A stretch of DNA of 64,000 bases from Gammaproteobacteria bacterium (GTDB lineage Bacteria; Pseudomonadota; Gammaproteobacteria; Pseudomonadales; JAUIET01): NCBI GenBank assembly GCA_030431775.1, contig JAUIHW010000005.1:121952-185951 (forward strand). The letters are read 5' to 3'. Both the position numbers and the translations under genes were made by a program. Below the pieces are notes generated by a model that ran no database searches, was not told the DNA's origin, and was given only the letters and a program-made list of their open reading frames with translations. Shown here in pieces: positions 1 through 64,000 of the stretch; the stretch's first letter is position 1; every line of letters begins with the position of its first letter.

Positions 1-1
1 A

Positions 2-214
2 GGCCAGGTGTGTCGCTTACTCGACTTTTGCGGTTTGCCGTTCGAGCAGCAGTGTGTTGACTTCCATCAGACAGAGCGTGCGGTACGAACCCCCAGCTCA
101 GAGCAGGTACGCCAGCCCATCTACCGCAGTGGCCAGGAGCAATGGCAAAATTTTGAGCCTTTCCTGGAACCGCTTAAACAGGCGTTGGGCCCGGCGCTGG
201 AATCATTTCGTTGA
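2..214 (+). CDS. C-terminal fragment of a sulfotransferase-family protein (truncated by window start)
   Basis: Translation LLDFCGLPFEQQCVDFHQTERAVRTPSSEQVRQPIYRSG...W.FEPFLEPL resembles the C-terminus of TPR/sulfotransferase-family proteins; open to the window edge. Confidence 0.7.
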   Translation, partial: GQVCRLLDFCGLPFEQQCVDFHQTERAVRTPSSEQVRQPIYRSGQEQWQNFEPFLEPLKQALGPALESFR

Positions 215-222
215 GAAAGGAA

Positions 223-1131
223 TCAATTCCCTTCGCTTAGCCCCGCTATTGCCGCAGCAATCGTCGCCTGCGCCTCAGCCGTAGCATCGGCATCATACAC
301 CGAGCCGGCTTCCACATTCGATTGGTTCGGCCGAGCATGATCAAAGGTATGAGTCGCGCCTTCGAATATCCGGTAGGAGAAGTAGGCGCTCATATCCTCG
401 TTGTCGTTGGCGTAATCAATGCAGCTCTGCTCGTCGATGTAGCGGTCCTCTTCCGCCAGGAAGGCAACCGTTTTAATCGGAACGGTCCAGCGCCCGATGC
501 AACTGCCATAGAATGGAAAGCTCAGTTGAACGCCGTCAAAGCCATCGGTGGGCCATGCGCTTAGACTCAGTGGTGGCGTTTCCGTGGACGCGAACACCTG
601 GGCAGTCCAGGTTGTAATTGCACCGTGTGAGAAACCAGTCAGTATCAGGCGTGATGAGTCCACGAAGTCCAGGGTTCGCGCATAGGACAGCGTGGCCAGC
701 ACATCAGCAGCACGTTGCCACGGTGTCATCACCTGCATGTTACACGCGTCTTCCCAATTGATACCGCGCCCGGCGTAACTGTCCACCGCGAGCATGGCGA
801 CGTTGATGCCCTTGTAGAAAGCTGCCCAGTCTTCTTCATGGCTGAGTGTGGGCCCGGAGCAGCCATGGAAAAACATTACCATCGGGAACGGCCCGTCGCC
901 GTCGGGTTTGTACAAGCGGTCGTGTGGCCGTAAGACGGCATTGATCTCGGCAATCGTGGTGGGTTGTACCGTTGCTTCGGCTCGCTCGCGTGCCTGGCGA
1001 ATGAATGACCCAACATCGCCGCTGTCCGCTACCTGCTCAAGGGTCTGCGGTTCAGAAGATTGACCACAGCCGGCCAGCAGCAGGCTTATCAATAACACAG
1101 TTCGAATGAGCACCGGTTTCCCCCGTTTCAA
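223..1131 (-). CDS. Dienelactone hydrolase-like alpha/beta hydrolase, predicted lipoprotein
   Basis: Lipobox LLLAGC; FFHGCSGP oxyanion region; nucleophile elbow GFSHG; C-terminal His region ATHTFDH. Confidence 0.75.
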   Translation of the reverse strand: MKRGKPVLIRTVLLISLLLAGCGQSSEPQTLEQVADSGDVGSFIRQARERAEATVQPTTIAEINAVLRPHDRLYKPDGDGPFPMVMFFHGCSGPTLSHEEDWAAFYKGINVAMLAVDSYAGRGINWEDACNMQVMTPWQRAADVLATLSYARTLDFVDSSRLILTGFSHGAITTWTAQVFASTETPPLSLSAWPTDGFDGVQLSFPFYGSCIGRWTVPIKTVAFLAEEDRYIDEQSCIDYANDNEDMSAYFSYRIFEGATHTFDHARPNQSNVEAGSVYDADATAEAQATIAAAIAGLSEGN

Positions 1132-1809
1132 TCAGCCATCAGGCTTTTGCAATATATTAACGCGCATGGGCTGAACAAAACGATAGCCTTCGCCATCTGC
1201 TTCGCCCAGGCGCTTGAATGATGTTCGCAGCTCGGGTTCCTGAGCAAGGAATTTCTCCGTTCGGCTGGCATCGATGCTGAGCATATCCGCTTTGAAATCT
1301 TCAAATGACGCATAACGATAGGAAGTCTGGTAAAACAGCTCAGCACATAGTTTCAGAATATCCACTTCCTGAATTACCCGGTAGGCGGCGGCTCGGACTA
1401 CGGTTTCATCATCCACCGGCGCATGCAGCGCAAAGCCACTGCCTTCGGTCAAGGGCTCGGCAACATACAGTGTGCCACCCGGCACCAGCACGCGGGCCGC
1501 CTCACGCAATGCAGCCGCCATCGATTCAATGGGTACGTGGTGTAAGGAGTTGAAAAAGGTAAGCAGATCAAAGCTGGCATCGGCGAACGGCATGGCCTGG
1601 GCCACCCCGGTGAAGTACTGCTCGTCAGCTACTGCTGCTAGTGAATGCGCTCGCTGAAGCTGAGAAGGCGTGCATTCCAGCCCGCAGGCCTGCGCTCCGT
1701 TGCGGGCAAGAAAGCGCACCATTGCACCGGCACCACAGCCGACATCCAGAATACGCTTGTTCTGGAGATCGAGCTGCTGGGACAGGAAGGTGGAGTCGGA
1801 TATTAGCAT
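1132..1809 (-). CDS. Class I SAM-dependent methyltransferase
   Basis: Motif I ILDVGCGAGAMVRFLA, post-I GLECTPSQL, FDLLTFFNSLHHV, LVPGGTLYVAEP. Confidence 0.85.
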   Translation of the reverse strand: MLISDSTFLSQQLDLQNKRILDVGCGAGAMVRFLARNGAQACGLECTPSQLQRAHSLAAVADEQYFTGVAQAMPFADASFDLLTFFNSLHHVPIESMAAALREAARVLVPGGTLYVAEPLTEGSGFALHAPVDDETVVRAAAYRVIQEVDILKLCAELFYQTSYRYASFEDFKADMLSIDASRTEKFLAQEPELRTSFKRLGEADGEGYRFVQPMRVNILQKPDG

Positions 1810-1914
1810 CCTGGCAATATATCATTGATGGGGACACACAGCAGAGCAAACTGAGTTGATAACAGCATTGGCCTAGCTTTATAGTAAGTGAATGTTGTGT
1901 GTCCCCAAGAGTGG

Positions 1915-3543
1915 CTAGCTGGCCAAACTCTCAAACTCAACCTCCGGGAAGCCAGCGTCTACCGAATCGCGCATTTTATCGTAGTACACATTGGCACCGC
2001 CGAAATAAATCAATACACGGGGTTTGCGGTTCTCCAGGTTAGCGCCCATCATCCAGGAGTGCACTTTATCGCCCTGTGCCATCAGAGTTTGCTCGTGAAC
2101 TTCAGCAACATGCGCCACCCATTCATCTTCGGCATCCTGCTTGGGTTCACAAACGTCGTAACCTTCCTGCTCCATCTTCTTGATGCAATCGATGATGTAA
2201 TGAATATTCTGCTCTATCGAGGTCGGTAGATTGGCAAACGGTGCCTGTGGACCAGTAATCATAAACAGGTTTGGAAAGTCTGCGGTGAACACCCCTAAGA
2301 TCGACGCCGACACATCTTCCCACTTATCACGCAATGTCAGACCGTTGCGGCCGCGTATAGTGAGCGCTTCCTGCGCGCCAGTGTAGGCCTGGAAGCCCGT
2401 TGCCAGAATGATAATATCGAAGTCGTACTCGTTTTCCGTAGTGCGAATACCCGTTTCAGTAATCTCTACCAGTGGCTCGCGGTCTTTGATATCAACGAGT
2501 TTGACATTATCCCGGTTGTAGGCCTCATAGTAGTTGTGATCAAGCGGCGGACGCTTGGCGAAGAACGGATAACCCTTTGGAGTCAACATTTCCGCTACTT
2601 CGGGGTCTTTAACAATCTCCTTCATTTTGGAAATTACAAATTCACCCGCAATACGGTTAGATTCCGGGTTTGCCAACAAATCATCAAATGTTTCAAACAC
2701 AAAGCGGAAACTGCCACGCGGCCAGTGTTCTTCGAATATACGCTGTACCTCATCGGGCGGTGTGTCAGCCAGGTTGCGCCCTACCGGGCTATCAAACGCC
2801 ATACCAAAAATATGATTGCGGCATTTATCGATAATTTCGTCGTAGTTTTCCTTGATCTCCTTTTCCCACTCGGGGGTCATCCTCTTCTGCACGGCTGGCA
2901 TGATAAAGTTCGCGGTGCGCTGGAAAACAGTTACACTAGCGGCTGTTTCCGCCATGACAGGCAACATCTGGACAGTAGTTGCACCAGCGCCTATGATGCC
3001 TACTCGCTTACCTGCATAGTCCAGGCCTTCTTCAGGCCAGCGCGCCGAATGAAACAGCGGGCCCTTAAAGGTATCCATGCCTTTAAAGTTGGGGATTACT
3101 GGCTCGGATATCATGCCCATGGCGCTAACAAAGTATTTACAGGTGAACTCCTCTCCTCCAGCTGTACTTAATTTCCAGTGGCCGCTGTCTTCTTGATAGT
3201 CCGCGCTGACAATCTCTGTGTTCAGTTGAATGTTTGGCCACATATTGCACTCATCCGCAACAAAGCGCATATACCGGTGGTTTTCTTCCCAGCCGGGATA
3301 GCGAACTGACCAGCTCCACTTTTGCAGCAACTCCTTGGAAAAAGTCAGACAATAGTAATAACACTCACTATCACTGGCCGCGCCGGGGTAGCGGTTCCAG
3401 GTCCAGGTTCCGCCAATATCGGAAGCCTTGTCAAACACTCTTATCGACAGGCCGGCTTCTCGAGCGTGGTGAATCATGCCAAGACCGGCAAAGCCGGCGC
3501 CAATAGCAATAATGTCGTAATCAGTTTTCTGCTGTGCAGTCAT
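1915..3543 (-). CDS. Type I Baeyer-Villiger monooxygenase (flavin-containing)
   Basis: Two Rossmann motifs (GAGFAG, GAGATT) flanking the BVMO fingerprint FKGPLFHSARWP (FxGxxxHxxxW). Confidence 0.92.
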   Translation of the reverse strand: MTAQQKTDYDIIAIGAGFAGLGMIHHAREAGLSIRVFDKASDIGGTWTWNRYPGAASDSECYYYCLTFSKELLQKWSWSVRYPGWEENHRYMRFVADECNMWPNIQLNTEIVSADYQEDSGHWKLSTAGGEEFTCKYFVSAMGMISEPVIPNFKGMDTFKGPLFHSARWPEEGLDYAGKRVGIIGAGATTVQMLPVMAETAASVTVFQRTANFIMPAVQKRMTPEWEKEIKENYDEIIDKCRNHIFGMAFDSPVGRNLADTPPDEVQRIFEEHWPRGSFRFVFETFDDLLANPESNRIAGEFVISKMKEIVKDPEVAEMLTPKGYPFFAKRPPLDHNYYEAYNRDNVKLVDIKDREPLVEITETGIRTTENEYDFDIIILATGFQAYTGAQEALTIRGRNGLTLRDKWEDVSASILGVFTADFPNLFMITGPQAPFANLPTSIEQNIHYIIDCIKKMEQEGYDVCEPKQDAEDEWVAHVAEVHEQTLMAQGDKVHSWMMGANLENRKPRVLIYFGGANVYYDKMRDSVDAGFPEVEFESLAS

Positions 3544-3671
3544 AACATTTCTCCCTAGTAATTCTCTGGGTCATAGAGTGGATAGTAATAATGCGGGGCA
3601 ATCGCTAACGGCCGCAATCAGTGCTTTCAGATTGCTGATTACGATACCAAGATAATCGTCTTGTACGTTCA

Positions 3672-5738
3672 TTATGGCAACCTAAATACGTACAGCGCCT
3701 GCCCATTGGCGGGTTGGTAAATGTCCGGACTGATCACCGCAGTCATCGCACGAAACACGCCCATTCCTGTGGGAATTGCCAGGTATTGTTCACCATTTGC
3801 CGCATAGGTAATAGGGTAACCATGCGCAGGAGCTCCCAAACGGGTACGCCACAACAGCTTACCACTGCGTGCATCAAAGGCGTTCAAGTATCGGTCCAGG
3901 TCGCCCACAAAAACCAGATCGCCCGCGGTAACCAGCGCGCCGCTCATGAACATGGCGCGTTGTTCATGGCGCCACTCTTCTTCCATAGAGACGGTGTTAA
4001 TCGCTACCAGCCTGCCCAGTTTACCATCGCTGTGCGGTGCAGCGAATGACCTTGAATCACCGCCATACCCGCCCTCTCCCAATACTTGAGGTACCTCCCT
4101 GCCGGTGAGCTCGGAACACAGATTGTGCAAAGGAATAATGAGTGTGCGCTGACGGCTCGAATACGCCATTGATTGCCAGTTATGGCCGCCATATATGCCC
4201 GGGCAGGTTTTTATAGGGTCACCGATACCGGCCGCCACAATGTCGGCCCGATACTGCACGGCACCGGTTACTTTGTTCACAGATTCGAATACGTCCTGCG
4301 GTAAAGTTTCAACCACTCCATCGAATGCGCCGGTGCGACGATCCAAGCGCCACAGCAAGCCGTCTTTACCCACCGTGAACACCCAACGCTTATCGCCTTT
4401 GTCCACCAGAACACGTTCAAAACCCACTTCCATGTCGATGGTTTCACCCGGAATGTGCTGGTAATACCAGACCATTTCGCCAGTTTTGGCGTTCAATGCC
4501 AATGTGGAATTAGTGTACAGGGCACTGTCAGCTGTTGACATGCCGCGGCTTGCCGCCACCCAGGGCTTGGCCTGAGAAGTGCCGATATAGAAAAGTCCTA
4601 GCTGAGGGTCGTAGCTGCCAGCTATCCAGGTGTCACTTCCTGCGCGGAATTCCGGTGCAATATCACCCCATGTGGAATCCTCTTCAGTGCCTGGCGCGGC
4701 AATGGTCGAGGTGCGCCAAAGCTCTTTACCGGTTGCTGCATCGTGCCCGGTGATAAAGCATCCACTTTTCTTAAAGCGCTCGCATCCATTAATACCTGAC
4801 AGCACCACACCATCGCCAATAATAGGCCCGGCCGTATGGGTATAGCCCAAGCGGTAGTCGGCTTTAACACTGCGCCACACCAGCTCACCGCTTTTCGCAT
4901 CCAGCGCAATCAGCGCCGCGTCATACGTCGCCAAATAAACTTTGTCATCATACAAGGCAATATTGCGCTGCGGCCCACCGAGAGTTTTCGATTCCAGCGG
5001 GTGCGGGTATGCATACTCCCAGATCAACTCCCCGGTGCTGGCATCCAATGCTTGAATGATGTTCCCTGAATTCGCCAGAAACATGACACCGTCATGCACC
5101 AATGGGGTTGTTTGATTACTACCTTCGCGCATGGCCAGAACCCAGGCAAGCTGCAACTTGTCAACGTTCTTACGATTGATCTGCTTCAAAGGACTATCCG
5201 CGTGGCCATCCAGCGTACGGCGCCAGCTCAACCAGTCTTCCGGGTCAGGCCTGTTGAGCATACTTTGGGTAACCGGGCGCCACTCATCAAGTACGCGGTT
5301 TTTGAACGCGGAGCGATTACGGGCGATGTTGGCAATGCTTGCAGCATTGGACCACGAATCTTTCGCTTGGTTGTCGTCAACTGCGATGTCTTCCTCGCTT
5401 TGTATAGTGCTAGCATTATTGCGCGCAAGCAAATAGTCAACCAGCTGTCGATGGTCCGCCTCACGCAAGCTTGTGTCACCGCCGGGCGGCATATTACTCA
5501 TGTTATAAGCCAGCAAAGCAGCAACACTGGCTGAGCCCTTGCTCAGGCTCCACTTGCTCACAAAGGCCTGACCAGTCAACGCATTACCATGAGCAGAGCC
5601 GCGCAGATTCAGGCCATGGCAGGTAGCGCAGTGATCGGCATACAGCGCGGCACCCGCAGAACTCTCTGTGCCCTGCGCTGCTGCAGCTGAAATAAACAAA
5701 CAGGTAATTAGAATAAAAGGAGGCTTTATCTTGCCCAA
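3672..5738 (-). CDS. PQQ-dependent dehydrogenase with N-terminal cytochrome c domain (quinohaemoprotein)
   Basis: CATCH haem motif near N-terminus followed by PQQ beta-propeller repeats (GELIWEY, LDAKSGELVW, GKLLWRTRLGAPAHGYPITY). Listed ORF extends to 5882 but overlaps the upstream gene; TTG at 5738 just before a signal peptide is the likelier start. Confidence 0.85.
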   Translation of the reverse strand: MGKIKPPFILITCLFISAAAAQGTESSAGAALYADHCATCHGLNLRGSAHGNALTGQAFVSKWSLSKGSASVAALLAYNMSNMPPGGDTSLREADHRQLVDYLLARNNASTIQSEEDIAVDDNQAKDSWSNAASIANIARNRSAFKNRVLDEWRPVTQSMLNRPDPEDWLSWRRTLDGHADSPLKQINRKNVDKLQLAWVLAMREGSNQTTPLVHDGVMFLANSGNIIQALDASTGELIWEYAYPHPLESKTLGGPQRNIALYDDKVYLATYDAALIALDAKSGELVWRSVKADYRLGYTHTAGPIIGDGVVLSGINGCERFKKSGCFITGHDAATGKELWRTSTIAAPGTEEDSTWGDIAPEFRAGSDTWIAGSYDPQLGLFYIGTSQAKPWVAASRGMSTADSALYTNSTLALNAKTGEMVWYYQHIPGETIDMEVGFERVLVDKGDKRWVFTVGKDGLLWRLDRRTGAFDGVVETLPQDVFESVNKVTGAVQYRADIVAAGIGDPIKTCPGIYGGHNWQSMAYSSRQRTLIIPLHNLCSELTGREVPQVLGEGGYGGDSRSFAAPHSDGKLGRLVAINTVSMEEEWRHEQRAMFMSGALVTAGDLVFVGDLDRYLNAFDARSGKLLWRTRLGAPAHGYPITYAANGEQYLAIPTGMGVFRAMTAVISPDIYQPANGQALYVFRLP

Positions 5739-5766
5739 CCTAAAGCGCCTGCTCTTGCCCAATGGT

Positions 5767-6171
5767 CTACTGGCCAAATATCTCGGTAACATGTTCCGTG
5801 TCCATGTACTCATGCACCGCACACAACTTGCCATCCTTGATCTTATGCAGGAAATGATACTCGTTCTTATAGGTCCTGCCATCGTTCATCTCGCCGAAAG
5901 AGTCTGCCTCCATCGCCACCCGATCGTCTTCAGCCGTCATTACTGTTGGCGTCACCTGAATGCCATTCTTGGTATTCTCGGCAACACCATTAACCAAACC
6001 GCGAAACTCAGCCTTACTGTACTTGCCGGAAATATCGGTGGTGCCGGTAACCCACCAGACGAGATCGTCCGCCAGAAGTTCAAACGCGTCATCAAAGCGG
6101 CTTTCGGAAAACGCTTTCCAGAAGGTTCTGACCAGTTCTTTGTTTGCTTCACTCACTGCATTGTCCTCCAA
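5767..6171 (-). CDS. NTF2/SnoaL-like protein
   Basis: 134 aa; EANKELVRTFWKAFSESRFDDAFELLADDLVWWVTGT pattern typical of SnoaL-like fold. Confidence 0.8.
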   Translation of the reverse strand: MEDNAVSEANKELVRTFWKAFSESRFDDAFELLADDLVWWVTGTTDISGKYSKAEFRGLVNGVAENTKNGIQVTPTVMTAEDDRVAMEADSFGEMNDGRTYKNEYHFLHKIKDGKLCAVHEYMDTEHVTEIFGQ

Positions 6172-6218
6172 TTGCTACCAGGTGCATTTTTGACCACGTC
6201 GATTCTCCGTCGCTATGA

Positions 6219-6659
6219 TCATGCCATGTCCGAACGGTGATAACTCAGGTTACCGGGAAGATCCGGCGAAATGTCTCTGGCACGAAAGCACCAATCGCCA
6301 TCCACACGCTCAAAGCGATCGTTATACTCACCAATAAATATTGGCTGCAATGGAAAGTCCGGTGGTACCGCCTGAAAGACAGTGATGTAACTTTGCGCGC
6401 ACGCAGATTGGCGGTCCTCGGCAATTTGAATCTGCACATTACTCATCACGTGCTTGGTGTTCGGTTTGCCATCATAAAGAATCACGTTCTGCAGCGTTTC
6501 CAGCACCGCTTTCGAGCCATGGTCGCCACCGCTTGGGTCTCCCAGCACAGTCCACGAACCGTGCTCAAAGAGTGCAGCAAAACCTGCAAAGTCGCCTGAG
6601 TCGATGCGGAAACAGTATTCCGCCATTAGACGCTCAATCGCGGCGAGGTCTGCATCCAT
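6219..6659 (-). CDS. NTF2/SnoaL-like protein
   Basis: 146 aa; LAAIERLMAEYCFRIDSGDFAGFAALFEHGSW, typical SnoaL_4-like start. Confidence 0.8.
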   Translation of the reverse strand: MDADLAAIERLMAEYCFRIDSGDFAGFAALFEHGSWTVLGDPSGGDHGSKAVLETLQNVILYDGKPNTKHVMSNVQIQIAEDRQSACAQSYITVFQAVPPDFPLQPIFIGEYNDRFERVDGDWCFRARDISPDLPGNLSYHRSDMA

Positions 6660-6697
6660 TTGAATTGCCCTCTTGAATGATAACGAGTCGGGTGCGC

Positions 6698-7534
6698 CTA
6701 TAAGCCGGACTTGCCTGCCTCACGCTGCATTGGTGCATATTCCGAAAAACGCGGTCCCCCGGGCATTGCACCCGTGGTTACGCCGGCGTCTACCGTCAAT
6801 GTAAGGCCATTAGTGTAGCCAGACTCATCGCTAGCCAACCACAATGCCGCGTTGGCCACGTCCTCGGCGGTGCCCGGCCGGTTCACCAGGGGCGATTCAT
6901 CGGCCAGCATTTTCTTAGCCTCATTCACTGCCGTGTGATCATGAAGGTAAGCATCTGCCACCATGCCGGTGGCCACGCTGTAGGGCGCAATGGTGTTAAC
7001 ACGCACGCCGTATCCGCACACTTCCGCGCCAACATTTCGGGTGATACCAACCACCGCATGTTTGGCAGCCGCGTAGGCGTGAGGCCCGAGACCACCGGTC
7101 ACTCCAGCAACACTGGACATACTGATTATGGAACCGGAACCCTGCGGCTTCATCACCCGCGCCGCGTGCTTCATGCCGTAAAAAACACCATTCAGCAATA
7201 CATCGAGAGTAGCCAGCCACTCTTCAGCCGGTGTGGTATCAATGGGGCCGATCGCGCCAACAATACCCGCGTTGTTGAACATAACATCCAGCTTGCCAAA
7301 CTCGCTGACGGCAAGATCAACCAACGCCGAAACGTCGTCTTCTTTGGTCACATCACAGCGCGTGAACACTGCGGCATCTCCAAGTTCGTCCGCCAGTGCG
7401 GCACCTTTGTCCGCCTGAATATCGCCCAGCGCCACTCGGCAACCCTGCGCCACAAACAAGCGCGCAGTTGCCTCGCCAATACCACTTGCCGCGCCAGTGA
7501 TTGCGGCCACTTTTCCTGCCAATCGATCAGTCAT
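6698..7534 (-). CDS. Short-chain dehydrogenase/reductase (SDR)
   Basis: TGAASGIG cofactor motif, NNAG, YAAAKHA active site. Confidence 0.92.
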   Translation of the reverse strand: MTDRLAGKVAAITGAASGIGEATARLFVAQGCRVALGDIQADKGAALADELGDAAVFTRCDVTKEDDVSALVDLAVSEFGKLDVMFNNAGIVGAIGPIDTTPAEEWLATLDVLLNGVFYGMKHAARVMKPQGSGSIISMSSVAGVTGGLGPHAYAAAKHAVVGITRNVGAEVCGYGVRVNTIAPYSVATGMVADAYLHDHTAVNEAKKMLADESPLVNRPGTAEDVANAALWLASDESGYTNGLTLTVDAGVTTGAMPGGPRFSEYAPMQREAGKSGL

Positions 7535-7594
7535 TATTGCCTCCGGAATTATTTATATTAATGCTTAATGAGAATCCTTGTTGAGTGACCCGCG

Positions 7595-8182
7595 CTAATC
7601 CACCCCAAAAACTTCGCGACTGCGAAACACCAGGTCTTCTGAGCCACGCTTTCCACGCATTTCGTCAGGCACACCATCGAAGCCCTGTTGGGTTGGCGGC
7701 TGAGTCCGCATCCAGTCAGTCAGGCCGGTGCGATGGCTGATCTTCCAGACACCGTCTCGTCTCTGAAAACGATCGATATAACGCCCCCCAACCAGCCAGT
7801 CCATTTCATTGTCATAAGCGTTTTCCGCTGCCAACGGATCGCCTTTGGCCCGCATGCGGTGGTATGCCGAGAAATAGGTTTCCGCGTATGCATTATCGCC
7901 GTCCACTTCTATCAGGATATTTCCCAATAAATGATGGGTGCGGCTGTGCGTATTCAGCACATCAAAAGCGAAGGCGACAAAGTCTTTCGGCTCGCCAGGT
8001 TTGGATGGCAGTGACGGATCAGACGATGGACCCACAAAGCCATGGGCATGCTGTGAGTCCGGATGAAATACCGACCGTAGCAGCTGCTCATCCAGTCGGT
8101 CCAGCGCGCGTGCGTAGGTATGGATTACCTCAGTGATTTCCTGCTTGTCCAGCAGTTCACGGAGCCGTTGTTCATCATTCAT
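7595..8182 (-). CDS. NTF2/SnoaL-like protein
   Basis: RLRELLDKQEITEVIHTYARALDRLDEQLLRSVFHPDS; start reassigned to internal ATG (MNDEQ). Confidence 0.82.
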   Translation of the reverse strand: MNDEQRLRELLDKQEITEVIHTYARALDRLDEQLLRSVFHPDSQHAHGFVGPSSDPSLPSKPGEPKDFVAFAFDVLNTHSRTHHLLGNILIEVDGDNAYAETYFSAYHRMRAKGDPLAAENAYDNEMDWLVGGRYIDRFQRRDGVWKISHRTGLTDWMRTQPPTQQGFDGVPDEMRGKRGSEDLVFRSREVFGVD

Positions 8183-8203
8183 CTGCCTACTCCTCCAGAA
8201 CAA

Positions 8204-8237
8204 GCTGCGCTCGCTTTATAATAAAAGCGAGCGCAGC
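8204..8237. terminator. Perfect 14-bp stem, 6-nt loop hairpin downstream of TBDR gene
   Basis: GCTGCGCTCGCTTT-ATAATA-AAAGCGAGCGCAGC. Confidence 0.55.
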
Positions 8238-8264
8238 GTGAGCCACTAGCCTGGGAGCCAACCA

Positions 8265-10505
8265 TCAACCACCAAATTCGTACACCACTTCAATACCCCA
8301 GGTGCGCGGAGCCACCGGTGAAGCGTAGGACCAAAGCTCTGACACATTCAGGCCATGCGCCAAGGCGTCTTCGTCGGTGAGGTTACGTCCGAACAGGCTG
8401 AAGGTCGCACCATTGATGGAGAAATTGACTGAAGCGTCCAGGTAATTCTGAACATCATTAGCCAGCTCGGCACGGTTGGTCTGCTCGACGAAAAGCTCAT
8501 CGATCACACGGTAGGCACCACGAATCCAGGCCTGACCCGAGCCAACTTCCCATTCGTAGGTGGCATTCAATGCACCGGTAAACTCCGGCGCCCGGCGGAA
8601 CTCCAAGCCACTGTTGTCGACAATTCCAAAGCCGGAGTCAAAGGTAAACTCATCATACTCCGAGTCAAGATACCCAAAGTTAGCACCAATGGTCAGGTTA
8701 TCAGTCAGCAGCGCCTGCACTTCAATCTCCAGGCCCTGCATGGTGGCGGTCGCCGCGTTAAATACAGAAATACGCTGGCCAGTGGCGCCATCCGAGGCCA
8801 GACCAATTTCTTCCTGCTTGTCCTCATAGTCCATGTAGAACACCGCGCCATTCAGACGCACGCGGCCTCCCGCCAGTTCGCTTTTAACACCCAGCTCGTA
8901 GTTGTCGAGGAATTCCGGGTTATATGGAATGGTCGCCGATTCGAAGCTGTCAACTCGGCCGTTGAACCCACCACTGCGATACCCCTGAGAATAGGTTGCA
9001 TACAGCATCGCGGCTTCGTTAAGTCGATAGCGCACACCAACCTTGGGCGTAAACTCGCTCCAGTCCGCTTCCGCATCCGCCGGTAGGTTTCCACGTTGCT
9101 GAGTGAGTTTTTCGTCCTTGGTGTAGCGGCCACCCAGGGTCAGCGTCCAGCTGTCATTGAAAGCGTAATCGGCCTCAAAGAATAACGCCTGGGAGTCGGT
9201 TTCCTGGTGGGTGTACTGCGGAATATCCAACACCGTGCCAGGAACGGCGAACGTAATCCAGCTGCGCAGACGGATGTCGTACTCGGAATACCAGTCGTAG
9301 ATACCTGCGACCAGTTTCAAGGGCCCGCCGGCGTCATAGGTAAAACGCAGTTCATGGCTTCGTTGCTCATATTCTGCCGGTCGGTCGGTGCCAAACAGCA
9401 TGGGCTCTTCGGCGGTCCAGTTGGATACAATGGTTTCTTCCGTGTCGAACATGCCGAAGATATAGTTCATCCGAAGGCTGTCGGTAATATCCCAACGCAC
9501 TTCCAGAATGTGCGTCTCGGCGTCGAAGGTGGCGTCATCAGTGTTGACAATCAGGTCATCGACCGATGACGTAACAATACCTGCAGGAAGCGGATTGGTA
9601 CGCCAGGTTGTCGGTTCAAAAATGCGCCGGGCCGTCGTGTAGCGATCTCCTGTGGTTGGCAGGTTGACTGACTGCGCACAAAGATCGAAACCAAAACAAA
9701 ACAGCTGGTCAGGCTGGCCCACATTGAGCAATGGCGGCGTGTCCTGTTCTGTTTGCTCGTTGGTATAGGTGTACTCAACTTCAACAGCATCACTCGCATT
9801 CCACAGCGCATTAAAACCATAAGACTCATAGTCGATCGCGCCTTCGTCTTCCTGCAGCGCCTGGTTAAAAAAGTAGCCGTCCTGCAGGTTGTTCCGCGCT
9901 GCGCTCAGCTTGATCGCAAGATCTTCGGTCACTCCAAAGTTGAGCACACCGTCATACCAGTAGTTGCTGTAGTCCCCGTAGCCCACACGGATTTTTCCGC
10001 CAAGCTCCCCGGTCGGACGGGTTCTCTCGACACGAATGGTGCCGCCTACGGTATTGCGGCCAAAAAGTGTGCCCTGCGGTCCTCGCAGTACCTCCACCGA
10101 GGCCAGGTCAATACTCCGCAGGATCGCACCGCTATTCGCACCGATAAATAGACCGTCGATTTCTACACCAACGGCGGGGTCAAAATTCTTCTCAACGTCG
10201 GCTACACCCACACCGCGAATATACAGCGCGGCATTACCGCCGGGCCCTTGCGAGGTGTCATCGAAAATCAGGTTTGGCGACATAAAGGCCAGGTCGCGCA
10301 CGTCGCGCGCAAAGGTGCGGTCGATTTCTGTCTGGGTCATTGCACTGACCGACAGCCCCAAGTCCTGGAGGTTTTCCGCGCGCTTTCGGGCGCTGACCAC
10401 CACTTCTTCTAGCGCCGTTGCCGAGTGGGCAAACGGCGCTATCGAGCCGGCGCCAGCGGTGACCGATACTGCCACGGCCAACATTGTTGCTTTTTTCTTA
10501 AACAT
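8265..10505 (-). CDS. TonB-dependent receptor
   Basis: Signal peptide, TonB-box-like ALEEVVVSARKR, plug motif VEVLRGPQGTLFGRNTVGG, C-terminal beta-barrel ending VVYEFGG. Confidence 0.93.
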   Translation of the reverse strand: MFKKKATMLAVAVSVTAGAGSIAPFAHSATALEEVVVSARKRAENLQDLGLSVSAMTQTEIDRTFARDVRDLAFMSPNLIFDDTSQGPGGNAALYIRGVGVADVEKNFDPAVGVEIDGLFIGANSGAILRSIDLASVEVLRGPQGTLFGRNTVGGTIRVERTRPTGELGGKIRVGYGDYSNYWYDGVLNFGVTEDLAIKLSAARNNLQDGYFFNQALQEDEGAIDYESYGFNALWNASDAVEVEYTYTNEQTEQDTPPLLNVGQPDQLFCFGFDLCAQSVNLPTTGDRYTTARRIFEPTTWRTNPLPAGIVTSSVDDLIVNTDDATFDAETHILEVRWDITDSLRMNYIFGMFDTEETIVSNWTAEEPMLFGTDRPAEYEQRSHELRFTYDAGGPLKLVAGIYDWYSEYDIRLRSWITFAVPGTVLDIPQYTHQETDSQALFFEADYAFNDSWTLTLGGRYTKDEKLTQQRGNLPADAEADWSEFTPKVGVRYRLNEAAMLYATYSQGYRSGGFNGRVDSFESATIPYNPEFLDNYELGVKSELAGGRVRLNGAVFYMDYEDKQEEIGLASDGATGQRISVFNAATATMQGLEIEVQALLTDNLTIGANFGYLDSEYDEFTFDSGFGIVDNSGLEFRRAPEFTGALNATYEWEVGSGQAWIRGAYRVIDELFVEQTNRAELANDVQNYLDASVNFSINGATFSLFGRNLTDEDALAHGLNVSELWSYASPVAPRTWGIEVVYEFGG

Positions 10506-10699
10506 CGTCCTTTACCTCGTTTTATGATTAGCTGAGACCTTTACAGTCGCGTCGCGCTGTGAATCTGTAATGTTTATGTTTACTGTTTGCTCACCGATGA
10601 TGACACCGCATAATGGTGTATCGCATTGCGGCTTCTTGGCACTGCATAGTCACTGCCTTGCCCTGCAATAATGGTGAGAAGATAACGCATACTTGATTT

Positions 10700-10714
10700 T
10701 TGAATTATGTTCAA
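10700..10714. promoter_or_regulatory. Candidate operator TTGAATTATGTTCAA
   Basis: Inverted repeat matching sites at 21202 and 28002; lies in the divergent region between the TBDR and DUF3604 genes. Confidence 0.5.
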
Positions 10715-10776
10715 ATACCGTGAGCGTATAAGAACACACCGACCGACAGCTGTCAATATTTTCGGGGGCGCCGACG

Positions 10777-12753
10777 ATGCGATTCATCCACCGGTTAATG
10801 TCATACAAAAGTCATTTATTGAGCGCACTCACGCTCAGCCGCCCGAACCTCGGATCTTTTATTTCAACTGCTGGAGCGGTATTGCTTACAGCATGCGGAG
10901 CAACCATTGAAGAGCACCCTGCAAACGGCGCTGTCTCGGCAAATGGCGAGCAAAAAACAGGCATACTTTCGCCAGCCGGGAAGGCTGCAAACACGCAACT
11001 CTACTGGGGTGACCTGCATGTGCATTCCATGACGTCATTTGATTCTTATTCGTTTGGTAATAAAACGTTGACGGCCGCGGATGCCTTTCGCTTTGCTCGT
11101 GGTGAAGCGGTCACCGCGCACACCGGTGAAGTCGCTCGGCTGTCGCGGCCACTGGATTTTCTGCTGGTGTCAGACCATGCAGAATTTATGGGAATGCTCG
11201 AAGGATTGCAGAACGAACACCCAATGCTGCAAACCAATCCCATCGGTAGGCGCTGGTCAAGCTTGGTTAAAGCGGGCGATATGCAAACCATCACCAATGA
11301 GTTTGTCGAGTACGTGGCCGGCACGCGTCCACTCGGTGATTACCTGCCCAAGCAGTTCCAGCAAGATGTTTGGAATTCCGCTATAGAAACCGCTGAGCGC
11401 TTCAATGAGCCGGGAGAGTTCACTGCATTTATTGGCTATGAATGGACTGCCATGATTAAAGGCCGCAACCTGCACCGCAATGTACTGTTTCGAGACGGCG
11501 CCGAGAAAGCCGCGCAGCAGACGCCTTTTTCCGCCCTGAGCAGTAACAATCCGGAACAATTGTGGAATCACCTCAGCGACTATGAAGAGCAAACCGGAGG
11601 CCGGGTAATGGCCATTCCGCACAACAGCAATTTGTCGGCCGGAATGATGTTTGACGAAAAAACCTTGCGCGGCTCGCCCCTGGATGCTGCTTATGCGCAG
11701 CGTCGGGCGTACTTTGAGCCAGTGGTTGAGGTCACCCAGGTCAAGGGTGATTCGGAAACCCACCCACTGATATCACCCAATGATGAATTTTCGGATTTTG
11801 AGAACTGGGATAAAACGGATATCGGTATGAACCAAATTACCGATGCCGAAAAAGACTTTGCTTACCGCCACTCCTACGCCCGCCCTGCGCTCGGCCTGGG
11901 CTTACGTTTTGCCGCCACGCTTGGGCAAAATCCTTATCAATTCGGCATGCTGGGCAGCACCGATTCCCATACAGCATTGGCAACCGCTGATGATGATAAT
12001 TTTTTTGGTAAGTTTGTTGGCTCCGAACCCACGCCTGAGCGCTTGACCAATAAGATGGGGGGCGCTATGTGGCACAATCGCACGCTGAGCGCCTCGGGGT
12101 ATGCGGCCGTCTGGGCGACTGAAAACAGTCGCGCGGCCTTGTTTGACGCCCTGGAGCGCAGAGAGGTGTACGCTACGACAGGGCCAAGAATTACTGTTCG
12201 CTTTTTTGCCGGCTGGGATTTCACCCAAGACGATGCACACGCTACCGGCCTGGCCGAACGCGGCTACAGCAAAGGTGTGCCCATGGGTTCCGTGCTTTCA
12301 ACAGCCGACCGCAATAGGAAACACTCTTCACCCAGTTTCATCGTTAGTGCGCTCAAAGATCCGGAGGGCGCCAATCTCGACCGTGTGCAAATCGTTAAGA
12401 GCTGGGAAGATGACGGCGAAATACATGAGCGAGTCTACGAGGTTGCCTGGGCAGGCGAAAGAACACTAAACGCCAGCGGAACGTTGCCCCCTTTGCCCTC
12501 AACAGTCGATGTTCAAACGGCGAGTTATGCTAACACCAACGGCGCAAGCGCACTGACCGCACATTGGCGTGACCCCGATTTTGACTCCAAGCAACATGCC
12601 CTGTATTACGCGAGAGTGTTGGAGATACTAACGCCACGCTGGACTACCTATGACGCCGTACGGTTTGAACAAGCGCTTCCGCAAGACGTACCTGCGGAAA
12701 TTCAGGCACGGGCCTATACCTCACCCATCTGGTTTCAGCCCTCTGCGAGCTAG
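10777..12753 (+). CDS. DUF3604 domain protein, predicted lipoprotein (PHP-like metal motifs)
   Basis: LLTACG lipobox; LYWGDLHVHSMTSFDSYSFG and LGSTDSHTALA motifs typical of DUF3604. Confidence 0.85.
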   Translation: MRFIHRLMSYKSHLLSALTLSRPNLGSFISTAGAVLLTACGATIEEHPANGAVSANGEQKTGILSPAGKAANTQLYWGDLHVHSMTSFDSYSFGNKTLTAADAFRFARGEAVTAHTGEVARLSRPLDFLLVSDHAEFMGMLEGLQNEHPMLQTNPIGRRWSSLVKAGDMQTITNEFVEYVAGTRPLGDYLPKQFQQDVWNSAIETAERFNEPGEFTAFIGYEWTAMIKGRNLHRNVLFRDGAEKAAQQTPFSALSSNNPEQLWNHLSDYEEQTGGRVMAIPHNSNLSAGMMFDEKTLRGSPLDAAYAQRRAYFEPVVEVTQVKGDSETHPLISPNDEFSDFENWDKTDIGMNQITDAEKDFAYRHSYARPALGLGLRFAATLGQNPYQFGMLGSTDSHTALATADDDNFFGKFVGSEPTPERLTNKMGGAMWHNRTLSASGYAAVWATENSRAALFDALERREVYATTGPRITVRFFAGWDFTQDDAHATGLAERGYSKGVPMGSVLSTADRNRKHSSPSFIVSALKDPEGANLDRVQIVKSWEDDGEIHERVYEVAWAGERTLNASGTLPPLPSTVDVQTASYANTNGASALTAHWRDPDFDSKQHALYYARVLEILTPRWTTYDAVRFEQALPQDVPAEIQARAYTSPIWFQPSAS

Positions 12754-12755
12754 CA

Positions 12756-14336
12756 ATGTCGTTATTTACCTGGTCCTGGATATTTCTGCTGGCATACATT
12801 GCGTTAATGCTGGGTATCGGTTGGTTTGCGCAACGCCGTATCAAACACGCTGATGACTTCGCGACTGCGCGGAGTTCATATGGGCCGGGTTTTCTGGCCT
12901 TTGCCTTTGCCGCCTCAACTGCGAGCGGAGCGACGTTCTTGGGCGCGCCAGGTCTATCCTACCAGTGGGGCTTTGCCGCCAACTGGTCTAATTTTCTGTA
13001 CCCTTTGGGTCTGTATTTTGGCGTGCTGATCTGTATGCGCCTGGTCGCACGTGCCGGACACGCGTTTGGCAATCGTTCCATTCCCGAATACCTGGGCGAC
13101 CGCTATCAGTCTGATGGTATTCGTATTCTGGTGTCATTGCTGTCGCTGGTGCTGTTCTTTTATTTGGCCGGACAGCTGGTCAGTGGCTTGGTCATGTTTG
13201 AGATTTTGCTCGGCCTGCCCGCACATTGGGCCTTATTGATCACCGGGGCCGTACTGCTTTTATATGTGGTATTAGGCGGGGCACATGCCGACATCCTAAC
13301 CGACGGCGTGCAGGGCGTAATGATGTTGCTGCTGGCAATATTGATCATCGTGATGTTTGCTTTTGGTATTGGCGTTGAAGGCGGATTTAGCGGGCTAGTA
13401 GCTAGCCTGCGCCACCAGGATCCAAACCTGGTTACGCCGTTGAACCCGAATACGCCCCTGTATCACTCCTGGTGGTCGCTGGTTGCCATCGTATTGGCCC
13501 ACATGCCACTTGGGCTGTTGCCACATCTGGGCAATAAGCTCTGGGCCCTGAGCAGCAGCGATGCGCAATTGAGTTTCGTGCGCATGGCTTTTCTGTTCGG
13601 ACTGACCATGGGTATGATGGCCTTTGCCGGATTGCTGACTCGCGCCATCGTCGGCGGAGCCTTGTTTAACGAGGGCGCGACGCCCAATGCTGCATTACCA
13701 TTGCTGCTGATTGAAACTTTTCCCACCTGGGTAGCAGCACTCATTTGTGTAGCCGTGCTATCGGCCATCATGAGTACCGCCGATGGCCTGGTGGTTTCTT
13801 CCTCGCAAATTGTCGCCAATGACCTCTACCGCCGCACCTGGATCCCATGGCGGCAGAAACGTGGATTGTCTAACTTCAGCGCTGATGCGCTTGACCAGCG
13901 AGTACTGAAAATCAGCCGGCTGGCAACCGTGATCGTATTACTGCTGTGCATGCTGATGGCCTGGGCCATGCTGGATATCAACGTGGCAATCATTATTTGG
14001 ATCGGCAATGGCGGCATGATGGCCGCTTTTGCAGGGCCATTGGTTCTAGGAGCCTTGTGGTCAGGCGTTACCCGGTTCGGAGCTTATGCTGGGTTGTTGG
14101 CAGGCTTCACAACGTTTGTAGTGCTTTACCTACAGCTTATCAACCCGCAGTGGTTCCCAGCAGGTGTTCTGCAGGCGGTGGCCCAATGGCTTTACCGAGA
14201 GGGACCTAACCCATACTCCTGTGCGGCCATTGGCGAGATCATGTCCGTGCTGCTTACTTACCTCGTGTCCAAGCTGACCGCACCATTACCGGAACAGCAT
14301 ATTAAGCGATTGTTCCCCTCCGCCGAGACACGCTAA
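12756..14336 (+). CDS. Sodium:solute symporter (SSS) family transporter
   Basis: Multiple TM segments; AASTASGATFLGAPGLSYQWG, ILSAIMSTADGLVVSSSQIVANDLYR-type SSS signature. Confidence 0.9.
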   Translation: MSLFTWSWIFLLAYIALMLGIGWFAQRRIKHADDFATARSSYGPGFLAFAFAASTASGATFLGAPGLSYQWGFAANWSNFLYPLGLYFGVLICMRLVARAGHAFGNRSIPEYLGDRYQSDGIRILVSLLSLVLFFYLAGQLVSGLVMFEILLGLPAHWALLITGAVLLLYVVLGGAHADILTDGVQGVMMLLLAILIIVMFAFGIGVEGGFSGLVASLRHQDPNLVTPLNPNTPLYHSWWSLVAIVLAHMPLGLLPHLGNKLWALSSSDAQLSFVRMAFLFGLTMGMMAFAGLLTRAIVGGALFNEGATPNAALPLLLIETFPTWVAALICVAVLSAIMSTADGLVVSSSQIVANDLYRRTWIPWRQKRGLSNFSADALDQRVLKISRLATVIVLLLCMLMAWAMLDINVAIIIWIGNGGMMAAFAGPLVLGALWSGVTRFGAYAGLLAGFTTFVVLYLQLINPQWFPAGVLQAVAQWLYREGPNPYSCAAIGEIMSVLLTYLVSKLTAPLPEQHIKRLFPSAETR

Positions 14337-15631
14337 GCCTCGTCAAGATAATGGCCGTACTTGGCCATGGCCTGCGCGCGCTGTGTCGGTGTATGGTAGC
14401 TTGGGAACAAATCCGGTGCCGCTTCATAGTCACGTAATATGGTGCGTGCGACTGTAACCTTGTGCACTTCCGAAGGTCCGTCCACCATCCCCAACTCCGG
14501 GATGCTTGCCCACATAGTCATCAACGGTGTTTCGTCAGACACTCCAATACTGCCGTGCAAATGCATGGCGCGATAAATTACTTCCTGTAACACCTTGGGG
14601 GTCGCTGCCTTGATTGCAGCAATTTCCTTACGCACCTCGCGGTTGTACTCCTTGTATTTGTCGATCAACCAGGCCGTGTACAGAACGTGCAAGCGGTATT
14701 GCAGGATTTGCGTGTAGGTGTCGGCGATTTTGTCCTGTGTGAACTGTTTATTTGCCAATAGCTCACCTTTTGTGGTGCGACTCAGCACCCGCTCACACAT
14801 CATATCCATGGCTTTTTTCAACACACCAACGCTGCGCATGGCATGGTGCACACGCCCACCACCGAGGCGGGTTTGCGCTACCAGAAATCCCTGACCTTCC
14901 TCACCGAGCATGTTTTCACTGGGCACACGGCAATTGTCGAAATTAATATAGGCGTGCACACCGTCGCCCTGTTCCACATAAGGGCCAACCGCTGCGTTAC
15001 GGATAATTTCCATGCCCGGCGTACCCTGCTCCACCAGAATGATGGACGCGCCTTCGTGAATGGGTTTATTCGGGTCGGTCACCACCATGACCAATAGAAA
15101 CTCTGAAAATCGCGCGTGCGAGGCGAACCACTTTTGCCCGTTGATCACCCACTCATCACCATCTTTGCTCGCCGTGCAGGTGAACTCGGCCGGATCGGAA
15201 CCAGCCTGCGGCTCGGTCATCGAGTAGCAGGAAGCAATCTTTCCATCCAGCAATGGTTGCAAATACTTCTCTTTTTGCTCCGTCGTGCCGAAGTGCGCGA
15301 GTATCTCAGCATTACCGGAATCCGGCGCCTGGCAGCCAAACACACTCGGCCCGAAGCGGCTGCGACCCAGAATTTCGTTCATCAAACCCAGCTTGACCTG
15401 CCCATAGCCTTCACCACCCAGCTCCGGGCCAAGGTGACACGCCCAAAGGCGTTTCTCTTTAACGATATCCCTAAGCGGCTGCATGGCTTTCGCAGCCGGC
15501 GATTTTGGATCCCAGGGGTCACCGGGCCCTCTGAATACCAGGTCCAGCGGTTCAATTTCTTCTTTGGTAAAGGTTTCAATCCAGTCCAGTTGGGCCTGGA
15601 ATTCACTGTCGGTTTCAAAGCTCCAGCTCAC
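14333..15631 (-). CDS. Acyl-CoA dehydrogenase family protein
   Basis: CYSMTEPQAGSDP, INGQKWF, RLGGGRVHHAMRSVG, HGSIGVSDETPL. Confidence 0.92.
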   Translation of the reverse strand: MSWSFETDSEFQAQLDWIETFTKEEIEPLDLVFRGPGDPWDPKSPAAKAMQPLRDIVKEKRLWACHLGPELGGEGYGQVKLGLMNEILGRSRFGPSVFGCQAPDSGNAEILAHFGTTEQKEKYLQPLLDGKIASCYSMTEPQAGSDPAEFTCTASKDGDEWVINGQKWFASHARFSEFLLVMVVTDPNKPIHEGASIILVEQGTPGMEIIRNAAVGPYVEQGDGVHAYINFDNCRVPSENMLGEEGQGFLVAQTRLGGGRVHHAMRSVGVLKKAMDMMCERVLSRTTKGELLANKQFTQDKIADTYTQILQYRLHVLYTAWLIDKYKEYNREVRKEIAAIKAATPKVLQEVIYRAMHLHGSIGVSDETPLMTMWASIPELGMVDGPSEVHKVTVARTILRDYEAAPDLFPSYHTPTQRAQAMAKYGHYLDEA

Positions 15632-15671
15632 TTGCGTTCTCCTAATCTGTAGTGTTCTTGCGGATTCTGGT

Positions 15672-15777
15672 GAAGAGGCGAATGGTCATTTGCGAGACCG
15701 TGTGAGACAGGGATGTCGAACACGAGCCTACAGGGACGTATTTACGGCGGGTCTTGCAACTGACCATTCGCCTCTTC
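15672..15777. repeat. Intergenic inverted-repeat element (28-bp arms, 26/28 identity)
   Basis: Arms GAAGAGGCGAATGGTCATTTGCGAGACC (15672-15699) and GGTCTTGCAACTGACCATTCGCCTCTTC (15750-15777). Confidence 0.75.
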
Positions 15778-15794
15778 GCCTTTGTGGCACATAG

Positions 15795-17693
15795 TCATTC
15801 AGTCCCAGTTTTATCGTCAGCCAGCTTGAACGATAACAATGCATTCCCTTGCATGTGAAAATAAATGCCATAACCGGAGTTCACGAACAGGCGTTTACCC
15901 TTAAACACCGGGCCTGATGAACCTCCAAAAGAACCTCCCTGTGCCGTGCTGCCGGCAACGGTTTGATACTCGCGCACGGAGTCAAAGTCCCACAACACCT
16001 CGCCGGTGTCCCGATGATAGGCCCTCAGGTGCCCATCCATGGCTCCCGCCACGACCGCTCCGGGAATAGCGCTGGCCGCAGCCGACAAACCGGGGTCACA
16101 AAAATCACGGCCTTCGCACACGTCTTCAGCGGGTTTATACCATTGTACTTCTCCATTGCTGAAGTCTACGGCGTACATTCCCGGTTTGGGTTCGCCGGGC
16201 CAGCGCGGCCCGCCATCAAAGTCGGACATGGGTACGTAAAGGGTATCACCATCAACCGCCATACCGAAATGCACACCCCCCTGGATACCTCCGCGACCCA
16301 ATTTTTTCTGCCAGACAACGCGCCCGCCTTCGTCCGGGTCCAGAGCGTACACATCACCGGACTTTTGCCCAGCCAGCAGCAGCTCCTTACCCGAAGAATG
16401 AGTGGCCAGGATGGTTGCCGCACCAAAGTCATAGTCCGGACCGTTTTCCGGTGGGCAATTGCTTTTGTCTTCCGCTTCACAGCCCATGTTCCACGCATCG
16501 CCTTCGGTCATCTGTTGCTTCCAGACAATCGAACCGTCTTCGAGACTGAGTGCGATTATCGCATCGCTGCTTCCATCCGCAGGCGAGCTGTAGTTCTCCC
16601 CCGTGCCAACGTAAACGACTCCGCGCTGTCGATCCACCGTAGGCGCTCCCCAGACCGGCGCGCCAGAAGGTGCAATCATCGGTGTGCCCACCGCGTTTTT
16701 GCCAACTTGTTTCGGCTCTTCGGCAATGGTATAGCCAGTCCATTGCAGTTCTCCATCATGGGCGTCATACACCGCGATACCACCACGAAAGGTGCAGCAG
16801 GCATAAGTGGGGTCGGCCGCTTCGGTGACTTCCAAAGCCGATAAGGCGACCAAAAGCTGTCCGTCATACAGCACCGGTGTTGCCGTGAGCGTCAAACTTG
16901 GGTGATCATCAGGCCGGTCGCGCCACACCAGCTCTCCGCTAAAGGTATCCACTGCATAGACATTTCCAACCAAGTCGCCAAAGTAGGTCAGACTTTCGCG
17001 ATCTTTACCCCATGGCTCTATCACGATTCCTGTGCGAACCTCAGCTACTGTGCTAAAAGTCCAACGAACACATCCGGTTTTCTGATCCAGCGCGTATACT
17101 GTGCCGTCCTGGCTGCCCAAGAATACTGCGCCTGCTGCGGTTGAAGGTTGCGACCTGGCTCGTGTGGCACCCGGGAAAGCAAAGGCCCAGCTCAACTCCA
17201 ACTCGGCGATATTGTCCGCATTAATTTCGGTTATGGACTGATCATAAAAACGCTGATTGCCATAATCCATTCCCCAGGTGCTGGCAGCCGGCTGCTCTGA
17301 GTAATCAAATGCCAGAGCATCACCTGCACAAAGCGGCGGTTCAGCAACAGGCTCATCGCCTCGACCGCCACTAATGTATTCAACAACTGCCTGCCTTTCT
17401 TCCGCGCTTAAATGCTCGGCCTGAGCTTGCATGACACCAGTATCCATTGAACGCAGGATGGAACTGGCGGACATGATTTGCAACATCGTAATAGGCGGTG
17501 CTTTAGAGACCCGGCCGTTATGGCAGTCTGCGCAGTTTTCAGCGAACAGACCTTCCCCGTTGTGGACAGCCACTGCTGCAGCACTCTCGGGAGTTGCCAC
17601 TTCTTCGTTGCTAGAGTTATTCCGTGTGCATGCCGCCAACAACAGTAGGCCGATTGCGATGATGCTTGCTGTGCTGCTATTTAAAGTTCTCAC
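15795..17693 (-). CDS. PQQ beta-propeller dehydrogenase with N-terminal cytochrome c domain (polyvinyl-alcohol-dehydrogenase-like)
   Basis: Lipobox LLLLAACT; CADCH near N-terminus; propeller repeats; vicinal Cys motif ACCTFRGGIAVYDAHDG. Confidence 0.8.
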   Translation of the reverse strand: MRTLNSSTASIIAIGLLLLAACTRNNSSNEEVATPESAAAVAVHNGEGLFAENCADCHNGRVSKAPPITMLQIMSASSILRSMDTGVMQAQAEHLSAEERQAVVEYISGGRGDEPVAEPPLCAGDALAFDYSEQPAASTWGMDYGNQRFYDQSITEINADNIAELELSWAFAFPGATRARSQPSTAAGAVFLGSQDGTVYALDQKTGCVRWTFSTVAEVRTGIVIEPWGKDRESLTYFGDLVGNVYAVDTFSGELVWRDRPDDHPSLTLTATPVLYDGQLLVALSALEVTEAADPTYACCTFRGGIAVYDAHDGELQWTGYTIAEEPKQVGKNAVGTPMIAPSGAPVWGAPTVDRQRGVVYVGTGENYSSPADGSSDAIIALSLEDGSIVWKQQMTEGDAWNMGCEAEDKSNCPPENGPDYDFGAATILATHSSGKELLLAGQKSGDVYALDPDEGGRVVWQKKLGRGGIQGGVHFGMAVDGDTLYVPMSDFDGGPRWPGEPKPGMYAVDFSNGEVQWYKPAEDVCEGRDFCDPGLSAAASAIPGAVVAGAMDGHLRAYHRDTGEVLWDFDSVREYQTVAGSTAQGGSFGGSSGPVFKGKRLFVNSGYGIYFHMQGNALLSFKLADDKTGTE

Positions 17694-17695
17694 AG

Positions 17696-18613
17696 TTATT
17701 TGCTTACCTCCAGACTATAACCGGTAGTTGGAAAATGCACGGCAAGTTCGCCTACGCGTTCCACTTGTCGGCGGATGGAAATGGTTTTATTGTTGATCGC
17801 AATTAACTCGCCAACGACGGAGTCTTTACCATAGTCACCGGGAGTAACACTGACCTGCAAGCCCGGCTCGAACTCCTGCGCGAAACTGTCGTCATGCCAG
17901 GTGTCGGCGGCAGGCTCTGAAGCAGCTGCAATGGCAATGGCCTCGTCGGCGGACAGTTCCTGCCTATGTCCGTGCCCCACCGCTTGCATGCGCTGTTCCC
18001 ACTCGGTGAGTTTATACAAGGGTTTCAGCATGTCAGCCGCTCCGGCTATATTGGAGCGACTCATCCAAACCGGGAAATAGGCCAGAATATCCGCCCAGCT
18101 AATCGCATCTCCCAGCAAGTACGAACGCCCGTCAGACAGTTGATCTTCAATGAGGTAGAGGTGGGTCTTAAATTGCAGGTAAAGATTCGGGATTTGTTCG
18201 GCGAGTTCACCGAAGTCCATAAAAGCAAAAAACTGCCGGCGGTCTTCCAGTAGGTCCTCGGGTAAACCTTCGTTGGTGCCCATGGACAAACCTGCACCTG
18301 GCTGAAAGAAATCCGTGTCGGCCCAATGGCCGAGGGCCATTGTGAGTGCACGGCTACCATTGGGAAACAGACTGGGCTCAGCACAGCGGCGTTCCAACTC
18401 CTGAGCGATACAGCGTGTGTCGCAAAAAATATCGGCGCCAATCTGCATCACGGGCGTCTTTCGATAGCCGCCGGTAAGCAAGGTGAGATCAGGCTTGGGC
18501 ATAATCAGTGGAATCTGTACCGACTTCCAGGCCAGACTTTTAAGCCCAAACACCAACCGAATTTTCTCAGCGAAGGGCGAAATATCAAAATGGTGCAGAA
18601 TAATGTCGCTCAT
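17696..18613 (-). CDS. Glutathione S-transferase family protein
   Basis: SDIILHHFDISPFAEKIRLVFGLKSLAWKSVQIP thioredoxin-like N-terminus; start set at internal ATG. Confidence 0.8.
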   Translation of the reverse strand: MSDIILHHFDISPFAEKIRLVFGLKSLAWKSVQIPLIMPKPDLTLLTGGYRKTPVMQIGADIFCDTRCIAQELERRCAEPSLFPNGSRALTMALGHWADTDFFQPGAGLSMGTNEGLPEDLLEDRRQFFAFMDFGELAEQIPNLYLQFKTHLYLIEDQLSDGRSYLLGDAISWADILAYFPVWMSRSNIAGAADMLKPLYKLTEWEQRMQAVGHGHRQELSADEAIAIAAASEPAADTWHDDSFAQEFEPGLQVSVTPGDYGKDSVVGELIAINNKTISIRRQVERVGELAVHFPTTGYSLEVSK

Positions 18614-18719
18614 CGATCCACCCCAAGTCACCAATACACGCCCGCGACACGCGCAATGGCCGGATAAAAAATAGGCCGAATCGCTTCGGCCTGTTCATAT
18701 TCCGAGGAAAAAATATGAA

Positions 18720-21170
18720 CTAAAACTCGAAGTTGGTTCCAAACTCCACGCCGTAATAACGCGGTTCCGCGTAGGCCGACATAATCCAGAAGTTACCCAC
18801 TGACAAAGAACCCGTACGATAACGCTCATCGGTCAGGTTACGGCCAATCGCTCGAACCCAGAAGTTTTCGCTGGCGGAGTTCCAGGTGACGCCGAAATCC
18901 ACCGTTGTTCTTGAGTTCAGCGTGGTATGCAGATCCGCGGAAATATCCGAGTAACTGGCGATTGACTCATCCTCATAGGCGACGCGGGCATTGAAATCCA
19001 GCGAACCCGCGTCACCTAAATCAACCGTATATACACCATCAATCGTCGCCATCACTTCAGGCGCACGGGTGGGGGGCTCTCCGCTCAAATCAACATCAAT
19101 CGCTCCATCAAAATCAGTATCGGCAGCAAACTCGTTGAACTCAGCGTCCTGGAACATAGCGTTACCACGGATAATAAAAGAATCCGTGACCGCCCACATG
19201 CCTTCCAGTTCCAGACCCATTACTTCCAATTCGGCTGCATTGAAGAACAGGGTTTCCTGGCCGGTTTCAAAACTGGCATTAAAGGTTCGCTGCGCATCCG
19301 TATAGGTCACAAAGAATGCGGTTGCCGAAAAATTCGCTCCGCCCCCAAGCAGTGAGGATTTGAAACCAAGCTCGAACGAATCGGCAATTTCCGGCTCAGT
19401 CGGACGGGCCGCAGCCGCCGGGATTGGGTCCAGTACGGTGCCGATCTGGTCGTTGTACCCGCCGCTTTTGAAGCCACGTGAATAGCTGAAGTAGCCGAAC
19501 ATATCTTCGCTGAAGTCATAACCCAACACGATTCGATAAGTAGGCTCATTCCAGTCCTCCTCATCCCGTACCACACCATCCGGGAAACGATTAAAGTCTG
19601 CCGCGGCAAGCGGGTCGCCCAACTGCTCCCAGGTGAATGTAGGGTCAAAGCCACCATCCGGTAACGCCTGAATGGGCCGACGCGGGCGCCCGGCCCAGCT
19701 CTTTTCTTCGTTCGTGTAGCGCAGACCAGCGGTTAAATGCAGGCGGTCGTTAATATCATAGGTACCATCAATGAACACCGCAGTTGCTTCGGCTTCCTGC
19801 GCATTACACAGAATCAGTGGGTTGCTGCTCAGGAAAGTGGGCTCTCCATCGAGCAGCAAGTCCACAAAACCTACCACCTGTAGCACACAGAAATCGACGT
19901 CTTCCTGTTGGTGATACAAGCCGGTGACAAAGTTGAAGGGACCATCAAAATTCGATACCAGGCGCAGTTCCTGTTGGAATGTTTCACGGGTGTCATCACG
20001 TGTCGCATCAAAAAGAGTGCGGAACACTTCGCCCGCATAGGCATTGGGCAGGTGCGATTCCTGGTCACGGTAGCCGGTCACGGAATGCAGTGTGTAATTG
20101 TCGGAAATCTGCCAGTCCATGTTCAGGTAGAAACCGTCTATATCCACCTGGTGGCCATTGCTCATGTCAAACAAAAAGCGGTCATCGTTTGTCACCGCCG
20201 CGACATCCAGTGGATCGCCTTGATCCGCGGTAAAGCCCCATAGAGAAAATATATACTCCGACGTAGATTCATTGACAATTGGCGGAGTGTCGCCGTCATC
20301 CCGAATTCGCTCGTACTGAAACAGGGCATTGAAATTTTCGGTGGGCTGCCACAATAACTTGGCGCGCATTGAAAGCACGTCATCCCCGCCTATATCAGAC
20401 CCGTCACCGACACCGCTTTGGCCATCAATGCTGCCGCCTGGATTAACCACACCAGGACTAACCGTCAACGGGCCATAAGCAGCGCCATTTTTGTAGTAGC
20501 CATCCGATTCCAGGTGCACGCCGGCAAAACGAAACGCCAATACGTCTTCGATGAGGGGCACGCTGACAGCCGCTGTGATTTTCTGCGTTCCCCAATCACC
20601 CAATTCCACACGCAAATCGGCTTCACCACCATCCAGTTTGGGTCGCTTGGTTTTTACATTGATTGCACCACCGGTGGTGTTCTTCCCAAACAATGTGCCC
20701 TGCGGGCCGCGCAACACTTCGATCTGCTCTATGTCGAACATTTCCAGGTTCTGCGTTTGCACGTGGTTTACGACGAAGTCGTCAATGGTCACCCCAACCG
20801 GCGATTCCTTGTAAACAATGATCGTGGTTTCGGCGACACCGCGCATGGCAAAGGATGCCGAGTTAAACGCCGCCACCGAGCCGGCCGACAGACTGGGTGC
20901 GAGCACTGCGATATCATTCAAGTCACGGGGAGAAAAACGCTCAATGTCTGAACCGGTGATTGCCGTTACCGCAACCGGTGTGGTCAGAATATCCGTATCT
21001 CCACGCCGAGTGGCGGTCACCATCACTTCCTCAAGCACTGCACCCTGGTTAGACTGGGCAAGCGCTGGTGCTGGAGCAAGCATCGGTAGGGCTGCCAGTA
21101 ATAGTGCTTTTTTCAGCGAAGAATTGCGCGGTGAAAACAAGAAGCGATCGGAAATTTCAGAACGTCTCAT
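18720..21170 (-). CDS. TonB-dependent receptor
   Basis: VLEEVMVTATRR, IEVLRGPQGTLFGKNTTGGAINVKT plug motif, C-terminal beta strand ending FGTNFEF. Confidence 0.93.
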   Translation of the reverse strand: MRRSEISDRFLFSPRNSSLKKALLLAALPMLAPAPALAQSNQGAVLEEVMVTATRRGDTDILTTPVAVTAITGSDIERFSPRDLNDIAVLAPSLSAGSVAAFNSASFAMRGVAETTIIVYKESPVGVTIDDFVVNHVQTQNLEMFDIEQIEVLRGPQGTLFGKNTTGGAINVKTKRPKLDGGEADLRVELGDWGTQKITAAVSVPLIEDVLAFRFAGVHLESDGYYKNGAAYGPLTVSPGVVNPGGSIDGQSGVGDGSDIGGDDVLSMRAKLLWQPTENFNALFQYERIRDDGDTPPIVNESTSEYIFSLWGFTADQGDPLDVAAVTNDDRFLFDMSNGHQVDIDGFYLNMDWQISDNYTLHSVTGYRDQESHLPNAYAGEVFRTLFDATRDDTRETFQQELRLVSNFDGPFNFVTGLYHQQEDVDFCVLQVVGFVDLLLDGEPTFLSSNPLILCNAQEAEATAVFIDGTYDINDRLHLTAGLRYTNEEKSWAGRPRRPIQALPDGGFDPTFTWEQLGDPLAAADFNRFPDGVVRDEEDWNEPTYRIVLGYDFSEDMFGYFSYSRGFKSGGYNDQIGTVLDPIPAAAARPTEPEIADSFELGFKSSLLGGGANFSATAFFVTYTDAQRTFNASFETGQETLFFNAAELEVMGLELEGMWAVTDSFIIRGNAMFQDAEFNEFAADTDFDGAIDVDLSGEPPTRAPEVMATIDGVYTVDLGDAGSLDFNARVAYEDESIASYSDISADLHTTLNSRTTVDFGVTWNSASENFWVRAIGRNLTDERYRTGSLSVGNFWIMSAYAEPRYYGVEFGTNFEF

Positions 21171-21201
21171 GGATTAGTCTCCTCGACATGGATCTTTTAT
21201 T

Positions 21202-21216
21202 TTGAATCTTATTCAA
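21202..21216. promoter_or_regulatory. Candidate operator TTGAATCTTATTCAA upstream of TBDR
   Basis: 6-bp perfect inverted repeat with 3-nt spacer; shares TTTGAATNNNATTCAAGATTT with the site at 28002. Confidence 0.6.
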
Positions 21217-21295
21217 GATTTGCGGTAGTTTACCATAACCTTGTTACTTGCAAGCAATACTTTTCCGCCTTAAAACTTGCCAAACCAGCTGTCTA

Positions 21296-22657
21296 CTAAG
21301 TGCCCGAGTCAGCGCCCAACCAGCGCTCCAGCTCTGCATGAAAATGCCGCAGGCGTTGCTCCTGCTCACCCCAAAGTTGCCCGGCGAAACCCTTGGAACG
21401 CATGCCTTTTTGCACCACTGGCAGCAGGTCTGCATCCTGGCTTAACACCAGCCCGAGCTTGGCGTCTTCTTCCAGGCTGTAATACTCGCAGGCCGGGCGA
21501 TTGGCACCGGTAACGTCGGTCCCCTCTGGCAAACCCATCCAGCCTGGTGGGGTGTAATTTGGATCATCGGCGGGCACCAACAGAGTCATGGTGTCGTAAT
21601 AGAAGCGCTCTGGGTCGGTTTCATGCGGAAGAAAACGCATGACAAACGCGGCCTCCGGGTGACAGCCGATCTGTACATTCGGGAAAATACCGGTCGCCCA
21701 GCTGTCGGACAATTGCCCATCGACCAGTTTGGAATAATCCAGCCCCAGGCGCTCAGCTCGCTCCCGCTTGGACACTTGAATAGCCCGGCGAACATCCGCG
21801 GCAGACCCGGTGAAGCTCTTCGGGTCGACGCCAGCGTCTAACAACATCTGTTGCAAGCCTTCATTGACCGTATCCTGGTCCTGCAGCCGTGGGCTCGGTT
21901 GCCCCAAGGGCACTATCATTCGGCTCGCTCCGCGCGGGTAGAGATCATACTGCACGTTCAAATCACCCATTACGCCGCGGGTCTCGGGGTGTACAGTATG
22001 CAAATGATAGCTTTCGTAAAACGCTTCTACGCCAACCTTCCAGTTTGCGCCCCACTCTGAACGAACATGCCGCACCACCCGCATGTTATCGATGTTATAG
22101 GCTTCCAGATAACCTTCCGGCAAGCCGAGTGCGTCAATCAGCGGCTCTGGGTCATCGGCCATGTTAATGAAGATCAGGCCGGCGTGCGCCTGACAGGCAA
22201 TTTCCGTTAGCCCGGGACGGTGCTCTATGACTTCCGGCCGGAAGGTCTCCTCATCAAAAATACGCCGCAACTTGCCGGTGTTCTCAAAACTCCAGCTGTG
22301 AAACGGGCACACAAACACGTTTCGATTGCCGCGTTCCTCGTGCACCAATTGGCAACCCCGGTGGCTGCATACATTAAAAAACGCCTGGTAGCCCTGCGCC
22401 GTATGAGTGACCAGAATGGATTCATCACCAACCTCAAACACAAAGTAATCACCCTGGTTGGGTAGATCAGAGGTCGCGCCGGCGATCAGCCAGGTTTGTG
22501 TCCAGAGCTTTTGCCATTCTTGCTGCATGTGCTCGCGGCAGTAATAGGCTTTTTTTCCATAGCGTTTAACGCCGTTATCAATGTACGGCTGTTTGGCTTC
22601 CAGTGACTCCGGAGGAGCGTCCGGATTGATCACCACTTGCTTGATCTCAGAATTCAT
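21296..22657 (-). CDS. Rieske non-haem iron oxygenase, alpha subunit
   Basis: Rieske motif CSHRGCQLVHEERGNRNVFVCPFHSW; mononuclear iron motif FYESYHLHTVH. Confidence 0.92.
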   Translation of the reverse strand: MNSEIKQVVINPDAPPESLEAKQPYIDNGVKRYGKKAYYCREHMQQEWQKLWTQTWLIAGATSDLPNQGDYFVFEVGDESILVTHTAQGYQAFFNVCSHRGCQLVHEERGNRNVFVCPFHSWSFENTGKLRRIFDEETFRPEVIEHRPGLTEIACQAHAGLIFINMADDPEPLIDALGLPEGYLEAYNIDNMRVVRHVRSEWGANWKVGVEAFYESYHLHTVHPETRGVMGDLNVQYDLYPRGASRMIVPLGQPSPRLQDQDTVNEGLQQMLLDAGVDPKSFTGSAADVRRAIQVSKRERAERLGLDYSKLVDGQLSDSWATGIFPNVQIGCHPEAAFVMRFLPHETDPERFYYDTMTLLVPADDPNYTPPGWMGLPEGTDVTGANRPACEYYSLEEDAKLGLVLSQDADLLPVVQKGMRSKGFAGQLWGEQEQRLRHFHAELERWLGADSGT

Positions 22658-22675
22658 TGCTTCCCTCGTTAGGCT

Positions 22676-23071
22676 CTAGTTTTGCGGTGCAACTACTGTG
22701 AATATGGGCTGCTGCTCAGCGCTGCCCCATTGTCTGAACGCCAAACGCACTGCTTGGCCCACGCAGACTTGATCCGGTGATGAATCAACTATAACACTCA
22801 TCATTCGTGGACCTTCCTGCAGATCAACCAACGCCGCTACGTACGGCACCAGATCTGCAAACTGCTGACTGATGGGTAGTCGCACAACCGTATAGCTTGC
22901 GATCTTGCCCTGCCCACTGGCGACAAACCATTTCAACTGATCACTGCCGCAGGCCGAGCAGGCCACCCGCGGGTAAAACTGGACGTACTCGCAAGCTGTG
23001 CAGCGCTGCAGCCGCAACTGCCCTTGCTCGCAACCATCACGAAAATGAGCATCAATTGCACTATTGCTCAT
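22676..23071 (-). CDS. Zn-ribbon / OB-fold DUF35 protein
   Basis: LQRCTACEYVQFYPRVACSACGSDQLKW rubredoxin-like Zn ribbon followed by OB-fold; start set at internal ATG. Confidence 0.88.
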   Translation of the reverse strand: MSNSAIDAHFRDGCEQGQLRLQRCTACEYVQFYPRVACSACGSDQLKWFVASGQGKIASYTVVRLPISQQFADLVPYVAALVDLQEGPRMMSVIVDSSPDQVCVGQAVRLAFRQWGSAEQQPIFTVVAPQN

Positions 23072-23081
23072 TGACAACCCC

Positions 23082-24251
23082 TTAGCATGGCTCTCGCCCA
23101 AGAATCATGGTGGTGTGACTGGACATAATGCCACCCTGAGCATGCACCAGCGCCGTCTGTGCAGTGTCGAGTTGGCGAGGCCCGGTTGCGTGGCGTAACT
23201 GCTGAATGGTTTCGGTCAACGCAAACATGGAACCTGGGTTGCCGGAGTGACAATGCGATAACATGCCACCGTGCGTATTGACCGGAAGCGCCCCACCCGA
23301 ACGCAGCGCACCACTGGCGACATAGGCTCCGCCTTCGCCCTTGGCACAGAAGCCGAGATCTTCCAGCTCGATCAGCACAGTTGGCGTGAAACAGTCGTAC
23401 AATTGAGCGAAATCAATATCGTTCACCGTCAACCCGGCCATTGCGAACGCCCGCTGGCCTGACTCTTTGGCTGCCGATGTCGTCAATGTTCGGGCCTGGC
23501 TAATATGTTCATGGCTATGTCCTTCGCCCACCCCTAACAGATAGACAGGATCGTTAGGTAAATCTTTGGCCCGCTCGGCCGATGTCAACACCACAGCAGC
23601 GCCACCGTCAGAAACCAGCGAACAATCCAGCAGATGCAGTGGGTCGGCAATAAGCCGCGAGCTGAGAACATCATCAATACTGATCCGATCACGCTTTTGT
23701 GCGGCGGGATTATTGACAGCATGTTCACGGGTGGCTACAGCTATTTCAGCATAATGCTCTTCGCGCGTACCAAACTCCGCCATATGGGCCTGTGCAATCA
23801 ATGCGTAGTAGGCTGGCACCGGCAAGCCATAAATTTGCTCATACAATGGATGGCCGGTAGACGATTGGGTTTTTGCTGCTTGCTCACGAGTCATACCAGA
23901 ACGCAAGCTATCAGCCATGCTGATGACTATCGTGTCTGCCATGCCGGTAACAATGGCTGCGGCGGCGTGATGAATGATCGAAAATGTTGTGCCGCCGCCC
24001 GTGTTCACGCTCATGCAGTAGCGCGGGAAGATCTGCAGATACTCCGCCATTGCTTCGGCGTGATACATGATGGGTTGGGCCATGGCGTTACAAGTGATCA
24101 GGCCGTCAACCTGACTCTTGTCGAGGCCTGCATCATGGATGGCTGACAAAGCCGCCTGCACGCACAGCTCAGTAGCGCTGAGACCGGGAACTACGCCCAC
24201 CTCCGTGTCTGCTGACCCGACAAACGCGACCGAGTTGCGCAAACCACTCAT
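23082..24251 (-). CDS. Thiolase-superfamily protein (SCP2/Ltp2-like, no visible nucleophilic Cys)
   Basis: Thiolase fold motifs DIDFAQLYDCFTPTVLIELEDLGF, GALPVNTHGG; directly followed by DUF35 partner. Confidence 0.85.
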   Translation of the reverse strand: MSGLRNSVAFVGSADTEVGVVPGLSATELCVQAALSAIHDAGLDKSQVDGLITCNAMAQPIMYHAEAMAEYLQIFPRYCMSVNTGGGTTFSIIHHAAAAIVTGMADTIVISMADSLRSGMTREQAAKTQSSTGHPLYEQIYGLPVPAYYALIAQAHMAEFGTREEHYAEIAVATREHAVNNPAAQKRDRISIDDVLSSRLIADPLHLLDCSLVSDGGAAVVLTSAERAKDLPNDPVYLLGVGEGHSHEHISQARTLTTSAAKESGQRAFAMAGLTVNDIDFAQLYDCFTPTVLIELEDLGFCAKGEGGAYVASGALRSGGALPVNTHGGMLSHCHSGNPGSMFALTETIQQLRHATGPRQLDTAQTALVHAQGGIMSSHTTMILGREPC

Positions 24252-24256
24252 AACCA

Positions 24257-24673
24257 CTAACTGCACCCTGCCAGGCGTACAGTGGCCTTGCCCGGAGCAA
24301 CCACATCACCCTTGGCATTCTTGATGCACAATTCGATTTCAGCCGTGCGCTCTGCCGCATTGACGGACGTCACTTCGCCGCTTCCGGTCAACACCTCGTC
24401 TACATAAGCCGCGTGGCGATTGGAATATTCCATGGCAAGCAGCTGCCCATCGTTACCCAGCCAGGCGTCCACACACTGGTGCAGCCAGTCGCCAATCAGG
24501 GGCCCGGCCAATACCAGATTCGGATAACCTTCTACCTCAGTTGCATATGGGTAGTCAAAATGAATACGGTGCGCATTAAACAAAACCGCATTGTAGAGAA
24601 ACAGCTGTACGTTATCGCAAGTGAATTCTCGCGCTGGCAACACCGTCCCTTCTTTAATTTCAGAAATCTGCAT
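24257..24673 (-). CDS. MaoC-like hotdog-fold dehydratase/hydratase
   Basis: LFLYNAVLFNAHRIHFDYPYATEVEGYPNLVLAGPL. Confidence 0.82.
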   Translation of the reverse strand: MQISEIKEGTVLPAREFTCDNVQLFLYNAVLFNAHRIHFDYPYATEVEGYPNLVLAGPLIGDWLHQCVDAWLGNDGQLLAMEYSNRHAAYVDEVLTGSGEVTSVNAAERTAEIELCIKNAKGDVVAPGKATVRLAGCS

Positions 24674-24698
24674 GTTGTTTCTCAGCTCACCATGATAC

Positions 24699-25178
24699 TC
24701 AGCGCAATAACCGGGTGGTTTTCTCCCACACTACATCCTTGCCTTGATCGTCTTTTACTTCCATGATGACTTCATAGAAGATAATCGGCCCTTTTGAGCC
24801 GTGCTTCATGTAGATATCAACCAGAGTACGCGTCGCGGTTAACACATCGCCAGGATGAATGGGCTGGAAGTATTTCAGCTCCAACCCGCCTGCCATCGCC
24901 TGAGTCAAGGGGAATTTCGGTAGCAGCGTGTCCACGGAGACGCCGTCCGGCAGAAGCTTATCCAGCTCAACCACGTCCCAAAACAGTGCCAAATGAAACA
25001 TGCTGGGCGCCACATCACCGTTAAGATACTTGCGTTCAGTTTGATTGGTTGCGATGGCATATTTTCGAATATCACGCCGTGTCACCACTTCAGTACGCGG
25101 CACGCTTTGGCAACCAATAGCTGACAGAATTTCCGGACTGAGTTCGGCGGTCACAGCTTTTTTTCCCCATCTGTCCAA
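24699..25178 (-). CDS. FAS1-like/MaoC N-terminal-type hotdog protein
   Basis: VTRRDIRKYAIATNQ..., LELKYFQPIHPGDVLTATRTLVDIYMKHG; start may be slightly downstream. Confidence 0.78.
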   Translation of the reverse strand: MDRWGKKAVTAELSPEILSAIGCQSVPRTEVVTRRDIRKYAIATNQTERKYLNGDVAPSMFHLALFWDVVELDKLLPDGVSVDTLLPKFPLTQAMAGGLELKYFQPIHPGDVLTATRTLVDIYMKHGSKGPIIFYEVIMEVKDDQGKDVVWEKTTRLLR

Positions 25179-26707
25179 TACGGATCACGCAGTTCTCGTT
25201 TGAGAATTTTGCCGGTCGGGGCTTTCGGCAGGCTGTCCACGAAATCCACCGATCGTGGTTTTTGATACGATGCCAGATGCGCGCTGGCAGCCGCGATGAT
25301 CTCGGCCTCGGTCGCCTCATGCCCCGGCTTTAAGACCACAACAGCTTTCACCGACTCTCCCCACTCCTCATCGGGTATACCAAATACCGCCGACTCCAGA
25401 ACCGCCGGGTGCTGATGGATGGCTGCTTCCACCTGCGTGCTGTAAATATTCTCACCACCGGAAATAATCATGTCTTTGGCGCGATCGACAATAAACAGGT
25501 AGCCTTCTTCGTCCCAATGCGCGATATCACCGGTCCACATCCAACCATCACGAATCGTTTGCGCTGTCAGGTCGGGGCGGCGCCAATAACCTACCATGTT
25601 GGCATCGGACTGTACGACAATTTCTCCAGGCGTATTGCCGTCTTTGGGAACCTCGCTTCCATCCGGGTTGACCACTTTGATACTGGTAACGTGCCCTTCT
25701 CGGCCGCAGGATGCCAGACGTTCCGGGTGTATGTCATTGATCGCTTTCTGGTGGTCTTCCTGCGACAGAAAGCTCATAGTCATGCCTTCGGTTTGACCAT
25801 AACCCTGAATGATGGTGCAGGGAAATGCCTCCAGTGCCGCTTTCACCACGCTGCGTGGCATGGGCCCACCACCATACTGAATATTGCGCAGACTGCTGAG
25901 GTCATACTGTTCGAACCCGTCCACTGCCATCATCCAGTTGAGCATAGTGGTGATGCCCAGAAAAGCTGACACGCGCTCCCTTTGGATAGTTTCCAGCGCC
26001 AGCTTTGCATCAAAGTTGATCAGCACCAGTGGGCAGCCATGCGCCATATAATTCATGGCAAGACCGACCGGAATGTGAAACATCTGCCCGGTCAGCATGT
26101 ACACATCGCTGGGCACAATGCGTTCCGCTACTGTTTGATTCAGCATGCCCATATACAGTGACTTATGGGTATGCAAAGCGCCTTTGGATTCGCCAGTGGT
26201 TCCGCCCGTGTAAAGAATCAGTACCGGATCATCATTCCCTACCAATTGCGATTGGGGAGGTTCGCTACTGTGCGAAGTCATTAGCAACTGTTCGTAAGAG
26301 GAATCATTGCCGGCGCCAAAAATCAGCCAGTTTGCACAATCGAATGCTTCCTGCAAATCATCGCACAGCGCAGAATATTCACAATGCGCAAGTACCACGC
26401 TGGGTTCTCCATCCTTGAGAATACGCACCAATTCAGGCTTGCCCAATCGCCAATTCAGGGGCTGTGCGATAAAGCCTGCGCGAGCGCAGGCGTAGTAGGC
26501 TTCCATGTATTCAATACAGTTCTTGGACAGTATCGCTACGCGGTCACCTTTCTTAAGCCCAAGCTGTTCGGACAGTGCGTTGGCGAATCGCCGAACTCTG
26601 TCATCGAGTTGACCATAGCGTATCCGTTGCCCGGTATGCACGTCGATAATCGCTTCTCGCTCGGGCGCGAGCCGTGCAGTTTTTGCCGGGATGGATCCAA
26701 TGTTCAC
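25151..26707 (-). CDS. AMP-dependent acyl-CoA synthetase/ligase
   Basis: LYTGGTTGESKGALHTH, GYGQTEGMT, GWMWTGDIAHWDEEGYLFIVDRAKDMIISGGENIY, PKAPTGKILKRELRD. Confidence 0.93.
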   Translation of the reverse strand: MNIGSIPAKTARLAPEREAIIDVHTGQRIRYGQLDDRVRRFANALSEQLGLKKGDRVAILSKNCIEYMEAYYACARAGFIAQPLNWRLGKPELVRILKDGEPSVVLAHCEYSALCDDLQEAFDCANWLIFGAGNDSSYEQLLMTSHSSEPPQSQLVGNDDPVLILYTGGTTGESKGALHTHKSLYMGMLNQTVAERIVPSDVYMLTGQMFHIPVGLAMNYMAHGCPLVLINFDAKLALETIQRERVSAFLGITTMLNWMMAVDGFEQYDLSSLRNIQYGGGPMPRSVVKAALEAFPCTIIQGYGQTEGMTMSFLSQEDHQKAINDIHPERLASCGREGHVTSIKVVNPDGSEVPKDGNTPGEIVVQSDANMVGYWRRPDLTAQTIRDGWMWTGDIAHWDEEGYLFIVDRAKDMIISGGENIYSTQVEAAIHQHPAVLESAVFGIPDEEWGESVKAVVVLKPGHEATEAEIIAAASAHLASYQKPRSVDFVDSLPKAPTGKILKRELRDPYWTDGEKKL

Positions 26708-26724
26708 AGAGCAAGAGCCTCGAT

Positions 26725-27144
26725 TCAGTACGGCAGGTCCAGGTCCAGATGCCGACGGTGCAGCTGCCAGACACCATCGCGTTTCACTACTTCATCGCGG
26801 TATACACCGGCGGAAATAAGCCGGATAGTGCCGTCTTCAGTAGCAAACAGGGTAAGGTTACTGATTACTGTCGCCGAGTCCGTACCTTCAGTCTCAAAAA
26901 ACACGTTGGACACCACGTGCCGGCGCTGATCGGTCTGTTCTTCAAAAGCACCTGTCATCAACTGCATAATGCCATCACGGTTTACGAACGGCCCCACCAG
27001 CTCAGCATCTGCAATTTTTAGAGTAAATTGTGCGTCTTCTGCAAAACACTCGGCCAACGCATTTTCCACGCGCATATCCAACGCATAGGCCGAGCGACTC
27101 AGCAGCTCGTTGATCGCTAGTTTATCGGCAACGCTACAACTCAT
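26725..27144 (-). CDS. NTF2/SnoaL-like protein
   Basis: VADKLAINELLSRSAYALDMRVENALAECFAEDAQFTL; start set at internal ATG, overlapping stop of upstream SDR. Confidence 0.82.
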   Translation of the reverse strand: MSCSVADKLAINELLSRSAYALDMRVENALAECFAEDAQFTLKIADAELVGPFVNRDGIMQLMTGAFEEQTDQRRHVVSNVFFETEGTDSATVISNLTLFATEDGTIRLISAGVYRDEVVKRDGVWQLHRRHLDLDLPY

Positions 27145-27956
27145 TGTGCACCTCCCATTCCAAGAATATCCAAAGTACCTCGCCAGGCCAAAGAACCACC
27201 ATCGATTAACCAGACCACGCCATTGATGAATTGAGATTGTTCGCTGGCAAGAAAACACACCAGCTCCGCGACATCCTTTGGCGCTCCCATGCGTGGGATC
27301 AAATGCGTCAGGGTCATTGTGTTAAGCATGGCTTGCGGGTCTGGCGCTGCCTCCAGAAATTTATCCACCATCTGCGTGTGAATGGACCCTGGGCAGTAAC
27401 AATTCGCCCGTATGCCATAAGGCGCCAGGTCCACGGCCAGGTTTTTGGTCAGTTGCATCACCGCACCCTTGCTTGAGCCGTAGGCCATGCAGTTGGGATA
27501 GCCCGCTATCGAACTGGTCGAGCCCGCATTGATAATGGAAGCCTGCTCGCTTTCCTTGAGATAGGGCAAGGCGTATTTGGCGCACAGGAAAACACCGATT
27601 AAATTCACGCTGACCACTTTTTCAAAAATGTCGCGGCTCATTGTTTCCAGCGAGAGATCACTGGTCAGCATGCTTTCATGGATGCCGGCATTGTTGTGTA
27701 GCACATCGATACCGCCGAAAGCTGATCCCGCCGCCTCCATCAATGACTGCACCTGTGCCTCATCGGTCACGTCACAATGCTGGTAAAGAGCCTCACCACC
27801 GGCGTCGCGAATCTCGGCCGCAAGGGCTTCGCCGAGCTCATCGTTGACATCCGACACCATAACCCGAGCGCCGCGCTCGGCGGCCAGACGGGCTGTACCC
27901 GCACCGATCCCTGCACTACTGCCGGTGATCACAAAACGAAGGCCTTCCACGCTCAT
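27141..27956 (-). CDS. Short-chain dehydrogenase/reductase
   Basis: TGSSAGIG, NNAG, YGSSKGA motifs. Confidence 0.92.
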   Translation of the reverse strand: MSVEGLRFVITGSSAGIGAGTARLAAERGARVMVSDVNDELGEALAAEIRDAGGEALYQHCDVTDEAQVQSLMEAAGSAFGGIDVLHNNAGIHESMLTSDLSLETMSRDIFEKVVSVNLIGVFLCAKYALPYLKESEQASIINAGSTSSIAGYPNCMAYGSSKGAVMQLTKNLAVDLAPYGIRANCYCPGSIHTQMVDKFLEAAPDPQAMLNTMTLTHLIPRMGAPKDVAELVCFLASEQSQFINGVVWLIDGGSLAWRGTLDILGMGGAQ

Positions 27957-28001
27957 GAAGGAGCTCCAATTAGCATTATTATGGTTCGATTATACGAGCA
28001 T

Positions 28002-28016
28002 TTGAATAATATTCAA
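28002..28016. promoter_or_regulatory. Candidate TetR operator TTGAATAATATTCAA
   Basis: 7-bp perfect inverted repeat around one central base in the divergent SDR/TetR intergenic region. Confidence 0.7.
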
Positions 28017-28063
28017 GATTTATGAGACTGCCAAATTCTGACCACAGATGGTATCTTGCGCTC

Positions 28064-28684
28064 ATGAGTAAATCCGCACCCAAAACCAGTCGGGCGACCA
28101 GCCAGCCGCGGCCAAATTCCCGCGGCGACAAGCGCCGCCGTACCATTTTCCGTTCCCTACACGACTGCATCATCCAACAAGGCTATGTGAAAACCACCTT
28201 GGCTGACATTGCCAAAGGGGCCGACATGTCCGCCAGCCATCTGCTGTACTATTTCAACGGCAAAGAAGCCATTCTGGAGCAATATTTCGACAATGTTGCC
28301 GTGCGTTTCACTGCGACATTGGATGATTTCCGCAGCGAGGACTTTGAGAAACGCATCGATTTGTTAGCCGATTTCTGGTTCCATGGTGAAGATACCAGCA
28401 TGTCTGAGATCGGATTTATGTTCGAGTGCTTTGGTGCCGCAGTAAATGACGATGTTCTTAGAGTCACCAAAGCTGGCTTCGATGCAGATTGCAAAGCCTT
28501 TCTTTGTGAACTGTTCGATGAGTCCCCTTCTATCTTCATGAACAGCAGTAAAGACGCTGCGGAAATTGCTTATTCATTAATGATGGGTCTCCGCTCGGCC
28601 GTGTATTTTGATGAGGATATCGATCTGGCTGACGCACACCGACTGTTTCGAACGAGTGTGCGGACGATGGCGGGCATTGACTAG
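28064..28684 (+). CDS. TetR/AcrR family transcriptional regulator
   Basis: N-terminal HTH: TIFRSLHDCIIQQGYVKTTLADIAKGADMSASHLLYYFNGKEAILEQYF; start set at internal ATG. Confidence 0.92.
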   Translation: MSKSAPKTSRATSQPRPNSRGDKRRRTIFRSLHDCIIQQGYVKTTLADIAKGADMSASHLLYYFNGKEAILEQYFDNVAVRFTATLDDFRSEDFEKRIDLLADFWFHGEDTSMSEIGFMFECFGAAVNDDVLRVTKAGFDADCKAFLCELFDESPSIFMNSSKDAAEIAYSLMMGLRSAVYFDEDIDLADAHRLFRTSVRTMAGID

Positions 28685-28690
28685 TCGCGC

Positions 28691-29220
28691 TACCAGCATC
28701 GGCTTTTTCAAAATAACGACTTTTGCTGTGTGACTTGGATGGTAAATCCCAAGAAGTGCCATTGGCATCGGCTTCCGCTCGCGGGGGACTTTTACTACGT
28801 GACTTTGATGGTAAATCCAGAGTGGTGCCAGTAGCGGCGGCTTGCAACCAATAATAACTTTCACTGCGTGACTTGGCCGCTCCGCGGTGCCCTCACTCAC
28901 CGAAATGCTGTCGCCTGCGGCTAGTCATTTCGGCTCTCTCGGCCTGCGCCTTTTACCTCCGTGAAAGCCATTATTGGTCGCAAGCCTCGGTTCGAGGAAA
29001 CATGCCCGGCCCGCGTCGATCTAAATGCGCGCTCGCAGGCTCTAAATCATGGCCTGCTCCGGGCTAAGGCTTTCGCTTGCGGGGGGCTTTTGCGAAGTTA
29101 AAAGACGCAGACCGAAGGAGGAAAAATGACTTTCAACGAAAGGCATTTTTTTGATGGAGGGAACCCCGGAGGGGGCCAGCCACGCAGTAAAAGCCCCCCG
29201 TAAATGCAGGCCGCCGCTAG
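28691..29220. repeat. Non-coding island of nested direct and inverted repeats
   Basis: Three diverged ~65-bp direct repeats (28695-28761, 28764-28830, 28831-28891); 26-bp inverted pair (28839-28864 / 28961-28986, 23/26); 20-bp inverted pair (28782-28801 / 29181-29200, 18/20). Confidence 0.75.
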
Positions 29221-29254
29221 TGACGGGATTTGATTCATCGCCAATACCACCAAA

Positions 29255-30253
29255 CTAACTAAGCCGTGGCAGCACCTTATCCGCGATGTATTGCAAGCGC
29301 TGACTACCGGACTCGACTGACTCACCAGGAAACTGTGCCCAGAAATGAATGTCGCTGATTTGCGGGTAGTTTTTGATTAGCCCACTCAGCTCAGCAACGG
29401 CTCGGTCGGCGTCCCACAATTCGTAGAGTCCGTTTTCAATGGCTGTCGGCGCATCCTCAAACAGCGGGGTGCTGTCAGGCGGGCCAAACGCACCCCACTT
29501 GATGTACTCGTTAACCTGGTACAGAACATGGTCACCTATCTTCGCGGCTTCTTTCTCCGGGTCTTCGGCAATAATAGCCCAGCAACCCAGAACAATATTG
29601 CCATCGCTTCGCTGCTTGCCATGTTTCTCAAGCGCATCGCAATAGATATCCATGCCGATACCACCGGTGGACAGGAAGCCATCCGCAATACGAGCCGCCC
29701 GATCAATAGCCGGTTCCACCATGCCACCGAGCAAGATCTTTGGCTTATCAATCGGCGCAGGTGTCACCGCAAGATCACCGACCGTGAAGCGCTTACCAGC
29801 AAAGTTCACGGGCTGCCCAGTCCAGCTGCGACGAATTATTTCTATGCCTTCTTCGACCAGGCTGGGGCGGTGTTTGAGCTGGCGTTGAAACTGATCAAAC
29901 TCCAGCTGGCGGTAACCAATTCCTAAACCAAGATCGAAACGCCCGCTGGTCAATAAAGAAAGGGTCGCCGCATCTTCGGCCATGCGTACCGGGTCATGCA
30001 GTGGCAGCAACATCAGGTTGGTACCCATGCGCATAGTCGACGTTCTTGCCCCGATGGCCGCGGCAATCACCAGCGGAGACGGTGTGTAACCGTCTTCACA
30101 AAAATGATGCTCGGTCAACCAGGTGGACGCAAAGCCCAGTGATTCTGCCCAGCTGATTTGTTCGAGACAATCGGCGTAAAAATGATCGAATTGTCGCGGC
30201 CATTGTTGTGGGTTTCGAAAGTCGTACCACAACCCAAAGTTTACTGATGACAT
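29255..30253 (-). CDS. LLM-class flavin-dependent oxidoreductase (luciferase-like)
   Basis: WAESLGFASTWLTEHHF, RMGTNLMLLPLHDPVRMAEDAATLSLLTSGRFDLGLGIGY. Confidence 0.9.
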   Translation of the reverse strand: MSSVNFGLWYDFRNPQQWPRQFDHFYADCLEQISWAESLGFASTWLTEHHFCEDGYTPSPLVIAAAIGARTSTMRMGTNLMLLPLHDPVRMAEDAATLSLLTSGRFDLGLGIGYRQLEFDQFQRQLKHRPSLVEEGIEIIRRSWTGQPVNFAGKRFTVGDLAVTPAPIDKPKILLGGMVEPAIDRAARIADGFLSTGGIGMDIYCDALEKHGKQRSDGNIVLGCWAIIAEDPEKEAAKIGDHVLYQVNEYIKWGAFGPPDSTPLFEDAPTAIENGLYELWDADRAVAELSGLIKNYPQISDIHFWAQFPGESVESGSQRLQYIADKVLPRLS

Positions 30254-30278
30254 AGCCTGTTCCTTTCAATTGACGGCG

Positions 30279-31082
30279 TTATTGGCAGGACGTGACAAAA
30301 TCCAGCAGTTCCTGATTATACTTTTCCGCTTCCTCAACGAACGGTGCGTGACCGGATTGCTCAAACTCTACTACCCTGGCGCCACTGTTGTAATCGGGCA
30401 CTGAACGACAGACATTTGGGTCTACGATTGCATCATGCGCACCAACAAAGGAAACAATCGGCATACTCAAACTGGACAACACTTCCCGTTGATCCAATGG
30501 GCCCAGTTCCGCAATTGTGGTGAAGGCCATTGGTGAGGTCTGCAGAAAGGCCGCTGCAATCCACTGTTCCACGTCGGCACCAACATCCGCTGCACAGACC
30601 CCTTTTGCCAGGGTATTCAGAAAGTTAACCCGGTCTCCGGTCAACGCCGCCACGGTGGCTTCCATCGCTTCTTCGGTGCCACCATGCGGGTAATCCGGTT
30701 TTTGCAGATAAGCCGGGGTCGCGCCGCAACTCAGCACCAGGCCAATACAGCCCTCTCCCAGCTTCTCTGCAGCACTGACCACTACGGCACCACCCAGTGA
30801 CCAACCATTCAATACGACCTTGCTGATACCAAGTGTTTCCACCAGAGCCACGACATCGGCCGCAATGGCTTCAATTCCCAGATCGCTAAAGTCCTTATCC
30901 GTTTGCCCGCAGCCTCGATGGTCTAACAACACCACTCGATGGCCTGATGCTCGCAATGCGGGGACCGTGTAATCCCAACAGCGCATTGTCGCGCCCCAGC
31001 CATGCACAAGCACTACAGCCGCGTCGCCACTGCCATAGTCTTCGTAATACACCTGCCCACCATCTCTTGCTAAAAAGGCCAT
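30279..31082 (-). CDS. Alpha/beta hydrolase
   Basis: VVLVHGWGA, LDHRGCGQTDK, LNGWSLGGAV, SGHAPFVEEAEKYN. Confidence 0.88.
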   Translation of the reverse strand: MAFLARDGGQVYYEDYGSGDAAVVLVHGWGATMRCWDYTVPALRASGHRVVLLDHRGCGQTDKDFSDLGIEAIAADVVALVETLGISKVVLNGWSLGGAVVVSAAEKLGEGCIGLVLSCGATPAYLQKPDYPHGGTEEAMEATVAALTGDRVNFLNTLAKGVCAADVGADVEQWIAAAFLQTSPMAFTTIAELGPLDQREVLSSLSMPIVSFVGAHDAIVDPNVCRSVPDYNSGARVVEFEQSGHAPFVEEAEKYNQELLDFVTSCQ

Positions 31083-31115
31083 AGCCTGACTCTCCTGCTT
31101 ATACGATTATTCAAT

Positions 31116-32138
31116 TCACCAATCACCCTGTGACGCAGCGGCGGCTTCCGCCAGCAAAGCCGGTACATCATATTCCAGGTTGCGGGCGTACTCTGTATCC
31201 ACCTTTCCCTGAGTATACAGCGCATAAGCGCCCTCAACGATCGCCGCCAGACGCCAGAATGCGAAACACATGTAGAAGTCCAGATGTTCGATAGAAAATC
31301 CGGTGCGCTGTGCCCAACGCTCCGCCAGCGTACGCCTGGATACCACCCCTGACAAGCGGCTGACCGCCTGAATATGAGCAAACCCGGGAGAACCCTTGCC
31401 GCGCTCGCCCCAAAACATCAGCAACAAACCCAGATCAGTCAGCGGGTCCCCAATGCTGGCTAACTCCCAATCAATAACAGCCGAAAGCGTAGGGCTGCTC
31501 TCCAAGAACAAAGTGTTGTCCAAATGGTAGTCACCGTGGATCAGGCTCACAGGGGCATTGTCTGGAATTCGTTCACCCAGCCAGCTGGCGAGTTCAAATA
31601 ATAATGGCAATGAGCGTACTGATGATTCCTGTCGAATGCCGGTCCAACGGTCCAATTGGCGGCGTAAAAAGCCATCCGGGTTGCCAAGCTGCTGCAAGCC
31701 CGCTGCCCGCCAATCCAGACTGTGAATCGCAGCGAGCTCGTCCACCAATTGCTCTCCTATGGCGTTGAGCGTGCCAATACCCGGCGGGTAGGCAGCTGGC
31801 AATTTACTGGTGATGGAAACACCTTCAACAAGACTGACAAGCAGGAAGGGCCGACCGATGATCGCACTGTCTTCGCACCAGGCACGCACAGTCGGTACTT
31901 TCACCTGACCATCAATGGCCGCCATGACAACAGATTCCCGTTCTACACCCTTATGCGCCTTGGGAGAGATAGCGGCTTCTGGTGCAGTACGAAGAACGAG
32001 CCTTTCAGTATCAGATTTTATTAATAACGTTAGATTTGAATTGCCGCCACTTAAGGCACGATCCACTTTTACGCCGCTAAGACTGAGTGTTTGCTCCACC
32101 CAAAGACAAAGTTTTTCCTGACTGTTTTCTGGCAACAT
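31116..32138 (-). CDS. Phosphotransferase family protein (aminoglycoside phosphotransferase fold, ACAD10/11-like)
   Basis: LSGGNSNLTLLI, LIHGDYHLDNTLF, SAVIDWELASIGDPLTDLG. Confidence 0.88.
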   Translation of the reverse strand: MLPENSQEKLCLWVEQTLSLSGVKVDRALSGGNSNLTLLIKSDTERLVLRTAPEAAISPKAHKGVERESVVMAAIDGQVKVPTVRAWCEDSAIIGRPFLLVSLVEGVSITSKLPAAYPPGIGTLNAIGEQLVDELAAIHSLDWRAAGLQQLGNPDGFLRRQLDRWTGIRQESSVRSLPLLFELASWLGERIPDNAPVSLIHGDYHLDNTLFLESSPTLSAVIDWELASIGDPLTDLGLLLMFWGERGKGSPGFAHIQAVSRLSGVVSRRTLAERWAQRTGFSIEHLDFYMCFAFWRLAAIVEGAYALYTQGKVDTEYARNLEYDVPALLAEAAAASQGDW

Positions 32139-32150
32139 GTTGCAAGGCTC

Positions 32151-32888
32151 TCAGGACGGCAGACCGAAGGTGCTCATCAAGCCGCCGTCCACCGGCACGA
32201 ACGCACCTGTCATATATCGACTCTGACTAACCCATTCAATTACTTCAGCAATTTCATCGGCTTCACCATAACGCTGTAGCGGAATCATGCCGCACATGGA
32301 CTGCAAGGCCTTATCAGACAGGCCCGCGGTCATTTCAGTCAACACCAAACCGGGGATGACCAGGTTGACCGTGATGCCTTTGCGGGCGTACTCGATGGAC
32401 AACGCACGAGTCAGACCGGCAAGTCCGGACTTGGAGGCTGCATAAGCACTGTCACCAGGAAATCCTCTAAAGCCAACCACAGCTCCTACATTAATAATCG
32501 AGGCCGCTTCACCCATATGTGGGTCGCAGGCCTTTATGGTATTCATGGCGCCGGTCAGGTTGGTTGCGAGAACGGCCTGCCAATCGTCTTCTTCCAACTT
32601 ACCAATGCGCCCCCCTCGATGCTGGCCGGCGTTATTAACGATCACATCGACAGCACCCCACTGCTCGGCCACTTGCGACACCAGTTGCTGCATCTGAGCT
32701 GCGTCACTGACATCCGCCTGCAGGGCCAGACAAGTTTCAGGATACTCGCTGATGACCACGTCGGCGCAAATACCGCGTGACACAATGACCACCTTATCGC
32801 CCGCGGCCAACGCCCGACGCGCGGCGGCCAAACCTATGCCACGCGACGCACCGGTAATCAGCCAAACTCTTTGTTTTTTCTGGTTCAC
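32151..32888 (-). CDS. Short-chain dehydrogenase/reductase
   Basis: TGASRGIG, NNAG, YAASKSG motifs. Confidence 0.92.
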   Translation of the reverse strand: MNQKKQRVWLITGASRGIGLAAARRALAAGDKVVIVSRGICADVVISEYPETCLALQADVSDAAQMQQLVSQVAEQWGAVDVIVNNAGQHRGGRIGKLEEDDWQAVLATNLTGAMNTIKACDPHMGEAASIINVGAVVGFRGFPGDSAYAASKSGLAGLTRALSIEYARKGITVNLVIPGLVLTEMTAGLSDKALQSMCGMIPLQRYGEADEIAEVIEWVSQSRYMTGAFVPVDGGLMSTFGLPS

Positions 32889-33090
32889 TGGAGCTCCTGA
32901 AAGCCGTTATTGTTTTTAAAACGGCCCAGCAACTTAAAAGATGGCTGGAACTAAGTCAAGCGAGATCAGGGCACGGGCTGTCTTTCAAAGCCAATCTTAA
33001 GCGAAGACAGTTCCGAGCTCTTGCGAATTTGTGGAGCATCTTCCCGCCAAATTAGGTATGCCCCTGCTCCTACTGAAATACCCTCAAAGA

Positions 33091-34053
33091 TTAACCTCTA
33101 AGCTCACTAGGACTTATTTTATAGTGTTTTTTGAACGCCCTAGAAAAGTGCGAAGGGCTGATGAAGCCTAGACTGTAGGCGATACGCTCCACGCTATGCC
33201 CATTGTATTGCGGATTGCAAAGTAGTTGATGTGCCTGGCTGAGGCGTTTATGCATTATAAGGTTGTGAATGGATTCCTCATCATCCTGAAACAACTTGGA
33301 CAAGTAGCGAACCGAAATACCCTGTGCGTGAGCAATGCTCTTATTCGTGAGTTTCGGATCGTGCAAATTATTGTCAATATAGTGTTTGACCCTCTGTTTT
33401 AATGCTGCGTTTGCAGCACACTGGCTCGCGGAGTGATCCAGCATTAACGAAGAACTGAAAGCCATAGCAATCATGTTGACTAAATTTTCAGAAAGATGCT
33501 CGGGTGCCTGGTCTAGATGCTGGATTTCGTGAACCAACGAGAACACGAAATTTGTTAACACCGACCCCAGGCCGCTATCGCCTGAAATAGGAATAGCTGT
33601 AAATTTCTCTGGATGTAGCAAATGCCGGCTGAGCACTTCCTTGGGCATCTGAACCACAAGCTGGTGAAACGGCTCCTTAAATTCAAGTGTGTACGGCTCG
33701 GTACTGTCATACAATGCAAACGAGCCTGGCTTTAGAATTGCTTCACGGCCAGCCTGACGTACGACCCCCTGCTCCTTTAGCTGAAAACTGATTAGAAAGT
33801 CGGCCTCGGCAGACTTAGCGATCTGTCTTTTCGAGCGGGTGACCAGCTGAGGATCAGAAATCACCTCAGAGAACTGTACATTCGAAACACCAACGCCACC
33901 ACGAATTGAACCATCAAAAACAGAGCTGCGTAGCGGCTCGCACTCCAGCTGTACGAACTCGTCGCAAACTAGGTCACGCCAGTAGTCAAAACGCTGGTGT
34001 TCAGCGCATTCGGCGGTACGTTTCTCATATCCGCCCCGGATCAGTGGTTTCAT
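33091..34053 (-). CDS. AraC-family transcriptional regulator (AraC-binding-like N-terminal domain)
   Basis: C-terminal double HTH: LTNKSIAHAQGISVRYLSKLFQDDEESIHNLIMHKRLSQAHQLL...RIAYSLGFISPSHFSRAFKKHYKISPSE. Confidence 0.92.
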   Translation of the reverse strand: MKPLIRGGYEKRTAECAEHQRFDYWRDLVCDEFVQLECEPLRSSVFDGSIRGGVGVSNVQFSEVISDPQLVTRSKRQIAKSAEADFLISFQLKEQGVVRQAGREAILKPGSFALYDSTEPYTLEFKEPFHQLVVQMPKEVLSRHLLHPEKFTAIPISGDSGLGSVLTNFVFSLVHEIQHLDQAPEHLSENLVNMIAMAFSSSLMLDHSASQCAANAALKQRVKHYIDNNLHDPKLTNKSIAHAQGISVRYLSKLFQDDEESIHNLIMHKRLSQAHQLLCNPQYNGHSVERIAYSLGFISPSHFSRAFKKHYKISPSELRG

Positions 34054-34089
34054 CTAACGGCTCTCATTCCAGTGCAGTTTACTCCGGCC

Positions 34090-35076
34090 TTACGACGAGC
34101 TCAACAAACCTGTACCATCAGAACAATTTATGTATTCAAAATGTCCAGCTGAAGCGGGTAGAACTGTTACCTCGTGCCACAAGCGCAACTGCATGGCTTC
34201 TCCGAAATGCGCGACCATTTTCATAAACTCGTCAAATATTGCCAGATGAGTAGAATGGCTGGCGGCCCACTCTTCAAAGGTATAAATGTCGGCACCATAG
34301 CCAAGTCCAAAACTCTGGTCTGTCGGCTGCCATTGTGCGTCAAGCAGTCTCACTAAGCGCATACAGTAACAGCGTGCGTCTTCCCCTGCATCACGCAGAT
34401 AGCGCATACCCTGCTCCAGTACTGGGCGCACATTCTGAAGGTAGTACTTTCGTTCCTCATCTCCACAAAGCCCCCAATTTTGTCCGGAACGAATCACACA
34501 CATATTACGGGGCGGCTGCAAGGAAATACGTTGTCCCGATTGTTTAAATGAGATATCCGTGCACGATTCGTTTGCTCGCAAATCGGTTGTTGCCGAAATC
34601 GGGATACGATCCCGCATGCTACCTTCGTAGCCATGCTCCAGAATTGGTCCATACACATCTTCAGCATACACCCCAACTCCATGAGGATCTTGCGTGGAAT
34701 GCAATGTTTCCAGATGATCAAAAGGCATTTGAAAAGCTTCACGCCAAATTGCATAGCCTGCCTGCTCTCGTGCCGGGCTTTGCCACCAGTCTGTCACAAC
34801 CGATGACTGTACCCAATTGCTATACGCGGCTTGCCGCCAATACGCCAAGAACAGGTACTCAATTTGATCAGAGCGATTATAAAACTGACCTCGCTCATAT
34901 CCCATCGGGCCATGCTCGTTTCGAAAGGCGACTTCTGCCCATTCTTCAAGGTCCGCCCTGCCAGCCTCGCTAGTGCCGAAAAGTGCACAAACAAAAGGCT
35001 CTCTCCGGTCACTCCAGACAGACTCCCAAGCTGGCGCAGGCGGTTCCCAATCGGTGGGCATATTAGTTCGTGGCAT
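34090..35076 (-). CDS. oxd: Aldoxime dehydratase (haem-containing, phenylacetaldoxime dehydratase family)
   Basis: C-terminal LRLWHEVTVLPASAGHFEYINCSDGTGLL and internal GPMGYERGQFYN, YWRQAAYSNW recall the Oxd family; adjacent nitrilase and AraC gene match known aldoxime-nitrile loci. Confidence 0.85.
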   Translation of the reverse strand: MPRTNMPTDWEPPAPAWESVWSDRREPFVCALFGTSEAGRADLEEWAEVAFRNEHGPMGYERGQFYNRSDQIEYLFLAYWRQAAYSNWVQSSVVTDWWQSPAREQAGYAIWREAFQMPFDHLETLHSTQDPHGVGVYAEDVYGPILEHGYEGSMRDRIPISATTDLRANESCTDISFKQSGQRISLQPPRNMCVIRSGQNWGLCGDEERKYYLQNVRPVLEQGMRYLRDAGEDARCYCMRLVRLLDAQWQPTDQSFGLGYGADIYTFEEWAASHSTHLAIFDEFMKMVAHFGEAMQLRLWHEVTVLPASAGHFEYINCSDGTGLLSSS

Positions 35077-35100
35077 ACTAAAATCCTCCTTTTAGAAAAA

Positions 35101-36117
35101 TTAGTCGCTGCCGACGCCAGCATTATCACTCGGCTCGTTATTTTCTACATCACCCTCATCAGCAATTATTGGTGCAAAGTCATTCACGGTCATTTGTGGC
35201 TTGCGGTTTAACCACAGACGAGTGACGTCTGGCCTAGAATAATGCCCAACGGGATCCGCAAAAGACTTCGCTACAGCAATAGCGCCAAGATCAATGTCTG
35301 CGTACAAAATGCCTTCTTCCTCTGGCCCAAGTGGAGAACACATTGGGCTGCCATCCGGAGCATAAATCTGAGCATAGCCTCCGCCTTTCAATAGTAACTC
35401 TGCTTGCTGTTCGTTATCGACCAGGAAATCATGCATATCCTCAGAAACCACGCCACACGGTGCGAGGACATAACAGCTTCCTTCCACAGCGTATACTTGT
35501 GATGCGGCGCCATTCAACTTAGGTCCCAATGAGTACGCCTGAGGGTAACAGGAAAAGGATGGCCAGGCGGCTACATGAATCTGCTCATGCATACTGTACA
35601 TCGCGTATTTACTCAATGGCTGCAGATGTTCCCAGCAACACAATTGACCGACTTGACCCAATTCGGTATCACAAACCTGTAGATCACTTCCATCGCCCTC
35701 GCCAAACACTGTACGCTCCATATGAGTTGGTTTTAACTTGCGACGTGCAGCTAACAGATGACCGTCACGGCCAAATAGAAACTGGGCAATATACAGCGAA
35801 CCATGGTCACGCTCACTCGCTCCCATCGACAAGAAAATATTGTGCTTCTGAGCAGCGACACTTAATCGTTCAAAGGCGTTACTGCCTTTAACAAGGCAGT
35901 TCTCATGATAGCTTTGAAAATAACGAATATTTGCTGCCGCCGGGGAGAGCCAGATCCACCAAGGATAGCCAGGAAGCCAGCACTCAGAGAATGCAACCAG
36001 CGAAGCACCGTTGGCTGCAGCTTCTTCAATCAAGCTCACTGCTTTATCAATGCTGGCATTCAGCCGCATGAATTCGGGCGCCGCCTGTACGACAGCTGCC
36101 TTGAAAACTGTACTCAT
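35101..36117 (-). CDS. Nitrilase (carbon-nitrogen hydrolase superfamily)
   Basis: Glu region LVAFSECWLPGYPWWIWL, Lys region RKLKPTHMERTVFGEGDGSDL, Cys region LCCWEHLQPLSKYAMYS. Confidence 0.92.
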   Translation of the reverse strand: MSTVFKAAVVQAAPEFMRLNASIDKAVSLIEEAAANGASLVAFSECWLPGYPWWIWLSPAAANIRYFQSYHENCLVKGSNAFERLSVAAQKHNIFLSMGASERDHGSLYIAQFLFGRDGHLLAARRKLKPTHMERTVFGEGDGSDLQVCDTELGQVGQLCCWEHLQPLSKYAMYSMHEQIHVAAWPSFSCYPQAYSLGPKLNGAASQVYAVEGSCYVLAPCGVVSEDMHDFLVDNEQQAELLLKGGGYAQIYAPDGSPMCSPLGPEEEGILYADIDLGAIAVAKSFADPVGHYSRPDVTRLWLNRKPQMTVNDFAPIIADEGDVENNEPSDNAGVGSD

Positions 36118-36173
36118 AATCAATCTCCTAAATCATTCCGCCAGTGACTACGGGCTGGCACCAATGAGAAGCT

Positions 36174-38501
36174 CTAGAAACGGTAGCGAGCTGTCACTCC
36201 GTATTCCCTGGGACGGTTGTAGTTGGCTTCGTGAAAACCGAGGCCATAATTGGAATCGCCGCTTTCAATGTATCTTTCATCAGTTAGATTACGAACAAAA
36301 GCCGCTACATCGAAAGCCTCACTGTGCGAATAACTTAAAGAAGCGTTCGCTGTTGTATATGAACTCTGAAACAGAAAAGGCGAGTTCTGCGAGTCATTGA
36401 AGACATCGTCGGTATACGCATAATCCAGCCGGAAGACCAACTCGTTGGCGCCAAGAGGCATGGTGTACTCAAGCCCCAAACTGGCACTGTTTTCCGGTGT
36501 GTTGACCAGGCTAGCGGAGTTGTCAATTGCCAGAGACAGCCCTGAAATTGGGTTCACCTCGTCGTATTCGGCATTAGTGTGGCCCAAGGCTAGCTCAAAT
36601 TTCAGCGCGTCGGAAAGCAAAGCGACCAGTTCGAGCTCCATGCCAAAAATACTGACTGTGCCCGCATTGGCCGTAATCGGGCCTCCCAGTTGGTCGAAAA
36701 ATGTGACCTGTACTTCGTCATAGTCAGACGAGAAAATGGCTGCATTGACACGCACCCGGTTCGAGTCGCTTTCCCATTTGAGTCCAATCTCGTGAGTATT
36801 AATGGTTTCGGGCTGAAAAGTCCGCACATCTGGAACTGACTCAACATACCGCAGTACAAAACCACCGCTTTTAAAGCCTTGTGAGAAACTGTAATAAACG
36901 AGCGTTTGCTCACCGAGCTGCGCGTTTAAGCCCAGTTTAAACGTGGTTTCCTCAAACTCTCGCGCTGTAGCACCACTGCCATTGCCTACTAAAGGCAAAA
37001 GCCCCCCAGTAAATTCGCCACTTTCGTTCACGGCACCCGGGAAGAAAGGTAAAGGATTACCGTTTATGTCCGCGGCAATGTACTGGGTATACGCGAAGCG
37101 TTTGTCATCAGTAGTGTGACGAACCCCAGCTGTAGATGACCAGACATCATTGAATGCCCAGTCCAATTGCAGATACACCGCCTCACTATTGTTGTCCACG
37201 ACTGCGAAGTTATTAACAGCGGCCGGGAAGCCAGCAGCAAGGTCCGGCGTTGGAAGAAAAACCGGTACAAAGACATCATCTGTACCATCTTCCTCAAAAT
37301 AGTAAAGCCCGCCGACAAATTGCAGTCTTCCGTCCACGGCGGATCCGGTCAGCTGCAGCTCATGAGTACTTTGTTCATGGCTGTAGTTAGTATTCAATGT
37401 ATGAGTAATGGCAACGGGTGAATTATCTGGGTCACGATAAAACTCCCCCTCCGTTTCACGATAAGAACCGATGTATTTGATCTGGAAATTGTCAACGCCA
37501 TACGCCAGAGTGACAGCGGCTCCTTTGATTTCTAAATCTGTCCCGGTTGGGCCAGTGGCAAAACTACGGTCCTCCTGGCCATCGGTGATGTACTGAGAAA
37601 GGTCTGCAATTCCGGCGCCGATATTACCGAATGCAGCGAGGCCGTAGCCGATCACGCTCGCGCCTCCTGGTAGTCCATTGGGAAACGCTGTGGTAAATCC
37701 GGCCAGTGTTGAGCCAGCGCTTTGTTCATCAATCTTGCTGTAATCGATGTTCAGCTGCGCGCTCCAGGCAGACTCCGGCTCAATCATGACCGTAGCACGG
37801 GCCGCCAACTCATCATCATCACCCAGGCTATCTCCAATCAGCACGCGGTCGACATAGCCTTCGCGCTTTTTACTGGACAATGCAAGCGATGACCGCACCG
37901 ATTCGCTGACTGGAATATCGACGCGCGCACGCGCATCGATGCGCTCAAAATTACCTAGGGTGAGCTCCAACTCTCCGTTAAACTCTTCAGTTGGCTTTCG
38001 AGAGGTTATGTTGATGGCTCCACCGATGGTGTTGCGCCCGAACAATGTACCTTGCGGACCACGAAGTACTTCTATTCGTTCAACATCCAATACATCCAGT
38101 ACGCCCCCGACAGAGCGCGACATATACACGCCATCCACATACGTACCAACGCCCGGATCGGTGGTAAGACTGAAGTCGGTATTGCCTATGCCACGAATGA
38201 ACACGACCGCGCCTGACGAGAGTCCGCTAACGGGAGAGGTAGTATCGAAGATCAGGTTGGGTGTAAAATCGGCAATCTGAGAGATGTTGTCAATTCCTTT
38301 GGCCTTTAGTGCTGCTGCAGTAAAAGCACTTACAGCGATGGGAGTATTCTGCAAACTTTCCTCCCTTTTTTGCGCAGTCACCACAACTTCCTCAAGAATG
38401 GGTTGAGCCAGCGCGCTTTGAGAGAGAAGCAATGCGCTCAGTAGTTTTATGGATAGATAGTGTTTACTTGTGAAATTGATCAGTATCACGTCCGGCCTCA
38501 C
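36174..38501 (-). CDS. TonB-dependent receptor
   Basis: ILEEVVVTAQKREESLQNTPIAVSAFT, IEVLRGPQGTLFGRNTIGGAINITS; barrel ends in YRF. Confidence 0.93.
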   Translation of the reverse strand: MRPDVILINFTSKHYLSIKLLSALLLSQSALAQPILEEVVVTAQKREESLQNTPIAVSAFTAAALKAKGIDNISQIADFTPNLIFDTTSPVSGLSSGAVVFIRGIGNTDFSLTTDPGVGTYVDGVYMSRSVGGVLDVLDVERIEVLRGPQGTLFGRNTIGGAINITSRKPTEEFNGELELTLGNFERIDARARVDIPVSESVRSSLALSSKKREGYVDRVLIGDSLGDDDELAARATVMIEPESAWSAQLNIDYSKIDEQSAGSTLAGFTTAFPNGLPGGASVIGYGLAAFGNIGAGIADLSQYITDGQEDRSFATGPTGTDLEIKGAAVTLAYGVDNFQIKYIGSYRETEGEFYRDPDNSPVAITHTLNTNYSHEQSTHELQLTGSAVDGRLQFVGGLYYFEEDGTDDVFVPVFLPTPDLAAGFPAAVNNFAVVDNNSEAVYLQLDWAFNDVWSSTAGVRHTTDDKRFAYTQYIAADINGNPLPFFPGAVNESGEFTGGLLPLVGNGSGATAREFEETTFKLGLNAQLGEQTLVYYSFSQGFKSGGFVLRYVESVPDVRTFQPETINTHEIGLKWESDSNRVRVNAAIFSSDYDEVQVTFFDQLGGPITANAGTVSIFGMELELVALLSDALKFELALGHTNAEYDEVNPISGLSLAIDNSASLVNTPENSASLGLEYTMPLGANELVFRLDYAYTDDVFNDSQNSPFLFQSSYTTANASLSYSHSEAFDVAAFVRNLTDERYIESGDSNYGLGFHEANYNRPREYGVTARYRF

Positions 38502-38640
38502 GCAAAGTTAACTTATTGAGACTCACTGTAAATGCGTTAAAACACAGGCACCATGCCCAAATGGGTACTATCGCTTGCATTTTTGGGAACTTCAAAATGG
38601 GATATGATGATCGCTTGGAATGACAAGATTGGAATCACAC

Positions 38641-39453
38641 ATGAAAAACCTATTCTCTATTCAAGGCAAAGTGGCCTTTGTCAGCGGCGGCTCGCGCGGA
38701 ATTGGCGAAATGATTGCTGCCGGGTTCCTGGCCAACGGCGCCACGGTTTACATCAGTTCGCGCAAAGCGGATTCATGCAACGCAACAGCGGAGCGGCTGC
38801 AGGGCGAATACGGCGGCCGGTGTATGTCGATTCCCGGCGATCTGTCCTCGCTGGATGGCATCCAGTCCATGGTTGAGCGGTATTCTGAACAGCAAGACCA
38901 TTTGGATATTCTGGTCAATAATGCGGGCGTGTCCTGGGGAGCCCCATTAGAGGAGTTTCCCGAGGTGGGCTGGGACAAGGTCATGGATACCAATGTTAAA
39001 GGTGTGTTCTTCCTGACCCAAAAGATGCTGCCTTTACTGGAGAAGAATGCGACGGCCGAAGACCCATCCCGGGTGATCAATATCGGCTCGGTGGACGGCC
39101 TGCAGGCGCCGGCCTTCGAGACATTCTCCTACGGCCCGTCCAAAGCCGCTTTGCACCACCTGACCCGCAACCTGGCGGCTCACCTTACGCAACGGCATAT
39201 TATCTGCAATGCCATTGCCCCCGGCCCGTTTCCAACCTGGATGCTGAGCGCCGGTGTGGGCGGCGGTGGTGACACCGACATCGACTGGAGTGGGCTCGGC
39301 AAACATAACCCGCGTGGTCGTGTGGGCACGCCCGAGGACATCGCCGGGCTGGCCATCTTCCTGAGTTCACGCGCGGGCGCCTACACAGTTGGCGAAACCA
39401 TCACCTGTGACGGCGGTTTGGTCGCCTGCACGCGATCTTTCGAAACCAGCTGA
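38641..39453 (+). CDS. Short-chain dehydrogenase/reductase
   Basis: SGGSRGIG, NNAG, YGPSKAA motifs; start set at internal ATG. Confidence 0.92.
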   Translation: MKNLFSIQGKVAFVSGGSRGIGEMIAAGFLANGATVYISSRKADSCNATAERLQGEYGGRCMSIPGDLSSLDGIQSMVERYSEQQDHLDILVNNAGVSWGAPLEEFPEVGWDKVMDTNVKGVFFLTQKMLPLLEKNATAEDPSRVINIGSVDGLQAPAFETFSYGPSKAALHHLTRNLAAHLTQRHIICNAIAPGPFPTWMLSAGVGGGGDTDIDWSGLGKHNPRGRVGTPEDIAGLAIFLSSRAGAYTVGETITCDGGLVACTRSFETS

Positions 39454-39505
39454 GCAGGCAATGATCCGGCGACGTTCAGCGCACTGAAATGGGGCTGCAC
39501 TCGGC

Positions 39506-40969
39506 ATGACTCTTGAAACCATGATACTGCTGGGCCTGCTCGCTTATCTGGCCAGCATGATGCTGATCGGCTTATACGCCGGTAAAGGAACGCACTCGGC
39601 AACGGATTTTATTCTAGCGGGGCGTTCCCTGCCCCTGTGGCTGTGCTCCACGTCTATCTTCGCCACCTGGTTTGGCAGCGGCATCATGATGGGTGCGGCC
39701 ACCTCTGGTTACGACCGGGATTTCCTGGCAATGATTGCCGAGCCCTTTGGTTCCGCGCTTGCGCTGCTTCTGTGTGGGCTATTCTTCGCCCGCATCATTC
39801 GCCGTACACGGCGCATGACCTGGATTGAGTTCTTTGAAATGCGCTATGGAAAAATCGCCGGTTTCTTCGGTGCTATGGCCGATATCGGCTCTGGGGTAAT
39901 CTGGGTTGGCGGCGTATTGTTCACCTTCGGCGTACTGGCAGAAACCTTTACCGGACTGCCCATGGCGGTGGGAATACTGGGCGGCCTGCTGGTGATCGTG
40001 TCCTATACCATGATCGGCGGCATGCTGGCAGTGGCCCTGACCGATTTCGTGCAAACCATTATGTTAGTGCTTGGCATGCTCATTCTGCTGGTAGTGGTAT
40101 TGAACGACGTAGGCGGCTGGGCTGCAATCGAACAACAATTACCCGCTGATACCATACGCTTCTTCCCGGTTGAGCACACTTACCAGAACTGGATCGAGTA
40201 CATTCATGTGTGGATGACCCTGGGCGTGGCGGCTATTGCCGCCAATTCAATTATTCTGCGTGCCTTGGCTGCGCGTACCGAGCAAGTTGCCCAGAACTCT
40301 TTTCTTGTAGCCAGCATCGCGTACACGGTGATTGGCTGTGTGCCCATAGCCCTGGGTCTGATTGCCAGCGTAACCATGCCGGACATCGCGGACCCCAATG
40401 CCGTACTCACTGATTTGGCGCGCGAGCACCTGCACCCCGTCATGGTGGTACTGTTTGTCGGCGCCATTTTGTCGGCAATTATGAGCACCTGCGACAGCGT
40501 ACTTCTCAGCGCTGGCTCGGTGATCAGTACTAATCTGTTACCACTGATCTCCAAGAACCCGGATGATGCCCTGCGGCTTAAGGTTGCCAGGTTTAGCATC
40601 CCTTTCACAGCGGCCGCTGCAACTTATATTGCTTTTGGCGCAGAAAGGGTGGTGGAAGTACTGGTGCAGTCCGCCGCCCCGCTCCTGGCCATGACCATCG
40701 TGCCGTTTATCCTTTGCTTCTGGTGGAAAAAAGCGAACCGCAGCGGCGCGCTGGCAGGTATTGTGGGCGGCTTGATTGGCTGGGGCTCCGCAGCCATGCT
40801 TGGCACTGTCACCCCGCCCGACCTGGTGGGTTTCGCGGTTTCTCTGGTGGCCATGATTGTGGTTTGCCTGCTCACACAACACATGGATCCACCACAACCC
40901 CTAACCGACATAGATGGGCAAGTCGTTGCGCTTGAAAGACGGTTTGCCGCTCGGGACACTCTCCCTTAG
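39506..40969 (+). CDS. Sodium:solute symporter (SSS) family transporter
   Basis: DFILAGRSLPLWLCSTSIFATWFGSGIMMGAA; ILSAIMSTCDSVLLSAGSVISTNL. Confidence 0.92.
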   Translation: MTLETMILLGLLAYLASMMLIGLYAGKGTHSATDFILAGRSLPLWLCSTSIFATWFGSGIMMGAATSGYDRDFLAMIAEPFGSALALLLCGLFFARIIRRTRRMTWIEFFEMRYGKIAGFFGAMADIGSGVIWVGGVLFTFGVLAETFTGLPMAVGILGGLLVIVSYTMIGGMLAVALTDFVQTIMLVLGMLILLVVVLNDVGGWAAIEQQLPADTIRFFPVEHTYQNWIEYIHVWMTLGVAAIAANSIILRALAARTEQVAQNSFLVASIAYTVIGCVPIALGLIASVTMPDIADPNAVLTDLAREHLHPVMVVLFVGAILSAIMSTCDSVLLSAGSVISTNLLPLISKNPDDALRLKVARFSIPFTAAAATYIAFGAERVVEVLVQSAAPLLAMTIVPFILCFWWKKANRSGALAGIVGGLIGWGSAAMLGTVTPPDLVGFAVSLVAMIVVCLLTQHMDPPQPLTDIDGQVVALERRFAARDTLP

Positions 40970-41046
40970 CGGCCCACAATCTCTGTCTATTGTATTATTC
41001 GGCACACTTGGTTACGGTATGGCCACGATAAAAAACGTGTGCTCCC

Positions 41047-42276
41047 ATGAACTCTCCCGACAGCAGTATTTTTCGGGCAGCCCATATTGACCGATTGCGG
41101 TCTATTCGCTCAGCGGCCAAAGTCGAAGCGGTTGGCAATATGCTGAGCGTGATTCTTGCGACCGCCATGTTGTACCGGTTGGTGGACGCCCAATGGCTTG
41201 CGCTCTGGACCGTCGCTATTCTCGGGTCACTTGCCCACCGGGCTTACCTGTTGTTGACGCAAGACGTCCTCAGTACAAACGCGCTCTACCGATGGTATAC
41301 AGCCTATGGCTGGAACATTTTTGCCAATGCTTGCCTTTGGGGTGTGCTTCTTTTCACCGTTTCCCTCAAGCTCGACCGCTACCTGGTACCGTATTTCTTT
41401 ATGATCATGGGGCCGATCATTGCATCGCCCAGCCTGACCTACTTCACCGACTATCGTCTTTACCTTCGTTTTGCCTTGCCGGCTATGGTTCCAGCCGTAT
41501 TGTGCCTGATATTTCAGTTTGACCCACTCAGCTTTATTTTGGGTTTGCTGTTGCTCGGCTGGATTATTGTGACCCATGAAAACAGCAAGCGCGTCAGCGA
41601 AGAAACAGACCGTCTGACCGTATTGCGTGCGCGCAAACAAGTACTTGCAGAACAACCGCTCAGATCTCTAAGTACCGCGGAAGAACAACTGGCCGAACAG
41701 CAACTGCAGGAGCAACGCGGCCGTCTGATGATTGAGGCCGGCATTTCTGAAATTGGTGGTAACGTTTACAGCGTTCTCATGATCTGCATTGTGTATTGGC
41801 AACAACTCGGGCCAACGACACTGACCGCGTGGGCAGGCATATGTATTGTCCTGCTCTCGCACAGAATCTGGCTGATTCACCGTTTCAAAACCCGGAGAGA
41901 AAAACTGAGCGTTCAGCGCTGGAAACAATGGTATCGGGCCAGCACGACTGTTCTCGGCGTGTGCTGGGGCGGACTGTTTCTGTATGCATCTGCCACTTTA
42001 CCAATCACCCAGCTCTCTATACTTTTTATGATGGTCGGCGGGCTTATCGCCGCACCCGGATTCAGCTACTACACTGACCGGCTATTAATGGACTGCTTCA
42101 ACTTTCCGGCCGTTATTCCAACCGTCGTATACTTACTGTCAACTGGGCTCACAGTAAAAGCGCTGCTGGGTGTTCTATCGGCCGCCTGGCTGATCCTGAT
42201 CATCAATAACGCGGCAAAGCTGAACGCCCAGCGCGATGAGTTGGCGGGGCTGAATAAGCAGTTGTTGCGCTCGTAA
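41047..42276 (+). CDS. Polytopic membrane protein with internally duplicated sensor-like TM domain, no output domain
   Basis: Two internal repeats: VEAVGNMLSVILATAML...IIASPSLTYFTDYRLYLRFALPAMVP and SEIGGNVYSVLMICIVY...LIAAPGFSYYTDRLLMDCFNFPAVIP. Confidence 0.7.
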   Translation: MNSPDSSIFRAAHIDRLRSIRSAAKVEAVGNMLSVILATAMLYRLVDAQWLALWTVAILGSLAHRAYLLLTQDVLSTNALYRWYTAYGWNIFANACLWGVLLFTVSLKLDRYLVPYFFMIMGPIIASPSLTYFTDYRLYLRFALPAMVPAVLCLIFQFDPLSFILGLLLLGWIIVTHENSKRVSEETDRLTVLRARKQVLAEQPLRSLSTAEEQLAEQQLQEQRGRLMIEAGISEIGGNVYSVLMICIVYWQQLGPTTLTAWAGICIVLLSHRIWLIHRFKTRREKLSVQRWKQWYRASTTVLGVCWGGLFLYASATLPITQLSILFMMVGGLIAAPGFSYYTDRLLMDCFNFPAVIPTVVYLLSTGLTVKALLGVLSAAWLILIINNAAKLNAQRDELAGLNKQLLRS

Positions 42277-42379
42277 ACCAAACAACACTCACGGAACCGA
42301 TCTGTAAAAAGCTTACCTTGCGTCACTATTAACCAGTCGCTATTCTCACGTCATTCTCGCAGCGCTATAGATAATTACG

Positions 42380-43648
42380 ATGCTCGAGCCGGCTCTCATT
42401 TCCAAGCAAGCGGTGTTACAGGCCCGGGTTCGCGAGGTGGTGTCTGCCGCCGGGGTCGAAGTTGCCGGCCATGGTTTATCAGCCGCGATTGCGGTGGCCA
42501 TGCTGTCCCGGCAACTGGATAGCGTGGTATTGGCACTGTGGCTGATCGGAATGGCCGGTATTCTGCTCTATCGTGTGCATCTGACCTGGGCGCAGCCCGC
42601 TACTCATCCAGCGGATGCCCGGCGGTGGTGGCAAGCCTACAGCATGAACATTGCATTGTCCGGCGGTGGCTGGGGCATACTGCTGATGCTTGCCGCTCAC
42701 CTGCTGCCTGCCGCAGTGGTGCCCTTCGCCATCATGTTGGCGGCCTTTATAGTCGCGTCACCAAGCTTGACTTATTACAACAATCATCCCCTGTTTTTGC
42801 GCTTCGCCCTGCCAGCACTTCTGCCTTGCTGCCTGGTCTTGTTACTGAGCCTGGAACTCGCCTCAGTGATCACAGCGGTGCTTACGCTGGCCTGGGTAGC
42901 TGTGAACCATATCAACATCCGCAAGTTCAGCGAGCAAGCGGACCGGTTGGCGGTATTGGTTTTACAAAAGGAGGCGCTCGACCCCGATGCTGCTTCTCGA
43001 CCGCTCGCCCATACATTCCCAAGGCCCGAGGCGGCATACTCCAGCGACCTTGAGGCCGACCCGATCAGCCGGGAAATTCAGGCACAGCGTACTCGCATGA
43101 TGTTGTCGGTTGGCGTCGTGGATGTGGTTGGCAATCTGCTGTGCATCGCTATGGTCGTGGTGCTGTATTGGGGCTCTCTTGGGCCAGCTCTGTTACTGCT
43201 ATGGAGCGGCGTCACAGCATCAGGACTTCTATTGCGAGCTTGTTACTTACGCAATTGCGCACGTATTTCCATAAGGCGCTGTTACTCCCTGTTTGAGTGG
43301 AGTTCGCTGTTCAACGGGGTTTGCTGGGGCACCATTCTGGTACTGGCCGCACAGCAGTTACCGGTCGACCAGTTATCCTACCTGCTGTTCACTATTAGTG
43401 GCTTGCTGGTCACACCGAGTTTCAGCTACTACTCCTTCAATAGAATCTTCACGTGTTTCGCTTTACCCACGATTGTGCCCTTCGCCGCATTTCTGGTTGT
43501 ACAATTTCAATTATTGGAAATCGCTATTGCCGCTCTGGTGTTAAGCTGGCTGGCCGTCATGAGCAATAATCTCGCCAAGCTTAGCGCAAACGGCTGGTGG
43601 CTGGCGCAGCTGGACAAAGAACTGCTCAGTCTCAGCCACCGGGCCTGA
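42380..43648 (+). CDS. Paralogue of preceding membrane protein, same internal duplication
   Basis: VEVAGHGLSAAIAVAML...FIVASPSLTYYNNHPLFLRFALPALLP and VDVVGNLLCIAMVVVLY...LLVTPSFSYYSFNRIFTCFALPTIVP. Confidence 0.7.
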   Translation: MLEPALISKQAVLQARVREVVSAAGVEVAGHGLSAAIAVAMLSRQLDSVVLALWLIGMAGILLYRVHLTWAQPATHPADARRWWQAYSMNIALSGGGWGILLMLAAHLLPAAVVPFAIMLAAFIVASPSLTYYNNHPLFLRFALPALLPCCLVLLLSLELASVITAVLTLAWVAVNHINIRKFSEQADRLAVLVLQKEALDPDAASRPLAHTFPRPEAAYSSDLEADPISREIQAQRTRMMLSVGVVDVVGNLLCIAMVVVLYWGSLGPALLLLWSGVTASGLLLRACYLRNCARISIRRCYSLFEWSSLFNGVCWGTILVLAAQQLPVDQLSYLLFTISGLLVTPSFSYYSFNRIFTCFALPTIVPFAAFLVVQFQLLEIAIAALVLSWLAVMSNNLAKLSANGWWLAQLDKELLSLSHRA

Positions 43649-43690
43649 ATGCCGTTATAATGGCGTGCTGATTCGCCTCAGGTCTACAGA

Positions 43691-45361
43691 TTGAAAACGA
43701 CATTTCTCGGCAAAACCGTGTCCGGACCCTTTACCATTCCTTCCGGAATTGTGACGTGCTCAGCATCCATTATTGCCGCGTTTATACGCTGCGTACCCCA
43801 AGTGGGTGTGTTGACCACCAAGAGTATTGGTCTGAACCCTCGGGAAGGCTATCGCGAGCCCGTTCTCAGCCAGTATGCACCCGGCTGTTTCGTTAACGCA
43901 GTCGGCCTGACCAATGCGGGCGCGGAAGCCTCAGCCGCGGCACTGGCCGCACTGGACATACCAAGCGACCGCTTCTTACTGACCTCAATTTTTGGCGGTG
44001 ATGCTGAAGAGTTTGTTGCAGTGGCTCGGCTGCTGGCACCGGTCAGCGACGGGCTGGAACTGAATCTCTCCTGCCCGCACGCGAAGGGCTATGGCATGGC
44101 GATCGGCCAGGACCCGGCGCTGGTGGCCGAGATTGTCAGCGCTGTAGTGGCCGCGGTGGATGTGCCCGTAGTAGCCAAACTAACCCCAAACACAGACGAT
44201 ATTGGTGCCATCGCCAAGGCTGCCGTTGACGCCGGTGCGGCCGCGCTGTGCGCCATCAATACCGTCGGGCCGGGGTATTTTTCGGCGCATGGCGCTCCGG
44301 TGCTGAGCAATGAAGTGGGTGGCATTTCCGGGAAGGGCGTGCTGCCCATTGGGCTTAAGTGCGTGCGCGAGATCCGCGCGGTCACCGATTGCCCGATTAT
44401 TGCCTGTGGCGGCATCAGCAGTGCCGACGATGTGCAGGCCTACCGTGACGCTGGTGGCAGTGTGTTCGGTATCGGCTCCAGCCTGGTGGGCATGACAACC
44501 GCTGAAATTGCCGACTATTTTACAGCGCTGTCGGCCGAGCTTGAGCCGGGCACCCCTGATTCGAGCCCGACGACGCGTACCGAAAGCCTGGTTCACTACG
44601 ACGTGGACATGAGTTTTCAACCAGTGACCCTGCGTAGCAATGAGCGGGTGAGCGAAGACATTGCCATTCTTCGCTTTGATCGCGCCCTGAACATCCAGGC
44701 CGGGGAGTTCATCTTCCTTTGGATTCCCGGCCTCGGTGAAAAACCGTTTTCGGCCTTAACCGATGATCCGTTCTCGCTGGTCGTCATTAACCTCGGGCAG
44801 TTTACCGCCGCACTGATGGACCTCCCTCCTAACACTCAGGCCTATGTGCGCGGGCCGCACGGTGTTGCCGTGCAGCCACCTCCGGGCTCACGGGTGATGG
44901 CGGTCAGCGGCGGCACCGGTCTGGCCGCAGTCTATCAGGTTGCGCGAGATCATGTTCGGCAAAGCAAGCTGCAAGGCACTAACGGCTGCGCCGAGTTTTT
45001 TATTGGCGCGCGCACCGCCGACCGCCTGTATTTTGAAGCCGAATGTGACGAGTTTGCTGCGGTGCACATTGCCACCGACGATGGCAGCAAAGGCTACCAT
45101 GGCCTGGTCACCGAGCTGTTGGACGAGCACCTCAGCCGTTTATCCGAGGCCGAACGGCAAAGCCTGGTATTCTATAATTGCGGGCCGGAACCGATGGTTC
45201 ACGCGGCTGCAGAAGTGCAACGCCGTTACTGTAACGAAGAACAAATATTTAACGCAATCGACTACTGCACAAAATGCGGGGTTGGCATCTGCGGGGCCTG
45301 TGGCACACCGGACGGCCGGCGCCTATGTGTTGATGGGCCGTTTTTGGGTTCACTCCGGTAA
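43691..45361 (+). CDS. Fusion of class 1B-like dihydroorotate dehydrogenase (PyrD) with PyrK-like FAD/[2Fe-2S] electron-transfer domain
   Basis: N-half: LELNLSCPHAKGYGMAIGQDP, PVVAKLTPNTDDIGAIAKAAVDAGA, CGGISSADDVQAYRDAGGSVFGIGS; C-half: VMAVSGGTGLAAVY and YCTKCGVGICGACGTPDGRRLCVDGPFL. Likely TTG start. Confidence 0.85.
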   Translation: MKTTFLGKTVSGPFTIPSGIVTCSASIIAAFIRCVPQVGVLTTKSIGLNPREGYREPVLSQYAPGCFVNAVGLTNAGAEASAAALAALDIPSDRFLLTSIFGGDAEEFVAVARLLAPVSDGLELNLSCPHAKGYGMAIGQDPALVAEIVSAVVAAVDVPVVAKLTPNTDDIGAIAKAAVDAGAAALCAINTVGPGYFSAHGAPVLSNEVGGISGKGVLPIGLKCVREIRAVTDCPIIACGGISSADDVQAYRDAGGSVFGIGSSLVGMTTAEIADYFTALSAELEPGTPDSSPTTRTESLVHYDVDMSFQPVTLRSNERVSEDIAILRFDRALNIQAGEFIFLWIPGLGEKPFSALTDDPFSLVVINLGQFTAALMDLPPNTQAYVRGPHGVAVQPPPGSRVMAVSGGTGLAAVYQVARDHVRQSKLQGTNGCAEFFIGARTADRLYFEAECDEFAAVHIATDDGSKGYHGLVTELLDEHLSRLSEAERQSLVFYNCGPEPMVHAAAEVQRRYCNEEQIFNAIDYCTKCGVGICGACGTPDGRRLCVDGPFLGSLR

Positions 45362-46000
45362 GCTGCAAATAAAGGCACTGACGGCGGTAATCTCCAATCC
45401 GCTCAGCTCCCGTACGGCCGCAGCCATCCCCTGAGCGGTTGGTGTACCTCCACGCAGCCCCTCCTGATAATTCACCAATTGTTCGGCAATGTATTGCGGG
45501 TGCAAAATATCTAACCTGGGAGAATCCAGCGCCGTATTCCCTTCGGCCTGGCTACCATGGCAGGCAATGCAGCTTTGGTAAACCGCCTTGCCAACCGCCT
45601 GCTGTTCACTGTCTGGCGCGCAATAGTCCTTTGACACCTTGCTCGGCGCAAGCCCGCTGAACCGGGCCGCCAACTGAACAATTTCTTCATCGCTCAGTGC
45701 CGCGGCCATCAAAGCCATCTGCTGGCCATAAGCATCCTCAACGCTGGCGCCACGCTTGCCGTCCCGATAATCGCGCAACTGACGAATAAGGTATGCAGCA
45801 TTCTGCCCGGCAAGCGCCGGAATATGCAGGGGATAGCGGCCTTCGGCCTGCTCGCCATGACATGTCGAACAGGTAAAAACAATCTGATCGATTCCGCCTT
45901 CAGCGGCAGCAAACGCTTGGCAGGCAAGCAGCGACAGCAGCATACCAATGCTAAAAATGGCAGCGCGCTGCGTCCTCAGCAAGCCGCTAGTCATCATCAA
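45350..46000 (-). CDS. Dihaem c-type cytochrome (c4-like)
   Basis: Signal peptide; CSTCHGEQAEGRYPLHIPALAGQNAAYLIRQL and CIACHGSQAEGNTALDSPRLDILHPQYIAEQL. Confidence 0.88.
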   Translation of the reverse strand: MMMTSGLLRTQRAAIFSIGMLLSLLACQAFAAAEGGIDQIVFTCSTCHGEQAEGRYPLHIPALAGQNAAYLIRQLRDYRDGKRGASVEDAYGQQMALMAAALSDEEIVQLAARFSGLAPSKVSKDYCAPDSEQQAVGKAVYQSCIACHGSQAEGNTALDSPRLDILHPQYIAEQLVNYQEGLRGGTPTAQGMAAAVRELSGLEITAVSAFICSLPE

Positions 46001-46913
46001 TGGTCGTCACAGCCGGCTTGGCCCGCTTATCCCACTGCAACTGGAACACATCCGGGCGTGAGTAATGTCCGGTACCGTCGAAAAACCACTTGATCACACC
46101 TATCATCCCCAGGTCGATCTCCGCACTCAGAATGGTCTCCTGGTCAAACACCGGCTCAACGAGAAAGTCCCCGCCGGGAGCAATAATCGCACTGCCGCCA
46201 TGAGTATTAAAATGGGCGCGGGAGGCATCGTCGATGGGCCAATCGGCTGGCAGCTCCTGCGCGCTCATGACTTCACGCGCAACTATCACAAAGCAACCGT
46301 TTTCATGCGCGAGGTGGCGGGTGGAGGCATCGATAATTCCGTCAATGAACGCATGGCCTGGCCAGGCGCTGGCATGCACCTGGCAGCCCAGGCTGCATAG
46401 AGCATACCGCGGTAGAGCCATCTGGTGCTCAAAGCAATTTAAGCCGCCTACGCGGCCGACAGCCGTGTCATACACTTGGATATCGGAACCGTCACCCATC
46501 CCCCATACCACTCGCTCAGCCTGGGTGGGCATGAGCTTGCGCTGGACTCCTAGCACCTCACCCTTATCACTCACATACAGCAGGCTACAGTACACGCTGC
46601 CACCAGAACGCTCGTTGAAGCCAAGCACGACCGAGCAGTTGTGGGTAGCCGCCGCTTTCAGTACCGGCGCAAGCGCAGGGTCATCTACCGAAATTGCCGA
46701 CCGCAGAAACTTTGCCAGCAAAAATTGATAGTCGGCACTGCTGGGTGCCAGACCGGAAAAATACGGGTAGCCTTGCAACCAGGCTTCTGGAAAAACCACC
46801 AGCTCGGCACCTTGCTTAGCGGCTTCGCCAATGGCCCTGGCCGCCTTTTCGGCACCTGCGCGGGCGTCAAAAACTTCCGGTTGCCATTGAACCGCAGCTA
46901 CGATGGATGCCAT
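45987..46913 (-). CDS. Nitrilase / carbon-nitrogen hydrolase
   Basis: Glu region LVVFPEAWLQGYPYF, Lys region RKLMPTQAERVVWGMGDGSDI, Cys region GGLNCFEHQMALPRYALCS. Confidence 0.88.
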   Translation of the reverse strand: MASIVAAVQWQPEVFDARAGAEKAARAIGEAAKQGAELVVFPEAWLQGYPYFSGLAPSSADYQFLLAKFLRSAISVDDPALAPVLKAAATHNCSVVLGFNERSGGSVYCSLLYVSDKGEVLGVQRKLMPTQAERVVWGMGDGSDIQVYDTAVGRVGGLNCFEHQMALPRYALCSLGCQVHASAWPGHAFIDGIIDASTRHLAHENGCFVIVAREVMSAQELPADWPIDDASRAHFNTHGGSAIIAPGGDFLVEPVFDQETILSAEIDLGMIGVIKWFFDGTGHYSRPDVFQLQWDKRAKPAVTTIDDD

Positions 46914-48250
46914 TACACTACCCCTCCTGTATTTATTCCGCGCGCTTCGAGTTCCTTACGAATTTCTGCATGCCTTTGTTCGTCAATCGGATAATTGTAA
47001 AGAAGAAAAACAGCCGGTAACGCCACCAGACCCGGAAGAATCACCGACACAAATTTTATCCCTGCAAAACTGGAATTCGCGTCAATAGCCTGGGGGTCAA
47101 ATCCGAGAACCGCGGCCAGTGGCAGGGCAAAACCCACGGCAACGGCGGCCGACACTTTCTGAATAAAGAAATACAGAGACATATATAGAGCTGTGTCATC
47201 ACCTGCACCCTCTAGAATTCCGTGCTCGATACTGTCAGCCACCAGAGCCGGCGGAATCACCCAAATAGCACTGGTAACCGCCCCTTTCAAGGCGTACACA
47301 ATAACCACCTGGGTGATATTACCCGGCTCAACCAATAGCAGCATCGGTAATACCAGGAAAAACGCCATACCCACGAACACAAGCGCTCGGTGCTTACCGA
47401 TGCGAGCGCTGATTCGTACCACAAACGGTAGCATGGCCAGACCTACCGCATATTGCACTACCATCAACCACAGAAAGTTCGCGGGTGAAAACTGAAGTAC
47501 GTCTTTCATCAGAAAGAGCGACGTAGAATTGTAAATGTGCCCGCCAACCCAAATGAACAGGCTGGCCAACATCAGGCACTGAAAGGGTTTGTTAACTCTC
47601 AGTGTGCCCAGCGCTTTCCATAACGAGAAGCGCTGAGTCTCAAGTACCATACCCTGAGGTGCTAACCAAAGCGAGGGCAGAATGGTCAACGGCAACAAAA
47701 CCAGCACGGTATAGGTAAACACCCGGACGATGTCCTGAACTCCGGGCTCAGTACCGCGTAAAAACACCAACGGAATAGCGGCAACCATGATCACGCCAAT
47801 CATCGTACCGGCTTCACGGTAGCTGTTGATCCGCGTGCGTTGTTGGTAGTCGCGAGACAGCTCAGCTCCCCAGGACAAATAGGGAATTTGCACGACGGTA
47901 ATCGCCATGTAAAACAATACGGCGATGACCGCCAGATAACTGGTGGTGATGCCCTCTGGCGGTTGAAAGAAAAAGTAGACGGCGACCATCAATAACGGCA
48001 GACCGACGGCGATCCATGGCTTGCGACGGCCAAAGCGGCTGCGGGTCTGGTCAGACAAATTACCAACCACCGGGTCGATGACTGCATCCCATAATCTGGC
48101 GATGGAAAAAATGAAACCTACCGTAGCCAGCTCTATGCCGATTTCCGATGCATAGAACGGTGCCAGATACACAATCAACATCATCATCAGCATTGATGTT
48201 GGTGCTGAAGGTAAGGAATAGGCGATTAAGTCGAAGCGGCTAGGGTTCAT
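46913..48250 (-). CDS. MFS transporter (GPH cation symporter-like)
   Basis: Polytopic; ARLWDAVIDPVVGNLSDQTRSRFGRRKPWIAVG signature; start set at internal ATG (MNPSRFDL). Confidence 0.88.
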   Translation of the reverse strand: MNPSRFDLIAYSLPSAPTSMLMMMLIVYLAPFYASEIGIELATVGFIFSIARLWDAVIDPVVGNLSDQTRSRFGRRKPWIAVGLPLLMVAVYFFFQPPEGITTSYLAVIAVLFYMAITVVQIPYLSWGAELSRDYQQRTRINSYREAGTMIGVIMVAAIPLVFLRGTEPGVQDIVRVFTYTVLVLLPLTILPSLWLAPQGMVLETQRFSLWKALGTLRVNKPFQCLMLASLFIWVGGHIYNSTSLFLMKDVLQFSPANFLWLMVVQYAVGLAMLPFVVRISARIGKHRALVFVGMAFFLVLPMLLLVEPGNITQVVIVYALKGAVTSAIWVIPPALVADSIEHGILEGAGDDTALYMSLYFFIQKVSAAVAVGFALPLAAVLGFDPQAIDANSSFAGIKFVSVILPGLVALPAVFLLYNYPIDEQRHAEIRKELEARGINTGGVV

Positions 48251-48271
48251 ATACCAGGGCCTGTTCACACA

Positions 48272-48294
48272 AACGGCCAGCAATGCTGGCCGTT
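48272..48294. terminator. Hairpin between TBDR and MFS genes
   Basis: AACGGCCAGCA-A-TGCTGGCCGTT, 11-bp perfect inverted repeat. Confidence 0.4.
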
Positions 48295-48325
48295 GTACTG
48301 GGGAAGTTTACGGCACCCGGCGCAC

Positions 48326-50563
48326 TTAGAAATTAAAGCGGCCGGTGATACCCACTTCAATCGGTCGATTTACGTAGGTTTCCACTGCAGCTCCCATCCC
48401 AGGGAAGAAATCCACCGGGCTGGTGAATATCACTTCAGACACCCGTTCATCTGTACAGTTACGACACCACAGCGCCACATTCCACTTGTTATCGGCGGCG
48501 CGGATGCCCAGCCGGGTATTCAAAATTTCATGCGAACCTTGTCTGGTGTTATCCAGAGAGCCGGAATTAGCAAAATAGCTGGACTTGGACAAGGCACTGC
48601 CACTCCAGAAAAAGGCCAACCCACCAGTGATAGGACGGTCATAGTTCCAGCCAAGGGAAACTGCCGTGGACGGCGCCCAGGGCAGATCACGGCCACCAAT
48701 GTCTCCGTTACCCAGGTCTGTGCCATCATCAAACTCGGTTTCCAGCATTGTTGCGGCCAGGCTTAAACTCAGGTGGTCGCTTACCGCCAGATCACCTTCG
48801 AATTCAATGCCTCGCACGTCTGCGCCTTCACCATTACGCACAACGAACAACGGAGGCAGAAAAATCTGGTTCTGCACATCGTCGTACTGATTAATAAAGG
48901 CCGCGACATTCATGCGCAAGCGATCATTCATCGACACGACTTTCAGGCCCAGTTCAAAACTGTCAACGATTTCTGCATCAAACAGCGCATCAGGAGGGCT
49001 TCCTGGCAGCCCGGAGGCCTCACGCGCAAGGTTGATACCACCCGCCTTGTAACCGCGGCTATAGGTTAGATACCCGGTGGTTTCATCGGACACATCGTAT
49101 TGAAAACTCAGCGTGTAAGTTGGTTCATCTTCATCGATACTAACGTCGAACGTCGGGTTGACTGGAGCCAATACAATGGGGTTAGGCTGGTCGAATATAC
49201 CCTGGCCATCCTTTTCCTCTTCGTTCAACCGCACGCCTGCGGTTAGGGAGAAGCGCTCGCTGACGTTAAAAATCGCGTGCGCGAACAGGCTGTAGCTGGT
49301 GCCCTGCTGTGCCAGTGTGTCGACTACGCCAAGACCAGGCATCGGGTTAAACGGCGGCGGGAAGAACAGCCCAACCTGCGATTGCCAGATGAAACGGCGC
49401 ACCCGATCAATGTCTTCGTCGGAGTAGTATGCTCCCAGCGTCCATTCCAAGGCGTCGCTCGTGCCGGAGAGGCGTAATTCCTGCGTGATCGCCTCAATTT
49501 CCACATCACTGTCGATAACCAGCATGTCAGCGCCGGTGAAGTCGCCATCTACCAGAGTGGATAACTCGAAGTTCTGGTAGGAGGTGATTGAGGTCAAGGT
49601 GATATTGTCGCTTATCTGCCAATTGAACTCAGCGGCAAATAGCGAATCCTCTGCATCACTATTCATGTCTTCATTGATCGATGTCCGCAAACCGTCCAGG
49701 TCTGGCGGGGATATAACGGTTGCATTTTCAAATGACGCAAAGAACTGCAGCGGGCCGGTGAACGGGCCATCCGCCAGGCGCATGGAGGTGCAGCAGGCTT
49801 CGTCTATCTGGCCGTACTCCGCGGTAAGGCGCAGATCAAAGCGGTCACTTGGGGTAAACAGAAACTGGGCGCGAAAATGAGAGCGATCCAGATTATGCTG
49901 ATCCTGAATCGGACCGACGTTTTCCAGCCAGCCATCACCATCGCCCCACATGCCGGTAACGCGCAATGCGGCAGTGTCCCTGGCCAACGGAATATTAACC
50001 ATCCCTTTGATACGGGTGCGATCGTACTTTTCGTAGCTGGCTTCGACAAAGCCTTCAAATTCTTCGGTGTTTGGCTTGTTGCTGACAATGTGCACAACGC
50101 CGGCAGTCGTGTTTTTGCCAAATAGAGTTCCCTGCGGGCCCTTCAGGATTTCGACACGATTTATGTCAACCAGATCGTTGACGGCGACGCCTGAGCGACT
50201 GCGGTAAACGCCATCCATAAAAGTGGCGACAGCAGGCTCAATACCCAACTGAAAGGGAGGCGAACCAAAACCCCGCAGGCGGAAAGATGCTCCCTGACCA
50301 GGCGAGCCGGTCGATGGGGTAAACAGCGATGGCGTCGTGCTCTGCAAGTCAATAATGTCGAACACGCCGCTGTTACGCAGTGATTCACCACTGAGCGCAG
50401 TCACCGAAAACGGAATGTCCTGTATGGATTGTTCCCGCTTCTGGGCGGTCACTATGATCTCTTCTAAGCTGGCCTGCGCTAGTACCTGGCCGGCTGTCGC
50501 CAACAGCGTGCTGGCCGCTATTGCATTGGTCAGCTTTTGTCGTTTCTTTTGCATGATTGCCAA
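48326..50563 (-). CDS. TonB-dependent receptor
   Basis: SLEEIIVTAQKREQSIQDIPFSVTALS, VEILKGPQGTLFGKNTTAGVVHIVS; ends GITGRFNF. Confidence 0.93.
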   Translation of the reverse strand: MAIMQKKRQKLTNAIAASTLLATAGQVLAQASLEEIIVTAQKREQSIQDIPFSVTALSGESLRNSGVFDIIDLQSTTPSLFTPSTGSPGQGASFRLRGFGSPPFQLGIEPAVATFMDGVYRSRSGVAVNDLVDINRVEILKGPQGTLFGKNTTAGVVHIVSNKPNTEEFEGFVEASYEKYDRTRIKGMVNIPLARDTAALRVTGMWGDGDGWLENVGPIQDQHNLDRSHFRAQFLFTPSDRFDLRLTAEYGQIDEACCTSMRLADGPFTGPLQFFASFENATVISPPDLDGLRTSINEDMNSDAEDSLFAAEFNWQISDNITLTSITSYQNFELSTLVDGDFTGADMLVIDSDVEIEAITQELRLSGTSDALEWTLGAYYSDEDIDRVRRFIWQSQVGLFFPPPFNPMPGLGVVDTLAQQGTSYSLFAHAIFNVSERFSLTAGVRLNEEEKDGQGIFDQPNPIVLAPVNPTFDVSIDEDEPTYTLSFQYDVSDETTGYLTYSRGYKAGGINLAREASGLPGSPPDALFDAEIVDSFELGLKVVSMNDRLRMNVAAFINQYDDVQNQIFLPPLFVVRNGEGADVRGIEFEGDLAVSDHLSLSLAATMLETEFDDGTDLGNGDIGGRDLPWAPSTAVSLGWNYDRPITGGLAFFWSGSALSKSSYFANSGSLDNTRQGSHEILNTRLGIRAADNKWNVALWCRNCTDERVSEVIFTSPVDFFPGMGAAVETYVNRPIEVGITGRFNF

Positions 50564-50683
50564 TTCCCCGTATTTACGCCCAGGCAGGGCTTTTTCAGAC
50601 GCTTAATCTATGCTCTTGTCGGCTCAAATACCTATTCAATCGCGATAGAGTTTTATGAGATTGCTGGCGGTTAAAAAAAGTCA

Positions 50684-51175
50684 CTAGCTGTTACTATTGC
50701 CCATATCCAGGATGATTTTCCACTCACCGTCCGCTTGTCGCTCCCAGACAAGCAAAAATTTGCCCTGCCCCACGCCAAAGGGCGAACTGCCGTCGGCTTT
50801 GCTCACAAAATGTGAGGTGTAGAGACCGGAGGTGTAGGCCCAGTCACCGTGATGGCGCACGTGGCTGACGGTCACGTCAAACTGGCGAATATCGAAATTG
50901 GTGTGCACAGCCCGCCCAAATTCGGCAATTGCCGCCTTTCCTTCGTCCATTGGACGACGATTATGCAGAGCAAGGGCATGCTCGGCGAAGGCTTCCAGCC
51001 AGGCGTCCAGATCTCCTTTTTTGAACGGTTCAACGTAACGCTCGGCCACCATGGCCGTAAAGAACGCTTGATCAAAAACCACCTGTTTACTTTGTGTAGC
51101 ACAGGCGTTAAGAAAAAAACCAAGACTGACAAACAGTAGCGTCCGCTGAAAAACTGTCATGGCTGCATGGCTCAT
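50684..51175 (-). CDS. NTF2-like (DUF4440/SnoaL-type) predicted lipoprotein
   Basis: FFLNACAT lipobox; ERYVEPFKKGDLDAWLEAFAEHALALHNRRPMDEGKAAIAEFGR. Confidence 0.75.
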   Translation of the reverse strand: MSHAAMTVFQRTLLFVSLGFFLNACATQSKQVVFDQAFFTAMVAERYVEPFKKGDLDAWLEAFAEHALALHNRRPMDEGKAAIAEFGRAVHTNFDIRQFDVTVSHVRHHGDWAYTSGLYTSHFVSKADGSSPFGVGQGKFLLVWERQADGEWKIILDMGNSNS

Positions 51176-51330
51176 TTATCTAGCAATGGCTGGGCAGCTT
51201 ACTCCGTAGACAGTACGCTCGGTTATGCAATAAGAAGAGATCGCTATGCGATTTGCACCTGCACAGCAAAAAGCATTGCCAGCGCTAGAGCGACTCCAGT
51301 AATGTTGGATTTATTCCCGGTAAACTGCGT

Positions 51331-52845
51331 ATGGAATGGACAATGCTTGACCCGAAGCGCACGCTGCAAAGCACAAAAGAGAGCATCAATCAGCAAAGAC
51401 GACGCTTTACCGGTGCCGCTGGCAGCCTGCTGTTGGCCGGGTGTCAGACTGCATCAGGGCCTGGTGCTCTACAGTCCAGTCTACATACTCCACCGCCCGC
51501 CAGAGTAGTACGCCAGAGCGATACGGATTACGAATTGTGGCGCACAGCCATGCCCTGGCAAACTTGGGTGGCAGCGCGCTACCCCAAACAGATCATACGG
51601 GTTGCCAACCGGGCCGACGTGGCGAACGCCATACAATACGCACGAGCCGCCAAACTCCAGGTTGCCATAAAAAGCGGCGGCCACCATGTTGCGGAAGCTT
51701 TCTTGCGTGATGGCGGGCTGCTTCTGGACCTTGGCGAATTGCAAAGCATAGAAATTGACCCGGATACGAAAACGGCCTGGGTGGAGCCATCCCTGTGGAG
51801 TTTTGGCATGATGAACGCCTTGCAGGAACAGCAACTCGCATTCCCGGTGGCGCATTGTGCGACAGTGCCGATGGGCGGTTATCTACTGGGCGGCGGTGTG
51901 GGCTGGAACAGTGATGAGTGGGGCGGCATGGCCTGCCACAACATTCTCGCGGTAGAAGTGGTTACGGCAAAAGGAGAACGCCTGATCTGCTCCCCAGAAC
52001 AACACAGCGACCTCTTTTGGGCGGCTCGTGGTGGAGGTATGGGTTTTAGCGCCGTCATTACCCGCTATTTGCTGCAGCTGTATGATTTACCGCGTGCCAT
52101 CCACGAGTCAGTCTATGTGTTCCCATTACGCGCATTGGATGACGCGGTGAATATGTTTAGCGCAGCAGCGGACCGACACGCGCCAAAAACCGAGCTGATG
52201 ATGCTTCTTGCGCACAACCCGATGGCGTCCCCAGACGCTCCACTAATCGATCAAAAGGTGGTTATGGCCCGTGCCATCGCCTTTGCCGATGATGAGCGGG
52301 AAGCTCGCGATTTATTGCACTACGTGCACCAACATCCAGCGCGCAACAAGGCCGTTCACAAGGCGGAATTTCAGGCCACCGGTTTCCGGCGCTTCGCCCT
52401 GGCCAGCGTGGATGTCAAAATGGGCCTGGGTTTTGGCCGCTATGGTGTTGATACCGTCTGGACGGATACGCCGCTCAAAACCTTGCAGGCGGCGGTGGAC
52501 AGTTTTGTTCAGGCGCCGTCGCCCACGTCGCACCTGGTTGTCTCGTTCAAAGCCAACCGCACACTGCACGCCGACGCCGCCTTCTCGAAAGTCGGCGATG
52601 TATTCGTTGGTGCCTATGCACGTTGGGATCACGCCGAAGACGATGTGGCTAATTTCGACTGGCTGACACAATGTGGCAACGTGCTCCGCGAACACAGCCA
52701 CGGCCAGTACATTAATGAGGTTGATGTGTTTCAGGACGCTGCTGCTGCACAACGCTGTTTTTCGCCACAAGCCTGGCAGCGCTTGCAGGCGATTCGCCAA
52801 CAACGTGACCCCGACGGCTTGTTTTATTCGTTTCCTGGAGCGTGA
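51331..52845 (+). CDS. FAD-binding oxidoreductase (berberine-bridge-enzyme/PCMH type), Tat-like signal and lipobox
   Basis: RRRFTGAAGSLLLAGC; IKSGGHHVAEAFLRDGGLLLDLGEL; HCATVPMGGYLLGGGVGWNSDEWG; C-terminal DPDGLFYSFPGA. Confidence 0.85.
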   Translation: MEWTMLDPKRTLQSTKESINQQRRRFTGAAGSLLLAGCQTASGPGALQSSLHTPPPARVVRQSDTDYELWRTAMPWQTWVAARYPKQIIRVANRADVANAIQYARAAKLQVAIKSGGHHVAEAFLRDGGLLLDLGELQSIEIDPDTKTAWVEPSLWSFGMMNALQEQQLAFPVAHCATVPMGGYLLGGGVGWNSDEWGGMACHNILAVEVVTAKGERLICSPEQHSDLFWAARGGGMGFSAVITRYLLQLYDLPRAIHESVYVFPLRALDDAVNMFSAAADRHAPKTELMMLLAHNPMASPDAPLIDQKVVMARAIAFADDEREARDLLHYVHQHPARNKAVHKAEFQATGFRRFALASVDVKMGLGFGRYGVDTVWTDTPLKTLQAAVDSFVQAPSPTSHLVVSFKANRTLHADAAFSKVGDVFVGAYARWDHAEDDVANFDWLTQCGNVLREHSHGQYINEVDVFQDAAAAQRCFSPQAWQRLQAIRQQRDPDGLFYSFPGA

Positions 52846-53255
52846 TCACCGCGAATCTGCGCCAGCAAACCGTGCAGGTCGTAATTAGCCCAGGTTTCGG
52901 CAATTTTCCCTTCCTGCAAGCGGTCAAAGAAAATACCACTGACCTCCACCGGGCGATTGCTGGCAGCAATGCCCATAAACTCGCTGCGGTGGGTCCCGGT
53001 CATGGTCCAGCGTGTGGCAACCAGGTCGCCTTCAGCGATTTGAGCGTCAATGTGCATAACATTGTCTGGGAATGCACTGCGGAACATTTTAACGGCGTTG
53101 ATAAAGGCTTGCTGTGGTGTTTCAGCCACTGCCTGCTGGGGATCGTGCTCCCGCAAATCCTCTGCAAACAACTCGCTGACCAAGTCAAGTTGCCCCTGAT
53201 TTAACACCGCATTGATAGCGCGCCGAATAACAGCTTTGTTTGCTTCTAATGCCAT
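52824..53255 (-). CDS. SnoaL-like/ester cyclase family protein
   Basis: NKAVIRRAINAVLNQGQLDLVSELFAEDLREHDP, TRWTMTGTHRSEFMGIAASNRPVEVSGI. Confidence 0.85.
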   Translation of the reverse strand: MALEANKAVIRRAINAVLNQGQLDLVSELFAEDLREHDPQQAVAETPQQAFINAVKMFRSAFPDNVMHIDAQIAEGDLVATRWTMTGTHRSEFMGIAASNRPVEVSGIFFDRLQEGKIAETWANYDLHGLLAQIRGDHAPGNE

Positions 53256-54761
53256 TTACAGCACGTACTCCACTGATTGTTTGCGCAGGTAGCTGCGCAA
53301 CCCATCGGTGCCGCCCTCCACACCGTAGCCGCTCTGCCCACAGGGCTCGGCCGAGTGGCCCATGCCGGCGCCTTCGGCGGCGTTTAAGGAGCCAATAATA
53401 CGAACCTTGCCAACCTGCAGGCCATCGGCCATGCGTTTGGCACGGCCAATGTCACGCGTCCAAACCGACGCGGCGAGGCCATAATCACTGTCGTTGGCCA
53501 GTTGCAGGGCGTGTCCTTCATCGGTAAACGGCATCACGCTGAGCACCGGACCAAAAATTTCCTGTCGCCCTATGCGCATACTGTTTGTAACATCGGCGAA
53601 CAGGGTGGCTCCCAGATAACAGCCGGCCCCGACACCTTGCGGATTTCGGCCATCCAGCAGTAGCCGCGCACCTTCTGCAACACCGGACTCGATGTATCCG
53701 GACACCATCGCTAATTGTTGCGCGCTGGCCAGAGGGCCAAACAACGTAGCGGTATCCAGAGGGTCACCGAGCGGTAGCTCTGTAGCCGCGCCAACCAGGG
53801 CATCCAGAAGACTGTCGTACATTTCCTGCTGTACCAGTAACCGGGTTCTGGCCACACACACCTGCCCCAGATTCCAGAATGCACCGCGTACGATCGCGCT
53901 GGCAATTTCTTCCAGGCCCAACTCGGCCATGTCGGCAAACAGTATCTCTGGCGATTTGCCACCGCATTCCAGGAGTACCGGCTTGATACTGGATGTTCCG
54001 ATAGCGCGTACTACCTGCTTGCCGGTCTGTGTTGATCCGGTAAACGTCAGCAAATCCACTCCAGCGTGCTCTACCAAGGCCTCACCCGTTGCAGCACCCC
54101 CTGGAATGACGTTAATCACGCCATCCGGCAACCCTGCTTCAGTCGCTATTCGAGCCAATTCCAGGGTAGAGCGAGGCGACAGCTCTGAGGGTTTAAGCAC
54201 CAATGTGTTCCCGGCGGCCAGCGCCGGGCCGGCCTTCAAACCGGCGTTAATGACCGGGAAATTCCACGGCGTTATCGCTCCTACCACTCCCCGAGGCCTG
54301 AGCATTTGCCACTCCATGGCGGTTTGACCTGTGGGAACGGCGTGCCCCGAATACACTTTATCCAGCGCCTCTGCATAGTAGCGAATGAACGCGGCCGCCA
54401 CATGCGCTTCACCCTGGGCATTGGCGATCGGTTTGCCCACATCAAGGCAATCACACAGCGCCAAAGTATCCGCATTGGCATCTATCGCATTGGCGAAAGT
54501 CAGTAAATGTCGCTTTCGCTCAGCAGGCCCCATAGCCTGCCACGCCGAGTCAAAGGCATTGCGGGCAGCCGCGACGGCCGTGCTGACATCAGTATCACTG
54601 CTGTCAAACACCTGATACGGTTCCCGGTCACCCGTCGGGCTACTCAGGCTACGCGCCGACCCGCCCTGACTGCTGCGGCTGGCACCATCAATAAAGGGCT
54701 GGCCGGCTACCTGTAACCCAGCGGCTCGGGAGTGCCAATCAGGTACTGAATCTTTAGTCAT
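53256..54761 (-). CDS. Aldehyde dehydrogenase family protein
   Basis: [63 protein letters not shown]. Confidence 0.93.
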
Positions 54762-56373
54762 GAGCGGAATCCTCTTGTATCAGGTCCGATGCTTTTTCGC
54801 CGACCATAATGCAGGAGGCATTAATATTGCCGGCAGGGATACTTGGAAATACTGACGCATCGGCAACCCACAATCCCTCTACACCACGAACCTTAAGCCT
54901 CGGCGTAACAACCGCCGCATCGTCCACGCCCATCTTGCAAGTGCCGCAGGGGTGGTACATCAAAGCGGCGGTATTACGTACATACTCTTCAAGATCAGCT
55001 GCGGTGCTGATCTCGGCACCTGGAATACGTTCACCGGCATAAAAACGGGAGAAGGCCGGTGCGCTAAAAATCTTCCGGGCCAACTGGCAGGCCTCTACCA
55101 ATTGTGCCAAGTCATCCGGCTCACCAAGCAAAGAGTATTCGATCCTGGGTGGTGCGGCGTAGTCATTGGAACGCAAGCTGATCGAGCCCTCTGACTGAAT
55201 GCGGCACAGTCCAATACCCACGCCCACCGCTGGTCGAGTGTAGGGTTTAGGCCCCTGCCCGGTCAGGTCATAGGATAGCGGGGCAAAGATGATCTGCGCG
55301 TTCGGTGTTGCCAAGTCCTCTCGAGTGCGCGCCAGGGCATGCGCATGACCAATGCAGGTTGCCAGTGCGCCGCGCCCGCGCAACAGATAATCCAAGCCAT
55401 GCTGCAGCGAGTAAAATGGGTTGCGCAAGTCACTGGTTAGCGTGCGGGCATTTTTAACATGGAAGCTCATGCGCACCACCGGGTGTTCCAACAGATGCTT
55501 GCCCACACCGGGCAAATCAACCACCGTATCAATGCCATGTTCACTCAACTCGTCAGCGGCGCCAATACCCGACAACATCAACAATTTAGGCGACGCCAGA
55601 GCCCCGGCAGCAAGCACCACGCCCTTGGCAGCAGTTACAGTATGCTCGACGCCATCCTGCCAATAGCGCACGCCTTTGGCGCGACCGGCATCGATAAGAA
55701 TACTGCTAACCATCGCGCCGTGCTGCACAACAAGGTTTTTGCGCTGCTTAACCGGGTGCAAGTAGGCTCGTGCGGTACTGTAGCGCCAACCATTTTTCTG
55801 GGTGGCCTGACAGCGCCCTACACCTTCCTGGTTCTCACCATTGAGATCGGTATTGGCTGGAATACCAGCTTCCTGCGCCGCCGCAATAAAGGCTTCAGTC
55901 AAAGGGCTGTCAATGCGGACCGAGCTGACCGCCTGTGGACCCTGTTTGCCTCTAACACTTGCATCGCCGGTCTCGGAGTTTTCCAGGCGTTGGAAGTAAG
56001 GCAACACGTCTTTATATGCCCAGCCGGGGTTCCCAAGTTCAGCCCAATGATCATAGTCGGAAGAGTGACCGCGCACATACATCATGCCGTTGATGGCACT
56101 GCCCCCGCCAATGATCTTGCCTGCTGGCCAGATATCGACTCGATTATTTCGGCTCGGGTCTGGCTCACCCATGTACAACCAATTCATATCCTCGCGGGGA
56201 AAGGCCTGCATTTGCCCTGCTGGAACTCTCGTGTAAAGGTGCCGGTCGTTACGCCCGGCATCCAGTAACAGCACTCGCTGATCGCTGCGCGCAGACAGCC
56301 TGTTGGCCAAAACACAACCAGCAGACCCGCCACCAACAATGATAAAATCCCAGCTTGTTTCGGAAGTCGCCAC
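54754..56373 (-). CDS. GMC oxidoreductase (choline dehydrogenase-like)
   Basis: [74 protein letters not shown]. Confidence 0.94.
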
Positions 56374-56514
56374 TGTGCCGTCCAGTCTACTTTTACGCCG
56401 TCATCATGACGAGTTTGCCGAAGTGCTCGCTTATGAGAACACTCCGTAAGTGTTTTGCGATTCCGATTTCCCTCAAGCTCTGCATTACCACTCACACGTC
56501 AACAAAGTGTGCTT

Positions 56515-57498
56515 TTAAGCCGACTGTCCTATGTCATCCAAAGATTGTTGCAGCGCAAGCTGATTCAGTTCGCGGCCAATGAGCACCAGGCAATGTGTAC
56601 CCTGCTCAATAGCCGCATCAGGCAATAGCACAGGCGGGTGCAATAAATGATGCACACCATGCACCGCGAGGCAGCCGGGCTGGTCCCAAGGCTTGACAAT
56701 TCCTTTAATACGCAGCAGCTGGTCCCCGGCTACCAGTTGCACGGATTGCAGCCAGCTATGCAAGTCGCTCCAGTAGTAATGGTCCGGCAGTTGCAGGCTC
56801 ACTGTCATCGCTGAGTGCTGATGAGCCGAGGCCTGTTCAATGGTTAAAGCCGGAAGCCATTTCGCCACCTGCCAATGACCGCTCTCACTATGCCGCACTC
56901 CGCGATTGAACAGCTGCGTGAGATCACATTCTCCGTGCTCAACCACTTGTTGACTCGCCGAAGGGTTCAGCCTGGACATAAGCTCCGCCAACTCAGTCTT
57001 ACTCAGCTGCGCAATATCCATCTTGCTGAACAGGAGATGGTCGGCACTCAACACCTGGTCTTCAGCTTCCGGATAGTCTTGCAGCTGCCTGGCAATGTGC
57101 AGCGCATCCACCACAGTAAGCACTCCGTCCAACTGAAAGCGCCTTGCCAGTGCGGGCTCGCTCATTACACTGGCAATAGTTGCGCTCGGCCTGGATAAGC
57201 CGCTGGTTTCCACAATCAGGCGATTGAATTGCGGAATCCTACCCAGGGTCTGCTGCCGGTCCAGGCGAGTAACCGCTTCCGTTAAATCAGTATTAAGCGT
57301 GCAGCAAATACAACCGGATTCCAGCAGAACAACCTGATCACTGGAAGCCTCGACCAGCCGGTGGTCTACGCCAACGTCACCGAATTCATTAATAACCAGC
57401 GCGGATTTGCTGTACGTAGGCGAGCGCACAATGGCATTGAGCAGCGTTGTTTTTCCGCTACCTAAAAATCCGGTGACTATGCTCAGTGGTACTCGCAT
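56515..57498 (-). CDS. CobW/COG0523-family G3E GTPase (metallochaperone-like)
   Basis: GFLGSGKTTLLNAIV Walker A, ESGCICCTLNTDL (CxCC) motif, ETSGLSRPS; ATG overlaps upstream stop (TGATG). Confidence 0.9.
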   Translation of the reverse strand: MRVPLSIVTGFLGSGKTTLLNAIVRSPTYSKSALVINEFGDVGVDHRLVEASSDQVVLLESGCICCTLNTDLTEAVTRLDRQQTLGRIPQFNRLIVETSGLSRPSATIASVMSEPALARRFQLDGVLTVVDALHIARQLQDYPEAEDQVLSADHLLFSKMDIAQLSKTELAELMSRLNPSASQQVVEHGECDLTQLFNRGVRHSESGHWQVAKWLPALTIEQASAHQHSAMTVSLQLPDHYYWSDLHSWLQSVQLVAGDQLLRIKGIVKPWDQPGCLAVHGVHHLLHPPVLLPDAAIEQGTHCLVLIGRELNQLALQQSLDDIGQSA

Positions 57499-58739
57499 CA
57501 AAAAGGGCTGTCGCCTTCAATATAAGGCACACCCGGCTCGCGCGTCTGACCCAGGCGGTCATAAACCGAGATGCCATTTTTGTACACGGCAACATGTTCG
57601 CCTCGCTCCGCAACACAGTGAATCGACTGGCTGGCATCCCCCCGCACCAGCAACAAATCAGCGACTGATCCGGATTTAATGCACCCCAGGGTCGGCCGGT
57701 CAATCAGTGTGGCCGCATTTTCCGTGGCGGCATTCAAAGCGGCCGTTATGGACATTCCCAAGTCCACCATCAACTGCAACTCATGCCCATTAGCACCGTG
57801 ATAGTTGCGCGGTGTGCCGGCATCAGTGCCCATGGCTACACGGCCTCCTGCGGCAACAAAATCCTGGAACGACCGGGCCTGCATGTCGCGAAAGTAGCGG
57901 GCCTTGTCCAGCATAAACTCAGGGATCCCCAGGTGGGCATTTTCCAACGTCGCGTTGATGGCACTCAGCGTAGGTACCAAATAAGTGCCCTGCTCAAGCA
58001 TTTGTGCGATCAAAGTTTCGGTTAACTGAAATCCATGCTCGATCGATTCCACCCCGGCGTCCAGCGCGATCTGGATGCCGGGTGCTCCCTGCGCGTGTGC
58101 TGCTACCTTGAGGCCCGCGTCATGGGCCGTACGGGTAATGGCCTGCACCTCCTCAACCGACATCATCGCTTTCAACGGGTCCACATTGGGCGTTGCCACT
58201 CCACCGGTGGCGATGAGCTTAATGACGTCGGCACCGGCATTGATGTTAGCCCGGGTCGCCTCTATCGCAGCAGTTGCATCATCAACCTCAAGACTCAGTT
58301 GATACATATGTCCACCAGTGACCGTGATGCTTTTCCCGCTGCATACAAGCTCTGGCCCGAACTCCAGTCCTGCACTAATTCGGTCACGCAATTTTAAATC
58401 CACGTACTCGACACTGCCCAGGTCTCGCAATGCAGTTATTCCACCGCGAAGTGAATCCTGGGCCATCAACAAAGCGTGCCCGGCAAGCTCATCCAGAGGT
58501 GTGGACAATATCGCCTTGGCAAACTCAGGGTTTGCTGTGCTGCCAATATGAACGTGGCAATCGATCAGGCCCGGTAATAAAGTCTGGCCAGTGGTATCAA
58601 TGACTGGGCCGTCAAAACTGGCGAATTCATCCAGCGGCGCAACAGCTATTATTGTTGCATCGTCAATCATTACGCCGGTACCCGGCCTCAGAAATTCTGA
58701 GCCATTGAAAACCTGCCCACCCTGGAAGAGCTTCTTCAT
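57498..58739 (-). CDS. Metal-dependent amidohydrolase family protein
   Basis: LLPGLIDCHVHIG, DVIKLIATGGVATP, AAHAQGAPGIQIALDAGVESIEHGF, MGTDAGTPRNYHGANGHELQLMVDLGMS. Confidence 0.93.
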   Translation of the reverse strand: MKKLFQGGQVFNGSEFLRPGTGVMIDDATIIAVAPLDEFASFDGPVIDTTGQTLLPGLIDCHVHIGSTANPEFAKAILSTPLDELAGHALLMAQDSLRGGITALRDLGSVEYVDLKLRDRISAGLEFGPELVCSGKSITVTGGHMYQLSLEVDDATAAIEATRANINAGADVIKLIATGGVATPNVDPLKAMMSVEEVQAITRTAHDAGLKVAAHAQGAPGIQIALDAGVESIEHGFQLTETLIAQMLEQGTYLVPTLSAINATLENAHLGIPEFMLDKARYFRDMQARSFQDFVAAGGRVAMGTDAGTPRNYHGANGHELQLMVDLGMSITAALNAATENAATLIDRPTLGCIKSGSVADLLLVRGDASQSIHCVAERGEHVAVYKNGISVYDRLGQTREPGVPYIEGDSPF

Positions 58740-58869
58740 ATTCCTCCCTCGTCTGCCAGAAAAGCAGCATACCGCAGTTTGGGCGCGCCTAGCCTATGCG
58801 ATCCCAATACAGATTTAGCCACTACAACAGGCCATATCCGGATCGCTTGACCGTGGTAGACTCCCCATT

Positions 58870-59907
58870 ATGAGTAGCGAAAGCGGTTCGACTTCAAGCG
58901 GCAGAGATACCCTGCAGGACTGGCATATTGATGCCGACGCGTTGCAGCGCCACTATGCCTTGAGCGGAATTCAACCATTGCCTGCGGGCGATGGTCTGCG
59001 CTTTTCACCGACGTTTGGCAATGCCGAGGGCTTCCGCGAAATCATCAACCTGGCCGATGGCTTTCAGGTGGTGATGGGTGATATCACCGTGCACGAGGAT
59101 GTGGCTATTTCCATGAAGTCAGATTCCATCCTGAAAGTGCATTTTCGCCTGCAAGGCGCTGGGGCACTGGGCCTGAAAACTAGCCCGGAAAGTGAAATCG
59201 TGCAACACACGGTCGGAATTTTGCTGCACCCTGAAGGTGTCGACAAGAAAGAGCTGTACATTGCTGGAGAGCATGAACGCTCGGTGACTTTGCTGGTGGC
59301 TGACAGTTTTTTGAACGAGCGATTTGGCTCTCTCAGCAGCAAGCTGCCCAAAGACCTGCAACGTTATCTTTTAGGCAAGAAGGCCATTTTGTACCGCCAC
59401 CATCTGCCACTCAGTGCCGAAATGTCTCTGGCAGCCAATGCCCTGCTGGCCTGTGAAATGGAAGGCGCACTGCTCAAAAGTTACGCTGAGGGCAAGTGCC
59501 TGGAGTTGTTAACCCTGACTGTACTCGCAGTAATCGAGTCTGAGCAAGGCCTGCAACGACCGGAACGTGGCCTGAGCCGCCGCGACATCGACTGCATCAA
59601 TGAGGCAAGGCGAATTCTGGACAGTAATTTCGTCACTCCCCCTACCATTGGTGAGCTCGCCCGCCAGGTGGGTGTTAACGAAGCCAAGCTGATGCACGCC
59701 TTCAAACAGTTGTTCGGGCAGACTGTTTTTGATTACACCCAGGGCCTGCGCATGGACGAGGCCAAACGCCTGCTCGAAACCACCGAGAAAAGCATCACTG
59801 AGATTGCCTTTGATGTGGGCTATGAATATTCAAGTAATTTTACGACGGCCTTCAAACGGCGCTTCTTCATCACCCCCAGTGTTGCCCGCGACGCCTTCCG
59901 CCGCTGA
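58870..59907 (+). CDS. AraC-family transcriptional regulator
   Basis: C-terminal double HTH: PTIGELARQVGVNEAKLMHAFKQLFGQTVFDYTQGLRMDEAKRLLETTEKSITEIAFDVGYEYSSNFTTAFKRRFFITPS. Confidence 0.93.
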   Translation: MSSESGSTSSGRDTLQDWHIDADALQRHYALSGIQPLPAGDGLRFSPTFGNAEGFREIINLADGFQVVMGDITVHEDVAISMKSDSILKVHFRLQGAGALGLKTSPESEIVQHTVGILLHPEGVDKKELYIAGEHERSVTLLVADSFLNERFGSLSSKLPKDLQRYLLGKKAILYRHHLPLSAEMSLAANALLACEMEGALLKSYAEGKCLELLTLTVLAVIESEQGLQRPERGLSRRDIDCINEARRILDSNFVTPPTIGELARQVGVNEAKLMHAFKQLFGQTVFDYTQGLRMDEAKRLLETTEKSITEIAFDVGYEYSSNFTTAFKRRFFITPSVARDAFRR

Positions 59908-60015
59908 ACACAGATCGCAAAGCGAATACTAGCAAACTAATAAGCACCTACGTAGAGCTTTACCATAGGCTTTTACACTGCTGATCAAGCGCGATCAATC
60001 AAGGAGTAGGCAATA

Positions 60016-61026
60016 ATGAGCAGCAGTGATATCCCTAAGCTTTTCAATGCCATCGTGGCTGAAGAACACGATGGCAAAGTCCGCGGCCACCTAAAACAGA
60101 TCGGTATCGCTGCACTACCAGATGAAGATATCCTCGTACGAGTTGCTTACTCCACACTCAATTATAAAGACGGGCTTGCAGTAAGCGGCAAAGGAAAAAT
60201 CTGTCGCAAGACACCGCTGATCTGCGGTATTGATCTGGCCGGTACCATAGTCGAATCCCGCAGCCCTGATTTTCAGCCTGGCGAGCAGGTTCTGGTCAAT
60301 GGCTTTGGTTTGTCGGAAACTCATGATGGGGGTTACAGCCAGTACCAGCGCTTGAAGCCGGAGTGGCTGGTGCGCGTGCCAGAACCATTGGCTCTACTCG
60401 ACAGTATGGCAATCGGTACCGCAGGCTATACTGCGATGCTGTGCGTACAGGCCATCACTGATCACGGCATCAGCACCAAGGATGGCCCGGTACTGGTGAC
60501 TGGCGCAGCCGGAGGGGTGGGCTCAGTAGCCATCTTGTTGCTGAGCAAATTGGGCTATTCGGTCACCGCAAGCAGCGGGCGTATCGCCAGCTGTGGAGAC
60601 TATCTGCAATCTCTGGGAGCGCAGGATTTGCTGGCGCGGGACGAACTGGCGCGGGATTGCAAGCCTCTGGAGAGAGAAACCTGGGCAGCAGTAATTGATT
60701 CCGTGGGGGACAAGGTGTTGGCCACGGCTCTGGCACAAACCAAATACGAGGGTTTGGTCGCTGCCTGTGGCCTGGCCGGAGGCATGGCATTGCCGACATC
60801 AGTCGCACCCTTTATTTTGCGTGGCGTTACATTACGCGGTATCGACTCCGTGATGGCTAGTCAGTCAAGACGACAACGCGCCTGGCAGCAGCTGGCTGAG
60901 TTGCTCACCGAAAACGATCTGCGGAGTATGCACGACGTTCAACCGATGTCGAAACTCGAGGAATTGGCCGAGCAAATCGTTGCCGGCGAAATTCGCGGGC
61001 GCGTTGTGGTCAATGTCAACGAATAA
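60016..61026 (+). CDS. Zn-independent MDR oxidoreductase, acrylyl-CoA reductase (AcuI/YhdH)-like
   Basis: YSTLNYKDGLAVSGKGKICRKTPLICGIDLAGTIVES, AIGTAGYTAMLCV, VTGAAGGVGSVAI. Confidence 0.9.
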   Translation: MSSSDIPKLFNAIVAEEHDGKVRGHLKQIGIAALPDEDILVRVAYSTLNYKDGLAVSGKGKICRKTPLICGIDLAGTIVESRSPDFQPGEQVLVNGFGLSETHDGGYSQYQRLKPEWLVRVPEPLALLDSMAIGTAGYTAMLCVQAITDHGISTKDGPVLVTGAAGGVGSVAILLLSKLGYSVTASSGRIASCGDYLQSLGAQDLLARDELARDCKPLERETWAAVIDSVGDKVLATALAQTKYEGLVAACGLAGGMALPTSVAPFILRGVTLRGIDSVMASQSRRQRAWQQLAELLTENDLRSMHDVQPMSKLEELAEQIVAGEIRGRVVVNVNE

Positions 61027-62632
61027 GCCCGGCGCGGCTACTGCGCCTTCTGCTCAGCCTGCCAGCTTGCGCGGTATTGTCAGTGGCGAGCGATTTCTAG
61101 GCCATGATGCGCTATCACGCAATGCTGCCAAGGCCGCATCAGCCCTGCATGATGTCGGTGTGTGGCAGGGAGATACCGTTGCCTTGTTGCTACGAAACGA
61201 CTTTGCCTTTTTCGAAGCCAGCCTGGCGGCATCGCAACTCGGCGCTCTAACGGTTCCTCTAAACTGGCACATGACCGCTGATGAAATTGCCTACGTGCTG
61301 GATGATTGTGAAGCCAAAGTGATCATCGCCCATTCCGACTGTTTGACGGAGGCGGTACTGGCCGTGTGCGAAGGACGTGAAGTTATCGCTGTGGCTACCC
61401 CTCCGGAAATTCAGGCAGCCTACAAGCTGACGAAGGAAAAAGTAAGAATCAACGGCCCCATTCCGGAATGGTACAACTGGATTGCCCAGTTTCCGGAATG
61501 GCAGGAACAAAGCCGGGTGGTGCCATCGCCGATGTTTTACACCTCGGGTACTACCGGCATGCCCAAGGGCGTCAAACGCAAGACAGTCAGCCCTGAGGTG
61601 GCAGCACGGGTCGCAGTCAGAACGGGTGCGGCATTCTTTGGTGCTTCGAGCGACGGTATCAGCTCGATAATGACGGGTCCTTTGTATCATTCTGCTCCGA
61701 ATGCTTATGGCATGAGAGTTATCCGTGAAGGTGGTCTGCTGGTATTGCAGCCGCGTTTTAATGCAGCGGAGCTGCTAACACTGATCGACCGTTATCAGAT
61801 TAGCCACCTGCATATGGTACCAACCATGTTTACCCGCCTGCTCAACCTCCCAGAACAGCAGCGCTTGGCATTCGATGGCAGCAGCCTGCTGCATGTTGCG
61901 CATGGCGCAGCACCGTGCCCTCCAGATGTGAAAGCTGCAATGATCAACTGGTGGGGCAAGGTGATCGTGGAGTATTACGCAATGACCGAGACCGGCATCA
62001 TTGCCACCTGTAACAGTGAGGAGTGGCTCGCTCACAAAGGAACCGTCGGAAGAGCGGCACAGGGCATCAGTATCAGCATTCTTGATCAGGACGGCCAGGA
62101 ATGCGAACCCGGGACGTCCGGAGAGATCTGCATCCAGTCTGAGACAACAGCCTTTGTCAGCTATCATCGCGCCGAAGCGAAAACTGAGCAATTGAGGCGT
62201 GGCAATTATCTCGCGACCGGCGACATCGGCTATTTAGACGAAGATGGTTTTCTGTTCATCAGTGACCGTTTATCCGACATGGTGATTTCTGGCGGCGTCA
62301 ACATCTACCCCGCGGAAATTGAAAAAGTGTTGGTCAACCATCCTGCCGTCAGGGATTGTGCCGTGTTTGGTGTGGAAGACCAGGAGTTTGGTGAGCGCCT
62401 GGTAGCAGCCATTGATGTAGGGTTGGATACCGTAAGCGCCCCATTACCCGATCATGCAGAATTCAATGAGTACCTGCGCAAGCATCTTGCCGCCTACAAA
62501 GTACCGCGAGAATATGTGTTGCAGCGGACATTGCCGCGCGAAGACAGCGGCAAAATCAAGAAGCGTTTGCTGCGCAATGCCTACCTGGCAGGCGAATTAA
62601 CGTGTCTGTCAGCGAGCCAATCCAGCCAATGA
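61013..62632 (+). CDS. AMP-dependent acyl-CoA synthetase/ligase
   Basis: FYTSGTTGMPKGVKRK, YYAMTETGII, NYLATGDIGYLDEDGFLFISDRLSDMVISGGVNIYPAEIE; start set at internal ATG overlapping the upstream gene. Confidence 0.93.
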   Translation: MSTNKPGAATAPSAQPASLRGIVSGERFLGHDALSRNAAKAASALHDVGVWQGDTVALLLRNDFAFFEASLAASQLGALTVPLNWHMTADEIAYVLDDCEAKVIIAHSDCLTEAVLAVCEGREVIAVATPPEIQAAYKLTKEKVRINGPIPEWYNWIAQFPEWQEQSRVVPSPMFYTSGTTGMPKGVKRKTVSPEVAARVAVRTGAAFFGASSDGISSIMTGPLYHSAPNAYGMRVIREGGLLVLQPRFNAAELLTLIDRYQISHLHMVPTMFTRLLNLPEQQRLAFDGSSLLHVAHGAAPCPPDVKAAMINWWGKVIVEYYAMTETGIIATCNSEEWLAHKGTVGRAAQGISISILDQDGQECEPGTSGEICIQSETTAFVSYHRAEAKTEQLRRGNYLATGDIGYLDEDGFLFISDRLSDMVISGGVNIYPAEIEKVLVNHPAVRDCAVFGVEDQEFGERLVAAIDVGLDTVSAPLPDHAEFNEYLRKHLAAYKVPREYVLQRTLPREDSGKIKKRLLRNAYLAGELTCLSASQSSQ

Positions 62633-63825
62633 GTAGAAATTCAAGGGTTGCCATTCTGGCCGCCGGTGCGGTTCCGGTTGGTCGCCTGACTGCCAAAGCT
62701 CCTGAATTGAGCGCCGGTCTGGAGCAGGAGGTGCTGGCCGCTGTGGTCAGGCAGGCTCTGCAGGAAGCAAAACTCAGCGCCATGGATGTTGATACGGCTG
62801 TGTTTACCGCAAACCCACCAACAACCCGACAACTGGGCTTTGCCACCTTCATGGCGGCGCAGATAGGCCTGCAGTGCAAAGGCCAGCTCTGCGAAGTCAG
62901 TCAGATGGGTACCACCGGTGGCAATGCATTTGACATTGCCGCCAGCGACGTACTGCTGGGCCGTGCCCGTGTTGCGCTCGCATTGGGAGTCGTTCGGCAA
63001 AGCGATGGAGACCCGGCCGCTGCCATGGAAAATGGCTTGCGCACCGTCGGCGATGTGGACTTTCAGTCGCCAGTCGGCATTCCGCCTATTGGCTGGTACG
63101 GCTTGGACGCGGCGCGTTACCTGTATGATACCGGAGCAAGCCGCGAGCAATTGGCGCAGGTCGCTGTTAAAAGCCGCCAGTTTTCAGCCCACAATGAACT
63201 CGCGCAATTTCGCAAACCGTTAACGACGGAAGAAGTGTTGGCAGCCCGACCAATTGTCGAGCCGTTGGGATTATTGGATGTTCCTGCCCGTGCCGACGGC
63301 GCAGTTTGCCTGGTACTCTGCGAGGAAAAACTGGCAAAAACATCTGGCAGGCCTTACGTCATTGTCAGTGGTCGCGGCTTCGCTCACGAAGGTTTCCATC
63401 AGATTGGCGATCGCCCTCATGATATTACCGCCTTCCCGGCCGCAACTCTGGCCAGTCAGCACGCTCTTAAGGATGCTGGGCGGCAGCTGGCCGATATCGA
63501 TTTTGCCGAGCTTTACGCACCCTGCACAATTACCGAGATTCTGGTCAGCGAGGCAATAGGCTTTGCAGAACGCGGCAAGGGCATCGAACTACTGCTGGAG
63601 GGAGCTACCGGACCGGGTGGCCGAATTCCGCTGAATACCTCAGGTGGCTGTCTTGCCCGTGGCCATCCACCGCAAATAACCGCCTTGTATGGGCTGCTGG
63701 AAGCTCGGGAGCAACTGCTGCAACAAGCGGGTAAGCGCCAGGTTGCCAATGCCCAGTGCGCCATGCATTGCTGTGAGCTGGGCAACTACAACGCTGCCCT
63801 GGTGCACATCCTGGAGACAGCATGA
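62602..63825 (+). CDS. Thiolase-superfamily protein (SCP2/Ltp2-like, no visible nucleophilic Cys)
   Basis: EVSQMGTTGGNAFDIAASDVLLGRARVALALG, DIDFAELYAPCTITEILVSEAIGF, PLNTSGGCLARGHP; paired with DUF35 ORF. Start could be GTG 62602 or ATG 62629. Confidence 0.85.
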   Translation: MSVSEPIQPMSRNSRVAILAAGAVPVGRLTAKAPELSAGLEQEVLAAVVRQALQEAKLSAMDVDTAVFTANPPTTRQLGFATFMAAQIGLQCKGQLCEVSQMGTTGGNAFDIAASDVLLGRARVALALGVVRQSDGDPAAAMENGLRTVGDVDFQSPVGIPPIGWYGLDAARYLYDTGASREQLAQVAVKSRQFSAHNELAQFRKPLTTEEVLAARPIVEPLGLLDVPARADGAVCLVLCEEKLAKTSGRPYVIVSGRGFAHEGFHQIGDRPHDITAFPAATLASQHALKDAGRQLADIDFAELYAPCTITEILVSEAIGFAERGKGIELLLEGATGPGGRIPLNTSGGCLARGHPPQITALYGLLEAREQLLQQAGKRQVANAQCAMHCCELGNYNAALVHILETA

Positions 63826-64000
63826 ATCTGGCAGCAATAAACGTCAACGGCCCGCGAGCGCTGGAACCGCGAGTCACTCAGTTCAACCTGCCCTTCTGGA
63901 GCGGCCTGGCCGAAGGCGAATTCCGCTGCACGGCCTGTGAGGATTGTGGCCATTTGAGCTTTCCACCGAAGTCGATTTGCCCGCTTTGTCAGAGTAACTC
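63822..64000 (+). CDS. Zn-ribbon/OB-fold DUF35 protein (truncated by window end)
   Basis: Manual translation MNLAAINVNGPRALEPRVTQFNLPFWSGLAEGEFRCTACEDCGHLSFPPKSICPLCQSN; ATGA overlap with thiolase stop. Confidence 0.8.
   Translation, partial: MNLAAINVNGPRALEPRVTQFNLPFWSGLAEGEFRCTACEDCGHLSFPPKSICPLCQSN

Follow-up and report, generated by a model that had tools for sequence, protein, structure and literature searches.

Tandem paralogous genes for doubled six-helix membrane units of a sensor type, lacking an output domain, as possible detached receptors in a gammaproteobacterial genus

The window analyzed here, a stretch of 64,000 nucleotides, contains two adjacent plus-strand genes, A (41047..42276; product P0001, 409 aa) and B (42380..43648; product P0002, 422 aa), which are paralogues (35% identity in a full-length alignment, E 3e-73) separated by an intergenic gap of 103 bp. 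Each encodes two six-helix membrane units and no output domain. Upstream on the same strand lies a gene for an SSF sodium:solute symporter (39506..40969, +; PF00474, E 5e-39) that ends 77 bp before A, and a search of this 77-bp gap revealed no terminator-like site. Downstream, a flavoprotein gene (43691..45361, +) starts 42 bp after B; its 556-aa product carries in one chain a part resembling PyrD-type dihydroorotate dehydrogenase and a PyrK-like FAD/NAD/Fe-S electron transfer domain. The GC3 of A and B is similar to that of the neighboring genes, and a plasmid search with A gave no match. Two genes on either side of the region (35101..36123, - and 45987..46913, -) encode Nit6803-like nitrilase-family proteins, both with scores under the family cut-off, and the nitrilases, TonB receptors, GPH-type symporter and SSF symporter around A and B probably constitute a catabolic island. 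A copy of the flavoprotein, 71% identical, was found in a congener (genome G001, a MAG), where it is located elsewhere, has other neighbors and is not accompanied by A and B; the operon context of A and B is not conserved between the two genomes.

A and B each consist of two copies of a single membrane unit of ~190 aa. The N-terminal and C-terminal units of A comprise residues 11-213 (41077..41685, +) and 216-399 (41692..42243, +), and those of B residues 9-200 (42404..42979, +) and 228-402 (43061..43585, +). The two halves are identical at 53/180 positions in A and at 60/192 in B; the N-terminal units of A and B are identical to one another at 78/190 positions and the C-terminal units at 61/186, and identity between units is 27-41%. 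For all six unit pairs, the score exceeded that of hydropathy-preserving shuffles by z = 23-47, and hhalign comparison of the N-unit and C-unit profiles gave a probability of 99.5%. These results bear out the original prediction, which had recognized two copies of one unit in each of the two reading frames (409 and 422 aa), and they contradict the possibility, raised together with it, that the halves are not homologous. The hallmark motifs that it had listed are inexact in the second unit of B, which has VDVVG for E..G, LLVTPSFSY for A[SA]P and FALPTIVP for FxxPA.

The distribution of the unit was determined with sequence profiles. A ten-row profile (A1), made from the units of A and B and single-unit relatives, gave matches in 110 of 274 genomes of the class, and in the examples that were read the unit forms the N-terminal membrane region before HisKA-HATPase, HisKA-HATPase-receiver, GGDEF or PAS-GGDEF-EAL domains. 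To avoid circularity, another profile was built with rows solely from other bacteria; these rows had been gathered with a profile containing the A and B units, so that the rows are independent while their choice is not. With this outside-genus profile all four units scored 76-94 bits (N- and C-terminal units, 76 and 94 bits in A, 77 and 80 bits in B), compared with 5 bits reached by 400 hydropathy-preserving shuffles, and the SSF and MFS carriers encoded in the window were negative. Using a 41-row profile (alignment A5), we found the unit in 185 of 399 sampled Pseudomonadota genomes (~46%). The units of A and B had been likened to the N-terminal membrane regions of GGDEF-type signaling proteins. 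Since the outside-genus profile finds all four of them, this idea is right as to homology, but its scope was too narrow, because the membrane parts of histidine kinases and hybrid kinases are equally similar.

Pfam and NCBIfam searches detected no domain in A or B, and hence no output domain in either chain, in agreement with the earlier claim that a catalytic domain is absent; the catalytic domains of class III adenylyl cyclases were likewise not found by these searches. No Pfam or NCBIfam model for the unit itself was consistent across the 41 units even at E 10. Thus, the suggestion of a new membrane family does not hold in the strict sense, as the unit is common in Pseudomonadota, though without a curated model. 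A name for the unit would aid annotation, given that almost half of the Pseudomonadota genomes sampled contain it and that no curated model of the family exists.

The original prediction also pointed to MASE and related domains for comparison. MASE2 (PF05230) and MASE5 (PF17178) resemble the unit in being membrane-associated sensor domains ahead of cyclases. However, homology to MASE2 was not supported (hhalign probability 1%, one row at E 1.3). MASE5 is not recognizably related either: its model matched 2 of the 41 rows, with E values no better than 0.42, and it hardly occurs in the class. A MASE1 match for the unit was not obtained, and searching the PDB by sequence yielded coiled-coil noise and other chance matches only.

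AlphaFold predicted a single-unit orphan, i.e. a single unit without an output domain, as six helices, the last of which continues unbroken into a long cytoplasmic coil (pLDDT 94.3). For A, the monomer model (pLDDT 85.3), a check proposed along with the original prediction, consists of 2 x 6 helices arranged as two bundles joined by a helical linker. Because six is an even number, both units would have the same orientation, and a single chain would thereby mimic a parallel dimer. The distribution of positive charge, which is clearest in the single unit and in the C-terminal unit of A, favors an N-in/C-in topology, and most charge sits in the cytoplasmic loops and the linker. Foldseek comparison of A with the PDB gave no match at E 0.001. 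The sole match with a TM-score >0.4 was the membrane domain of human AC9 (9u3q; TM 0.48, probability 1.00, E 0.083), and the single unit weakly matched the cyclase ImcA of Pseudomonas aeruginosa (PDB 8wcn; TM 0.36, E 1.0). These model-based matches are suggestive of an analogy of build, not of homology. AC9 has two concatenated six-helix bundles that form a pseudo-dimer (PMC11606603), a build that A would share according to its predicted model, but it has no detectable sequence homology to A, A is without its catalytic domains, and an E value of 0.083 is not significant. ImcA similarly has a dimeric six-helix membrane unit ahead of GGDEF (PMC10904736), but it carries an output domain, and the unit profile had no sequence match in the PDB set.

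The two-times-six build is also what would be expected if A and B were transporters, or accessory subunits of the SSF symporter or the flavoenzyme, in which a 12-helix duplication product has lost sensing. Many carriers are duplication products. With the SSF symporter gene lying 77 bp upstream of A, this is the main rival to a receptor role, and the same-strand flavoprotein gene 42 bp away and the lack of a terminator-like site between the neighbors are consistent with it. However, neither protein matches a Pfam or NCBIfam transporter family, so that the assignment to a well-characterized transporter family for which the original prediction had left room was not obtained. Furthermore, the carrier structures in the Foldseek list of A had TM-scores of ~0.20 or below, the two units are predicted to be equally oriented, the motif of the sensor unit is retained and the gene context is not conserved. 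We therefore consider a transport function doubtful.

To survey the genus, this genome and the one congener (contig JAUIET010000014.1) were searched with every candidate scored and a cut-off of E 0.01. The units found in this genome number six, two each in A and B and one in each of two further genes; the congener has four units in four single-unit genes. All of these genes are without an output domain. Among the scored candidates of the two genomes, no copy of the unit carried an output domain, and the 47 stretches around the GGDEF and HisKA matches of this genome contained no unit. Within the two genomes examined, the output domain is absent across the genus. Because the assembly of this genome consists of 121 contigs and is 98.3% complete, an output-bearing copy could be missing from it. 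A search for the unit joined to an output domain elsewhere, as had been proposed at the outset, found it in kinases, GGDEF proteins and GGDEF-EAL proteins of other bacteria and in none of this genome. Two single-unit orphans occupy an identical gene context in both genomes, one after a DacB/PBP4-type gene and the other after a gluzincin-type gene (labels that come from reading the sequences rather than from a family search), suggesting that these genes have been kept.

Outside the genus such orphan frames are rare: of the 144 class matches listed outside this genome, only 2 lay in frames shorter than 300 aa. Among the matches listed, the shortest frame in the order outside the genus was 361 aa. 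A few short frames turned up in the phylum sample, some of them broken or located at contig ends. Among the matches listed for the best 7-10 candidates per genome, none of the other sampled genomes showed a two-unit protein. In a profile search of genome contigs, the A4 profile had no match and the A6 profile matched only the congener contig JAUIET010000014.1.

The same searches bear on the possibility that A and B are decoys or regulators whose pairing with output-bearing proteins that share the unit would inhibit those proteins or tune their activity. Such units act as dimers in membrane diguanylate cyclases, for which the ImcA homodimer offers a precedent (PMC10904736). However, a copy of the unit joined to an enzyme was found neither in the candidates of the two genomes (E 0.01) nor in the GGDEF and HisKA regions of this genome. 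This result limits candidate partners to distant or undetected relatives and weakens the model, which is rather improbable.

In the congener, two single-unit genes are arranged in tandem and overlap by 4 bp; relative to the two-unit model, the first gene matches the N-terminal half and the second matches the C-terminal half. A ParA-like ATPase gene lies directly downstream of this overlapping pair (L063, 12242-13186, -). In a tree, the ten units of the genus formed one clade (100/97), within which the units of the doublets and of the pair formed one clade (99/97), and the first gene of the congener pair grouped with the two N-terminal units (87/84). A topology that makes the two units of A mutual closest kin, as would result from a separate internal duplication in A, was rejected (AU p 0.021), which indicates that the internal duplication predates the split between A and B. 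The N/C duplication may have come before or after the split from the congener's pair (AU p 0.44). The doublets would go back to an ancestral unit of the six-helix sensor type that drives kinases and diguanylate cyclases, and the loss of its output domain would have occurred in this genus. The output-less unit would then have duplicated in tandem, and two copies would have fused into one chain imitating the parallel dimer that enzyme-linked units are presumed to form. Duplication of the doublet gene would have yielded A and B.

We also compared the units of A and B with their fused relatives position by position. In the latter, the most conserved membrane positions are W48, R59, W78, G90, W93, G94, F137, P140 and P144, and the cytoplasmic signatures are L-Y before helix 1 and EN..L..L in the linker after helix 6. 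The core motif (W, R, G..WG, F..P...P) is present in A and B, with W48, R59, W93, G94, F137, P140 and P144 present in all four units and G90 in three. The EN..L..L coiled-coil linker signature, which is common but not universal in the unit family, is lost in all four units and kept in most single-unit orphans. The L-Y signature is also lost in A and B, and their tails after the last helix are short and without the long coiled coil of the fused relatives. The fused kinase, GGDEF and EAL relatives (A5 family) are sequence homologues with the same helices and the same core motif, but in them a single unit precedes a coiled coil and then a kinase or cyclase part, whereas A and B have two units and no output. 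Because the membrane set is kept almost completely while the cytoplasmic signatures are lost, the selected function of A and B, as judged from sequence conservation, most likely resides in the membrane core. In both proteins the usual signal route to an attached enzyme is gone, and with short tails and no long coiled coil to pass a signal, A and B may not signal at all.

The lost linker signature and the lack of A/B doublet orthologues in the congener could also mean that A and B are decaying relics, i.e. sensor halves that drift without function after loss of the output domain. This is unlikely in view of their four uninterrupted units, a membrane motif that is intact after at least two duplications, a GC3 like that of the neighbors and the retention of two single-unit orphans in place in both genomes. 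We give little credence to a purely structural role, without sensing, in which A and B would be membrane organizers that scaffold or anchor cytoplasmic enzymes. Such a role would suit the concentration of charge in the cytoplasmic loops and linker and the adjacent gene for a soluble flavoenzyme, but is at odds with the lack of a conserved soluble partner gene and with conserved residues that lie mostly in or beside the membrane helices.

Since the enzyme is absent from A and B and no enzyme-bearing copy was detected in the genome, the two proteins look like detached receptors. We propose, with a probability of roughly 0.5, that A and B are detached, covalently dimerized receptor modules that sense within the membrane and act through a separate partner. 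In this model, the conserved residues within the membrane would make up a pocket or a packing core. It would respond to ligands that are small or hydrophobic, or else to the membrane's state; the cytoplasmic loops and the linker would relay the change to another protein, the partner that would take the place of the fused enzyme.

This proposed receptor role is drawn by analogy from several precedents. The two six-helix bundles of adenylyl cyclases function as receptors for lipids (PMC11606603), and CqsS, itself a six-helix receptor, can substitute for an adenylyl cyclase bundle, giving ligand control (PMC4821796). A membrane sensor part can also serve as a docking site, as shown for the MASE1 domain of DgcE and RdcA (PMC6510439), and the membrane part of ImcA, a six-helix cyclase that is a homodimer, is required to bind the inhibitor IsmP (PMC10904736). 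Stand-alone MASE1 domains are reported from 20 genera and have been suggested to sense on their own (PMC3718329). Like A and B, they are membrane sensor domains without the usual output domain, but they belong to a separate family from the A/B unit, and the passage on them does not describe tandem doubling for MASE1 (PMC3718329). Stand-alone sensor domains are therefore already known; the doubling, the tandem genes and the genus-wide lack of output are new. A broader claim, that this lineage detached a common sensor domain entirely from its enzymes and rebuilt it as free-standing, single-chain pseudo-dimer receptors of 2 x 6 helices, resembling the membrane half of mammalian adenylyl cyclases and signaling through a new type of partner, is put forward tentatively, as possible rather than probable.

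What six-helix membrane domains do in kinases and cyclases has been asked for a long time, since the attached enzyme blurs the distinction between sensing and anchoring. A genus that keeps the unit in at least four genes without an enzyme, and with its membrane core conserved, argues that the domain acts on its own. A and B, as naturally isolated and putatively single-chain dimers, would lend themselves to ligand screening and structural work.

Finally, both of the short class frames mentioned above are in one family (f165), and each adjoins a dapB-like gene among the matches listed. These single-unit orphans are located at 5989-6642 (+) of L054 and 5294-5893 (-) of L055, and the two genomes also carry units in frames of 400-828 aa. 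In the best tree, the f165 orphans were placed apart from those of the genus, and a single common orphan clade was not rejected (p 0.16); judging from these placements, the two groups likely had independent origins. In the phylum search, genomes of ~2-3 Mb in another family (f237, e.g. G716, G684 and G694) had up to seven copies of the unit, some of them in short or broken frames.
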